DNA of 41,882 bases from contig CAMASN010000027.1 of the NCBI GenBank assembly GCA_945861025.1, forward strand, positions 1 to 41,882, given 5' to 3'. The DNA comes from Ferrithrix thermotolerans DSM 19514. Lineage in GTDB: Bacteria > Actinomycetota > Acidimicrobiia > Acidimicrobiales > Ilumatobacteraceae. Position numbers and translations under genes: made by a program. Shown here one piece after another: positions 1 through 41,882 of the stretch. Under the pieces are notes generated by a model that saw only the letters and a list, made by a program, of their open reading frames with translations, did no database searches and was not told the DNA's origin. Positions within the stretch are counted from its first letter, which is position 1, and each line of letters starts with the position of its first letter.

Positions 1-2
1 CG

Positions 3-146
3 GCCGGGGGGAAAGCCGTTCTTGAGACGGCGACAGCGTTGTCGGGGCCGGTCACCTTGAGCGAGAACGGCCTGAAGTACACCGCTATCTACTCGGCAGT
101 CACCGGGCGGATGAAAAACGTCCTAGTCGTTGACATCGAGGACTAG
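3..146 (+). CDS. C-terminal fragment of an unrecognised protein
   Basis: An open frame enters from the left edge in frame 3 and stops at TAG 144-146. It gives 47 residues ending in MKNVLVVDIED. I recognise no family. It lies beside direct repeats and a tmRNA-like 3' end, so it may be the edge of an integrated element, but that is inference. It could also be an ordinary chromosomal gene end. Confidence 0.4.
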   Translation, partial: AGGKAVLETATALSGPVTLSENGLKYTAIYSAVTGRMKNVLVVDIED

Positions 147-191
147 GCCGAGGCGCGGTGCGCTGAAAGAGAGGTCCGTCTAGATGCTCCC

Positions 192-211
192 TGGTCACAG
201 TGTGGTCACAG
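192..211. repeat. Paired 9-bp direct repeat, 11-bp period
   Basis: TGGTCACAG occurs at 192-200 and again at 203-211, separated by TG. The 11-bp period is about one helical turn. This is the arrangement expected for arm-type binding sites of a tyrosine integrase, or for a tandem regulator site. It sits about 120 bp from the tmRNA-like sequence at 328-352. No function is shown by sequence alone. Confidence 0.5.
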
Positions 212-327
212 AAAGTTCACCACAGGGCGATATTCGACGTCATCGACCACCTACGTAGGGTGTCGTAAATATACCCTGAGCTGGACTTATTGGTATTCGA
301 GCACCTTGCCCAATACAGCCCTAATGC

Positions 328-352
328 GGTTCGATTCCCGGCGTCGCCTCCA
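328..352 (+). other. tmRNA/tRNA 3'-end-like sequence, candidate att core
   Basis: The segment contains GGTTCGATTCCC followed by a short run and CCTCCA, the T-loop and acceptor pattern of a tmRNA or tRNA 3' end. The sequence just 5' of it does not pair as a proper T-stem. The preceding 350 bases contain no tmRNA 5' end (GGTTTCGAC) and no recognisable tag reading frame. It is therefore best read as a duplicated 3' end left by site-specific integration, not a working RNA gene. Confidence 0.45.
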
Positions 353-384
353 TATTTCTCATGCCGCCGGAGTCGACGCCGAGA

Positions 385-398
385 AGCACGAGGGTGCT
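385..398 (-). terminator. Short hairpin just after the 399-1022 gene
   Basis: AGCAC (385-389) and GTGCT (394-398) form a 5-bp stem with a 4-nt loop directly downstream of the minus-strand stop codon. No clear U-tract follows, so termination by this hairpin is uncertain. Confidence 0.3.
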
Positions 399-1022
399 CT
401 ACGGAGCTGAGAACCATCCCAGGTAGAGCGCATCGAGCTCGGTGCTGTACTGGGCGGTCATGCCGCAGCCAGCGACCTGTCCATCGACGGCCGACACGAG
501 GTAGTCGCCGCCCTGTTCGAACGATGCCGATAGCTCGGGGTCTACGGTGCCGTCGGCAGTACCCGTGGTGACCACCACTTGATCAGCGGTGCCATTGGCG
601 TACCACTTGGTGACATCGAGTGTGACCACGTTGCCCGCAATAGACGCCACGGTGCCGCGGAAGGCCACCGTGCCGTCTGGCTGCGTGATTGATGCATCGA
701 GTTGCATGCAGCGGGCACCTGCCGGTGACGGCGGCGCGAACGCCAACGCGATTGTGGTGGGAGCCTTGGCGTCGTCGCCTCGGAGAATGACAAATCCGAG
801 GGCTGCCACGCCGGTGAGCGCTAGCCCGCTGATCGCGAGCATGAGCGGGCGGCGGCGTGCTGGTGAAGGCCCGGGCGCTGTGGGTGTGATGTTGGTCTGC
901 ATGATCTGCTCCATAAGTGCGGCGGCGCGAGAGCCGGTGGCTGATTCCATGGGTGCACTGCCAACGGGGTCGAGGCGGGCGAGCTGGTCGAACAGTTCGT
1001 CGTGTTGCGTGTTGCCGTTCAT
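399..1022 (-). CDS. Membrane-anchored partner of an ECF sigma factor, putative anti-sigma factor
   Basis: The 207-residue protein has a hydrophilic N-terminus (about 1-57), one membrane segment near residues 58-80 (MLAISGLALTGVAALGFVIL), and an extracytoplasmic C-terminal region with two cysteines and a beta-rich look. The ATG at 1020-1022 overlaps the sigma gene stop as ATGA, so the two are translationally coupled. The reading frame stays open further upstream, but that part is antisense-like shadow inside the sigma gene. I see no His-x3-Cys-x2-Cys zinc anti-sigma motif. The anti-sigma role is inferred from position and topology. It may instead be a surface protein controlled by the sigma factor. 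Confidence 0.75.
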   Translation of the reverse strand: MNGNTQHDELFDQLARLDPVGSAPMESATGSRAAALMEQIMQTNITPTAPGPSPARRRPLMLAISGLALTGVAALGFVILRGDDAKAPTTIALAFAPPSPAGARCMQLDASITQPDGTVAFRGTVASIAGNVVTLDVTKWYANGTADQVVVTTGTADGTVDPELSASFEQGGDYLVSAVDGQVAGCGMTAQYSTELDALYLGWFSAP

Positions 1023-1555
1023 GTCGCCTCCTTCTGACGCTCGATGGGAGTGTTCCCGACCCCTTCGTGTCCGGCACCGGCTCCGTTCTTTCGCATGAGC
1101 GCTCCGGCCAATCGGCCCTTCGCCCGGTGGATCCGAATCGACGCCGCATTGGCGCTGATACCCAGCACTACAGCGATCTCTCGAGGTGGCAACTGCTCCC
1201 ACGCCCAGAGCCGAACGATCTCGCGGTCGTCGGCGTCGAGCGAAGCGAGAGCAACCTCCAACGCCGGATCTGCCTCCACCGGCGAGGACGGGCGCTCGCT
1301 CATTAAGCGATCCATCAAACCTGCCTGCCTGTCTGCGCCGCGCCTCCGGTTCGCTAGACAGCGGCGAGCCACGCCATAGCACCATGGCAACACTGCGTCA
1401 TCGGGCACCTCATCCAGTCGGCGCCACAGCACGAGCAACGCATCGGCCACCACATCATCGGCGGTGGCGGGGTCGGTACGTCGCAGTGCGTAGCGCTGCA
1501 ATGGCAGATACACCACTCCGAAGAGCACCTCAAATCTCGCTCGGCGATCGTTCAC
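1019..1555 (-). CDS. ECF-type RNA polymerase sigma factor
   Basis: This 178-residue protein has the sigma-70 region 2 pattern at about residues 10-75 (DDVVADALLVLWRRLDEVP) and a region 4 helix-turn-helix at about 105-155 (LPPREIAVVLGISANAASIR). That is the size and layout of an extracytoplasmic-function sigma factor, which directs RNA polymerase to a small stress or envelope regulon. The start is GTG at 1553-1555. It is followed by the overlapping membrane protein gene. An ECF-like promoter lies about 65 bp upstream (1618-1645), so it probably activates its own transcription. The inducing signal cannot be told from the sequence. Confidence 0.9.
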   Translation of the reverse strand: MNDRRARFEVLFGVVYLPLQRYALRRTDPATADDVVADALLVLWRRLDEVPDDAVLPWCYGVARRCLANRRRGADRQAGLMDRLMSERPSSPVEADPALEVALASLDADDREIVRLWAWEQLPPREIAVVLGISANAASIRIHRAKGRLAGALMRKNGAGAGHEGVGNTPIERQKEAT

Positions 1556-1617
1556 GCGAGGCCCATGTCTACCAACGTCCGATTCCTTTCAGGATTTCCC
1601 GCACTGGTCAGGTGATT

Positions 1618-1645
1618 ATGACGACCGCAGCACCCACCCGGTTCC
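1618..1645 (-). promoter_or_regulatory. ECF-type promoter for the sigma factor operon
   Basis: Read on the minus strand, GGAAC (1645-1641) is followed after 17 nt by CGTC (1623-1620). This is the classic ECF arrangement of a GGAAC -35 box and a CGTC -10 box. Transcription would begin near 1610, leaving a leader of about 55 nt before the GTG at 1555. The match and its position suggest autoregulation. Confidence 0.6.
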
Positions 1646-1708
1646 CGTGGTGGTCAGTTCGCGATTGGTCGTGAACTCCCCCAGCCGAAGTGGGGTTTAC
1701 CAGCGAGG

Positions 1709-1723
1709 CCTGATTGAATCAGG
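1709..1723. promoter_or_regulatory. Perfect 7-bp inverted repeat before the cupin lipoprotein
   Basis: CCTGATT and AATCAGG flank a single central G, giving a perfect 15-bp palindrome that ends 4 bp before the GTG at 1728. It overlaps TTGAAT (1714-1719), a possible -10 box placed for a near-leaderless transcript. A dimeric repressor bound here would block transcription. The regulator is unknown. Confidence 0.4.
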
Positions 1724-1727
1724 GCTC

Positions 1728-2255
1728 GTGAACACCTTCAGCCTCAACGTGCCCTCGTTCCGTTTCCCAGTACGCGCCGCTATTCGTTCCGGCGTGTGCG
1801 TTGTTGCATTTGCAACAATGTTGGGGCTGTCGTCATGCGGAAGCTCAAGTAGCAACGCCTCTGATGCATCGGTTCCTGTGCCGCAGGTTGTTCGCGAGGC
1901 ACTCGCCCAGGCAACCCCGGCCAATGCTCCCGGCCAGACCCTCTATCTGCAAGACGTCACCATCCCGGCGGCTACCAAGCTGGGTACCCACCTGCACGAA
2001 GGCACGCAAGTGGCTCATGTGCGCAGCGGCGTGCTTACTTACGACATCGTTTCAGGCGTTGCGGTGGTCACTCGTGCCGACGGCAAGGTCGAGAACTTCA
2101 CTGGTCCACAGGTGATCACATTGAACCCCAGTGACGCAATCACCGAGACCGAGCAGCTCATCCATTTTGGCGCCAACGATGGTGACGTTCCTGTGGTCAT
2201 CACACTCGCCGCGCTGTTGCGCGACGGCGCCCCAGTGGCCACGCCACAGAAGTAA
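1728..2255 (+). CDS. Cupin-fold lipoprotein
   Basis: The 175-residue protein starts at GTG 1728. The frame is open further upstream, but this start puts a signal peptide at the N-terminus with a lipobox LSSC (lipidated Cys37). After a Ser-rich linker comes a small cupin domain (about 70-165) with THLHEGTQVAHVRSG, where H88, H90 and E91 fit the first cupin metal motif. It is probably an extracytoplasmic metal- or ligand-binding lipoprotein. It is divergent from the ECF sigma operon, so it may belong to that regulon, though no ECF promoter is seen facing it. The substrate is unknown. Confidence 0.8.
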   Translation: MNTFSLNVPSFRFPVRAAIRSGVCVVAFATMLGLSSCGSSSSNASDASVPVPQVVREALAQATPANAPGQTLYLQDVTIPAATKLGTHLHEGTQVAHVRSGVLTYDIVSGVAVVTRADGKVENFTGPQVITLNPSDAITETEQLIHFGANDGDVPVVITLAALLRDGAPVATPQK

Positions 2256-2314
2256 TCAGCGCGGCGGTTTGGAGCGGCAATAGATGCGCAAGTCGCGTAT
2301 GTCATGCTGTCGCT

Positions 2315-3661
2315 ATGTCCGAAGCCGCATTCCCGTTTGCCGAACGCCCACTTCCAGATTGGTATGAAGACGCCAAGTTCGGAATCTTCATTCACTGGGG
2401 CCCGTACACCGTTCCGTGCTTCGCTCCAGTCGAGAACAACATGGGCGACCTCATGGCTGGCGACAACTGGACCGAGGCGTTCCGTTCGAGCCCGTACACC
2501 GAGTGGTATCTCAACTCGTGGGCGCTCGAGGGCAGCGCCACAGCCAAGCATCACGCCGAGGTCTATGGCGATCGCACCTATCAGAGTTTCGTCGAAGAAT
2601 TTCGCGAGCGCTCCAATGGCGTCGACGTAGCCGATTGGTCCGATCTGTTTCAGGCTTCCGGCGCGCGTTACGTGGTGCCCGTCACCAAGCATCACGATGG
2701 TTTCTTGATGTGGCAGAGCGAGCATGCCAACCCCAACCGCACCGACTGGATGGCCACGCGCGATCACGTGGGCGAACTGGCCGAAGCCGTGCGCGAGCGC
2801 GGCATGCGCTTCGGTGTGTACTACTCGGGCGGGCTCGACTGGACCTTCAGCGAGCCAGGCTTCGACAGCGTGATGGGCATGATCCAGAACATTCCCGTCA
2901 CTCCTGAGTACTGCGATTACGCCACGGCGCATGTGCATGAGCTCATCGAGCGCTATAGCCCGAGCCTGCTGTGGAACGACATTGCGTGGCCAATGACGCT
3001 CGACCCCAACGACGTGTTTTCGTATTACTACGACCGCGTTCCCGACGGCATCGTGAACGATCGTTGGAACATCATCGCGGTGCGTTCGGGCCTGCTGCAC
3101 GCCGACATCGCCACCCCCGAGTACTCGACCAAGGCCTCGGATGACCGCAAGTGGGAAGTGTGTCGCGGCGTTGGTCGTTCGTTCGCATACAACCGGATGG
3201 AGACCGAGGCAACGATGCCTTCGGTCGACGAACTGATCTGGATGCTGGTCGACATCGTGGCCCGCGGCGGCAACCTGTTGCTCAACGTGGGCCCAACCGC
3301 CGACGGTCAGATTCCTATGGCCCAAGCGTCGCGACTCGTCGCGCTGGGCTGGTGGCTCCGCGTTAATGGTGATGCCATCTACGGCACCCGCACATGGCGT
3401 ATCCAGACCGGGGTTACCGACGACGGTCGCGAGATCCGCTACTCCATGAACGGCGACACTGTGTATGCCTGCGTCGAGGGCGGACCCTCGGGCGAGCTTC
3501 GTCTGGCCGACGTGTCAGTGAGCGCCGGTTCGGTTGTGACCATGCTTGGCAACAGCCGCACCCTTCCGCATCGCGTTGATGGCAATGATCTGGTGATCAC
3601 GCTCGTCGATCACTTACCAGCGTCGCCAGCAACGGTGTTTGCGATTACCGGAGCGATCTAG
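2315..3661 (+). CDS. GH29 alpha-L-fucosidase
   Basis: The 448-residue protein matches glycoside hydrolase family 29, which releases terminal alpha-L-fucose from glycans by a retaining mechanism. The N-terminal hallmark WYEDAKFGIFIHWGPYTVP is at residues 16-34. KHHDGF (about 124-129) follows, then LLWNDIAWP with the expected nucleophile Asp near 222. The C-terminal 70 residues form a small beta domain. There is no signal peptide, so the enzyme should be cytosolic and act on imported oligosaccharides. No sugar transporter or other fucose gene is nearby. The stop codon overlaps the convergent dehydrogenase stop in CTAG at 3658-3661. Confidence 0.93.
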   Translation: MSEAAFPFAERPLPDWYEDAKFGIFIHWGPYTVPCFAPVENNMGDLMAGDNWTEAFRSSPYTEWYLNSWALEGSATAKHHAEVYGDRTYQSFVEEFRERSNGVDVADWSDLFQASGARYVVPVTKHHDGFLMWQSEHANPNRTDWMATRDHVGELAEAVRERGMRFGVYYSGGLDWTFSEPGFDSVMGMIQNIPVTPEYCDYATAHVHELIERYSPSLLWNDIAWPMTLDPNDVFSYYYDRVPDGIVNDRWNIIAVRSGLLHADIATPEYSTKASDDRKWEVCRGVGRSFAYNRMETEATMPSVDELIWMLVDIVARGGNLLLNVGPTADGQIPMAQASRLVALGWWLRVNGDAIYGTRTWRIQTGVTDDGREIRYSMNGDTVYACVEGGPSGELRLADVSVSAGSVVTMLGNSRTLPHRVDGNDLVITLVDHLPASPATVFAITGAI

Positions 3662-5145
3662 CGCGGAGCGCCCACAAAGCGTCCGGCCTGTGTCGGACGC
3701 TCGAGGTGAGTCTGCGCGTTGGCCACGGCGGCAATGCGGTCGATCATCTCGGGGGGAGCCGCCATGGCTTTGCCCGCAACAGTGTCGACATGCAGATACA
3801 TGTGCTCGCCCGTTGAGATGAGCGTGTGGTCGTCGGCGCGATGCATGCGATTGAACAGGTGCAACCGCTTTTCGTCGTAGCTGATGACCTGTGATGTCAC
3901 GTACACGACATCGCCAGCGTGCGACTGAGCCGCATAGGTGATGTGGCTCTCGACTGTGTAATAGCTGTGGCCGCCACGCAAGTATTCGGCGTCGACGCCG
4001 AGGTAGCGCAAGAAGGCATCGGCAGCATCGCCTGACATTTGCGCGTAGCGGCTGTCGTTGGTGTGGCCGTTGTAATCAACCCACTCGGTGGGAATGCGAA
4101 TCTCGTGCACCTTGAGTGGTTGAGCCGAGTCGTCGGCCACTGCTGGAGCAGGAGCGCGATCGAACAGCGCGCGTTCGAAGTCGGCGAGCACCTCGCCGGC
4201 GCCATAGCCAACAGTGCGCAGACCTTGCATGACCGACACGAGGCAGTCATCGCGAAGCTCTTCGAGTTCGCGGATGGTGCTTCCGTTTGCCTGGTCATCT
4301 GATTGGGCAACGATGGTGTCGATGAGCTCTTGATTGAGGTCGGGCACATCCATCAACTTGGTCCAAGGCCACTGCAGCGTGGGCCCGAACTGAGCAAGGA
4401 AATGCTGCATTCCGGCCTCGCCGCCAGCGATGCGGTATACGAGGAACGTGCCCATGAAACTCCAGCGCAGACCGGCGCCGAAACGGATTGCGTCGTCGAT
4501 CTGTTGAGCGGTGGCGATGCCATCGTTGATGAGCCACAGGGCCTCACGCCACACCGCTTCGAGCAGGCGATCGGCGATGAATCCATCGATCTCTTTGGTG
4601 AGCATCAGCGGACGCATACCAATGGACGTGTACACCTCGGCGGCGCGCTCTTTGGCAGCGGTAGATGTTGCGTCGCCGCCACAGATCTCGACCAGTGGAA
4701 GCAGATACACCGGGTTAAACGGATGGCCCACCACGAGACGCTCGGGGTGATGCATACCGATCTGAATCTGGGTGGGCAAGATGCCCGATGTCGATGAGCC
4801 GAAGACCACCGAAGGGTCGGCCACGGCACTGGCGCGCTGCAGAATCGACTGCTTGAGGTCGAGCCGCTCGGGTGCGCTTTCTTGCACGAAGTCGACGCCG
4901 ATAACGGCTTCTTCGGGAGTGGCCACGAAACGCAATGTGCCCTCAACCGGAAGTGGAGCCATCGTGAGCTTGGCGTAGGCGCGCCGCGCGTTGGCGATGA
5001 CAGCCTCGACCTTGCGTGGCGCTTCGGGATCTGGGTCGTACAAGATCACATCGACACCATTGAGCAAAAAGCGTGCGGCCCATCCGCCGCCAATGACGCC
5101 GCCACCCAACAGGCCAACGGTGTTGAGGCCGGGAATCGGGCTCAT
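3658..5145 (-). CDS. L-carnitine dehydrogenase fused to a hotdog thioesterase
   Basis: The 495-residue protein has an N-terminal 3-hydroxyacyl-CoA-dehydrogenase-like half (about 1-320) with the NAD motif GGGVIG at 14-19 and GHPFNPVYLLPLVEI. A C-terminal hotdog thioesterase (about 345-480) starts with WVDYNGHTNDSRY. This fusion is the known form of L-carnitine 3-dehydrogenase, in which the second half hydrolyses betainyl-CoA. The expected steps are carnitine + NAD+ to 3-dehydrocarnitine, then betainyl-CoA to glycine betaine + CoA. The ATG overlaps the preceding BKACE stop as ATGA (5142-5145), so the two are co-translated. A plain 3-hydroxybutyryl-CoA dehydrogenase is less likely given the fusion and neighbour. 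Confidence 0.9.
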   Translation of the reverse strand: MSPIPGLNTVGLLGGGVIGGGWAARFLLNGVDVILYDPDPEAPRKVEAVIANARRAYAKLTMAPLPVEGTLRFVATPEEAVIGVDFVQESAPERLDLKQSILQRASAVADPSVVFGSSTSGILPTQIQIGMHHPERLVVGHPFNPVYLLPLVEICGGDATSTAAKERAAEVYTSIGMRPLMLTKEIDGFIADRLLEAVWREALWLINDGIATAQQIDDAIRFGAGLRWSFMGTFLVYRIAGGEAGMQHFLAQFGPTLQWPWTKLMDVPDLNQELIDTIVAQSDDQANGSTIRELEELRDDCLVSVMQGLRTVGYGAGEVLADFERALFDRAPAPAVADDSAQPLKVHEIRIPTEWVDYNGHTNDSRYAQMSGDAADAFLRYLGVDAEYLRGGHSYYTVESHITYAAQSHAGDVVYVTSQVISYDEKRLHLFNRMHRADDHTLISTGEHMYLHVDTVAGKAMAAPPEMIDRIAAVANAQTHLERPTQAGRFVGAPR

Positions 5146-6035
5146 CGCTTCACCAGTTGCAGCTTGTCGCGCACGGCTTGCGCCGACATGATCTTGGCGT
5201 TCATGCCGCCCAAGATGTCTACGGCGCGGCTGACGAGCTCGGCGTTGGTGGCGAGGTGTCCAGCGCCGAGATAGAGGTTGTCCTCGAGCCCAACGCGCAC
5301 GTTACCGCCAGCAAGCGCTGCCATTGCGACATAGGGAATCTGCATACGGCCGATGGAGAACGCCGAGAAGACCGAGCCGGGAGGCAACAGGTTGACCATC
5401 GCCATCAACGAGATGACGTCGTCGGGGGCGCCGTACGCAATACCCATGCACAACTGCACCATCACGGGATCATCGAGCAAGCCGTCGCGGATCATCTCTT
5501 TGACCATCACGAGGTGTCCGGTGTCGAAGACTTCGAGCTCGGGGCGCACGCCGAGTGCTTGTACCTGGCGGGCCATTTCGCGCAGGATGCTTGGGGTGTT
5601 GACCATGATGTAGTCGCCACCCGAGGCGAAGTTCATCGTGCCGCAATCGAGCGTGCAGATTTCGGGTAGCAACGCACGCACATGCTTGAGGCGCTCGGTT
5701 GCGCCGGCCATGTCGGTGCCATCGGGGTTCGGCGGCAGGGGATTCTCGCCGGCTCCGAGCACGAGGTCGCCACCCATGCCTGCGGTGAGGTTGATCACAA
5801 CGTCTACATCGGCGGCGCGCACGCGCTCGACAACTTCGGCGTAGAGCTCGGTGTCGCGAACGCCTACGCCGGTCTCAGGGTTGCGAACGTGGATGTGTAC
5901 TACGGCTGCGCCAGCGCGAGCGGCATCGATGGCCGATTCGGCGATCTGCTGAGGAGTGACCGGCACATGTGGGCTCTTTGAGGTGGTGTCGCCTGCTCCG
6001 GTGATGGCACAGGTTACGAATACGTCCCAATTCAT
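5142..6035 (-). CDS. Beta-keto acid cleavage enzyme (BKACE, DUF849), probably 3-dehydrocarnitine-specific
   Basis: The 297-residue protein belongs to the zinc-dependent BKACE family. VVHIHVRNPETG supplies the H47-x-H49 metal pair, and ELEVFDTGHLVMVKE is a second family motif. BKACE enzymes condense a beta-keto acid with acetyl-CoA to give acetoacetate and a new acyl-CoA. Next to carnitine dehydrogenase the natural substrate is 3-dehydrocarnitine, giving acetoacetate and betainyl-CoA, which the fused thioesterase can hydrolyse. A Shine-Dalgarno GAGGA (minus strand, 6048-6044) sits 8 nt before the ATG at 6033-6035. The gene is divergent from the dioxygenase. Confidence 0.9.
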   Translation of the reverse strand: MNWDVFVTCAITGAGDTTSKSPHVPVTPQQIAESAIDAARAGAAVVHIHVRNPETGVGVRDTELYAEVVERVRAADVDVVINLTAGMGGDLVLGAGENPLPPNPDGTDMAGATERLKHVRALLPEICTLDCGTMNFASGGDYIMVNTPSILREMARQVQALGVRPELEVFDTGHLVMVKEMIRDGLLDDPVMVQLCMGIAYGAPDDVISLMAMVNLLPPGSVFSAFSIGRMQIPYVAMAALAGGNVRVGLEDNLYLGAGHLATNAELVSRAVDILGGMNAKIMSAQAVRDKLQLVKR

Positions 6036-6062
6036 TGTCTACGTCCTCATCGCTGATCTGGC

Positions 6063-6097
6063 CTGCGAACCTCCGCAGAGCGTGTCGAACATTACAC
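6063..6097. promoter_or_regulatory. Two inverted repeats in the divergent BKACE/dioxygenase promoter region
   Basis: CTGCG-N6-CGCAG lies at 6063-6078 and GTGT-N8-ACAC at 6082-6097. Both are 16-bp sites of operator size, in the 140-bp gap between divergent genes of one pathway. A possible -10 box TATGGT (6118-6123) faces the dioxygenase. No regulator gene is adjacent. The stems are short and may be chance. Confidence 0.25.
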
Positions 6098-6175
6098 CGA
6101 GCCAGAAAACGGCGCGCTATGGTCGCATCATCTGCACGCGTTCAGGCTCACTCGTTCATAGAGAAACGGTTCGGC

Positions 6176-7375
6176 ATGGCTCTCACACCTGACTTCGACA
6201 CCTATCCCATCGACTTCACGATCAGCGCGGCCACGGCCGAGCGAGGCGCGGTCCATGTCACGTGGTCCGACGGCCGGGTGAGTCGATTTCACAACATTTG
6301 GTTGCGCGATAACTGCCCTTGCGTTCAGTGCGTGCACCAGGTCACCAAAGAGCAGACCTTCGAACTGGTCACGGTGTCGCCCGACATTCATCCTGTAGCC
6401 GTGGCGGTTGCGGCCGATGGCTCGTTGTTGGTGCGGTGGTCCGATGGTGACCACGCCAGCGAGTTCCACACGGGTTGGCTGCGCTCCAATTGCTACAGCG
6501 CCGAGGCGCGTGCCGAGCGCGTTGTGCAGCGCACCACATGGGACTCAACCACCTTGAGCGAGCCCCCTACGTTTGATGGACCAGCCGTTCTGAGCGACGA
6601 CGCTGCGCTCTACGAGTGGCTGGTTGCGCTGCGCACCTATGGCGCCACCCGTCTGCGCAATGTGCCGTGCACCGACGAAGCAATCACTCATGTCATCGGC
6701 CGAATCGGTATTGCGCGCGACACCAACTTCGGTCTGTTCTGGGACGTGCGCAGCGAACCAAATCCAGTAACCAACGCGAACACGGCGTTGCCGTTGCCGC
6801 CCCATGTAGACCTGCCCACCCGCGAGTATCAGCCGGGTCTGCAGTTTCTGCACTGCATCGAGAACCAGGCCATTGGCGGCGACAGTATCTTGGTCGACGG
6901 CTTCCGTGTCGCCGAGTTGATGCGCGAGCAATACCCCAGCGAGTACCACACGCTCACCAGAACACCGTTCGACTGGGCCAACAGCGCGAAGGTCACCGAC
7001 TATCGCTGGCGGTCGCCCATCATCGTCACCGATGCGTCGGGCGCCGTCACCGAAATGCGTGTCGGCAACTGGCTACGAGCCCCGCTCGACCTTCCGTTTG
7101 AACAAGTCGAAGAGGCCTATGACGCGTATCGCCGCCTGTTCGAGATGACATATCGCGAAGACCTGCAGCTGCGGTCCCGGTTCGAGCCAGGCGATCTTGT
7201 GGCGTTCGATAACCGCCGCACATTGCACGCCCGTAGCGAGTTCACCGATGCTGGTGGTCCACGGCATCTTCGCGGTGGCTACACCGAACGCGATGACCTG
7301 CAGTCACGCATCCGGATGCTCGAGCGCGCCATGCGCGAGCGCCGTGTTGCGCTAGGCAACTCAACGCTGGGGTAG
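6176..7375 (+). CDS. Gamma-butyrobetaine dioxygenase-like Fe(II)/2-oxoglutarate enzyme
   Basis: From ATG 6176 the protein has 399 residues. An open extension upstream lacks family similarity and is left out. The N-terminal DUF971-type domain carries WLRDNCPCVQCVH, whose C47, C49 and C52, with His98 further on, fit the zinc site of gamma-butyrobetaine hydroxylase. The TauD-like core has FWDVRSEPNP, H210-x-D212 and distal H351 for iron, and PGLQFLHC. The expected reaction is gamma-butyrobetaine + 2-oxoglutarate + O2 to L-carnitine + succinate + CO2. Trimethyllysine hydroxylase is a close relative, so the substrate rests mainly on the neighbouring carnitine genes. Confidence 0.85.
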   Translation: MALTPDFDTYPIDFTISAATAERGAVHVTWSDGRVSRFHNIWLRDNCPCVQCVHQVTKEQTFELVTVSPDIHPVAVAVAADGSLLVRWSDGDHASEFHTGWLRSNCYSAEARAERVVQRTTWDSTTLSEPPTFDGPAVLSDDAALYEWLVALRTYGATRLRNVPCTDEAITHVIGRIGIARDTNFGLFWDVRSEPNPVTNANTALPLPPHVDLPTREYQPGLQFLHCIENQAIGGDSILVDGFRVAELMREQYPSEYHTLTRTPFDWANSAKVTDYRWRSPIIVTDASGAVTEMRVGNWLRAPLDLPFEQVEEAYDAYRRLFEMTYREDLQLRSRFEPGDLVAFDNRRTLHARSEFTDAGGPRHLRGGYTERDDLQSRIRMLERAMRERRVALGNSTLG

Positions 7376-8737
7376 CACCAAGCGCACGTTGGTGTCGATA
7401 TCTCGGCCCGCCATGTATTCGGCAGCCTTCGGTGTGCGAAAGCCGTAAGCAAGTTCGTGGTGCAAAGCGGCGAGGCCGCCCGCTGCTTCGTTGTGATCGA
7501 GCATCGTGCTCACGATCTCGTATGAGCCATCGGTGTGGCGCACAAGCTCAATGGCTCGGGTCTGCGATGGCCAATCGATAATCGACGACGTCGTGATTTC
7601 CCAGAAGCCACCGTTGGGTCCCGGGCGTGGTTCAATGCGGTTGAAGTGACGGTGTCCCACCAACCACGCGACCACACAGCTATGGCGATGAACCACGGCC
7701 AGCATGTCGGCGGCGAGGTGCCGGTCGGCGTTGTGGCCCCGCTCGTTGATCAATGTGTCGGCGCCGTGATGGCTCATCAAGATGGCCACACGACCCGGCT
7801 GCTGATCGACCTCGGCGAGTTGCCGTTCGAGCCACTCGAGTTGCTGTGTGCCGATGCTGCCTTGGTAGTCGCCCTCGGGGTGGTTGGTGTCGATCAAGAC
7901 CAACCGCACGTGCTCGGTGTCGATGATGGTGTCGGTTGAGTCAGCGCTCACGTTCTTGGCCGAGTAGCCCAATGCGCCGCGTGCGATGTGGGCTTCAATC
8001 CACTCGCGCTTGGTGATGGCGCGTCGGTCGGGATTCGCTGCGATGGGGTAGCTGGGGCCGCATGAGAACGCCTCGGGTTCATCGAGGAAGAGTGCCAACG
8101 GATTGTCGCTGGCAAAGCCGGTGGGGCGTTGCAGCGACTTGGTTGCGCCAACAGCGATGCGTTCGATCGCAGGGTTGTTCAGCGCGGTGCCCTGGCGCAT
8201 CAGGTCGTGATTACCAGGAACGCTGGTCCACGCAAGGCCGAGTCCGAGCGATGTGCACGCTGCGCTCACGCGAGCGATGAAGTCGGGTTCGGTGTCGTCG
8301 GGATTCCAAAACGGCCACGCTTCACTGAAGGCCCGAGTGATGGTGTCTTGTGCGCTGCCGACGGCGCTCAGCGCGGTGGTGCCGCCGGCCATCACCGTGA
8401 GATATGCGTCGAGTTCGTTGCGCTGGGCGTTGTCTATGTTGTCGCCCGTGGACACAACGAGATCGAATGGCCGATCAGATCCCCCAGCGCATGGGTTCTG
8501 GCGAATGCGCTCAACATGGGCGCGCAACGCCCACAAGGTGAGCGAATCGTATGGCCGATGCATATGTAGCAACGGCCGGAATACTGGATCGTGCGCCTCG
8601 AGCTCCACCCATTCGCCACGTGCCGGCGACGCTGCATCGAGTACGTGAGTGTCGGTGAGATGCACAAGGCTGAGCAGTGTCTCGCCGACACCGTTGTTCA
8701 CGCTGCCGCCGAGGTTGGTGCGGGTTGCTGTTGACAC
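7361..8737 (-). CDS. Calcineurin-like metallophosphoesterase
   Basis: The 458-residue protein shows all five metallophosphoesterase motifs: DTH at 29-31 (HLTDTHVLD), GDNIDN near 98-103, GNHD (VPGNHDLM), SHHGAD and GHRH (WLVGHRHFNRI). It should bind two metal ions and hydrolyse a phosphoester. It resembles a long actinobacterial subgroup (TIGR03767-like) of unknown substrate. The start is GTG at 8735-8737. No signal peptide is evident. Its 3' end overlaps the convergent dioxygenase by 15 bp. It lies between two genes of the carnitine route, but no chemical step there needs a phosphatase. Confidence 0.85.
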   Translation of the reverse strand: MSTATRTNLGGSVNNGVGETLLSLVHLTDTHVLDAASPARGEWVELEAHDPVFRPLLHMHRPYDSLTLWALRAHVERIRQNPCAGGSDRPFDLVVSTGDNIDNAQRNELDAYLTVMAGGTTALSAVGSAQDTITRAFSEAWPFWNPDDTEPDFIARVSAACTSLGLGLAWTSVPGNHDLMRQGTALNNPAIERIAVGATKSLQRPTGFASDNPLALFLDEPEAFSCGPSYPIAANPDRRAITKREWIEAHIARGALGYSAKNVSADSTDTIIDTEHVRLVLIDTNHPEGDYQGSIGTQQLEWLERQLAEVDQQPGRVAILMSHHGADTLINERGHNADRHLAADMLAVVHRHSCVVAWLVGHRHFNRIEPRPGPNGGFWEITTSSIIDWPSQTRAIELVRHTDGSYEIVSTMLDHNEAAGGLAALHHELAYGFRTPKAAEYMAGRDIDTNVRLVLPQR

Positions 8738-8761
8738 TTTCGTGACCTTAGCGTCCGCGCC

Positions 8762-8767
8762 TATGTT
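8762..8767 (+). promoter_or_regulatory. -10 box for acetoacetyl-CoA synthetase
   Basis: TATGTT ends 6 nt before the GTG at 8774, the spacing expected for a leaderless transcript. No convincing -35 box lies at 17 nt. TTGACA at 8731 is too far upstream. Confidence 0.4.
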
Positions 8768-8773
8768 GTCGCC

Positions 8774-10744
8774 GTGACAGATCCCTTAGCCAAGGTTGCA
8801 TTGTGGAGCCCACCACGTGAGCGCGCCCTCGACACCAACATCGCTCGGTTCGCGGAGGCGGCAAACATCAACCCGCTTGACTACTCGGCGCTGCATCGCT
8901 GGTCTGTTGAATCGCCTGATGAGTTCTGGCGCGCGATTTGGAAAGAGTGCGACATCATCGGCGACCCAGGTACTGAAGTGTTGCGACGAGATCAGAATCT
9001 CGCTGCGTGTCGGTTCTTCCCCAAGGCGCGTCTCAACGTTGCAGAGAACCTGTTGGCGCATCTCCCCAATGACCAACCAGCGATTGTTGCTTATAACGAA
9101 GCAGGTCTTGATCGATCGTTGTCGTCGATCGAACTGCGCGCCGCAGTAGCGCAGCTTGCGCAAGCGTTGCGTGCTGCTGGCGTGGTTGCTGGCGATCGCA
9201 TCGCGGCGTTTGTGCCTAACGGGCCCGAGGCGATCATCGCGATGTTGGCCGGTGCCTCCATCGGCGCCACGTTTGCTTCAGCGTCACCCGATTTCGGCGT
9301 GCCCGCCGTGCTCGATCGTTTCGGTCAGATCGAGCCAGCGGTGCTCATCGGCTGCCTCGAGTACACCTACGCCGGCAAGCACATCGACTGTCGTGACAAG
9401 CTCGCCGAGATCGCAGACGGCCTGCCGACAGCCCGTGTGAAAGTCTGTTTTGGTGGTGTCAGCGATGGCCCCGAGGGCTTTATGCAATGGAGCGAAGTGC
9501 TTCACGCCAACGTTGGTGCTGCGCTCGCATTCGAGCAGTTGCCGTTCGATCACCCGTGGTACGTGTTGTTCAGCTCGGGCACTACCGGCAAGCCGAAGTG
9601 CATCGTGCATCGCGCGGGTGGTGTGTTGTTGATGCATGCCAAGGAACATCGTTTGCATTGCGACATTCGGCCCGGCGATGTGGTCACCTACTACACAACC
9701 ACCGGGTGGATGATGTGGAATTGGTTGGCTTCGGTGCTCGGCACGGGAGCAACCGTTGTGTTGTTCGACGGTTCGCCGATGTACCCAACGCAGCATCAAC
9801 TCTTCGCCATGGCCGAACAACAGCGCATCACATTGTTGGGCGTGTCGGCCAAGTTCATCGATGGCTTGGCCAACAGCGAACTCGACATTGCCGGTACTCA
9901 CGATCTGTCGGCATTGCGAACTATCTGCTCCACCGGTTCGCCGTTGTCGCCACGCGGTTTCGACTACGTGTATTCATCAATCAAGGTCGATGTACACCTT
10001 GCCTCAATCTCGGGCGGCACCGACCTTTGCGCGAGCTTCGTTGGCGGCGTGCCCACGCTGCCGGTGTACTCGGGTGAAATCCAAGCGCCGTTGTTAGGCA
10101 TGGCCGTTGAGTTCGTCGACGAGTCGGCGCATGCGCTCGGCGTGGGCGATGGCCCCGGCGAGTTGGTGTGCGCGCAACCATTTCCATCTCAGCCATTGGG
10201 TCTGTGGAACGACGACCCATACGGGCCCGACGGCCGCAGCTACCGGGCCACCTATTACGACCGGTTTGAGGGTAAGTGGGCACACGGTGACTTTGCTTCG
10301 TGGACCGTGAATGGCGGCGCAATTATCCACGGACGCTCCGACGCAACGTTGAACCCCGGGGGAGTGCGCATCGGCACCGCCGACATCTACCGCGTGGTCG
10401 ATGCAATGCCAGAGGTTGCCGAATCAATCGCCTTCGGCCAGACGGTAGACAACGATGTGAAGATCGTCCTTGCGGTCAAGCTCGCACCGGGATTGGCGCT
10501 CGACGATGCCCTGACCGCGCGCATCAAATCAACCATCCGCGCAGCGCTCAGCCCGCGCCATGTTCCTGGGGTCATCGTGGCCGTGCCGGACCTGCCGCGT
10601 ACGTTCAGCGGCAAGTTGGTTGAGCTTGCCGTGGCCGATGCGGTGAACGGTCGAGTGGTGCGTAACCGCGGTTCGATCGTGAACCCTGAAGCTCTCGACG
10701 AGATTGCGGCACATCCAGCGCTGCGCCGAGACTCCAACGGCTGA
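8774..10744 (+). CDS. Acetoacetyl-CoA synthetase
   Basis: The 656-residue protein has the size and order of acetoacetate-CoA ligase, an ANL adenylating enzyme. Visible are an N-terminal ACAS-type domain, the AMP-binding loop FSSGTTGKPKCIVH, TTTGWMMWNWL, and the C-terminal TFSGKLVELAV with the catalytic Lys near 614. It activates acetoacetate with ATP and CoA. In this context it would recapture the acetoacetate released by the BKACE enzyme as acetoacetyl-CoA for thiolysis. It starts at GTG 8774 with a -10 box 6 nt upstream and no Shine-Dalgarno. It ends flush against the convergent GGDEF-EAL gene, with no gap. Confidence 0.95.
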   Translation: MTDPLAKVALWSPPRERALDTNIARFAEAANINPLDYSALHRWSVESPDEFWRAIWKECDIIGDPGTEVLRRDQNLAACRFFPKARLNVAENLLAHLPNDQPAIVAYNEAGLDRSLSSIELRAAVAQLAQALRAAGVVAGDRIAAFVPNGPEAIIAMLAGASIGATFASASPDFGVPAVLDRFGQIEPAVLIGCLEYTYAGKHIDCRDKLAEIADGLPTARVKVCFGGVSDGPEGFMQWSEVLHANVGAALAFEQLPFDHPWYVLFSSGTTGKPKCIVHRAGGVLLMHAKEHRLHCDIRPGDVVTYYTTTGWMMWNWLASVLGTGATVVLFDGSPMYPTQHQLFAMAEQQRITLLGVSAKFIDGLANSELDIAGTHDLSALRTICSTGSPLSPRGFDYVYSSIKVDVHLASISGGTDLCASFVGGVPTLPVYSGEIQAPLLGMAVEFVDESAHALGVGDGPGELVCAQPFPSQPLGLWNDDPYGPDGRSYRATYYDRFEGKWAHGDFASWTVNGGAIIHGRSDATLNPGGVRIGTADIYRVVDAMPEVAESIAFGQTVDNDVKIVLAVKLAPGLALDDALTARIKSTIRAALSPRHVPGVIVAVPDLPRTFSGKLVELAVADAVNGRVVRNRGSIVNPEALDEIAAHPALRRDSNG

Positions 10745-13030
10745 TTAGTCGAGTTCGGGATGAGCAGTCGAGAGCTTGAGGCGCTCGAGTGCTTTCACGG
10801 TTTCGAGCATCGCGTCGGCCGGAACGGGGTGGCTGATCAGATAGCCCTGCGCCTTCGCGCAGCCAAGCTCGCCAAGCACACGCAATTGCTGCATGGTCTC
10901 TACGCCTTCGGCGACCATGTCGAGTCCGAGCGATGAGCCCATCGCAATGATGGTGCGCACCAGCGAACGGTCGTTGGCGTTGTCGGCCACACCGTTCACG
11001 AAGGCTCGATCGATCTTCACGCGCTGCAATGGGAACTTCTGCAGCAACGACAACGACGAGTAGCCAGTACCAAAGTCGTCGAGTGCAACACGCACCCCAA
11101 GCGAGCGCAACCGTTGCAGCGAGGCCAACGCCAACTCGGGCTCAGAGATCATGATGCCTTCGGTGATCTCAAGCCAGAGCAGATCGGCGGGCACCTTTGA
11201 GCGGCGCAGCGCTTCGTCGACAATTGCAGGGAAGTTGGGGTCGGCGAGTTGCCGTGGCGACACGTTGACCGACATTGACGCCGTCGGCGCACAGATTCCT
11301 TCGTCGATCCAGCCCCGCAATTGGTTGAGCGATTCGAGCAGTGCCCATGCCCCAAGCTCGATAATGGTTCCGGTCTCTTCGGCAATGGGGATGAACTCGG
11401 CGGGTGACACGTTGGTGCCGTCGCCTTGCTGCCAGCGCATAAGTGCCTCGAATCCAACGACCTCGCCAGTGGCGAGTTCGAGAATTGGCTGATGAAACAT
11501 TTGTAGTTCGTGGCGTTCGAGCGCACGGAACAAGGCGGTCTCTACGGCGAGACGGTGGGTGACCTTTTCGTGCATTGATTCGTCGAACAGGGCCACACAG
11601 TTGCGGCCGAGATCTTTGGCTTGATACATCGCTGTGTCAGCGTGGCGAAGCAAGAGTTCGGCGCTGCGGTGCGACTGCGGATCAAGCCTGGCGACTCCGA
11701 TACTGGCGGTGATGAACACATCGCCGGCATTGAGCGACAACGGCTCGTGGAGTTCGTTGAGCAAGAGTTCGGCGAGGCTCATCGCGTCGTCGACCGATGG
11801 CGATGCGGGGTCGAACACCACGTATTCGTCGCCCGCGATGCGAGCCACAATCGCACGCTGCGGAACGATCTGGCCAAGGCGCAAAGCAATGGTGCACAAC
11901 ACTTCGTCGCCTGCATGGTGGCCAAGGCTGTCGTTGATGTTCTTGAACCGATCGAGGTCGATAAAGAACAACGTTGGATGCGCTTCGCTCTTCCACGAGT
12001 CGCGCAACGCGGTGTTGACATGCTCGAGTAGGCGACCGCGATTCGGTAGCCCGGTGAGCGAGTCGGTGTGCGCCGATTGCAACAGCTCTACCTGAGCCGA
12101 ACGATTTTCGCGTACGGCCGAAACAACTCGTGCGGTGACCAAGAGGGCCAAGGCCGCGACCGACACCATGCGCACGACGAGATCAATGCGACCGTGCGGC
12201 ACCGTTGCGGTGGCCACCATGATCGGAGCGATCAGCGCAGCGGCGGCGATGATGATTCGACCGGCGACGGGACGATGCGGACCAACGGGTTGGCGCTCGG
12301 TGAGTGACCGCATGCTGGGGTGAATCATCGCGGCGTAGGCGAAGCCGTAACCCATCATGTTGAGTGCCATCGCGGTGGGGCCAAGGTTGCGAGAACTGCC
12401 GGTGGTGGTGAGCGCATTAGCAATGCTGCCCGCTGCGGCACAGGCAATGGACCCGCTGAGCCACCAAACGGCTTGCGTGCGAACGGTGTCAGAGAACAGC
12501 ACGACCATGAGTAAGAACAAAACCACTGAGCCGAGAGGTTCGTAACCGTTGTGGACGAGGGCTTGCCATGTGCTGCCGTCGAACTCGGCCACGCGCGGGC
12601 GCACGAGCAGAATCCAACCGAGCAACCAACTGCCGAGTCCCACGATGCCAGCGTCGGCGACGACTCCCCAAAAGTCGCGGCCGCGACGATTGCGGGCCAC
12701 GATCGCAACCGCGCCCATCACGAGTAGCGCGCAGATCAGCATGACGATTTCGGCGGCGATGCGAGCGGCGGCATTGCTGCCAGATTTGGCCCGCACAAAG
12801 ATGGTGGCGGCATCGGCGATTCCGACAAACACCATTGTCCGAAACAGCGCCGTGTTGATGTAGCCCTTACCCCGTGAGGTGTACGCAATCGGAACGATCT
12901 GAATCGCAACCGCCACGTAGGCCACCAATTGCAGATCGAACGAGTGGCTGGCCAATGCCAAGAGCGCAGCGCACGCGGTAAGTGCCGGAAACCACCACGC
13001 TCTCGCCTTGAATCGTTGTGTCGCGCCCAC
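10745..13030 (-). CDS. Membrane-bound GGDEF-EAL cyclic-di-GMP protein
   Basis: The 761-residue protein has about eight hydrophobic segments in residues 10-305, then GGDEF (about 320-480) and EAL (about 495-750) domains. The GGDEF signature is AGDEY near residue 400, a variant sometimes still active. No RxxD inhibitory site is seen upstream of it. The EAL domain keeps FEALMRW, SVNVSPRQL, LEITE, DDFGTGYSSL, KIDR, EGVET and AQGY, so phosphodiesterase activity is likely. It probably senses a signal at the membrane and sets cyclic-di-GMP levels. The start is GTG at 13028-13030 with GAGGG upstream. Net synthesis or breakdown cannot be decided here. Confidence 0.93.
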   Translation of the reverse strand: MGATQRFKARAWWFPALTACAALLALASHSFDLQLVAYVAVAIQIVPIAYTSRGKGYINTALFRTMVFVGIADAATIFVRAKSGSNAAARIAAEIVMLICALLVMGAVAIVARNRRGRDFWGVVADAGIVGLGSWLLGWILLVRPRVAEFDGSTWQALVHNGYEPLGSVVLFLLMVVLFSDTVRTQAVWWLSGSIACAAAGSIANALTTTGSSRNLGPTAMALNMMGYGFAYAAMIHPSMRSLTERQPVGPHRPVAGRIIIAAAALIAPIMVATATVPHGRIDLVVRMVSVAALALLVTARVVSAVRENRSAQVELLQSAHTDSLTGLPNRGRLLEHVNTALRDSWKSEAHPTLFFIDLDRFKNINDSLGHHAGDEVLCTIALRLGQIVPQRAIVARIAGDEYVVFDPASPSVDDAMSLAELLLNELHEPLSLNAGDVFITASIGVARLDPQSHRSAELLLRHADTAMYQAKDLGRNCVALFDESMHEKVTHRLAVETALFRALERHELQMFHQPILELATGEVVGFEALMRWQQGDGTNVSPAEFIPIAEETGTIIELGAWALLESLNQLRGWIDEGICAPTASMSVNVSPRQLADPNFPAIVDEALRRSKVPADLLWLEITEGIMISEPELALASLQRLRSLGVRVALDDFGTGYSSLSLLQKFPLQRVKIDRAFVNGVADNANDRSLVRTIIAMGSSLGLDMVAEGVETMQQLRVLGELGCAKAQGYLISHPVPADAMLETVKALERLKLSTAHPELD

Positions 13031-13215
13031 GTTGCCCTCACTGCTCTTCTTGTCGCTCTACTTGTACACCGCGGAGATCGCTCAAACTGTGATCGTTGCC
13101 GAGCCTACGTAAGGTTTCGCTCGAAAGCGAGAGATTTGTGGTCGGCCAAGCACAAAGAGTGAGAACAAATGTCGTATCGGCTGACGCGGTGCGCGCTCTG
13201 GCCAGTCTGCGGCGA

Positions 13216-13221
13216 TACGGT
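13216..13221 (+). promoter_or_regulatory. -10 box before the phoH leader ORF
   Basis: TACGGT ends 7 nt before ATG 13229, so a transcript could start right at the leader ORF. The same hexamer occurs 7-9 nt before two other starts in this window (17026 and 39728). No -35 box is clear. Confidence 0.4.
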
Positions 13222-13228
13222 AGAGGCG

Positions 13229-13258
13229 ATGACCGAATTGATGGCCCAGGTTTTATGA
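13229..13258 (+). CDS. Possible 9-residue leader peptide coupled to phoH
   Basis: ATG 13229 opens a reading frame MTELMAQVL whose TGA (13256-13258) overlaps the phoH ATG (13255-13257) in an ATGA junction. A -10 box lies 7 nt upstream, so the leader could be translated from a leaderless mRNA and feed ribosomes into phoH by re-initiation. phoH itself has no good Shine-Dalgarno. The ORF is very short and could be chance. Confidence 0.3.
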   Translation: MTELMAQVL

Positions 13259-14247
13259 CCTCTCTCGGCACTACGGTCACCGTTGTTGTCCCCGGTTCAC
13301 ATCTCATGTCTGCGCTCGTGGGCATCCGTGACGAATTTGTGCGGCAGATCGAGCAGGCATTCCCCGATTCCAGCGTGGTCATTCGGGGTAACGAAATAAA
13401 TGTTGCCGGCGGCGAAGCCGATCAGGTGGCCAAACTCTTCGAAGAACTCGTGCTCGTGCTCCAGCGCGGCCAACACCTCGATAGCACCATGGTCACGCGC
13501 TCGATCGACATGATGAAGCAGCACGAGCTGCCCAGCAAAGTGCTCACCGACGACATCATGCGCGGGGCCAAAGGGCGCTCGGTGCATCCCAAGACGGCGG
13601 GCCAGAAGCGCTACATCGATGCGATCCGAGAGAACGTCATCACGTTTGGCCTGGGTCCAGCGGGTACCGGCAAAAGCTGGTTGGCCATTGCGATGGCGGT
13701 GCAAGCACTGCAGACCAAACAGGTGCAACGCATCGTCCTCACTCGCCCCGCTGTAGAAGCAGGCGAGCGCCTTGGCTTTCTCCCAGGCGATCTGATGGCC
13801 AAGATCGATCCGTATCTTCGTCCGCTGTACGACGCGCTCTACGACATGGTCGAGGCCGAAGGCACACAGAGGCTCATCGAGCGTCAGGCGATCGAGGTTG
13901 CGCCGCTCGCGTTTATGCGCGGCCGCACGCTCAACAACAGCTTCATCATTCTCGACGAGGCGCAGAACACCACGCCCGAGCAAATGAAGATGTTCCTCAC
14001 TCGCATTGGCTTCGGCTCAAAGGTTGTGGTCACGGGCGACACAACTCAGGTCGATGTGCCCGATGGTCGCAGCGGCTTGTCGGGTCTCGAGCGCACGCTC
14101 ACCGGCATCGAGGGTCTCGCCTTTGTGCACCTTGGTGCGGGCGATGTAGTGCGGCATCGAATTGTTGGCGACATCGTGGCCGCGTACGAACGCGCAACAG
14201 TGCCCAGTCGTCCTGCCGACACATCGTCTCGAGGCCGTCGTGGCTGA
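13255..14247 (+). CDS. PhoH-like ATPase
   Basis: From ATG 13255 the protein has 330 residues, typical for PhoH-like proteins. The longer frame begun at 13096 adds unconserved sequence. Residues 1-100 form the N-terminal domain. The ATPase core has Walker A GPAGTGKSWLA and Walker B FIILDEAQN, followed by VVVTGDTTQVD. The family is a cytosolic P-loop NTPase linked to RNA handling and ribosome metabolism. The next gene is ybeY, the usual partner, and the two overlap slightly if ybeY starts at GTG 14240. Confidence 0.93.
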   Translation: MTSLGTTVTVVVPGSHLMSALVGIRDEFVRQIEQAFPDSSVVIRGNEINVAGGEADQVAKLFEELVLVLQRGQHLDSTMVTRSIDMMKQHELPSKVLTDDIMRGAKGRSVHPKTAGQKRYIDAIRENVITFGLGPAGTGKSWLAIAMAVQALQTKQVQRIVLTRPAVEAGERLGFLPGDLMAKIDPYLRPLYDALYDMVEAEGTQRLIERQAIEVAPLAFMRGRTLNNSFIILDEAQNTTPEQMKMFLTRIGFGSKVVVTGDTTQVDVPDGRSGLSGLERTLTGIEGLAFVHLGAGDVVRHRIVGDIVAAYERATVPSRPADTSSRGRRG

Positions 14248-14839
14248 TTCTTCGCGGCCGCGCATGGGTGGCCGCCGCAAGATTGGTGGCAACATGGATC
14301 CCGAAGTGTTTGTGTCTGACGAGCAGACCGATCTACCGATCGATTTGCTGCGCTGGCAAAACCTTGCTGCGGCGGTGTTGTCTGCCGAAGGCATTCGTGG
14401 GGGCACAGAGATGTCGATCATCTTCATCACCGAGCAAGACATTGCCGAACTCAACGAGTCGTTCCTCGGTAAGACCGGTGCAACCGATGTGTTGTCGTTT
14501 CCCATCGACGCTGCCGACCTCGACATGCATCCAGCGCCCTCTGGCGCAACGCGCGGCCCCGATCGTGCGCCGCTCGATCCGTCCGATATGCCAATGCTGT
14601 TGGGCGATGTCGTGATCTGTCCTAAAGTCGCTGCGCAGCAGGCACCAACTCACGCTGGTACCTTCGACGACGAAATTGCGCTATTGGTTGTGCACGGCAT
14701 CTTGCATGTGCTGGGCTACGACCACGCCGAACCCGAAGAGACAACCGTGATGCGCCGTCGCGAACTCGATCTACTCGAACAACTTCACTGGCACGGTGAG
14801 GCTCCAACTGGATTCCGACAGGACTTTCCCACACCATGA
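14240..14839 (+). CDS. ybeY: Endoribonuclease YbeY
   Basis: The C-terminal half has HGILHVLGYDH, the H-x3-H-x5-H zinc motif of YbeY, an RNase needed for 16S rRNA maturation and ribosome quality control. GATDVLSFPID is the other family signature. I chose GTG 14240, which overlaps the phoH stop and would couple translation. The conserved region starts near MDPEVFVSDEQ, so ATG 14294 (181 residues) is a real alternative. The gene overlaps the CorC-like gene by 4 bp (ATGA). Confidence 0.9.
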   Translation: MADSSRPRMGGRRKIGGNMDPEVFVSDEQTDLPIDLLRWQNLAAAVLSAEGIRGGTEMSIIFITEQDIAELNESFLGKTGATDVLSFPIDAADLDMHPAPSGATRGPDRAPLDPSDMPMLLGDVVICPKVAAQQAPTHAGTFDDEIALLVVHGILHVLGYDHAEPEETTVMRRRELDLLEQLHWHGEAPTGFRQDFPTP

Positions 14840-16146
14840 TCGCTAACGAGTTCTCCACAGCCGATGTCTGGCGACTCGTCGCCATCGGTGTCTTGCTCGT
14901 GGTGCTGGCCTTCTGCTCGGCTGCCGAGATGGGCCTGTCGCGCATGACCAAGCCCAAGGCCGCGTCGCTGGTCGATAAGGGCAACCGGTCCGCCAAGGTG
15001 CTCGTGAAGTTGGTGAGCGAACCTGAGCGTTGGATTAACCCACTGTTGCTCACTGTGTTCACCTGCACCATCGTGCAGTCAACGCTCACCGCAATCGTGT
15101 TTGACAACCTCTGGCCCGGCACGTTGGGTCTCATTGTTGGCGTGTTCATCAACGTAATTGTGTTCTTCGTGTTCGCCGAAGCGGTGCCGAAGACCTATGC
15201 AGTGTTGTATCCAGAGCGCGCTGCGTTGGCTACGGCCCGCCCTGCGGCCGCGCTGGTTGCCTTCCCGCCGTTGCGCTGGATCTCGAAAGGCCTCATCTGG
15301 CTCACCAATGTGATCGTGCGCGGCAAAGGCCTCGAGAAGGGTCCGTTCGTTTCCGAGCAAGAATTGCTCGGCATTGTGCAGACCGCTGCTCACGAAGGAG
15401 TCGTGGAACCCGAAGAGCACATGCTCATCGAGTCGGTAATCGAGTTCGGCGACACAGTTGCTCGCGAGATCATGGTGCCGCGTCCCGACATGGTGGTTGT
15501 CGACTTCGATGCCACAGTCACCGAGGCACTCGATGTTGCTATTGCGAAGGGTGTCAGTCGGTTGCCGGTGCTCAGCGAGGGCGACGAAGACGATGTCATT
15601 GGCCTGGCCTACACCAAAGACCTGATGCGTCTTGAGCGTGAAGGCAAGGGAGCCTCGCCGGTGCGCGAGATTGTGCGCTTGGCAATCGTGGTGCCCGAGA
15701 ACAAGCCGGTGAGTCGCCTGATGCGCGAGATGCAGGCGCAGAAATTTCACCTCGCCTTTGTGGCCGACGAATACGGCGCCATCGCAGGTTTGATCACACT
15801 CGAAGACTGCCTCGAAGAACTCGTCGGCGAGATCGTCGATGAGCACGACACCGAAGACGTAGAAGTCGAACGCCTCAGCAATGGCGACTATCTGGTCGAC
15901 GGCGCGATGTCGGTCGACGATCTCAACGACCTGCTCGAACTCAATTTGCCCGACGACGACTGGGACACCATCGGCGGTTTTTTGTTCGGCACGCTCGAGC
16001 ATGTGCCCGCTGTGGGCGAGAGCGTCGACTTTGCTGGCTGGCGGTTCTCGGCGTTCGAAGTAGAGGGCCGACGCGTGCGCCGAGTTGCCGTCAGCGTGTT
16101 GACCGAGGACTCTTCAGAGCGGTTCGGCGGACTTGCCTCCGACTAA
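14836..16146 (+). CDS. CorC/HlyC-type membrane protein (DUF21, CBS pair)
   Basis: The 436-residue protein has a DUF21 (CNNM-type) membrane domain at about 1-190 with four hydrophobic segments, a CBS pair at about 205-330 (MVPRPDMVVVDFDA, ADEYGAIAGLITLEDCLEE), and a CorC_HlyC domain at about 345-430. Relatives take part in magnesium or cobalt efflux and resistance. The gene overlaps ybeY by 4 bp. The order phoH-ybeY-CorC is a known bacterial arrangement, but era, often next, is absent here. Its stop codon is shared with the -10 box of the following SDR gene. Confidence 0.92.
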   Translation: MIANEFSTADVWRLVAIGVLLVVLAFCSAAEMGLSRMTKPKAASLVDKGNRSAKVLVKLVSEPERWINPLLLTVFTCTIVQSTLTAIVFDNLWPGTLGLIVGVFINVIVFFVFAEAVPKTYAVLYPERAALATARPAAALVAFPPLRWISKGLIWLTNVIVRGKGLEKGPFVSEQELLGIVQTAAHEGVVEPEEHMLIESVIEFGDTVAREIMVPRPDMVVVDFDATVTEALDVAIAKGVSRLPVLSEGDEDDVIGLAYTKDLMRLEREGKGASPVREIVRLAIVVPENKPVSRLMREMQAQKFHLAFVADEYGAIAGLITLEDCLEELVGEIVDEHDTEDVEVERLSNGDYLVDGAMSVDDLNDLLELNLPDDDWDTIGGFLFGTLEHVPAVGESVDFAGWRFSAFEVEGRRVRRVAVSVLTEDSSERFGGLASD

Positions 16147-16149
16147 CTT
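16144..16149 (+). promoter_or_regulatory. -10 box for the SDR gene, overlapping the CorC stop
   Basis: TAACTT includes the TAA stop of the CorC-like gene and ends 6 nt before ATG 16156, giving a leaderless start. It suggests the SDR has its own promoter despite the 9-bp gap. Confidence 0.35.
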
Positions 16150-16155
16150 GAAGGG

Positions 16156-16905
16156 ATGGAAATTTCGCTTGCAGGCAAGGTCGCGCTGATTACCGGAGCA
16201 TCACGAGGCATTGGTCTTGCGATAGCCCAGTCATACGCCGCTGCGGGAGCGCAGGTGATGCTCAGCTCGCGCAAGCTCGATCAGCTTGAGATCGCGGCAA
16301 GCACGATTGCGGGTGAGACCGCAGTGTTCGCTGCCAACGCCGGCGATCTTGATGCTGCGCAGCGCTGCGTCGACGCAACCATCGAGCGCTTCGGCAAGAT
16401 CGACATCTTGGTGAACAACGCCGCCACTAATCCGTATTACGGGCCCACACTTGGCGTAGATCCGTCGCGTTACGACAAGACCTTCGACGTCAACTTGCGC
16501 GGCCCGCTGTTTTGGACCAAGGCCGTTTGGGAAGCCTCGATGAAGGACAACCCCGGTGTCGTCGTGAACATTGCGTCGGTCGGCGGCCTTCGTGCCGAAG
16601 GAGCGCTCGGCGTGTACAACCTCACCAAGGCTGCGCTGATTCACCTCACCCGTCAGCTCGCAGGCGAGCTCGGCCCCACCCGCGTTGTGGGCATCGCTCC
16701 CGGACTGGTCCAAACTGCTTTCGCTGCGCATCTCGTCGACAACTTCGGCGACACGCTGGCCGCAAACCTGCCACTGCGCCGCCTCGGCCTTCCCCAGGAC
16801 ATCGCGAACTTGGCCACATTCTTGGCGAGTAATCTCGGCAACTGGATTACCGGCGAGACCTATGTGATCGACGGTGGCGCTGGTGTTCGAGGTTCGGTCA
16901 ACTAG
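16156..16905 (+). CDS. Short-chain dehydrogenase/reductase
   Basis: The 249-residue classical SDR has TGASRGIG (14-21) for NAD(P) binding, NNAA, a catalytic Ser in VNIASVGG and Y-x3-K in YNLTKAAL. TGETYVIDGGAG is at the C-terminus. It should be a cytosolic NAD(P)-dependent alcohol or keto reductase. The family is too broad to assign a substrate, and the neighbours do not narrow it. The length is standard. Confidence 0.92.
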   Translation: MEISLAGKVALITGASRGIGLAIAQSYAAAGAQVMLSSRKLDQLEIAASTIAGETAVFAANAGDLDAAQRCVDATIERFGKIDILVNNAATNPYYGPTLGVDPSRYDKTFDVNLRGPLFWTKAVWEASMKDNPGVVVNIASVGGLRAEGALGVYNLTKAALIHLTRQLAGELGPTRVVGIAPGLVQTAFAAHLVDNFGDTLAANLPLRRLGLPQDIANLATFLASNLGNWITGETYVIDGGAGVRGSVN

Positions 16906-17012
16906 GGATTACGGGCTAGAGACTGGCGTTGGCGATGGTCTCGGCCGTGTACATGCGACCCTCTGCTGATCGCTCGCCGCGTTGGGGTGAGGCGTCGGAG
17001 GCGTGCGTAGGT

Positions 17013-17018
17013 TACGGT
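17013..17018 (+). promoter_or_regulatory. -10 box for the EthD-like gene
   Basis: TACGGT ends 7 nt before ATG 17026, in an intergenic gap of 120 bp. It fits a leaderless transcript. Confidence 0.4.
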
Positions 17019-17025
17019 CTGCTCT

Positions 17026-17307
17026 ATGATCCGCGTAAGTTTTTTCTATCCCGGTGGCGACGACATCACCTTCGACCACGACTACTACAAGAACACCCAC
17101 GTTCCGTTGGCGTGCTCGTCGTGGAATGTTGCTGGTGAAATCGACAAGGGCATCACTGGCCCACATGTCGCAGCAGTGCACTTCTTCTTCGAGTCGATGG
17201 AGCAGTTCCAGGCAGCGATGGCATCGCCAGGCACCGGCGCCATCATGGCCGACGTGGCGAACTACACCAACATAAGCGCCGTAATGCAGATCTCCGAGAT
17301 CGTCTAG
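17026..17307 (+). CDS. EthD-family small protein
   Basis: This 93-residue protein matches the EthD ferredoxin-like alpha/beta-barrel family: an N-terminal strand MIRVSFFYPG, DHDYYKNTHVPLA with the conserved H-x-P type segment, and AVHFFFESMEQFQAAMASP. Members are small dimeric proteins found with oxidative or degradation pathways. Their chemistry is often unknown. The gene is 15 bp upstream of the DUF2461 gene, probably in one transcript. Confidence 0.85.
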   Translation: MIRVSFFYPGGDDITFDHDYYKNTHVPLACSSWNVAGEIDKGITGPHVAAVHFFFESMEQFQAAMASPGTGAIMADVANYTNISAVMQISEIV

Positions 17308-17322
17308 TAGTTCGTCGCTGCT

Positions 17323-17985
17323 GTGATGGCATTCGACGGTTTCTCCACCGAAGCCATCTCGTTTTACGAGGGTCTCGTTGCAGATAACTCAAAGGTGTAT
17401 TGGCAGGCCCACAAGGCAACCTTCGACGCGCACGTAAAAGGCGCGATGGTGGCACTGCTTGAAGAACTCGACGAGTTCGGTCCGTTCAACATCTTTCGCC
17501 CCTATAACGACGTTCGTTTCGCGAAGGGTCGACCTCCCTATAAAGAGGCCATCGGCGCTGTTGGCGAGCGCGAGGGTGGCGCCATCTTCTATGTGCAGTT
17601 CTCTGCTGCTGGCCTCACGATTGGCTCTGGCTATTACGCCATGGCCACTGATCAACTCGAACGTTTTAGAGCAGCAGTCGACGACGATTCTCGCGGCGCA
17701 GAGATTGCTGCGATTTCGGCTGCTCTGGCCAAGAAATACACCCTCGGCGCGATCAGCGAACTGAAGACGGCGCCTCGCGGTTACCCCAAAGATCACCCGC
17801 GCATCGAACTATTGCGCCGCAAGGGTCTCACGGCCTTCATGTCGTGGACCCCTCAATCGTGGATGCATACCAAGGCCGTGGTGAAGAAGGTTCGCGACGG
17901 TTGGAACGGCGCCAACGCCCTCAACGATTGGCTTGATGCCCACGTGGGCCCAAGCACGCTTCCGCCGCCCGACTGGAATCGATAG
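17323..17985 (+). CDS. DUF2461 family protein
   Basis: The 220-residue protein matches DUF2461 (TIGR02453). Family segments seen are FYEGLVADNSKVYWQAHK, FRPYNDVRFAKGRPPYKE and GYPKDHPRIELLRRKGL. The function is unknown. The start is GTG 17323 or the in-frame ATG 17326. The stop codon lies in the first copy of an 18-bp tandem repeat (17974-18009). It probably shares a transcript with the EthD-like gene. Confidence 0.88.
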   Translation: MMAFDGFSTEAISFYEGLVADNSKVYWQAHKATFDAHVKGAMVALLEELDEFGPFNIFRPYNDVRFAKGRPPYKEAIGAVGEREGGAIFYVQFSAAGLTIGSGYYAMATDQLERFRAAVDDDSRGAEIAAISAALAKKYTLGAISELKTAPRGYPKDHPRIELLRRKGLTAFMSWTPQSWMHTKAVVKKVRDGWNGANALNDWLDAHVGPSTLPPPDWNR

Positions 17986-18009
17986 ACGGGTTGGAATCGC
18001 TAGACGGGT
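17974..18009. repeat. 18-bp tandem duplication at two convergent stop codons
   Basis: Two copies of an 18-bp unit (TGGAATCGATAGACGGGT, with one A/C difference) lie head to tail at 17974-17991 and 17992-18009. Copy 1 holds the TAG stop of the DUF2461 gene. Copy 2 holds the stop (CTA on the plus strand) of the convergent regulator gene. The duplication may have changed one of the two C-termini. Confidence 0.85.
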
Positions 18010-18641
18010 GAGGTGTTGTCGCTGATGCGATATGCGCAACGAGCATCGCCGCTGAGTAGATGCTCTTCGCGTGTGACCGTCACCGACGCACCGAGCGCAG
18101 CCTGGAAGATCTCAAGTTCGCTGCGACACAGACCCTGACACGCGGTGGCCGCGCTACTGATGGGGCAGTGATGCTCGATGAGTAGCAGGTCGTTGTCACG
18201 GGTGATGACCTCGGCAAGGTATCCCTCGGCGGTTCGACGCTCGCCAAGCGCCCGCACTCGTAACTCAGTTGAACCGCTGGGAAGCGCTGCTTGATACGCA
18301 GCGAGTTGTTGTGCCGAGCGGTGGTTGATGACTCGATCGAGCGCATCGTTGCCGAGTGTGGCGCGAATCGATTCGACGAGATCGACCGTGAGTTCGCTGT
18401 GGCGGTCGGGAAAAAACTCGCGGGCCAAAGCCGTAGTGCGCCAACGCAACGCTGGTCGCCCTCGTCCAACATTGGTGCCCTCAAAACGCTCGACAAGGCC
18501 GGCTTGCTGCAGCGCTTCAAGGTGCTGGCGAACTGCAGTAGTGGTAGTACTGAACTGATCGGCGAGGTCTTGCGCGGTGCAATCGTCGGCGCGCTTGAGC
18601 GCTTCAATGATTCGGCGCTTGGCGTCGGTGAGTTCTGACAT
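18000..18641 (-). CDS. SufR-like winged-helix regulator with Fe-S type cysteines
   Basis: From ATG 18641 the protein has 213 residues. A longer upstream frame is not supported. The N-terminus (about 1-70) is a winged helix (STTTTAVRQHLEALQQAGLV). The C-terminus holds C159-x12-C172-x29-C202 plus C168. SufR proteins use a C-x12-C-x13-C-x15-C pattern to bind an iron-sulfur cluster. Here the total spacing matches, but the middle position is Ser. It probably senses Fe-S status or redox and represses nearby genes. It is divergent from the PLP-enzyme pair, not from a suf operon. A -10 box lies 7 nt upstream. Confidence 0.82.
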   Translation of the reverse strand: MSELTDAKRRIIEALKRADDCTAQDLADQFSTTTTAVRQHLEALQQAGLVERFEGTNVGRGRPALRWRTTALAREFFPDRHSELTVDLVESIRATLGNDALDRVINHRSAQQLAAYQAALPSGSTELRVRALGERRTAEGYLAEVITRDNDLLLIEHHCPISSAATACQGLCRSELEIFQAALGASVTVTREEHLLSGDARCAYRISDNTSPV

Positions 18642-18648
18642 CTCGACG

Positions 18649-18654
18649 AGCCTA
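18649..18654 (-). promoter_or_regulatory. -10 box for the SufR-like regulator
   Basis: On the minus strand TAGGCT ends 7 nt before ATG 18641, a leaderless arrangement. It supports the shorter start chosen for the regulator. Confidence 0.35.
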
Positions 18655-18766
18655 ACGGTTTTCGTAAGTGATCTCTTTGCTAATGGTGGGCTCGCTCTCC
18701 TGCGTTGGTGTTGAGTCACACAGGCCAAAGCGCGCAAAGGTCGACGTGCTTTGACAGAATGTAAAC

Positions 18767-20314
18767 GTGACTCACGACTCCACTTCCGATACCGGCAGCG
18801 ACGCTCACACGCGGGACGCGCTCATCAACCAATTCGGCTTGGCCGATTCGGTCGTCGATTCGGATTCGTTGGCAAACAGCATTGCTCGGTTCCGCGAACA
18901 GGGAATTGTGCTGCCAACGTTCGCCGAGTTGGCAGATCCAAGCCGCATCGACCCCGCCCGCACCGCGGGGGTGGGCAAGAACGACGCTGATGCCCGCAAC
19001 TTGTTCCGTGTGCACTGGTACAACGACCTCAACGGCGACCGAGTTCAGGTGCCCGATTACGTGGTGCTCACCAAAGAACTAACAGGCATCGATAGCCCCA
19101 TCATTGTTGCGTTCGGCGACCGCTTCCCGATGATTACCGCGCACAAGGTGCTCGCCGCGTATAGCTGCCTGGCCCCTCGCGTGGTCACCGGTCAGTTCGA
19201 CCCCACTCACCATCGTGCAATTTGGCCGAGCACCGGCAATTATGCGCGCGGCGGCATCGCCATTAGTCGCATTATGGCCAGCCGCGGAGTCGCCATTCTT
19301 CCCGCCGGCATGAGCCAAGAGCGCTTCGATTGGCTTGATGAGTGGTGCGCCAATCCGGCCGAAGACGTCATCAAGACTGTGGGCACCGAGAGCAACGTCA
19401 AAGAGATCTACGACGCATGCAACGAATTGGCCAAGGACCCGACCAACTTCGTTCTCAATCAGTTCTGTGAGTTCAGTAACCACCTCGGCCATTACGAGGT
19501 CACCGGCCGTGCGCTGGGCCATGTGTTCGAACACGCGGCCGCTGCGATGGGTCGACCCAATATGCGCCTCGCAGCGTTCGCCAGTGCCACCGGATCTGCT
19601 GGCACGATTGCTGCTGGCGATCGTTTGAAAGACGACTACGGCGCCAAGATCGTTGCTGTCGAGGCGCTCGAATGTCCCACGATGCTCGAGAACGGATTCG
19701 GCGAGCACAACATTCAAGGCATCGGCGACAAGCACATTCCGCTGATTCACAATGTGACCAACATCGATCTCGTCGTCGCCGTCAGCGATCGCGCCACCGA
19801 CGAACTCGATGTGTTGTTCAACACACCCGAAGGCCGCGCCTACCTTGCTGACAACAAGGGCATTTCGCCCAAGCTCATCGCTGCGCTCGAGCACTTCGGG
19901 TTCTCGTCGATCTGCAACACTTTGGCTGCAATCAAGACCGCCAAGTTGCTCGGGCTTGGACCCGACGACGCAATTGTCACCATCGCCACCGATGGCGCCG
20001 CGTTGTATCCCAGCTCGCGCGCCAAGACCATGGCAAGTCGGTTCGGTAATGACTTCACCAGAGTCGACGCGGCTGAAGTGTTCGGCGAGCATCTCGCTCA
20101 CGTCACCACCGACTCGATGATCGAATGCACCGAACGTGATCGCAACCGCATCTTCAACCTCGGCTACTACACATGGGTCGAGCAGCAGGGCACGCCCTTC
20201 GAGTTGTTCGAGGCGCGTCGTTCGCAGAGTTTCTGGAAGGGTCTTCGCCGCTACCTTCCGGTGTGGGACGAGCTGATCACCGAGTTCAACGCACGGGTCT
20301 CGTCGGCCGGCTGA
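18767..20314 (+). CDS. Cysteine-synthase-like PLP enzyme of the long (about 500 aa) type
   Basis: The 515-residue protein is a PLP fold-type-II enzyme. [12 protein letters not shown] carries the probable Schiff-base Lys. [13 protein letters not shown] is the phosphate/substrate loop, and [12 protein letters not shown] is the glycine-rich PLP-phosphate loop. It is much longer than CysK (about 310), with an extra N-terminal region of about 90 residues and a C-terminal extension. The substrate is unknown. A role in cysteine or sulfur chemistry is only suggested by the fold and by the divergent SufR-like gene. It starts at GTG 18767 and ends 4 bp before the next PLP gene. Confidence 0.8.
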
Positions 20315-20318
20315 GTTC

Positions 20319-21611
20319 ATGCAATTAACTGCTGTTGTTGGGTGGCGATGTGTGGTGTGCGGCACCACTGTCGACATCTCCGAGCCGATGGTTTTCAAGT
20401 GTCCGAAATCAACCGCAGCAGACCCGCATCACACGTTGCAGATCGTGCAACACGACGAACCGGTGCGCCCAATTTCGGGTGAACGAAATCCGTTCCTCGC
20501 ATTTCAGCCGTTCTACGCGTGGGACTCGTTTGCTGCGTCGCTCGGCATGTCCGAAGGCGACCGCCGAGATCTGGTGATCGAGGCCGACGCGTGTGTTGCC
20601 GCTGTCGACGGCACAGGATTTGTGATCAGTCCGTTCGAGCGTGCCGACGCGTTGTCCGATGCGCTCGGGTTTAGCGCTGCCGGTGGAGTGTGGATCAAAG
20701 ACGAGACGCATCAGGTGGCAGGCAGCCACAAGGCGCGTCACTTGTTCAGCACATTGCTTTCGTTGCTCGTTGCCGAACGCAACGAGGCGGCGCCTTGGGG
20801 TAACCGTGTCGGCAAGCGGCCGGTCCTCGCGATCTCGTCGTGTGGTAACGCAGCGATTGCGGCGTCTACGTTGGCGGCAGCAGTCGAGTGGCCGATTCAA
20901 GTATTTGTGCCTCCAACAGCGAACGCTGCAGTGATGAAACGCCTTCACGAACTCGGAGCCACTATCACCGTGTGTCCGCGACGGCCGCACGATCCGCCCG
21001 GCGATCCGTGTGTGCTGCGCTATCGCGAAGCGGTTGGCGCCGGTGCGATTCCATTCAGCGTGCAGGGTCCCGAAAACGCATGGTGCCTCGATGGAGCACG
21101 CAGCCTCGGGTGGGAGATGGCTGCAGCGCCACTCGATCGCATCTTCGTGCAAGCGGGCGGTGGTGCGCTCACGCGCAGCGTCATCGGTGGCCTCGCTCAA
21201 TCGGCTGTCAACTTACCGGTATTGCATGCGGTGCAAGCCGAGGGCTGCGCTCCGCTGGCCCGGGCGTGGCGCCGAGCGCTCGATGGCCCTGGCGGACTCG
21301 CTACTGCCGGTGCGCGCTGGAGCGAGTGCATGACCGTGTGGGAAGGCGAACCATCGTCGGCGGCCGACGGAATTCTCGACGACGAAACCTACGACTGGCT
21401 CGGCATTGTCAACGGCATGGCGGCCAGTGGCGGATCACCTGTGGTTGCCAGCGAAGCGCATGTGCTGCAGGCCAACGCACTGTCGCTCACGCACACCGCA
21501 ATCAACGCCAGCTTCACCGGCACCGCAGGCCTGGCCGGGCTGCTTGAGATACAAAGCCAGATCCGCGCCGACGAACGAGTGGCGGTCATCTTCAGCGGAC
21601 TTCGCCGTTAG
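20319..21611 (+). CDS. Threonine-synthase-like PLP enzyme
   Basis: The 430-residue fold-type-II PLP enzyme has an N-terminal C-x2-C segment (WRCVVCG) with a further Cys, like the zinc-ribbon start of some threonine synthases. VAGSHKARHLF carries the PLP Lys, and SSCGNAAIAAS is the phosphate loop. It is 4 bp downstream of another fold-type-II enzyme, so the two form an operon and perhaps a complex or sequential steps. True threonine synthase is possible, but no hom or thrB gene is adjacent. The substrate is left open. Confidence 0.8.
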   Translation: MQLTAVVGWRCVVCGTTVDISEPMVFKCPKSTAADPHHTLQIVQHDEPVRPISGERNPFLAFQPFYAWDSFAASLGMSEGDRRDLVIEADACVAAVDGTGFVISPFERADALSDALGFSAAGGVWIKDETHQVAGSHKARHLFSTLLSLLVAERNEAAPWGNRVGKRPVLAISSCGNAAIAASTLAAAVEWPIQVFVPPTANAAVMKRLHELGATITVCPRRPHDPPGDPCVLRYREAVGAGAIPFSVQGPENAWCLDGARSLGWEMAAAPLDRIFVQAGGGALTRSVIGGLAQSAVNLPVLHAVQAEGCAPLARAWRRALDGPGGLATAGARWSECMTVWEGEPSSAADGILDDETYDWLGIVNGMAASGGSPVVASEAHVLQANALSLTHTAINASFTGTAGLAGLLEIQSQIRADERVAVIFSGLRR

Positions 21612-21658
21612 CGGGTATTTCGCAGACCTCGCTCCCGAGTGCGCGGCCTGATTCACGG

Positions 21659-21664
21659 TAGTCT
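21659..21664 (+). promoter_or_regulatory. -10 box for clpP
   Basis: TAGTCT ends 6 nt before ATG 21671. There is no Shine-Dalgarno, so a leaderless transcript is likely. Confidence 0.4.
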
Positions 21665-21670
21665 GGCGAT

Positions 21671-22264
21671 ATGTCGGATCTCCTTTCACCCAATGCCCTC
21701 GACTCTGGTTTCGATCCACGCAGCGACGTGTTCAACCGCCTGCTCAAGAATCGCGTGATCCTTCTCGGCACCGACGTCAACGACGAAATCGCCAACCAAC
21801 TCTGCGCACAGTTGTTGTACCTCGAAGGCGAAGACCCCAACGCCGACATCTGGCTGTACATCAACAGCCCCGGCGGCTCGGTCTACGCAGGCATGGCTAT
21901 CTACGACACGATGCAATTCGTGAGCTGCGAAGTGGCCACCGTGTGCATGGGTATGGCCGCCAGCATGGGCCAGTTCTTGCTCACTGCAGGCGCTGCAGGC
22001 AAGCGGTTCACATTGCCAAACGCTCGCGTGATGATGCACCAGCCCCTCGCAGGCCTTCGCGGCCAAGCCGCCGACATTGCCATTCAGGCCGAGCAGCTTG
22101 GCTACACCAAGCGCCGCATGGCCGAACTCACGGCTCATCACACCGGTCAGCCGCTCGAGAAGATTCAGGCCGACAGCGAGCGCGACCGTTGGTTCACCGC
22201 CGAAGAAGCCAAGACCTACGGCCTTGTCGACAAGGTCATCGTGAAGCGCGGCGAGATCCGCTGA
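21671..22264 (+). CDS. clpP: ATP-dependent Clp protease proteolytic subunit
   Basis: The 197-residue protein has the full ClpP signature: [28 protein letters not shown] with catalytic Ser98, [10 protein letters not shown] with His123, and Asp172 in DSERDRWFT. It forms the barrel peptidase that works with ClpX or ClpC in the cytosol. Actinobacteria usually carry two clpP genes in tandem. This copy stands alone, away from tig and clpX, so it may be an extra paralogue. A hairpin follows at 22274-22295. Confidence 0.96.
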
Positions 22265-22272
22265 TCACGTTG

Positions 22273-22683
22273 TTAGGCGCCGCCAATGGCGCCTACATCT
22301 AATCCGCACACGGTGAGCGCCCACGCCGCCAGGCTTTGTGCTGACTTCTGTGTTGCGTACGCCGAGTCGGCTGCTGCCTGAACCGACTCGGGGTCTTTCA
22401 CATCCACGGTACTTGCCGTTTTGAGGTTGGTTGAGAGCTGATCCCAGTGTGTCTGAATGTCGAGTGGGGCCACCTCACCCATTTGTGAATACAGCGTGAT
22501 GAGCTGGGCGATCGACGTGGCCGACGTGGGCAGTTCGCGAATGTCTGCCTTGTGCGCGGTGAGCTCGCCGCAGAACCGCTCTGCGCTGCGCGTTGGTGCG
22601 TTGCCGCACGAGATCATCGGGAGTAATGCCACCCCGAGGGCTGCGGCAGCTACAGATTTTGTGAGGGCGTGAGGCGTTCTCAT
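22273..22683 (-). CDS. Small lipoprotein of unknown function
   Basis: From ATG 22683 the protein has 136 residues. The upstream in-frame extension would bury the signal peptide. A signal peptide of about 23 residues ends in a lipobox (PMISC). The mature part is mostly helical and polar with two further cysteines (RFCGELTAHKADI and TVCGLDVG), which could form a disulfide. No family is recognised. It is convergent with clpP. Confidence 0.75.
   Translation of the reverse strand: MRTPHALTKSVAAAALGVALLPMISCGNAPTRSAERFCGELTAHKADIRELPTSATSIAQLITLYSQMGEVAPLDIQTHWDQLSTNLKTASTVDVKDPESVQAAADSAYATQKSAQSLAAWALTVCGLDVGAIGGA
22274..22295. terminator. Bidirectional hairpin between clpP and the lipoprotein gene
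   Basis: TAGGCGCC (22274-22281) and GGCGCCTA (22288-22295) form a perfect 8-bp stem with a 6-nt loop. It overlaps the last codons of the convergent lipoprotein gene. There is no T-run on either side, so intrinsic termination may be weak. Confidence 0.5.
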
Positions 22684-22855
22684 TGCTCTAGTCAAGCATC
22701 CCGGCACGAGCCGATGTTGCAACTCGCGCGTTGAGAGAACGAATGCGTGATCGGTGAGTGTGGATCACGCTTCGCCGGTAGTGTGGCCACGTTGTGGGGC
22801 CAAGCCCCTCCTGCGCATCACGCGGTATTCACCGCTTGTCTGTCGGAGGTGAGCC

Positions 22856-24373
22856 ATGCTCGCAGCCATTTTGTCTGCCACCTTGCTTGGCGTAGAAGGT
22901 CATTGCGTCACTGTCGAGGTGCACGTCGCGAACGGTCTGCCAAGTTTCACCATCGTTGGCCTACCCGACGAAGTCTGCCGCGAGGCGCGCGATCGTGTGC
23001 GGGCTGCCGTGCTCTCCAGCGGGTACCCGTGGCCCTCAAAGAAAGTTACCGTCAACCTTGCGCCATCGAGCCAACGCAAGGTTGGCTCAGGCCTCGACTT
23101 GGCGATTGCCGTGGGCGTGCTCGTGGCCGATGAGTTCATCGCAGCCGATGCCGTGGCCGATTTTGGATTCATCGCCGAACTTGGTCTCGATGGGTCGCTG
23201 CGCGCGGTTGCCGGCACGGCCCCCATGGTCGCAGCACTCGGCCGGGTGCAGCCGGTGGTGGCCACGGCAAGTCGACACGAGGCCGAGATCATCAGCGAGC
23301 GTCGCGTCTTCGTCGGCCGCACGTTGCGCGACGTTGTCGAAGCATTGAAGGGCGAAGCGGCGTGGCCCACACCTGCGGCCGACACGGTGCCCGACGATGT
23401 CATTACCCTTCCCGACCTCTGCGATGTGCGTGGCCAACCGCTGGCGCGTCAAGCACTCGAGGTCGCTGCGGCCGGTGGTCATCATGTGTTGTTCGTGGGT
23501 CCGCCCGGATCGGGCAAGACCATGTTGGCCCAGCGCATGCCCGGCCTGTTGCCGCCGCTCACTCCTCAGGTTTCACTGGTGACCACCATGGTTCATTCGG
23601 CGGCAGGTTTGCGCCTGCCCCCCGGTGGACTCGTGAGTCGAGCGCCGTTTCGTTCGCCACATCACACGAGTTCGATCGTGGCGCTTGTGGGTGGCGGCAC
23701 CGCAGCGTTGCGACCCGGCGAAATCTCGTTAGCTCACGGCGGAATACTTTTTTTGGATGAGCTCGGCGAATTTTCGCCAGCCGTGCTCGATGGGCTTCGC
23801 CAGCCGCTCGAAGAGGGCGTGGTGCGCATTGCGCGGGCCCGTGCCAGCGCCACGTTGCCGGCGCAGTTTTTGTTGGTGGCGGCAACCAATCCCTGTCCCT
23901 GCGGTGGTGGAGCGCCAGGTTCATGCGAATGCGACGATGGCGCCAAGTCGCGCTATCTGCGCCGCTTGTCCGGGCCGCTGCTCGACAGGTTCGATCTGCG
24001 CGTGCCGGTGCACCGTCCCGGTGTCGACGAACTCGTGGCCGGCGGGCTCAGCGAGTCATCTGCCGAGGTGGCCGTCAGGGTTGCCCGCGCCCGGCAGTTT
24101 GCGTTCGAGCGCAACGGCACGCTCAACGCGTCGATCCCTGGCGCACTGCTCGACGCATTGGCGCCGCTCGAAGCCCGGGCACAAAAACTGTTGCGCACTG
24201 AACTCGAAAACGATCGGCTCACCGGTCGCGGCTATCACCGGGTTCGCCGCGTGGCGCGCACGCTCGCCGATCTCGAACCCGAGCACCACGACACGGTCCT
24301 TGAGCAACACGTGGTGATGGCCTTGCAGTTTCGGGTGCGGCTGTCTCCCTTGCTTCGTGGTCGTGCAGCATGA
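22856..24373 (+). CDS. comM: ComM/YifB-type Mg-chelatase-like AAA+ ATPase
   Basis: The 505-residue protein has a Lon-like N-terminal domain (about 1-170), a Mg-chelatase AAA+ core with Walker A VGPPGSGKTMLAQR, Walker B GGILFLDELGEF and NPCPCGG, and a C-terminal helicase-type domain (DRLTGRGYHRVRRVARTLAD). ComM promotes branch migration during natural transformation and is widespread in bacteria. A strong Shine-Dalgarno GGAGGT (22845-22850) is 5 nt before ATG. The gene overlaps dprA by 4 bp. rnhB and yraN, often upstream in actinobacteria, are not present here. Confidence 0.95.
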   Translation: MLAAILSATLLGVEGHCVTVEVHVANGLPSFTIVGLPDEVCREARDRVRAAVLSSGYPWPSKKVTVNLAPSSQRKVGSGLDLAIAVGVLVADEFIAADAVADFGFIAELGLDGSLRAVAGTAPMVAALGRVQPVVATASRHEAEIISERRVFVGRTLRDVVEALKGEAAWPTPAADTVPDDVITLPDLCDVRGQPLARQALEVAAAGGHHVLFVGPPGSGKTMLAQRMPGLLPPLTPQVSLVTTMVHSAAGLRLPPGGLVSRAPFRSPHHTSSIVALVGGGTAALRPGEISLAHGGILFLDELGEFSPAVLDGLRQPLEEGVVRIARARASATLPAQFLLVAATNPCPCGGGAPGSCECDDGAKSRYLRRLSGPLLDRFDLRVPVHRPGVDELVAGGLSESSAEVAVRVARARQFAFERNGTLNASIPGALLDALAPLEARAQKLLRTELENDRLTGRGYHRVRRVARTLADLEPEHHDTVLEQHVVMALQFRVRLSPLLRGRAA

Positions 24374-25536
24374 TCGCCAACGACTCCGATTACCAGCACG
24401 CCCTGCCCGATGAGGCGTTCGCGGCGTCGCTCGCCGGCTTCGACCGGATGACCGTGAACCGTCTCAATGTGCTGCTCGCTCACCTGTCGCCACCCCACGC
24501 ATTTGCTGTTGCCGCAGGTCACGAGCAACCCCGCGGCTTGGTGCGACAACTCTTCGATATCGAAGGCCTCGGCGCGGCATGGCGTCAGAGCGCGCTGCGG
24601 CGCCCACCCGAGATCGTGTACGAGCAGTGCCTGAGCGCCGGGGTCACGGTGCTTATTCGCGGCCATGATGGCTTTCCGTTGCCGGTGCTCAACGACCCAG
24701 CGCCCGCGGCTGTGTTGTTCGTGCGCGGCGACCTCGCCCGAATTAGTGGCCGCCGGGTGGGGATCATTGGTACCCGCAATGCCACCAGTTCGGGCCGTGA
24801 TACGGCCATGATGCTTGGCCGAGATTTGGCGGCACTGGGCGTGCACGTTGTGTCGGGGCTAGCCCGCGGTGTCGATGGTTGTGCGCATCGTGGGGCTTTG
24901 TCGGTGGCCAACGGTGCGGCTCCGTTGGCGGTTGTGGCCTCAGGTCTCGATGTTGTGTATCCGCGAGAGCACGCAGCGCTGTGGCAACAGGTGGCCGAGC
25001 AAGGTGCACTCATCTCCGAAGGACCGCCGGGCACGGTTCCCGAGGCCTATCGGTTTCCGCTTCGCAACCGAATCTTGGCGGGGTTCAGCGAGGTGCTGGT
25101 CGTGGTCGAGTCGCGCTCCAGCGGAGGTTCGCTCATCACCGTCAATGAAGCGCGCGACCGAGGAATTCTCGTGATGGCAGTGCCCGGTGCGCTTCGCAAT
25201 CGGGCATCCGAGGGAACGAACGCCCTGCTGGGCGACGGCTGTCCGATAGTTCTCAATGTCGACGATGTACTCATCGGACTCGGTCTCGATTCGCGGCGCG
25301 CAGGGGGAGTTGCCTACGACCCACGCCCGAGGCCGTCGGCCGCCGATACCGAGCTGCTCGATGCGCTGAATGAACCGCGTACCCTCGATCATCTGGTGCT
25401 TGTTACGGGGCAGTCATTGGTCGACTGTGCGATGGGTCTCGCCCGGCTTGAGGCCGACGGCTGGGTGCAACAAGTGAATGGCTGGTTCGAGGCGACCGCC
25501 GACTCAGCGCTGCACGGGTTCAGGTCACCCACATGA
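24370..25536 (+). CDS. dprA: DNA processing protein DprA
   Basis: The 388-residue protein has the Rossmann-like DprA core: RVGIIGTRNATSSGRD, VVSGLARGVDGCAHRGAL, and YRFPLRNRILAGFSEVLVV. A helical N-terminal domain precedes it and a winged-helix C-terminus (about 320-380) follows. DprA binds incoming single-stranded DNA and loads RecA. Its ATG overlaps the comM stop (24370-24373), so both are co-translated. Confidence 0.95.
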   Translation: MIANDSDYQHALPDEAFAASLAGFDRMTVNRLNVLLAHLSPPHAFAVAAGHEQPRGLVRQLFDIEGLGAAWRQSALRRPPEIVYEQCLSAGVTVLIRGHDGFPLPVLNDPAPAAVLFVRGDLARISGRRVGIIGTRNATSSGRDTAMMLGRDLAALGVHVVSGLARGVDGCAHRGALSVANGAAPLAVVASGLDVVYPREHAALWQQVAEQGALISEGPPGTVPEAYRFPLRNRILAGFSEVLVVVESRSSGGSLITVNEARDRGILVMAVPGALRNRASEGTNALLGDGCPIVLNVDDVLIGLGLDSRRAGGVAYDPRPRPSAADTELLDALNEPRTLDHLVLVTGQSLVDCAMGLARLEADGWVQQVNGWFEATADSALHGFRSPT

Positions 25537-25550
25537 TCATCGGAAACGAA

Positions 25551-25556
25551 TACCCT
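25551..25556 (+). promoter_or_regulatory. -10 box for xerC
   Basis: TACCCT ends 7 nt before ATG 25564, in the 27-bp gap after dprA. It suggests a separate leaderless start for xerC. Confidence 0.4.
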
Positions 25557-25563
25557 CGTATCA

Positions 25564-26484
25564 ATGCGTGGACCCACCGTTGCAGCCGAGGCGGCCGTTG
25601 TCGAGTTGCACGTCCATCTGTGGCGCGCTCAAGACTTCGCCGACTCGCTCACGTCATCGTCGCCCAACACGGTGGCGGCATACAGCAGCGACATTGCTGG
25701 CTTTATCGAGTGGGCGCAGCGCTCGGGCATCACGTCGCCCGACAGGGTCGATCGATTGGTCTTGCGGCGCTATGTCGCATACCTCACCACTCGACAATTC
25801 GCTCGCCGCAGCGTGTCTCGCAAGGTCGCTGGGTTGCGTCGATACTTCCAGTGGCTGCGGCGTAGCGGTGCCATCACACTCGACCCCGCAGTCAGCCTGC
25901 GCGCGCCGGGCGGCACCGGGCGGTTGCCCAAGGTGCTGTCGAGCGCAAACATCGATGTGCTGCTCGACGCAGCGAGCGCCGACAACGAACCTCAGTGGCG
26001 CCGCTTACGCGACGATGCCGTACTCGAGTTGCTCTACGGCAGCGGCATACGCGTCAGCGAACTCTGCGGTCTCGATGTCGACAATCTCGACCTTGCCGGT
26101 TCGGCAGTATCTGTATGGGGCAAAGGCAGCAAGCAGCGGCGAGTGCCGGTGTCGCCTCCAGCGTCGGCGGCGCTGTCGTCGTGGCTACGTATTCGTGGCG
26201 AGGTCGTCGATGAATCCGCGGGTGCAGCGTTGTTCGCGAACGAGCGCGGCAAGCGACTCACACCTCGCGACGTTCGACGAATTGTTGACCGCCGATCACC
26301 AGTTCCCACACATCCGCATGCGCTACGGCATAGTTTTGCTACGCATCTGCTCGATGGTGGAGCCGATTTGCGTGCAGTTCAGGAACTGTTGGGGCATAGT
26401 GATGTCTCAACGACGCAGCGATATACCCACGTCAGCAAGGAACGACTCCGTACCGTGTATTCACAAACGCATCCGAGGGCTTGA
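25564..26484 (+). CDS. xerC: Tyrosine recombinase XerC
   Basis: The 306-residue protein has an N-terminal SAM-like core-binding domain (about 20-110) and a catalytic domain with all expected residues: Arg in GSGIRVSEL, Lys in GKGSKQRRVPV, H-x-x-R in HALRHSF, His in LLGHSD and the nucleophile Tyr in TTQRYTHV. Xer recombinases resolve chromosome dimers at dif with FtsK. The place between dprA and the sigma factor matches xerC in other actinobacteria. A mobile-element integrase is unlikely given this synteny. The 3' end is 4 bp from the sigma gene. Confidence 0.94.
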   Translation: MRGPTVAAEAAVVELHVHLWRAQDFADSLTSSSPNTVAAYSSDIAGFIEWAQRSGITSPDRVDRLVLRRYVAYLTTRQFARRSVSRKVAGLRRYFQWLRRSGAITLDPAVSLRAPGGTGRLPKVLSSANIDVLLDAASADNEPQWRRLRDDAVLELLYGSGIRVSELCGLDVDNLDLAGSAVSVWGKGSKQRRVPVSPPASAALSSWLRIRGEVVDESAGAALFANERGKRLTPRDVRRIVDRRSPVPTHPHALRHSFATHLLDGGADLRAVQELLGHSDVSTTQRYTHVSKERLRTVYSQTHPRA

Positions 26485-26488
26485 GACC

Positions 26489-27262
26489 ATGAGGGAAAGC
26501 TTTGGGCGAGCCTCTGGCGACGAAGAACTGATGGGTTGGTGGGACCGCTGGTTAGACCATCGCGATCCCAAAGCGCGTGAGCGCCTCATTGTGCACTACT
26601 CACCTCTCGTCAAGTTCGTAGCCGGCCGTGTTGGCGCGGGCCTGCCCAACAGCGTCGATTCGGGCGACCTTGTGAGCGCTGGCGTGTTCGGTCTCATCGA
26701 TGCAGTCGAGCGCTTCGACTCTGAGCGCGGCGTCAAGTTCGAAACCTTTGCGGTTCCGCGTATTCGCGGCGCGATCTTCGACGGTCTACGCCAACTCGAC
26801 TGGGTGCCTCGGTCGGTGCGTAGCCGCGCTCGCGAGGTTGAGACGGCGTTCCACGATCTCGAGGCAAAGCTTGGCCGCAGCCCCAACGACGAAGAGTTGT
26901 CGCTGCACCTCGGTATCACCGGCACCGAGTTCAGGCGCTGGCTTGCCGCTATCGCCTCCACTACAGTGGGACCGCTCGACCGGGCCCTCGTTGCTGGTGT
27001 CGAGCCAACTTCGCTTCGTGGCGAAACCCCCGACAGCCCGGCTGGCGCCTACGAAGAAGGCGAAGTCCGCCAAGCGGTTCGCTCCGAAGTTCGCAAACTG
27101 CCCGAGCGCGAGCGTTTGGTGCTGTCGCTGTATTACGACGAAGGCCTCACGCTCGCCGAAATCGGCGTGGTGCTCGGCGTCACCGAAAGTCGTGTGTCGC
27201 AGATTCACACCAAGTCGGTGCTGCACCTCAGGTCGCGCATGGCCTCAAGCGGTATGAGCTAG
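26489..27262 (+). CDS. WhiG/FliA-type alternative sigma factor
   Basis: From ATG 26489 the protein has 257 residues. The same frame is open from 25478, but that part is a shadow of xerC. Region 2 is clear (SGDLVSAGVFGLIDAVERFD, FETFAVPRIRGAIFDGLRQ), followed by region 3 and a region 4 helix-turn-helix (LTLAEIGVVLGVTESRVSQI). Relatives control flagella (FliA) or sporulation (WhiG). The xerC-side location is the classic whiG/FliA-like locus in actinobacteria. No flagellar genes are in the window, so its regulon is unknown. A hairpin follows at 27280-27297. Confidence 0.92.
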   Translation: MRESFGRASGDEELMGWWDRWLDHRDPKARERLIVHYSPLVKFVAGRVGAGLPNSVDSGDLVSAGVFGLIDAVERFDSERGVKFETFAVPRIRGAIFDGLRQLDWVPRSVRSRAREVETAFHDLEAKLGRSPNDEELSLHLGITGTEFRRWLAAIASTTVGPLDRALVAGVEPTSLRGETPDSPAGAYEEGEVRQAVRSEVRKLPERERLVLSLYYDEGLTLAEIGVVLGVTESRVSQIHTKSVLHLRSRMASSGMS

Positions 27263-27279
27263 GGCTCAAATCGCCCGTC

Positions 27280-27297
27280 GCACTCACCTCTGAGTGC
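27280..27297 (+). terminator. Hairpin after the sigma factor gene
   Basis: GCACTCA (27280-27286) and TGAGTGC (27291-27297) form a perfect 7-bp stem with a 4-nt loop, 17 bp after the stop codon. CAGTTTCC follows. This is a plausible terminator or attenuator before the M23-like gene, though the T-tract is short. Confidence 0.5.
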
Positions 27298-27308
27298 CAG
27301 TTTCCGCT

Positions 27309-27324
27309 GGCCACACCAATGGCC
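27309..27324 (+). terminator. Second small hairpin before the M23-like gene
   Basis: GGCCA (27309-27313) and TGGCC (27320-27324) pair across a 6-nt loop, 12 bp beyond the first hairpin. It may add to termination or hold the ribosome site of the next gene. It is short and may be chance. Confidence 0.25.
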
Positions 27325-27336
27325 GCCGACCTCGTT

Positions 27337-27342
27337 GGAGGT
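27337..27342 (+). promoter_or_regulatory. Shine-Dalgarno site fixing the M23-like start
   Basis: GGAGGT ends 4 nt before ATG 27347. It rules out the earlier in-frame TTG at 27335, which lies upstream of this site. Confidence 0.7.
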
Positions 27343-27346
27343 TGTC

Positions 27347-27883
27347 ATGAACGCTTTGTTCGCTGTTGTAGTCCTTTGGGCGAGGGTTGTGTCGCCCCTG
27401 CCTGTGCCCGTGGCCCTGCCACCATGCTTGCGACCCCCGGTACTCGCCCCCGTTGTTGTGCAGTTCAGAGCCCCGCTGTGCCCATACTGCAGCGGTAAGC
27501 GCGGCATCGAATATGCGATGAGCAGGCATGATGCGGTTCGAGCCGTGGCTCGTGGTGTCGTTACATTCAGCGGCGTGGTGGTGCGCACCCGATACGTGGT
27601 TGTCGCCCACGTCGACCAAACGTTGGCCACCTACGGGATGCTTGCCGACTCCGCTGTGCGCAGCGGCGACCAGGTCGTAGCAGGCCAATTGATCGGGCAT
27701 TCAACGTCGCGGCTGTACTTCGGCCTGCGCCGCGACGGTGAGTACATCGACCCGTTGTCGCTGCTGGTGCAGCGTCGCTGGCGTAGCCGCCTCATCCCGA
27801 CCAACGGCGCACCATCTCGACCCACCCAAAAACGCCGACCAAGCTGCGAGATCGTTGCGGCAACCGACGAAGTGACCCGATAG
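27347..27883 (+). CDS. Degenerate LytM/M23-fold exported protein
   Basis: The 178-residue protein begins with a hydrophobic signal-like segment (about 1-25). The rest follows the M23 fold ([64 protein letters not shown]). The zinc ligands are lost: the usual GHRGID is GKRGIE, and the usual HLHFE is SRLYFG. It is therefore likely a non-catalytic LytM-like factor that binds the wall or activates another amidase. An M23-like gene before rpsB is usual in actinobacteria, so the location is conserved even though activity is not. C-terminal 30 residues are basic. Confidence 0.8.
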
Positions 27884-27931
27884 CATTGCCAGCGACTTGT
27901 CGTCCCGACCGGTCAAAAATCATTCGCATCT

Positions 27932-27982
27932 CGCACACACTGCGGTCGCCTCGGCGCCGTGCGAGCTGCCCGCCAACCGCAG
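27932..27982 (+). promoter_or_regulatory. Structured rpsB leader with competing stems
   Basis: CTGCGGT (27940-27946) pairs perfectly with ACCGCAG (27976-27982), which ends 2 nt before the Shine-Dalgarno GAGGAG (27985-27990). CGCAC (27932-27936) can pair with GTGCG (27959-27963). The two stems interleave, so they form a pseudoknot or exclude each other. Ribosomal protein genes are often autoregulated through such leaders. The link to S2 is inference. Confidence 0.4.
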
Positions 27983-27996
27983 TAGAGGAGAATTTC

Positions 27997-28905
27997 ATGG
28001 CAGTCGTCACTACGCGCCAAATGCTCGAAGCCGGAGTCCACTTCGGCCACCAGACCCGCCGTTGGAACCCAAAGATGAAGCGTTTCATTTTTGGCGAGCG
28101 CAACGGCATCTACATCATCGATCTCGAGCAGACGCTCCAGCGTGCCGAGGTTGCCTACAACTTCGTTCGTGAGTTGTCGGCCAAGGGCGGCACGGTGTTG
28201 TTCATCGGCACCAAGAAGCAAGCGCAAGATCCAGTGCGCAGCTACGCCGAAAAGAGCGGCATGCCGTACATCAACGAGCGTTGGCTCGGTGGCATGCTCA
28301 CCAACTTCGAAACCATCTCCAAGCGCGTTGCCAAGATGCAGGAATACGAGCGCATGAAGATCTCAGGCGAGTTCGACGCCATGCCAAAGAAGGAAGCCCT
28401 GTTGCTGAGCCGTGAGCTTGAGAAGCTGCAGAAGAACCTCGGCGGTATCCGCGATCTCGGCCAGCGTCCCGACGCTGTGTTCATCCTCGACACCAAAAAA
28501 GAGCACATCGCTGTCACCGAAGCGAACAAGCTGAAGATTCCCGTGATCGCTGTTGTCGACACCAACGTCGACCCCGATGTCATTCAGTTCCCAATCCCAG
28601 GCAACGACGACGCAATCCGCGCCAACGCCCTGATGTGCCGCGTGATCGCCGAAGCCGTGGCCGAAGGTCGCTACATGGCTTCGCGTCGCAACCCAAGTGC
28701 AGCGCCAAAGCGCTCAGCCGAGCAGGACGCCGAGTTCGTGGCAGCGCAAGCCGATGCTCGTGCCGAGGCTGCCGCTGCCCAGGCCGAGCGCGAAGTTCGC
28801 CTCGCCGCTGCACAAGCACCAACCGAAGTCGTCGCAGAAGTTGCGGCGCCCGACGCCGCCGACACCGCCGACATTGCCGACATTGCCGAAATCACGGAAG
28901 GCTGA
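27997..28905 (+). CDS. rpsB: 30S ribosomal protein S2
   Basis: From ATG 27997, with GAGGAG 6 nt upstream, the protein has 302 residues. It starts with the S2 hallmark [19 protein letters not shown] and has [22 protein letters not shown] and [12 protein letters not shown]. The core ends near residue 230. An Ala/Glu-rich tail of about 65 residues, common in actinobacterial S2, follows and ends in a short repeat. A longer frame from 27886 runs through the leader and is rejected. tsf is 3 bp downstream. Confidence 0.97.
28858..28893 (+). repeat. Nine-base microrepeat in the rpsB tail
   Basis: Four imperfect 9-bp units (GCCGACATT type) encode Ala-Asp-Thr, Ala-Asp-Ile, Ala-Asp-Ile and Ala-Glu-Ile. 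The copies at 28867-28875 and 28876-28884 are identical. The repeat lies in the disordered C-terminal tail and could vary in copy number by slippage. Confidence 0.7.
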
Positions 28906-28908
28906 ACC

Positions 28909-29697
28909 ATGGCTGTCAACGCAAAAGACGTCCAAGCACTGCGCCAATCAACTGGCGCCGGAATGATGGACTGCAAAAAGGCACTCGAGGAATCCGACGG
29001 CGACGTCGAGAACGCCAAGCAGTGGCTCCGCGAAAAGGGCTTGGCTGCTTCAGCCAAGCGCGATGATCGCGAAAATACCCAGGGCCTCGTGGCCTTGCTC
29101 ATCGAGGGCAACGTCGGAGCCATTGTCAAGCTCAAGTGCGAGACCGACTTCGTGGCCTCCAGCGATCAGTTCAAGGCCGAGGCCGCTGCGCTGGTGTCGT
29201 TGGTCGCTGCCAAGGGCGCCGAAGCCGTTGCCGAGCACGCCACGATCATCGACGATCTGCGTATCACGCTGAAAGAGAAGATCGAGATCGGCGATGTCGT
29301 TCGTATCGACGCCGCTGCGGGCAACACCATCGATTCCTACATTCACATGCAGGGTGGCCGCGGTGTCAACGCAGTGCTCGTCGAGATGTCGGGTGCTGGC
29401 TCTGAGCTCGCTCACGATGTCGCTGTGCACATTGCCTTCGCCCGACCCAAGTACCTCAAGCGCGACGATGTTCCCGCCGAGGTCGTCGCTCACGAGCGTG
29501 CCACCCTCGAGACCATCACCCGCAACGAGGGCAAGCCCGAAGCGGCAATCTCAAAGGTTGTCGAAGGTCGCATCGTTGGCTTCTTCAAAGATGTCTGCTT
29601 GCTCGACCAGCCCTACGCCAAGGACGACAAGGTCTCGATCACGCAACTCATCGGAGCTGCAAGCATCGTGAACTTCGCTCAAGTCGAGATCGGCTAG
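28909..29697 (+). CDS. tsf: Elongation factor Ts
   Basis: The 262-residue protein has the N-terminal UBA-like domain (LRQSTGAGMMDCKKALEES) and the core motif KCETDFVASSDQF, where TDFV contacts EF-Tu. It exchanges GDP for GTP on EF-Tu. The rpsB-tsf-pyrH-frr order is universal in this block. The gene lies 3 bp after rpsB and 6 bp before pyrH. Confidence 0.97.
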   Translation: MAVNAKDVQALRQSTGAGMMDCKKALEESDGDVENAKQWLREKGLAASAKRDDRENTQGLVALLIEGNVGAIVKLKCETDFVASSDQFKAEAAALVSLVAAKGAEAVAEHATIIDDLRITLKEKIEIGDVVRIDAAAGNTIDSYIHMQGGRGVNAVLVEMSGAGSELAHDVAVHIAFARPKYLKRDDVPAEVVAHERATLETITRNEGKPEAAISKVVEGRIVGFFKDVCLLDQPYAKDDKVSITQLIGAASIVNFAQVEIG

Positions 29698-29703
29698 TTC
29701 GCC

Positions 29704-30432
29704 ATGGCCTCGCCACGCTGGAAGCGCATTGTCTTCAAGCCGTCGGGCGAGGCCTTGGCCGGACCATCCGGGTCAGGCCTTGATGGGGCCACGTTGGCCC
29801 ACACCGCACTCGAGATTCTCGATGTTCGCGAAAACCTCGGTGTCGATGTTGCCGTCGTGGTCGGCGGCGGCAACTTCTGGCGTGGCCGCACCGGCGCAAT
29901 GACCGGCATGGATGCCACGCAGTCCGATCACATCGGCATGCTCGGCACCGTCATGAACGCCCTCGCACTACAAGACGCGCTCGAGCGCGCCGGCCAGCCA
30001 ACCCGGGTTCAGTCGGCAATCGAGATGCCCAGAATCGCCGAGCCATACATTCGTCGTCGGGCAATGCGCCACCTCGAAAAGGGTCGCGTTGTCATCTTTG
30101 CTGCCGGTACCGGCAACCCGTTTTTCACTACCGATACCGCTGCAGCGTTGCGCGCCGCCGAGATCGACGCCGATGCTTTGCTGAAAGGCACACACTCCGG
30201 CGTCGACGGCGTGTACTCAGCCGACCCGCGTATCGACCCCACTGCAACGAAGTACGACGAGATCAGTTACATGGATGTCATGAACAAAGATCTCAAGGTC
30301 ATGGACTCCACTGCGATTGCGTTCTGCCGCGACAACAAGCTACCCATCGTGGTGTTTGACATGTCTGCGCATGGTGCCCTGCGAGCAATTCTCGAAGGCC
30401 ATCGCGTTGGCACCATCGTTCGCGACGCCTGA
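29704..30432 (+). CDS. pyrH: UMP kinase
   Basis: The 242-residue amino-acid-kinase-fold protein has KPSGEALAG (usual KLSGEAL), VVVGGGNFWRG, AGTGNPFFTTDTAAALRA and KGTHSGVDGVYSADPR. It phosphorylates UMP to UDP with ATP. Only 6 bp separate it from tsf, with no clear Shine-Dalgarno, so it is probably translated by coupling. The Pro in place of Leu in the first motif is a mild variant. Confidence 0.96.
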   Translation: MASPRWKRIVFKPSGEALAGPSGSGLDGATLAHTALEILDVRENLGVDVAVVVGGGNFWRGRTGAMTGMDATQSDHIGMLGTVMNALALQDALERAGQPTRVQSAIEMPRIAEPYIRRRAMRHLEKGRVVIFAAGTGNPFFTTDTAAALRAAEIDADALLKGTHSGVDGVYSADPRIDPTATKYDEISYMDVMNKDLKVMDSTAIAFCRDNKLPIVVFDMSAHGALRAILEGHRVGTIVRDA

Positions 30433-30471
30433 TCAAACTCGGTTGTCCACGCTCTGACCTTGGCGCGTCTG

Positions 30472-30477
30472 TAACCT
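30472..30477 (+). promoter_or_regulatory. -10 box for frr
   Basis: TAACCT ends 6 nt before GTG 30484, the second of two in-frame GTG codons. That supports 30484 as the true start and a secondary leaderless promoter within the operon. The same hexamer lies before manA. Confidence 0.35.
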
Positions 30478-31041
30478 GTGCACGTGATTGAAGAGACCAT
30501 TCTGGAAGCCATCGAAAAGATGGACAAAGCCGTTGAGCACGTACAGTCCCAATTCACCACTGTGCGTACAGGCCGCGCAACACCAGCCTTGGTCGAGCGC
30601 ATCATGGTCGACTATTACGGATCCACAGTTCCGCTGCAGCAGTTGGCCGGGTTCCAAGTGCCCGAGGCCCGGCAACTCATTGTGAAGCCGCACGATCGTG
30701 CGTCGCTTGCAGCCATCGAAAAGGCCATTCGCGAGAGCGACCTTGGTATCTCTCCCTCGAACGATGGCGTGGTGATTCGGCTCAACATTCCAGCGCTCAC
30801 CGAGCAGCGTCGCAAGGAATACGTGAAGATCGTGAAGAACCTCGCTGAGGACGGCCGCATTGCCGTTCGCAACCTACGTCGCGATGCCCGCAAGCATCTC
30901 GAGGCAGCCGAGAAGGCCAGCGCCATTTCGGCTGACGAGCTCGAGCGTGCCGAAAAAGACATGGAAAAGATTACGCACGATCACGTCGAACTGATCGATA
31001 AGGCCTTCATCCGCAAAGAGCAAGAGTTGCTCGAAGTATGA
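30478..31041 (+). CDS. frr: Ribosome recycling factor
   Basis: The protein has 187 residues from GTG 30478, or 185 from GTG 30484. RRF signatures are FTTVRTGRATPALVERI, PEARQLIVKPHD and the long helices near the C-terminus (RKHLEAAEKASAISADELERAE). It separates ribosome subunits after termination, with EF-G. A -10 box six bases before 30484 favours the later start. cdsA follows after 40 bp. Confidence 0.96.
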   Translation: MHVIEETILEAIEKMDKAVEHVQSQFTTVRTGRATPALVERIMVDYYGSTVPLQQLAGFQVPEARQLIVKPHDRASLAAIEKAIRESDLGISPSNDGVVIRLNIPALTEQRRKEYVKIVKNLAEDGRIAVRNLRRDARKHLEAAEKASAISADELERAEKDMEKITHDHVELIDKAFIRKEQELLEV

Positions 31042-31081
31042 ACCACGCCGTAGCTGCGGCCGATCTGAACGGAGTAACCCA

Positions 31082-32542
31082 ATGAGTGACGACGTATGGC
31101 GCAATCGCGGACGCGAAGACGAAGATTTCGGCCCGCCGCTGTTTGGCGACGACTCCGATTCGGGTACTCACGAACGTCCAACTGAGCGCAAGCGCGATAA
31201 GCCAATTGTGTTCGATGACAGCACCGGTTCTCTGCCGCATTGGACTGAGCCGCCAACCGGCGAGATTCCTCGGCCACGTTCAAGTGGCAGCGACGAAGTG
31301 CGCGACCCCACCGACGACCTCGACGTTTGGTCATCGTTTTCGGGCCAGGCACCTGTGTGGAACGACGATCCGGTCGACGACACGGGTCGTCCGTCCGACG
31401 ATTACTCCGACTCGATTCGTGTGCCGTCATCGGCCGATGTCACCGCCGCCGAGGATCAGTACTTCGATGTTACCGATGCAGACATCAGCGGTGCCGTAGC
31501 GCGTCGCGGACCTGGCCGCATCACTATCGGCACTGACCCAACCGGCGAAGGCATGGGGCGACCCACGCCATCAAAGGGCAGGGCGCGCACATCGCGCGAA
31601 GAGCAGCAGCGCGCGGCGCGTAGCGCTCGTCCGGCCGGCTCGGTTCGCTCCGCACCAACACCGTCATCGAAATCCACTGCCGGAGTCAGCGGGCGAGACA
31701 TGCCAACCGCTGTGGCAGTTGGTGCGCTGATGTCAGCGGTGTTTGTTGGCGCCATCATCTGGAAGCCACAGGCCGTACTAGCCATTGTGGTGGTCATCAT
31801 CGGTCTTGCCGCAGTCGAATACTTCGAGAAGGTCACCGAAAAGGGCTATCAGCCCGCCACTGTCGTTGGCATCGTTGCCTGCATCGCTGCTCCGATCGCG
31901 GCCTACTGGGTCGGCGAGCGTGCCGTTCCGCTCGTGCTGATCTTTGCGTTCATCGCTGGCTCGATCACGTTCATCGGCGCTCAAGGCCTGAGCTCAAGCC
32001 CGATGCCGAACATGGCCATCACCACACTCGGTGTCAGCTGGATTGGCCTTGCTGGCGCGTACGGCGGTCTGATCTTGGGAGCGCAATCGTCGGGTCTTAT
32101 CCCGGGTCACGCCGGAACCGACACGTTGCTGCTGCTCGCTGTCGGCGTGGTCGTGAACGACATTGGGGCATTGTTCGTAGGTTCGGCCGCGGGCCGCACC
32201 CCGCTTCGCGGGTGGATCAGCCCGAACAAGTCAGTCGAGGGTTTTATCGGCGGGGCGCTGCTCACCATCATTGCGATGGTGGTCATCGGCATTGCTGGCA
32301 AGAGTGACACGTGGAGCAATCCAAACCTCGTGCTGCTCGGCGTAGTCATTGCGATTATGGCGCCACTCGGCGATCTCACCGAGAGCATGTTCAAGCGCAA
32401 CCTCGACGTAAAAGACTTCGGCAGCATCGTGAAGGGCCACGGTGGCATCCTTGATCGCTTCGACGGTTTCTTGTTCACGCTGCCAGCGGTCTTCTACCTG
32501 ATGATGGTGCTTGAGCCGTGGGTGAGCGCCGCTTCGAAGTAG
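31082..32542 (+). CDS. cdsA: Phosphatidate cytidylyltransferase with long disordered N-terminus
   Basis: The 486-residue protein makes CDP-diacylglycerol from phosphatidate and CTP. The C-terminal signature is complete: SMFKRNLDVKDFGSIVKGHG followed by GILDRFD. About seven membrane segments start near residue 205. The first 200 residues are Asp/Ser/Pro/Arg-rich and look disordered, with a short motif LPHWTEPPTGEIP. Standard CdsA is about 270 residues, so the tail is an actinobacterial-type addition of unknown role. A Shine-Dalgarno GGAG lies before ATG. rlmN, often found between cdsA and dxr, is absent. Confidence 0.94.
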   Translation: MSDDVWRNRGREDEDFGPPLFGDDSDSGTHERPTERKRDKPIVFDDSTGSLPHWTEPPTGEIPRPRSSGSDEVRDPTDDLDVWSSFSGQAPVWNDDPVDDTGRPSDDYSDSIRVPSSADVTAAEDQYFDVTDADISGAVARRGPGRITIGTDPTGEGMGRPTPSKGRARTSREEQQRAARSARPAGSVRSAPTPSSKSTAGVSGRDMPTAVAVGALMSAVFVGAIIWKPQAVLAIVVVIIGLAAVEYFEKVTEKGYQPATVVGIVACIAAPIAAYWVGERAVPLVLIFAFIAGSITFIGAQGLSSSPMPNMAITTLGVSWIGLAGAYGGLILGAQSSGLIPGHAGTDTLLLLAVGVVVNDIGALFVGSAAGRTPLRGWISPNKSVEGFIGGALLTIIAMVVIGIAGKSDTWSNPNLVLLGVVIAIMAPLGDLTESMFKRNLDVKDFGSIVKGHGGILDRFDGFLFTLPAVFYLMMVLEPWVSAASK

Positions 32543-32609
32543 CCAAACCGCGGCGATGATCCGCCAGCGACGTACATTCAGGCTGTTTCGATGACAGACT
32601 TGCAGAGTC

Positions 32610-33761
32610 ATGTGTGCCCAACGCGTCGCCATTGCTGGCTCAACAGGTTCTATCGGCACTCAAACTCTCGATGTGGTTCGCACTGAACCTGGTGAGTACG
32701 AGATCGTTGCGCTCGGTGTGGGTTCGTCGATTGAGGCGCTCATCGCTCAGGCCAACGAATTTCGACCCAAGCTTGTGGTCGTTGCCGACCCCACCAAGCG
32801 CGCCGCAGTTGCTGTTGCGCTGCCGTTTGCCGAAGTTGTTGGCGACCTAGCCGCGTTGGTCGACGATGCCGATGTAGTGGTCAACGGTGTGGTGGGCTTC
32901 GCCGGCCTTGCAGTCACGGTGGCCACGCTTCGCGCTGGCAAACGATTGGCGCTGGCCAACAAAGAGAGCCTCATCGCCGCCGGCCCGGTTGTGCAACCGT
33001 TGCGCTCCATCGCGGGCGCCGAACTCGTGCCGGTCGATTCCGAGCATTGCGCTGTGCACCAGTGTCTGCGCTCGAGCGCCCGTCCGGCCGCCGAACTCTC
33101 CCGCATCGTGCTCACCGCCAGCGGCGGGCCGTTTCGGGGTCGCACCAGCGCCGAGCTTGCCAACGTTGGGGTCGAGCAAGCGCTGAACCACCCCACGTGG
33201 AAGATGGGCCCCAAGATCACCATTGATTCATCCACGTTGATGAACAAGGGCCTCGAAGTCATCGAGGCCCACGAACTCTTTGGCACGCCGTACGACCAGA
33301 TCGACGTTGTCGTGCATCCCCAATCGGTGATCCACTCGATGGTCGAGTTCACCGATGGCGCCACCATTGCGCAGCTCAGCATGCCCGACATGCGTCTTGC
33401 CATCGGATATGCGCTGGCTTATCCCAATCGCATTGGCACCCCGTTCGGGCGAATCGATTGGACCACCTTGGCCCGCCTCGATTTTGAGGCTCCCGACGTC
33501 GCTACGTTTCGCTGTCTCGCCCTGGCCTATGCGGCCGGGCGGGTGGGCGGCTCGGCGCCAGCGTGGCTCAGCGCCGCCAACGAAGAGGCCGTCGACGCGT
33601 TCCTTGCTGGTCGCATCCGCTGGAGCCAAATCGCCGAGATTTGCGACGCAGTGCTTCAGCAGCACCACGAGACAACCGATATAACAAATATGACCGTAGA
33701 AGACATCGTGCAGGCCGATGCCACTGCACGTCGCATAGCGCACGAGGAGCTCGCTCGATGA
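32610..33761 (+). CDS. dxr: 1-deoxy-D-xylulose 5-phosphate reductoisomerase
   Basis: The 383-residue protein converts DXP to MEP with NADPH, the second step of the MEP isoprenoid pathway. It has AGSTGSIGTQTLD for NADPH, ALANKESLIAAG, VDSEHCAVHQCL and SASGGPFR-type ASGGPFRGR plus HPTWKMGPKITIDSSTLMNK for substrate and metal. The residue after SEH is Cys, where Ser or Asn is usual. The stop overlaps the start of the protease gene (ATGA at 33758). ispG lies two genes on. Confidence 0.96.
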   Translation: MCAQRVAIAGSTGSIGTQTLDVVRTEPGEYEIVALGVGSSIEALIAQANEFRPKLVVVADPTKRAAVAVALPFAEVVGDLAALVDDADVVVNGVVGFAGLAVTVATLRAGKRLALANKESLIAAGPVVQPLRSIAGAELVPVDSEHCAVHQCLRSSARPAAELSRIVLTASGGPFRGRTSAELANVGVEQALNHPTWKMGPKITIDSSTLMNKGLEVIEAHELFGTPYDQIDVVVHPQSVIHSMVEFTDGATIAQLSMPDMRLAIGYALAYPNRIGTPFGRIDWTTLARLDFEAPDVATFRCLALAYAAGRVGGSAPAWLSAANEEAVDAFLAGRIRWSQIAEICDAVLQQHHETTDITNMTVEDIVQADATARRIAHEELAR

Positions 33762-35008
33762 GCAACACATACACCAAGGTTCGTAATGAGATCGTTGCCG
33801 GCGGTGCAGTCGATGCAGTCGACGAAACAGTTGGCGGCCTCAGGGCGGTCGTTGGGGTTGGCGCGTTACTGGCCCTACTCGTGACGCTTGCTATCTCGAA
33901 CATCTGGATCTTCGTGTTTGTAGTGGGCTTATTGACTTCGGTGTTCTTGCACGAGGTCGGACACTTCGTAACGGCGCGCCGCTCGGGCATGAAGGTCACC
34001 CAGTTCTTCATGGGCATGGGGCCGCGGTTGTGGAGCTTTCAGCGCAACGGAGTCGAGTACGGCGTACGCGCCTTGCCGGTTGGCGCATTTGTTCGCATCG
34101 TGGGTATGAACAACCTCGACGAAACCGATCCTGCCGACGAACCGCTTACCTATCGCAGCAAGTCGTATCCAAAGCGACTGCTCGTCATCACTGCCGGGTC
34201 GATGATGCATATGTTCATTGCGATCGTGTTGCTGTTCGGCGTGTACACCGTGGCAGGCAAGAACAGCGCCACAGGCGAGGTGGCCTTTGTCGGCATCGAG
34301 GTTGGCGGGCCGGCCGAGAAGGCGGGCGTACAGCTCGACGACATTGTGGTGAGCAACGACGGTGTGGCAGTCACATCTGCCGAGCAATTCGTTGCTCTGG
34401 TGCATCAACACAAGCCGGGTGACATCGCCGACATCGCAGTGCTACGCGCTGGCACGGCCCTCACGGTGCCGGTGAAGCTCGGAACCAATCCGAATCCGGG
34501 CAGCGAGGGCCTTGCATACTTGGGTGTGAGCTCGGCCGATAAGGCGGCGTTTCAGAACATCCCCCTCACCGAGGCATTCACCAGCAGTTTCACCGACCTC
34601 GGCTCGGCGGCGTGGCAGAGCGCCAAGGGCGTGGTCACGGTGATGAACCCCGCCAACATCATTTCGCACCTCTCGGGCGCCAACACCGACCAATCGACCC
34701 AACCGGTCACTGTGTACGGCATTAGCCGTTTGAGCTCGACTATCGGCCAAGAGACCGGTCTGGCGGGCATTCTGCTCACGCTGGCGGGCATCAATGTGTT
34801 TGTCGGCTTGCTCAATTTGTTCCCGCTACTTCCGTTCGATGGTGGTCACGCTGCAATTGCCACCTACGAACGGCTCCGCTCGCGGCCGGGACGGCGCTAC
34901 ACCGCCGACGTCGCCAAGATGATTCCCGTGGCGATGACGGTCATCGTGTTCTTCGTGTTCGTGCTGTTCGCTGGGTTGTACCTCGATATCACTCGCCCAA
35001 TTGGGTGA
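33758..35008 (+). CDS. Rip1/RseP-type site-2 intramembrane metalloprotease
   Basis: From ATG 33758, overlapping the dxr stop, the protein has 416 residues. The earlier open frame lies inside dxr and is rejected. It has the zinc motif HEVGH in the second membrane segment (VFLHEVGHFV), a PDZ domain (about 180-260; EVGGPAEKAGVQLDDIV), and the distal motif NLFPLLPFDGGH supplying the third ligand. Such enzymes cut anti-sigma factors or other membrane proteins. The dxr-rip1-ispG order is conserved in actinobacteria. The anti-sigma-like protein at 399-1022 is one possible substrate. Confidence 0.94.
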   Translation: MSNTYTKVRNEIVAGGAVDAVDETVGGLRAVVGVGALLALLVTLAISNIWIFVFVVGLLTSVFLHEVGHFVTARRSGMKVTQFFMGMGPRLWSFQRNGVEYGVRALPVGAFVRIVGMNNLDETDPADEPLTYRSKSYPKRLLVITAGSMMHMFIAIVLLFGVYTVAGKNSATGEVAFVGIEVGGPAEKAGVQLDDIVVSNDGVAVTSAEQFVALVHQHKPGDIADIAVLRAGTALTVPVKLGTNPNPGSEGLAYLGVSSADKAAFQNIPLTEAFTSSFTDLGSAAWQSAKGVVTVMNPANIISHLSGANTDQSTQPVTVYGISRLSSTIGQETGLAGILLTLAGINVFVGLLNLFPLLPFDGGHAAIATYERLRSRPGRRYTADVAKMIPVAMTVIVFFVFVLFAGLYLDITRPIG

Positions 35009-35044
35009 CGATCAAGCGCGAAGGTGTTGCAAGGTGGCACACTG

Positions 35045-36262
35045 ATGCCAATGTTTGAGCGCCGTCAGACCCGTCAAATCTTCGTCGGCAAGGTGCCAGT
35101 GGGTGGCAATGCGCCCATCACGGTGCAGTCGATGACGATCACCAAGACCGCCGATGTTGAGGGCACGTTGCAGCAGATCTATGCACTTGCTGCTGCGGGC
35201 TGCGACATCGTCCGCTGCACCTGCAACGAAGCCGAGGCCGCCGAAGGCCTTGCGCAGATCGTTCCGCGATCACCCATTCCGATCATCGCCGACATCCATC
35301 ACCAGTACCGGATGGCATTGGCAGCGCTCGAAGCTGGAGTGCAGGGCTTGCGCCTCAACCCCGGCAACATTCGTCGCCCCGAGCACATCAAGGCTGTTGC
35401 CGCCGAGGCCCGCGATCGCAACGTGCCCATCCGCATTGGCGTCAACGGCGGGTCGCTCGATCCGGCGTTGTACACCAAGTGGGGTGGCATCAAACCCGAG
35501 GCAATGGTCGAGTCGGCAATGCAAGAACTGGCCTACTTTCAAGAGGTCGATTTCGATCTCGTGAAGATCAGCGTGAAGGCATCAAATGTGCCGTTGATGG
35601 TCGAGGCATATCGACAGCTCAGCGAGGCCACCAACGTGCCGTTGCATCTCGGTGTCACTGAAGCTGGGCCACCTCCTGCTGGTTTGGTGAAGGCCACAGC
35701 GGGCATCAGCACGCTGTTGCTCGAAGGCATTGGTGACACCATTCGTTACAGCCTTACTGCCGACCCGGTAGAAGAGGCCCGCGCTGGCCGTCAGTTGCTC
35801 GAGGCGCTCGGATTGCGCGAGCGCAAGAATGTCGACCTCATCGCGTGCCCAAGTTGCGGTCGCGCCGAGGTCGATGTCATCGATGTCGCCAATCGGGCGA
35901 TGAAGGCGTTTGGCGATCGTGAGATTCCGTTACAGGTTGCTGTGATGGGCTGCGTGGTCAATGGTCCGGGCGAAGCTCGCGAAGCCGATATCGGTATTGC
36001 CGCCGGCAACAAACGCGGTCACTTGTTTGTGAAGGGGCGCAACGTTGCTGTTGTGGCCGAGAGCGAAATGGTCGAAGCCTTGGTCGAGTGGGCCGAGTAC
36101 ATCCACGAGCACGGCGCCGAAGCTGCGATTGCTCGAGTCGATACTGCATTGGCCGAACGAGAAGCAGCGAAAGATCGCGCCCAGTTACTCGATGACAAAG
36201 GCGACGACGCCAATCACGCACACGACAAGATCATCGAGATCCGTAAGCGGGTTGAGCACTAG
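35045..36262 (+). CDS. ispG: 4-hydroxy-3-methylbut-2-enyl diphosphate synthase
   Basis: From ATG 35045, with AAGGTGG 7 nt upstream, the protein has 405 residues. ATG 35051 is a near alternative. It has the TIM-barrel segment PITVQSMTITKTADVEGT and the Fe-S ligands CPSCGR and GCVVNGPGEA. It reduces MEcPP to HMBPP in the MEP pathway. A charged tail of about 40 residues follows the usual end. It completes a pair with dxr in one operon. Its 3' end overlaps convergent manA by 4 bp. Confidence 0.96.
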   Translation: MPMFERRQTRQIFVGKVPVGGNAPITVQSMTITKTADVEGTLQQIYALAAAGCDIVRCTCNEAEAAEGLAQIVPRSPIPIIADIHHQYRMALAALEAGVQGLRLNPGNIRRPEHIKAVAAEARDRNVPIRIGVNGGSLDPALYTKWGGIKPEAMVESAMQELAYFQEVDFDLVKISVKASNVPLMVEAYRQLSEATNVPLHLGVTEAGPPPAGLVKATAGISTLLLEGIGDTIRYSLTADPVEEARAGRQLLEALGLRERKNVDLIACPSCGRAEVDVIDVANRAMKAFGDREIPLQVAVMGCVVNGPGEAREADIGIAAGNKRGHLFVKGRNVAVVAESEMVEALVEWAEYIHEHGAEAAIARVDTALAEREAAKDRAQLLDDKGDDANHAHDKIIEIRKRVEH

Positions 36263-37326
36263 CTCGTTGTGTCAACGCCGACGCCGATGCGGTAGACGGT
36301 AGCGGTGCCAACAAGTTCGATGCGTTCGCTATCGAGCGCAACTGCGCACTGACCGCGGGTGAGCCCCACGGTCTCGCCGCTGGTGCAGAGCAACAACTCG
36401 GTGCCTTGAGCGGTGAACGTGATGCTGCCGTCGATCTCGTACACAGAGAATCGAAAGTCGGGGGTTGGTACTGGATAGCGCAGACTCCCATTTGCGGTTG
36501 CCTCCGGAACTGCTACGGGGTCGTGCAGCGGCGTTGTGTCGAGCACGCGCAGCACCTCGCGAGCATCGACAAACTTTGGTGTGAGGCCGCAACGCACCAC
36601 GTTGTCCGAGTTGGCCATGACCTCTACGCCGAGTCCGCCGAGATAGGCGTGCAGGTTTCCGGCACCAAGGTAGATAGCTTCGCCTGGCTCGAGCGCCACG
36701 TAATTGAGCAGCAAGATGATGGCCGCCGATGAGTCGCCGGGGTGCAGTTGGCTGAGCTTGTTGAGCCAGCGACAGCGAGGGTCTTCGTGGTGTGCGGCGG
36801 CATCGAGCAAGGCAGTGAGCGACGGGCGATTGTTGAGCACATGAGCGATGACCTCGCCGACGCCTGTGTTGCGAAGCATGGTGCGCATGTCTGTCGCCGC
36901 AGGGCCAAGCTCGCCGAGCAATGCGTCGGTGCGATCGAGTGGAGCGATGCCGCAGACGGCCTCGAAGCGGGTGAGCGCGCACATCAGTTCGGGCTTATGG
37001 AACGGGTCGCGGTATGTGCGCTGGGGCGCGTCGAGGGCGATGCCGGCAGTGTTCTCGCGTTCGTATCCCTCGAGTGCTTGTTGGCGTGAAGGGTGCACTT
37101 GCAGCGACAGCGGTTGGGCCGCAGCGAGGATCTTTACGAGATAGGGCAGCTTGCCCGCAACAGACTCAAGCGTGCGACCGTCGGCAAGGTGGCTTGGAGC
37201 GCCAGAGTTGGTGCCAAACCATAGTTCGGCTTGCGGTTGACCATTGGGTGCAACACCGAGAAGGTTGGCAATGGCGTTGCGGTCTCCCCATGCGTAGTTC
37301 TGGATGGCCCCGTTGATCAGTTGCAT
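36259..37326 (-). CDS. manA: Class I mannose-6-phosphate isomerase
   Basis: The 355-residue cupin-fold enzyme interconverts mannose 6-phosphate and fructose 6-phosphate. It has the N-terminal YAWGDRNAI, zinc-ligand segments LQVHPSR, DPFHKPELM and GNLHAYLGGLGVEVMANSDN, and VRCGLTPKF. The length fits bacterial type I PMI. A -10 box lies 9 nt before ATG 37326. Together with the fucosidase it touches hexose metabolism, but they are far apart. Confidence 0.95.
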   Translation of the reverse strand: MQLINGAIQNYAWGDRNAIANLLGVAPNGQPQAELWFGTNSGAPSHLADGRTLESVAGKLPYLVKILAAAQPLSLQVHPSRQQALEGYERENTAGIALDAPQRTYRDPFHKPELMCALTRFEAVCGIAPLDRTDALLGELGPAATDMRTMLRNTGVGEVIAHVLNNRPSLTALLDAAAHHEDPRCRWLNKLSQLHPGDSSAAIILLLNYVALEPGEAIYLGAGNLHAYLGGLGVEVMANSDNVVRCGLTPKFVDAREVLRVLDTTPLHDPVAVPEATANGSLRYPVPTPDFRFSVYEIDGSITFTAQGTELLLCTSGETVGLTRGQCAVALDSERIELVGTATVYRIGVGVDTTS

Positions 37327-37335
37327 GCGTAGCAG

Positions 37336-37341
37336 AGGTTA
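37336..37341 (-). promoter_or_regulatory. -10 box for manA
   Basis: On the minus strand TAACCT ends 9 nt before ATG 37326, in a 24-bp gap. It fits a leaderless or very short-leader transcript. Confidence 0.35.
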
Positions 37342-37350
37342 GAGCACCAA

Positions 37351-38010
37351 CTAGAACAGCGTGAGTTCGTCGCGCTTCAGGCCGCGCAGTTCGTCGTAGT
37401 TGACCTCGATCCAGCTGAAGCCTCGAGCTTCAGCGAGCACCTTGGCTTGGGGCTTCACCGACTGGGCAACGAAGATCCCGCGAACTTGACCGAGCGACGA
37501 GTCGAGATGCAGACGCTCGATATAACGGGCAAGTTGTTCGACGCCGTCGATGTCGCCACGACGCTTTACCTCGATGGCTACAACGCCGCCTGCGCCATCG
37601 CGGCAGACCAGATCGATAGGGCCGATTGCGGTTGGATACTCACGCCGTACTAACACCAAGCCGGGTTCGATCGACTCGGGCGACTCGGCCAGCAACACTT
37701 GCAGATGCGCTTCGACGCCGTCTTTTTGCAGACCCGGATCTTCGCCGAGTTCGTGCGCCGCCGTATGCAGCACTTCGAGCAGGTTGATGACCAGTTGCTC
37801 GCCCTTCGGGTTGGCCACGATCCAGTGGTCACCGTTGTCGGTGATGGTGTTGGGAGCGTTCATCCAGTTGAGCGGCTTATACGCGCCACCATCGGCATGA
37901 ATGGCAACGCAACCATCGGCTTTCACCATGATGAGGCGAACCGCTTCGGGGAGATGAGCAGAGAGGCGCCCGTTGTAATCAACGGTGCAGCGAGCGATAA
38001 CAAGACGCAT
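37351..38010 (-). CDS. nucS: Mismatch-specific endonuclease NucS/EndoMS
   Basis: The 219-residue protein matches NucS closely: [34 protein letters not shown], and the nuclease core with D133 (GPIDLVC), E147 and K149 (AIEVKR) and Q159. The C-terminus LKRDELTLF resembles a sliding-clamp-binding tail. NucS cuts both strands at mismatches and replaces MutS/MutL repair in many actinobacteria and archaea. Presence here suggests this organism uses that route, but the rest of the genome is not seen. The next gene in the minus direction is manA, 24 bp on. Confidence 0.95.
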
Positions 38011-38019
38011 GAGGTGGTC

Positions 38020-38025
38020 AGACTA
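38020..38025 (-). promoter_or_regulatory. -10 box for nucS
   Basis: On the minus strand TAGTCT ends 9 nt before ATG 38010, in the 17-bp gap after the UbiB-like gene. The same hexamer precedes clpP. Confidence 0.35.
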
Positions 38026-38027
38026 GG

Positions 38028-39641
38028 TCAGCGTCCGACGTGGTCGCGCATGCGCTTTTGGATGAGGTCTCGGCGCGCTTGAAGGTCGCGGTAGGTCAGT
38101 GATTCGGTAGCGGCCGGAAGGCCGAAGCTGGCCTTCATACCATCGAGGTTGACCTCCATCGCCGACGCATCTACTCCGAGTTCGCGGCCGAGGCGCTCGC
38201 CATGACGTTCGGCGAACAGCATCGAGATGTTGGCGACCTCAGCGAGGATGTCGAGGTTTGGTGCCAGGCGAGCGATTGCTCCATCGAGGAACACCATGTT
38301 CTTCACATAGAGCATCAGTTCTTTGGGAAGGCGTGCGCCATAGCCAAGCAATGCCTTGACCACGCGTTGCACTTCTTTGACGAGCTCTTCGCCGTTGAGT
38401 GTGGTGGGGTCGATGGTGGGCTGGTCGAGATTCAGATCGCGGATGACCGCGTCGAGATCAGTGTCCTTGGGTAATGCTCCCAAATCGCGCAGCGCAGCAA
38501 CTTGGCCCTTGATGTCGTTGGTGGTGGCGCCGAGCATGAGGCGTAAAAATGCCAAGCGACGCTCGTCGCTGAGTCGACCAACGATGCCGAAGTCAAGCAG
38601 CGCGGTGCGGCCGTCGGCGAGCACGAACATGTTGCCGCCGTGCAGGTCGCCGTGGAACAGTCCCTCGATCATTGCGCCTTCCATAAAGGCGATCATGCCC
38701 GAGCGCACAACGGCTTCGGTATCGATGCCGGCGTCGGTCATGCCGATGACGTCGTCGAAGTTGAAGCCCGACACTCGTTCCATCACGAGCACGCGCCGCG
38801 TGACGAGTTTGGGGTGGGGCCGCGGGATCACAAAGCCGTCTTGCTTGAGGTCTTTGAGCACGCGGGCCATGTCGAGCATGTTCGCTGCTTCCATTCGGAA
38901 GTCGAGTTCTTCGACGATGGTTTCGGCGAACAGTTCGACCAAGGCCGGGGGATTAGCGAGAGCAGCGATAGGGATGCGGCCGACGAGGTGTGGCGCGAGC
39001 CATGCCATCACCCGTAGGTCGCGTCGAACGCGGGTGCTCACGGTTGGGCGCTGCACCTTGACCACAACCTGTTCTCCGGTGCGCAGCGTTGCCGCGTGAA
39101 CCTGTGCAATAGAGGCGGCGGCAAGAGGGGTGGTGTCGAAGAACGAGAAGATGTCTTCGATGCGAGCACCGAGGTCGGTCTCTACAGTGAGGCGAACGTC
39201 GGCCCATGGCTCTGGAGCGACCTTGTCTCGGCACAACTTGAACTCGTTCACCAGTTCGGCGGGGAACAGGCCGTCGCCGCTTGAGATGATCTGGCCAAGC
39301 TTGATGTAGGTGGGGCCAAGTTGTTCGGCGGCCTTGCGCAGACGCAACGAAACATCGGCACGGCTCACTTCGGTTGAGCCGTAGCGGCCAAGCCGTTTAC
39401 GGATGAGCCACGGAATAAGCGCACCGCCGAGATGCCGCGTCACAGTGAACACGCGTGTCCCCGGTGGAAGCTTTGAGCCTTTGGTGAGGCTTGGCACTTC
39501 GGCCTGAGCGGCCCGCCGCAGTTTTGCGGCGAGCGGTAGCCACGCAACCGCAGCACGATCGATGACCCACGGACCTGACTCGGTGAAGGATCCCCAACTC
39601 ATGTCGTCGGGGCTCGATTGGCGAGTGAGCTCGTTATTCAT
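38028..39641 (-). CDS. ABC1/UbiB (AarF) family atypical kinase
   Basis: The 537-residue protein has the UbiB hallmarks: KxGQ motif YIKLGQIISS (114-117), the Ala-rich loop AAASIAQVHAA, the Lys of VVVKVQRP, HGDLHGGN (about 328-335) and LLDFGIVG. UbiB-like proteins are ATPases that support quinone or lipid biosynthesis at the membrane. The C-terminal part has no clear membrane helix. The family function in actinobacteria is not settled. It starts at ATG 39641, 86 bp from the divergent transporter. Confidence 0.92.
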   Translation of the reverse strand: MNNELTRQSSPDDMSWGSFTESGPWVIDRAAVAWLPLAAKLRRAAQAEVPSLTKGSKLPPGTRVFTVTRHLGGALIPWLIRKRLGRYGSTEVSRADVSLRLRKAAEQLGPTYIKLGQIISSGDGLFPAELVNEFKLCRDKVAPEPWADVRLTVETDLGARIEDIFSFFDTTPLAAASIAQVHAATLRTGEQVVVKVQRPTVSTRVRRDLRVMAWLAPHLVGRIPIAALANPPALVELFAETIVEELDFRMEAANMLDMARVLKDLKQDGFVIPRPHPKLVTRRVLVMERVSGFNFDDVIGMTDAGIDTEAVVRSGMIAFMEGAMIEGLFHGDLHGGNMFVLADGRTALLDFGIVGRLSDERRLAFLRLMLGATTNDIKGQVAALRDLGALPKDTDLDAVIRDLNLDQPTIDPTTLNGEELVKEVQRVVKALLGYGARLPKELMLYVKNMVFLDGAIARLAPNLDILAEVANISMLFAERHGERLGRELGVDASAMEVNLDGMKASFGLPAATESLTYRDLQARRDLIQKRMRDHVGR

Positions 39642-39689
39642 TCACTCATTCTGCCGTGCAATTGCTGTGCGCAGGAAGCCCGAGCAATG

Positions 39690-39718
39690 GTGACAGTTGC
39701 CCCAACGCCGTCTACGGT
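39690..39718 (+). promoter_or_regulatory. Promoter for the MFS transporter
   Basis: GTGACA (39690-39695) and TACGGT (39713-39718) are separated by 17 bp, a good -35/-10 pair. The -10 ends 9 nt before GTG 39728. It is the most complete housekeeping-type promoter seen in the window and sets the start of the transporter. Confidence 0.55.
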
Positions 39719-39727
39719 AACTCTGTT

Positions 39728-41182
39728 GTGACCGCAACTACTTCCCGCGCTGCGTCGATCGTCGATCCGGTGTCGATCTTTGGTCGACGTGTCGAATACA
39801 AGTACATCGTTGCTGCGGTGCTTGTGTCGGCGTTGTTCCTCGACATTCTCGACACCACCATCGTGAACGTGGCGCTGCCAACCTTGGGTCAGCAGTTCGG
39901 CGCTGGCTCCACAGAGTGGGTGGTTGTTGGCTACACGCTGAGCTTGGCGGTGTTCATTCCGGCGTCGGGTTGGCTCGGCGATCGTGTCGGTACCAAGCGT
40001 GTCTTTCTGTTTGCGTTTGCAATGTTCCTTGGCGCTTCAGCGCTGTGCGGCGCTGCGCAATCCATCAACCAACTGATTGCGTTTCGTGTACTGCAAGGTG
40101 TTGGCGGCGGCATGCTCACGCCGGTTGGCCTGGCGATGATGTTCCGTGTGTTCCCGCCCGCCGAACGTGCCCGAGTCTCGACACTGATGATGATCCCCAC
40201 GCTCGCTGCGCCTGCGTTGGGACCGGTGATCGGAGGGTTCCTCGTTACGAATGCCGGATGGCGTTGGATCTTCTATGTGAACGTCCCAGTTGGCTTGGTC
40301 GCTTTCGTGGTGGGGTTCAAGTTGCTGCGCGAACACAGCGAGCCCGACTGCGGTTCGTTCGATGTCGCTGGATTCGTGTTGTCGGGCGCTGGTCTGGCGT
40401 CGTTTGTGTATGCGCTGAGCCAGGGGCCTCGCGGCGGATGGACCTCGCCGCAGGTGTTGCTGTTTGGCGTCGCCGGTATTGCAATGCTCACGGCGATGGT
40501 GCGGGTCGAGACGCGCAAAACACACCCGATGCTCACCCTCTCGTTGCTGCGCGATCGCATGTTCCGAAATTCGAACATCGTGAGTGCTTTCTCGATCTCG
40601 AGCTTTCTCGGACTGTTGTTTGTGTTGCCCGCGTATCTGCAGAGCCTGCGCGGGCTCAGCGCGCAAGCCTCAGGGTTAGTCACATTTCCACAAGCCATCG
40701 GTGTCGGCTGCTCTACATTCATTGCCGGTTCGCTTTACAAGCGCGTGGGCCCGCGCCGACTCATCTTTGTCGGGCTGTTCTTGTCGTCGCTCACGATCTT
40801 CGCGTTCTACTGGCTCACTCTCGACACCAACCTTTGGTGGATTCGCGGCCTCATGCTGTTGCGCGGGTTCTGCATGGGATTCGCGTTCGTGCCGATGCAG
40901 GCGTCGAGCTACGCAACCATCGCGCCAACCGACAACGGTCGCGCCTCGTCTATCTTCAGCACCCAGCGGCAAGTGGCCATATCGATTGCTGTTGCGATAC
41001 TCGGAACGATCCTGACGCACTACGTGGTGCTTGGTGTCGACGGCCTTGCGGTCGATAGAAGTGGTGCGCTCGATGGATTCCACATCACGTTCCTGGTTGC
41101 CGCCGGACTCGCGCTCGTTGGCTCGTTCGCAGCGCTACTCATCCGCGACAAAGACGCGGCCGCAACGATGGCGATGCGCTGA
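39728..41182 (+). CDS. DHA2-family MFS multidrug efflux transporter
   Basis: From GTG 39728 the protein has 484 residues. The frame is open from 39656, but the promoter lies inside that part. It has about 14 membrane segments, the DHA2 size. Motif D1-like LDTTIVNVALP is in TM1, motif A-like GWLGDRVGTKR after TM2, and antiporter motif C in TM5 (APALGPVIGGFLV). It should export hydrophobic compounds by proton antiport. The substrate is unknown. The stop overlaps the start of the CoA-transferase (TGATG), so the two are coupled. Confidence 0.93.
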   Translation: MTATTSRAASIVDPVSIFGRRVEYKYIVAAVLVSALFLDILDTTIVNVALPTLGQQFGAGSTEWVVVGYTLSLAVFIPASGWLGDRVGTKRVFLFAFAMFLGASALCGAAQSINQLIAFRVLQGVGGGMLTPVGLAMMFRVFPPAERARVSTLMMIPTLAAPALGPVIGGFLVTNAGWRWIFYVNVPVGLVAFVVGFKLLREHSEPDCGSFDVAGFVLSGAGLASFVYALSQGPRGGWTSPQVLLFGVAGIAMLTAMVRVETRKTHPMLTLSLLRDRMFRNSNIVSAFSISSFLGLLFVLPAYLQSLRGLSAQASGLVTFPQAIGVGCSTFIAGSLYKRVGPRRLIFVGLFLSSLTIFAFYWLTLDTNLWWIRGLMLLRGFCMGFAFVPMQASSYATIAPTDNGRASSIFSTQRQVAISIAVAILGTILTHYVVLGVDGLAVDRSGALDGFHITFLVAAGLALVGSFAALLIRDKDAAATMAMR

Positions 41183-41882
41183 TGAGTGACTCGCTGCCCG
41201 AAGTTGGTGCCACCGGACCACTGGTTGGCTATCGCGTTGTGGAGCTTGGTGTGTGGGTTGCCGGGCCTGCATCGGCCGGCCTGATGGCCGATTGGGGTGC
41301 CGAGGTCATCAAGGTCGAGCCGCCTTCCGGTGATCCGCAGCGATCCATTTTCGGTGCGCTGGGCGTAGCGAATCAGCGAGGCGTGCCGCCGTTCGAGATC
41401 GATAACCGCGGCAAGCAATCGGTGGTCATCGATCTGCACACCGAGCCCGGTCTTGCCCAGGTGTTCGGACTCTTGGCAACCGCCGATGTGTTCATTACCA
41501 ACGTGCGTCCCGCTGCGCTCGAACGTCTTGGACTTGATCACGCTGCGGTCATCGAACGTTTTCCTCGATTGGTCTACGGCAGCCTTACGGGCTACGGCTT
41601 GCAAGGCCCCGATCGCGACCGCGCCGGTTACGACGTTGGTGCGTTTTGGGCTCGCAGTGGTATGGCACACACCTTGGTGCCTCCTGGCGAGTTGCCTCCG
41701 GCCATTCGCAGCGGCATGGGTGATCATGTCACCGGCATCACGCTCGCTGCGGGGGTCTTGGCCAAGCTGCTCGAGCGCGAGAGAACAGGTCGGGGCGGTC
41801 TGGTCGCAACGTCGTTGTTGCGTGCAGGCATCTACACCATTGGCTGGGATGTTGGCATCCAACTGCGGTTCGGCAAACGCGA
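41182..41882 (+). CDS. Family III CoA-transferase (CaiB/BaiF), 5' part only
   Basis: ATG 41182 overlaps the MFS stop. The frame stays open to the window end, giving 233 residues of a usual 380-400. VVELGVWVAGPASAGLMADWGAEVIKVEPPSGD is split here into its two known parts: the N-terminal VVELGVWVAGP and GAEVIKVEPPSGD. GYGLQGPDRDRAGYD and MGDHVTGITLAAG (likely catalytic Asp) follow. It moves CoA between acyl groups. CaiB acts on carnitine, but this family is very broad, and the gene is 30 kb from the carnitine genes. Confidence 0.9.
   Translation, partial: MSDSLPEVGATGPLVGYRVVELGVWVAGPASAGLMADWGAEVIKVEPPSGDPQRSIFGALGVANQRGVPPFEIDNRGKQSVVIDLHTEPGLAQVFGLLATADVFITNVRPAALERLGLDHAAVIERFPRLVYGSLTGYGLQGPDRDRAGYDVGAFWARSGMAHTLVPPGELPPAIRSGMGDHVTGITLAAGVLAKLLERERTGRGGLVATSLLRAGIYTIGWDVGIQLRFGKR

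Follow-up and report, generated by a model that had tools for sequence, protein, structure and literature searches.

A predicted gamma-butyrobetaine and carnitine catabolic gene island in an uncultured actinobacterium

The window, i.e. the whole analysed stretch of 41,882 nucleotides, contains an island of five genes at 3658-10744, on the strands -, -, +, - and +. The first (3658..5145, minus strand) encodes a 495 aa carnitine 3-dehydrogenase fused to a hot-dog (4HBT_2) thioesterase, a predicted betainyl-CoA thioesterase. As 3HCDH_N, 3HCDH and 4HBT_2 (PF02737, PF00725 and PF13279) lie within a single frame and NF005716 ‘carnitine 3-dehydrogenase’ spans both halves (697.6 bits, cut-off 592, residues 9-494 of 495), the fusion proposed in the initial annotation is real. 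The next gene (5142..6035, minus strand) shares with it the 4-bp ATGA overlap noted earlier, directly visible at 5145-5142, and encodes a BKACE protein of 297 aa (PF05853, 320 bits, gathering score 24.8), predicted to be a 3-dehydrocarnitine:acetyl-CoA cleavage enzyme. The four BKACE models of NCBIfam are for other substrates, and this protein stays below the cut-off of each. On the plus strand, 6176..7375 encodes a gamma-butyrobetaine-dioxygenase-like Fe(II)/2-oxoglutarate dioxygenase of 399 aa with PF02668 (TauD) and PF06155 (GBBH-like_N) domains. Its 3' end is overlapped by a minus-strand gene (7361..8737) for a metallophosphoesterase-like protein of 458 aa (PF00149, 25.6 bits), which is TIGR03767-like at 229 bits, below the cut-off of 330.75. 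The last gene (8774..10744, plus strand, GTG start) encodes an AMP-forming acetoacetate--CoA ligase of 656 aa, with 828 bits for NF002937 (cut-off 639) and 779.6 bits for TIGR01217 (cut-off 520.9).

Four neighbouring genes had originally been described, and each is indeed an open frame at its position that matches the family named. A fifth gene, at 7361-8737, had been overlooked. Since it lies on the opposite strand between those for the dioxygenase and the ligase, the run of four is interrupted and a single operon is impossible. The same gene order is seen again in own-genus relatives, which is more than chance, and the metallophosphoesterase-like gene adjoins the ligase gene in the window and in six of these relatives. 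Nearly all genomes compared are drafts, and for part of the neighbouring loci the ORFs were called with a simple script that also output some false frames. The divergent intergenic region (6036..6175) is presumed to be the control region of both sides. In an alignment of eight own-genus sequences, it holds an inverted repeat, TTCCG-N5-CGGAA, which is clear in own-genus genomes G021 and G055 and degenerate in the window.

Based on the protein families, the island very probably serves the aerobic breakdown of gamma-butyrobetaine and carnitine. Gene content, fusion, gene order and conservation were observed directly; all reactions and substrates below are deduced from the families. The dioxygenase would hydroxylate butyrobetaine to carnitine, which the first half of the fused protein would oxidize with NAD+ to 3-dehydrocarnitine. 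BKACE would then convert 3-dehydrocarnitine and acetyl-CoA to betainyl-CoA and acetoacetate, and the second half of the fused protein would release glycine betaine from betainyl-CoA by hydrolysis. The ligase nearby could reactivate acetoacetate to acetoacetyl-CoA, and a thiolase, presumably encoded elsewhere, could split this into two acetyl-CoA. As ligase and thiolase together would give two acetyl-CoA, the net yield per carnitine would be one acetyl-CoA and glycine betaine. The island had been called self-contained and said to supply every step, which goes too far: uptake, thiolysis of acetoacetyl-CoA and the steps after betaine must be encoded outside it.

The part from carnitine via 3-dehydrocarnitine and betainyl-CoA to glycine betaine, as first proposed for the fused protein and BKACE, is supported by linkage. 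Among the best 80 of at least 482 confirmed fused-gene loci, a BKACE gene lies within 8 kb in 67; of the 53 loci with 3 kb or more of sequence on each side, 47 have one at this distance. In S. meliloti, BKACE chemistry takes place between the dehydrogenase and thioesterase steps. One protein serves both of these steps there, as cited in PMC12482172, and the window is alike in this respect. In the window, a divergent butyrobetaine-type dioxygenase gene and a nearby acetoacetate ligase gene are present as well. The same carnitine-to-betaine scheme is described for other bacteria in PMC12482172 and PMC12421898, and this core is an already known kind of gene set. According to PMC12421898, an Arctic SAR11 island encodes a gamma-butyrobetaine dioxygenase, carnitine dehydrogenase, BKACE, acyl-CoA thioesterase and glycine betaine ABC transporter, following the same butyrobetaine-to-betaine logic in a single island. 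Unlike in the window, the thioesterase gene is separate there, the island also includes a transporter and a choline dehydrogenase, and the excerpted description of PMC12421898 mentions no acetoacetate ligase. A sponge-symbiont study counts Acidimicrobiia bins in a carnitine-metabolising guild (excerpt of PMC5649159), and the use of carnitine within this class therefore has a precedent. A literature search on carnitine in Ilumatobacter and trimethyllysine in Actinobacteria returned no evidently related report. With the island, an already known pathway reaches one actinobacterial family.

Butyrobetaine hydroxylation, as claimed earlier for the dioxygenase, is favoured by linkage and phylogeny but not by the curated model. 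The protein, searched without its initiator Met (6179-7375), scores 349.1 bits with TIGR02409, below the cut-off of 414.75, which was passed in 0 of 150 family genomes. Its score with the TmpA model NF049936 is close to this (304.1 bits, cut-off 400), and among solved structures TmpA is its closest relative by sequence with 214 bits, ahead of the human GBB dioxygenase with 176. With residue roles taken from PMC7764450, the His-X-Asp...His iron triad and the 2-oxoglutarate arginine (H, D, H and R) all align. The trimethylammonium aromatic cage of psBBOX is formed by Phe184, Phe188 and Tyr201 (PMC4736438). When mapped by alignment and residue spacing, the window protein has a Phe, a Trp and a C-terminal Tyr, with Asn at the Tyr201 place, an exchange common to the window and the own-genus sequences covering the site.

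A tree was constructed from 40 of 54 dioxygenase sequences, leaving out 14 (own-genus near-duplicates, fragments and L144), and 11 of the 40, including the window protein, form a clade with a support of 0.99. Within this clade, the genes of G038 and G054 belong to an operon of dioxygenase, BKACE and unfused dehydrogenase, and that of an Oceanospirillaceae member (L051) lies 1 kb from a fused gene. On a Burkholderia arboris megaplasmid (L142), the dioxygenase gene is 1.1 kb from the fused gene and 2.6 kb from the BKACE gene. As in the window, all three are present there, within 4.7 kb, with 45-57% identity; unlike in the window, the 17-kb stretch gave no acetoacetate ligase match. Among the clade proteins scored, only the Caballeronia member (L143) passes TIGR02409 with 425.4 bits, while L051 (403.5), L142 (394.4), G054 (245) and G038 (235) stay below. 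L147, a TmpA-type protein (596 bits), lies outside the clade, yet is just over the TIGR02409 cut-off (417.0). The window dioxygenase stands apart from the proteins over the TmpA cut-off (L108 and L147) and from the trimethyllysine type. A TmpA identity was rejected on its score and its position outside the tree part with proteins over the cut-off, and a trimethyllysine identity on 197 bits (cut-off 268.3) and the lack of the diagnostic Asp.

The low TIGR02409 score, the nearly equal TmpA score and the Tyr-to-Asn change in the cation cage could also mean that the dioxygenase works on another quaternary amine, e.g. delta-valerobetaine or a phosphonate analogue, with carnitine as the true entry to the island. 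According to PMC11773067, delta-valerobetaine is also accepted by the mammalian GBB dioxygenase. Such a substrate is nevertheless quite improbable, as the protein groups with dioxygenases whose genes, in several lineages, neighbour those of carnitine dehydrogenase and BKACE, and not with L108/L147 or the trimethyllysine type. Moreover, many relatives instead carry a crotonobetainyl-CoA-hydratase-like protein as part of a CoA-dependent module, an indication that carnitine is the product.

This module distinguishes loci in the related genera g4, g6 and g11 and in many proteobacteria, which share BKACE and the fused gene with the window (g4 and g6 also a divergent acetoacetate ligase gene). In their front end, an acyl-CoA dehydrogenase, an ADP-forming-type CoA ligase and the crotonobetainyl-CoA-hydratase-like protein (304 bits, below the cut-off of 500) replace the dioxygenase. 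A second thioesterase accompanies this front end in many actinobacterial clusters. The dioxygenase and the CoA-dependent module never occur together in the best 80 of at least 482 confirmed loci, suggesting that the front end is exchangeable.

For the ligase, co-occurrence with the other three genes in relatives was found in part. Three of the six genera with a fused gene (g1, g4 and g6) have it linked to the cluster and oriented divergently from BKACE, and many relatives keep the gene that would recycle the by-product beside the carnitine set. Among the seven best candidates scored per genome, two of nine own-genus genomes (G040 and G055) yielded no ligase. In the 14 fused-gene genomes of g11, g19 and g15, with up to seven candidates each, the gene either sits on a different contig or went undetected; with at most seven scored per genome, failure to find it is no proof of absence. 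Contigs ending at or just past BKACE are uninformative for linkage (G046, G060, G061, G084, G095 and G145; G060, G061 and G095 by coordinates only). Among the 150 family genomes, a ligase is present in 35 of 42 with the fused gene versus 57 of 108 without it (Fisher p = 0.0007, relatedness ignored). The link is therefore real but not universal.

Chance adjacency is unlikely across three genera, and an inherited neighbourhood could still account for the linkage. The ligase would then be a general ketone-body or leucine-pathway gene, beside the cluster through shared ancestry of the neighbourhood and not through function. This agrees with the opposite-strand gene between ligase and dioxygenase in the window, with the lack of linkage in g11, g19 and g15, and with the ligase of the 57 genomes without a fused gene. 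We nevertheless consider it rather unlikely, since the linkage spans three genera although the intervening genes differ: in g1 the dioxygenase and metallophosphoesterase genes intervene, and in the g4 and g6 loci that were read none does, apart from a stretch of about 2 kb in G003. Furthermore, the g4 and g6 ligases are only about 54% identical to that of the window, and a random gene would fall within 10 kb with a chance of 0.5-1.25% in genomes of 4-1.6 Mb. In addition, a 3-oxoacid CoA-transferase occurs in the one own-genus genome visibly without the ligase block, G055, where a PhoH gene directly follows the dioxygenase gene. Its subunit (254 bits, cut-off 128.5) was detected there alone among 13 tested genomes; in G040, neither this enzyme nor, among the seven best candidates, a ligase was found. 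Besides the front end, the acetoacetate exit may thus be a second exchangeable part, with ligase or, in one genome, CoA-transferase.

Next, the rest of the genome was considered. A ProVWX/ChoXWV-type ABC transporter is encoded near a betaine-aldehyde dehydrogenase on a contig or contigs other than that of the island, and no BCCT transporter was found in the genome. Two MttB-superfamily genes adjoin dimethylglycine-dehydrogenase-type genes on other contigs, one locus also having methyltransferase, corrinoid activator and likely electron-transfer genes. With these genes, the cell could take up glycine betaine or choline, form betaine from its aldehyde and remove methyl groups from betaine, which makes catabolism at least as likely as osmoprotection. 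A mainly osmoprotective route, with glycine betaine as compatible solute, would fit the transporter near the betaine-aldehyde dehydrogenase gene; with demethylation genes present and the ligase linkage favouring carbon recovery, it appears improbable. The compact gene set of this uncultured actinobacterium should, judging from its sequence, convert both carnitine and the precursor of carnitine to glycine betaine. In G128 (g6), a betaine-homocysteine methyltransferase (501 bits, cut-off 338) is encoded at the opposite end of the carnitine cluster.

The most novel lead is a dioxygenase on contig C10 of the same genome, which passes the trimethyllysine dioxygenase model TIGR02410 (294.4 bits, cut-off 268.3). 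Human TMLH has Asp231 in place of Asn191 of the GBB dioxygenase (PMC7764450), and this diagnostic Asp is found in 21/21 sequences of the C10 group. Lying beside an aldehyde dehydrogenase gene, the C10 gene perhaps belongs to a putative prokaryotic trimethyllysine-to-carnitine route. The C10 dioxygenase, a threonine-aldolase-family enzyme such as that encoded on contig C1, the aldehyde dehydrogenase and the window dioxygenase would lead to carnitine in the eukaryotic reaction sequence, and the remaining window genes would burn it to glycine betaine. That the island is the lower half of such a catabolic route, with free trimethyllysine from degraded protein as food, is a tentative idea, possible though on balance doubtful. 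A further dioxygenase on contig C44 and its neighbour, which weakly matches an HD domain (22.5 bits, cut-off 22), were considered as TmpA/TmpB. As C44 stays below the cut-off of TmpA, its best model (239.8 versus 400), and is not joined in the tree to proteins over it, this was not adopted. When plasmids were searched with the trimethyllysine-type protein, no match exceeded 34% identity among 30 of 34 records. Across the family, the trimethyllysine-type gene co-occurs with carnitine dehydrogenase (23/27 versus 34/123, p = 4e-8, relatedness ignored), an association that vanishes inside g11 (6/9 versus 2/3, counted by hand). None of 21 trimethyllysine-type loci has both the aldehyde dehydrogenase and the threonine-aldolase-family neighbours. 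Singly, the aldehyde dehydrogenase gene is convergent with the C10-type gene in 5/5 own-genus loci fetched (about 1.4 kb off in one), and a threonine-aldolase-family gene lies 1.3-5.5 kb from the trimethyllysine-type gene in 6/8 g11 loci.

The source genome is a 2.89-Mb draft (95.6% complete), with the window on contig 27. Based on open frames and family matches, the four genes named in the initial annotation are present where it placed them. The fused gene (3658-5145, minus strand) is a single 495-aa frame joining a 3-hydroxyacyl-CoA-dehydrogenase-type half to a hot-dog thioesterase half, and is matched by one carnitine 3-dehydrogenase model (NF005716) with near-full-length coverage at 697.6 bits (cut-off 592), which bears out the claimed fusion. 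The nearest named match, with 99% identity in the fused protein, comes from a MAG titled 'Acidimicrobiaceae bacterium' (contig of 12,026 bases). The reported ATGA overlap with the gene for BKACE, the predicted 3-dehydrocarnitine cleavage enzyme (5142-6035, minus strand), is present in the DNA, and BKACE and the dioxygenase gene (6176-7375, plus strand) indeed diverge, with 140 bases between them. Within this divergent, presumed control region (6036-6175), an inverted repeat TTCCG-N5-CGGAA, a possible operator, is found in the copies of own-genus genomes G021 and G055 and is degenerate in the window. The acetoacetate-CoA ligase (8774-10744, plus strand) scores above the cut-off in both models for this enzyme. 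The initial annotation was thus a sound reading, but it contained one over-claim and missed a TIGR03767-like metallophosphoesterase gene (7361-8737, minus strand) between the dioxygenase and the ligase. This intervening position is retained in own-genus relatives. A convergent alpha-L-fucosidase gene (2315-3661, plus strand) overlaps the 3' end of the fused gene by 4 bases; several own-genus relatives also have it close to their cluster.

The carnitine-to-betaine core is of an already known kind, to which the island adds one member. Co-occurrence of BKACE and the fused gene was confirmed: in the best 80 of 482 confirmed fused-protein loci, BKACE lies within 8 kb in 67, and it is near the fused gene in 47 of the 53 that extend 3 kb or more to either side. 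Record titles assign these 80 loci mostly to Actinomycetota, Alphaproteobacteria and Gammaproteobacteria, with one from Chloroflexi. According to PMC12482172, the carnitine-to-betaine reactions are in print for Pseudomonas aeruginosa, as is a single protein with a double function in Sinorhizobium meliloti. Similarly, an Arctic SAR11 island is described as combining butyrobetaine dioxygenase, carnitine dehydrogenase, BKACE and thioesterase (PMC12421898), and in a sponge study some Acidimicrobiia bins were assigned to a carnitine-metabolising guild (PMC5649159).

The window dioxygenase scores 349 bits against the gamma-butyrobetaine (GBB) dioxygenase model (TIGR02409, cut-off 414.75), 304 bits against that for 2-trimethylaminoethylphosphonate dioxygenase (TmpA; NF049936, cut-off 400) and 197 bits against that for trimethyllysine dioxygenase (TIGR02410, cut-off 268.3). 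The solved structures nearest by sequence are TmpA (214 bits), followed by human GBB dioxygenase (176 bits). In a FastTree tree of 40 sequences, it belongs to an 11-member clade (support 0.99) with own-genus copies, the proteins of G038 and G054 (operon order dioxygenase-BKACE-unfused dehydrogenase), and those of Oceanospirillaceae locus L051, Burkholderia arboris and Caballeronia. The Caballeronia protein exceeds the GBB cut-off with 425.4 bits, the other scored members being below it (L051 403.5, B. arboris 394.4, L003 345.6, G054 245, G038 235). The B. arboris gene has a fused gene at 1.1 kb and BKACE at 2.6 kb. Outside the clade fall the trimethyllysine type and the proteins of loci L108 and L147, both over the TmpA cut-off; since L147 also narrowly passes the GBB model (417.0), the GBB cut-off alone does not separate the types.

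The alignment shows the iron triad intact and the 2-oxoglutarate arginine in place. At the site of Asn191 in human GBB dioxygenase, the window and own-genus sequences carry Thr or Ser; as Ser is common to B. arboris, Caballeronia and L051, this change alone is no argument against a GBB dioxygenase. In PMC7764450, Asn191 is given as equivalent to Asp231 of human trimethyllysine dioxygenase (TMLH). The cage tyrosine aligning with psBBOX Tyr201 (cage residues from PMC4736438) is Asn in the window and in the own-genus sequences covering the site (eight distinct records), as well as in G038, but not in G054, casting some doubt on the affinity or exact substrate. Judging by these comparisons, the protein most likely functions like a GBB dioxygenase. 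Because the clade supports this type but the sub-cut-off score and the cage Asn leave doubt, it is named GBB-dioxygenase-like and not classed as a member.

The front end of the pathway looks exchangeable between this dioxygenase and a CoA-dependent module. In the same best 80 of 482 loci, 47 have within 8 kb an acyl-CoA dehydrogenase that shares 50% identity or more with its counterpart in genus g4 (same family). In g4 it is accompanied by a CoA ligase of the ADP-forming type and a crotonobetainyl-CoA-hydratase-like protein, relatives of which are nearby in 33 and 30 loci, respectively. Six loci (L051 and five that belong to the own genus or are contigs matching it) carry a dioxygenase sharing 40% identity or more with that of the window. 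None of the 80 has both front ends, and 17 of the 53 loci that extend 3 kb or more to either side have neither. The hypergeometric value for mutual exclusion is 0.004, statistically worth little as five of the six dioxygenase loci are from a single genus. We infer that the CoA module, whose proteins score under curated cut-offs, leads to carnitine. Many relatives would obtain carnitine from butyrobetaine or crotonobetaine via CoA thioesters, and the window's genus by oxygen-dependent hydroxylation. In own-genus genome G040 (L106:4116-6139, plus strand), the dioxygenase is followed by enoyl-CoA hydratase-family and AMP-forming CoA-ligase-family genes, occupying the place of the metallophosphoesterase and acetoacetate ligase in other own-genus genomes.

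The claim of a ligase beside the pathway was considered in a sample of 150 family genomes. Of these, 42 from six genera have a fused gene over the cut-off, and 92 have the ligase at E <= 1e-150, namely 35 of the 42 with the fused gene versus 57 of the 108 without (p = 0.0007, kinship ignored). An arrangement PhoH - GGDEF/EAL - ligase - metallophosphoesterase - dioxygenase - BKACE - fused gene recurs in 7 of 9 own-genus genomes: the window's, G021, G068, G091, G102 and G113 as far as contigs extend, and G080 via two contig ends. In g4, the ligase is divergent past BKACE in all five fused-gene genomes with contigs extending there (G030, G072, G106, G003 across a gap of about 2 kb, and G137, cut off at its end), and also lies past BKACE in G117, whose fused gene is divided by contig ends. 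The same holds by coordinates for 8/8 such genomes of g6 (G005, G031, G047, G085, G096, G118, G128, G138; DNA inspected for G031 and G128). In g11 (8 genomes), g19 (5) and g15 (1) the ligase is on a separate contig or was not found, and it is absent from several-kb stretches past BKACE in L119, L171, L172, L173, L174, L182 and L183 from these genera. G055 lacks the ligase and its neighbours, PhoH directly adjoining the dioxygenase. Of 13 genomes tested, it alone has a protein exceeding the cut-off for a 3-oxoacid CoA-transferase subunit, adjoined by a putative partner subunit amid putative leucine-pathway genes; in G040 neither ligase nor CoA-transferase was found. Therefore, acetoacetate re-activation next to the pathway is a genuine yet not obligatory feature, worth a sentence in a review. 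Going by the families, one acetyl-CoA would be spent at BKACE and two regained from acetoacetyl-CoA, at the price of ATP to AMP. In G079 (L169:5151-7909, plus strand) and G007 (L170:1467-4452, plus strand), an acetoacetate-ligase-like gene (~40% identical) directly precedes a carnitine-dehydrogenase-like gene (38-40%), hinting at another ligase/dehydrogenase pairing.

As initially annotated, the cluster contains neither a transporter nor a regulator. Elsewhere in the genome, C22 carries genes for a betaine-aldehyde dehydrogenase (801 > 593), a member of the homocysteine methyltransferase family and a ProVWX/ChoXWV-type transporter (OpuAC 135 bits; ATP-binding 353.9 > 326.6; permease 431.5 > 363); a BCCT transporter was not found in the genome. 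Three dimethylglycine/sarcosine-dehydrogenase-type proteins are encoded (C13, C17, C54), those on C17 and C54 adjoining MttB-superfamily genes. The C17 cluster (L188:765-9677, plus strand) comprises methyltetrahydrofolate methyltransferase, a RACo-type corrinoid activator, an MttB-superfamily protein without in-frame stop, a dimethylglycine-dehydrogenase-type protein and two frames with the appearance of electron-transfer flavoprotein subunits. Given the transporter, betaine-aldehyde dehydrogenase, MttB and dimethylglycine-dehydrogenase-type genes, glycine betaine looks like a hub; the organism probably has the capacity to demethylate it, with osmoprotection a possible use. The C17 cluster occurs in an organism also having oxygen-dependent enzymes. 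In the g6 genome G128, the carnitine cluster has a betaine-homocysteine methyltransferase (501 > 338) on its flank.

The most interesting finding comes from contig 10 and not from the window itself. Contigs C10 and C44 each encode a further dioxygenase-family protein. The C10 protein (L102:7884-8990, minus strand) is trimethyllysine-dioxygenase-like (TIGR02410, 294.4 > 268.3). This cut-off is passed in 27 of the 150 family genomes and in 4 of 396 in a phylum-wide sample, all four from the window's family and one being its own genome. According to PMC7764450, Asp231 of human TMLH (Asn191 in GBB dioxygenase) binds the alpha-ammonium group, and this Asp is present in 21/21 trimethyllysine-type sequences. 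Their cage is Phe-Trp-Tyr, compared with Tyr-Trp-Tyr for human TMLH; they also have the iron triad and the arginine, and the substrate-site Asn is retained in 20/21. No report of a prokaryotic trimethyllysine dioxygenase was found in the titles and abstract openings of the literature searched on trimethyllysine. A convergent aldehyde dehydrogenase gene (L102:6273-7853, plus strand; 433 bits against the BADH model, cut-off 668.6) accompanies it in 5/5 own-genus loci fetched (seven own-genus genomes have the gene), about 1.4 kb off in one, and is absent beside it in 16 loci of other genera.

In the TRIMETHYLLYSINE lead, the C10 genes and the window could together supply all steps from trimethyllysine to glycine betaine. 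Among the loci fetched, none has all parts of this route. A threonine-aldolase-family protein as its aldolase is a guess: in g11, such a gene lies 1.3-5.5 kb from the trimethyllysine-type gene in 6/8 loci, but its neighbours there include cytochrome P450 and flavoenzyme genes out of keeping with the route, and the sole clear member in the window's genome is on C1, away from C10. Carnitine dehydrogenase is present in 23 of the 27 genomes with the trimethyllysine-type dioxygenase versus 34 of the 123 without, an association not seen inside g11. The C44 protein, a third GBBH/TmpA-family dioxygenase (L103:7781-8950, plus strand), is directly followed by a protein with a weak HD-domain match (8950-9522, plus strand). 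A pair in Phyllobacterium, carrying the annotations gamma-butyrobetaine dioxygenase and HD-domain protein, has a similar layout; the C44 genes are possibly an additional entry to glycine betaine.
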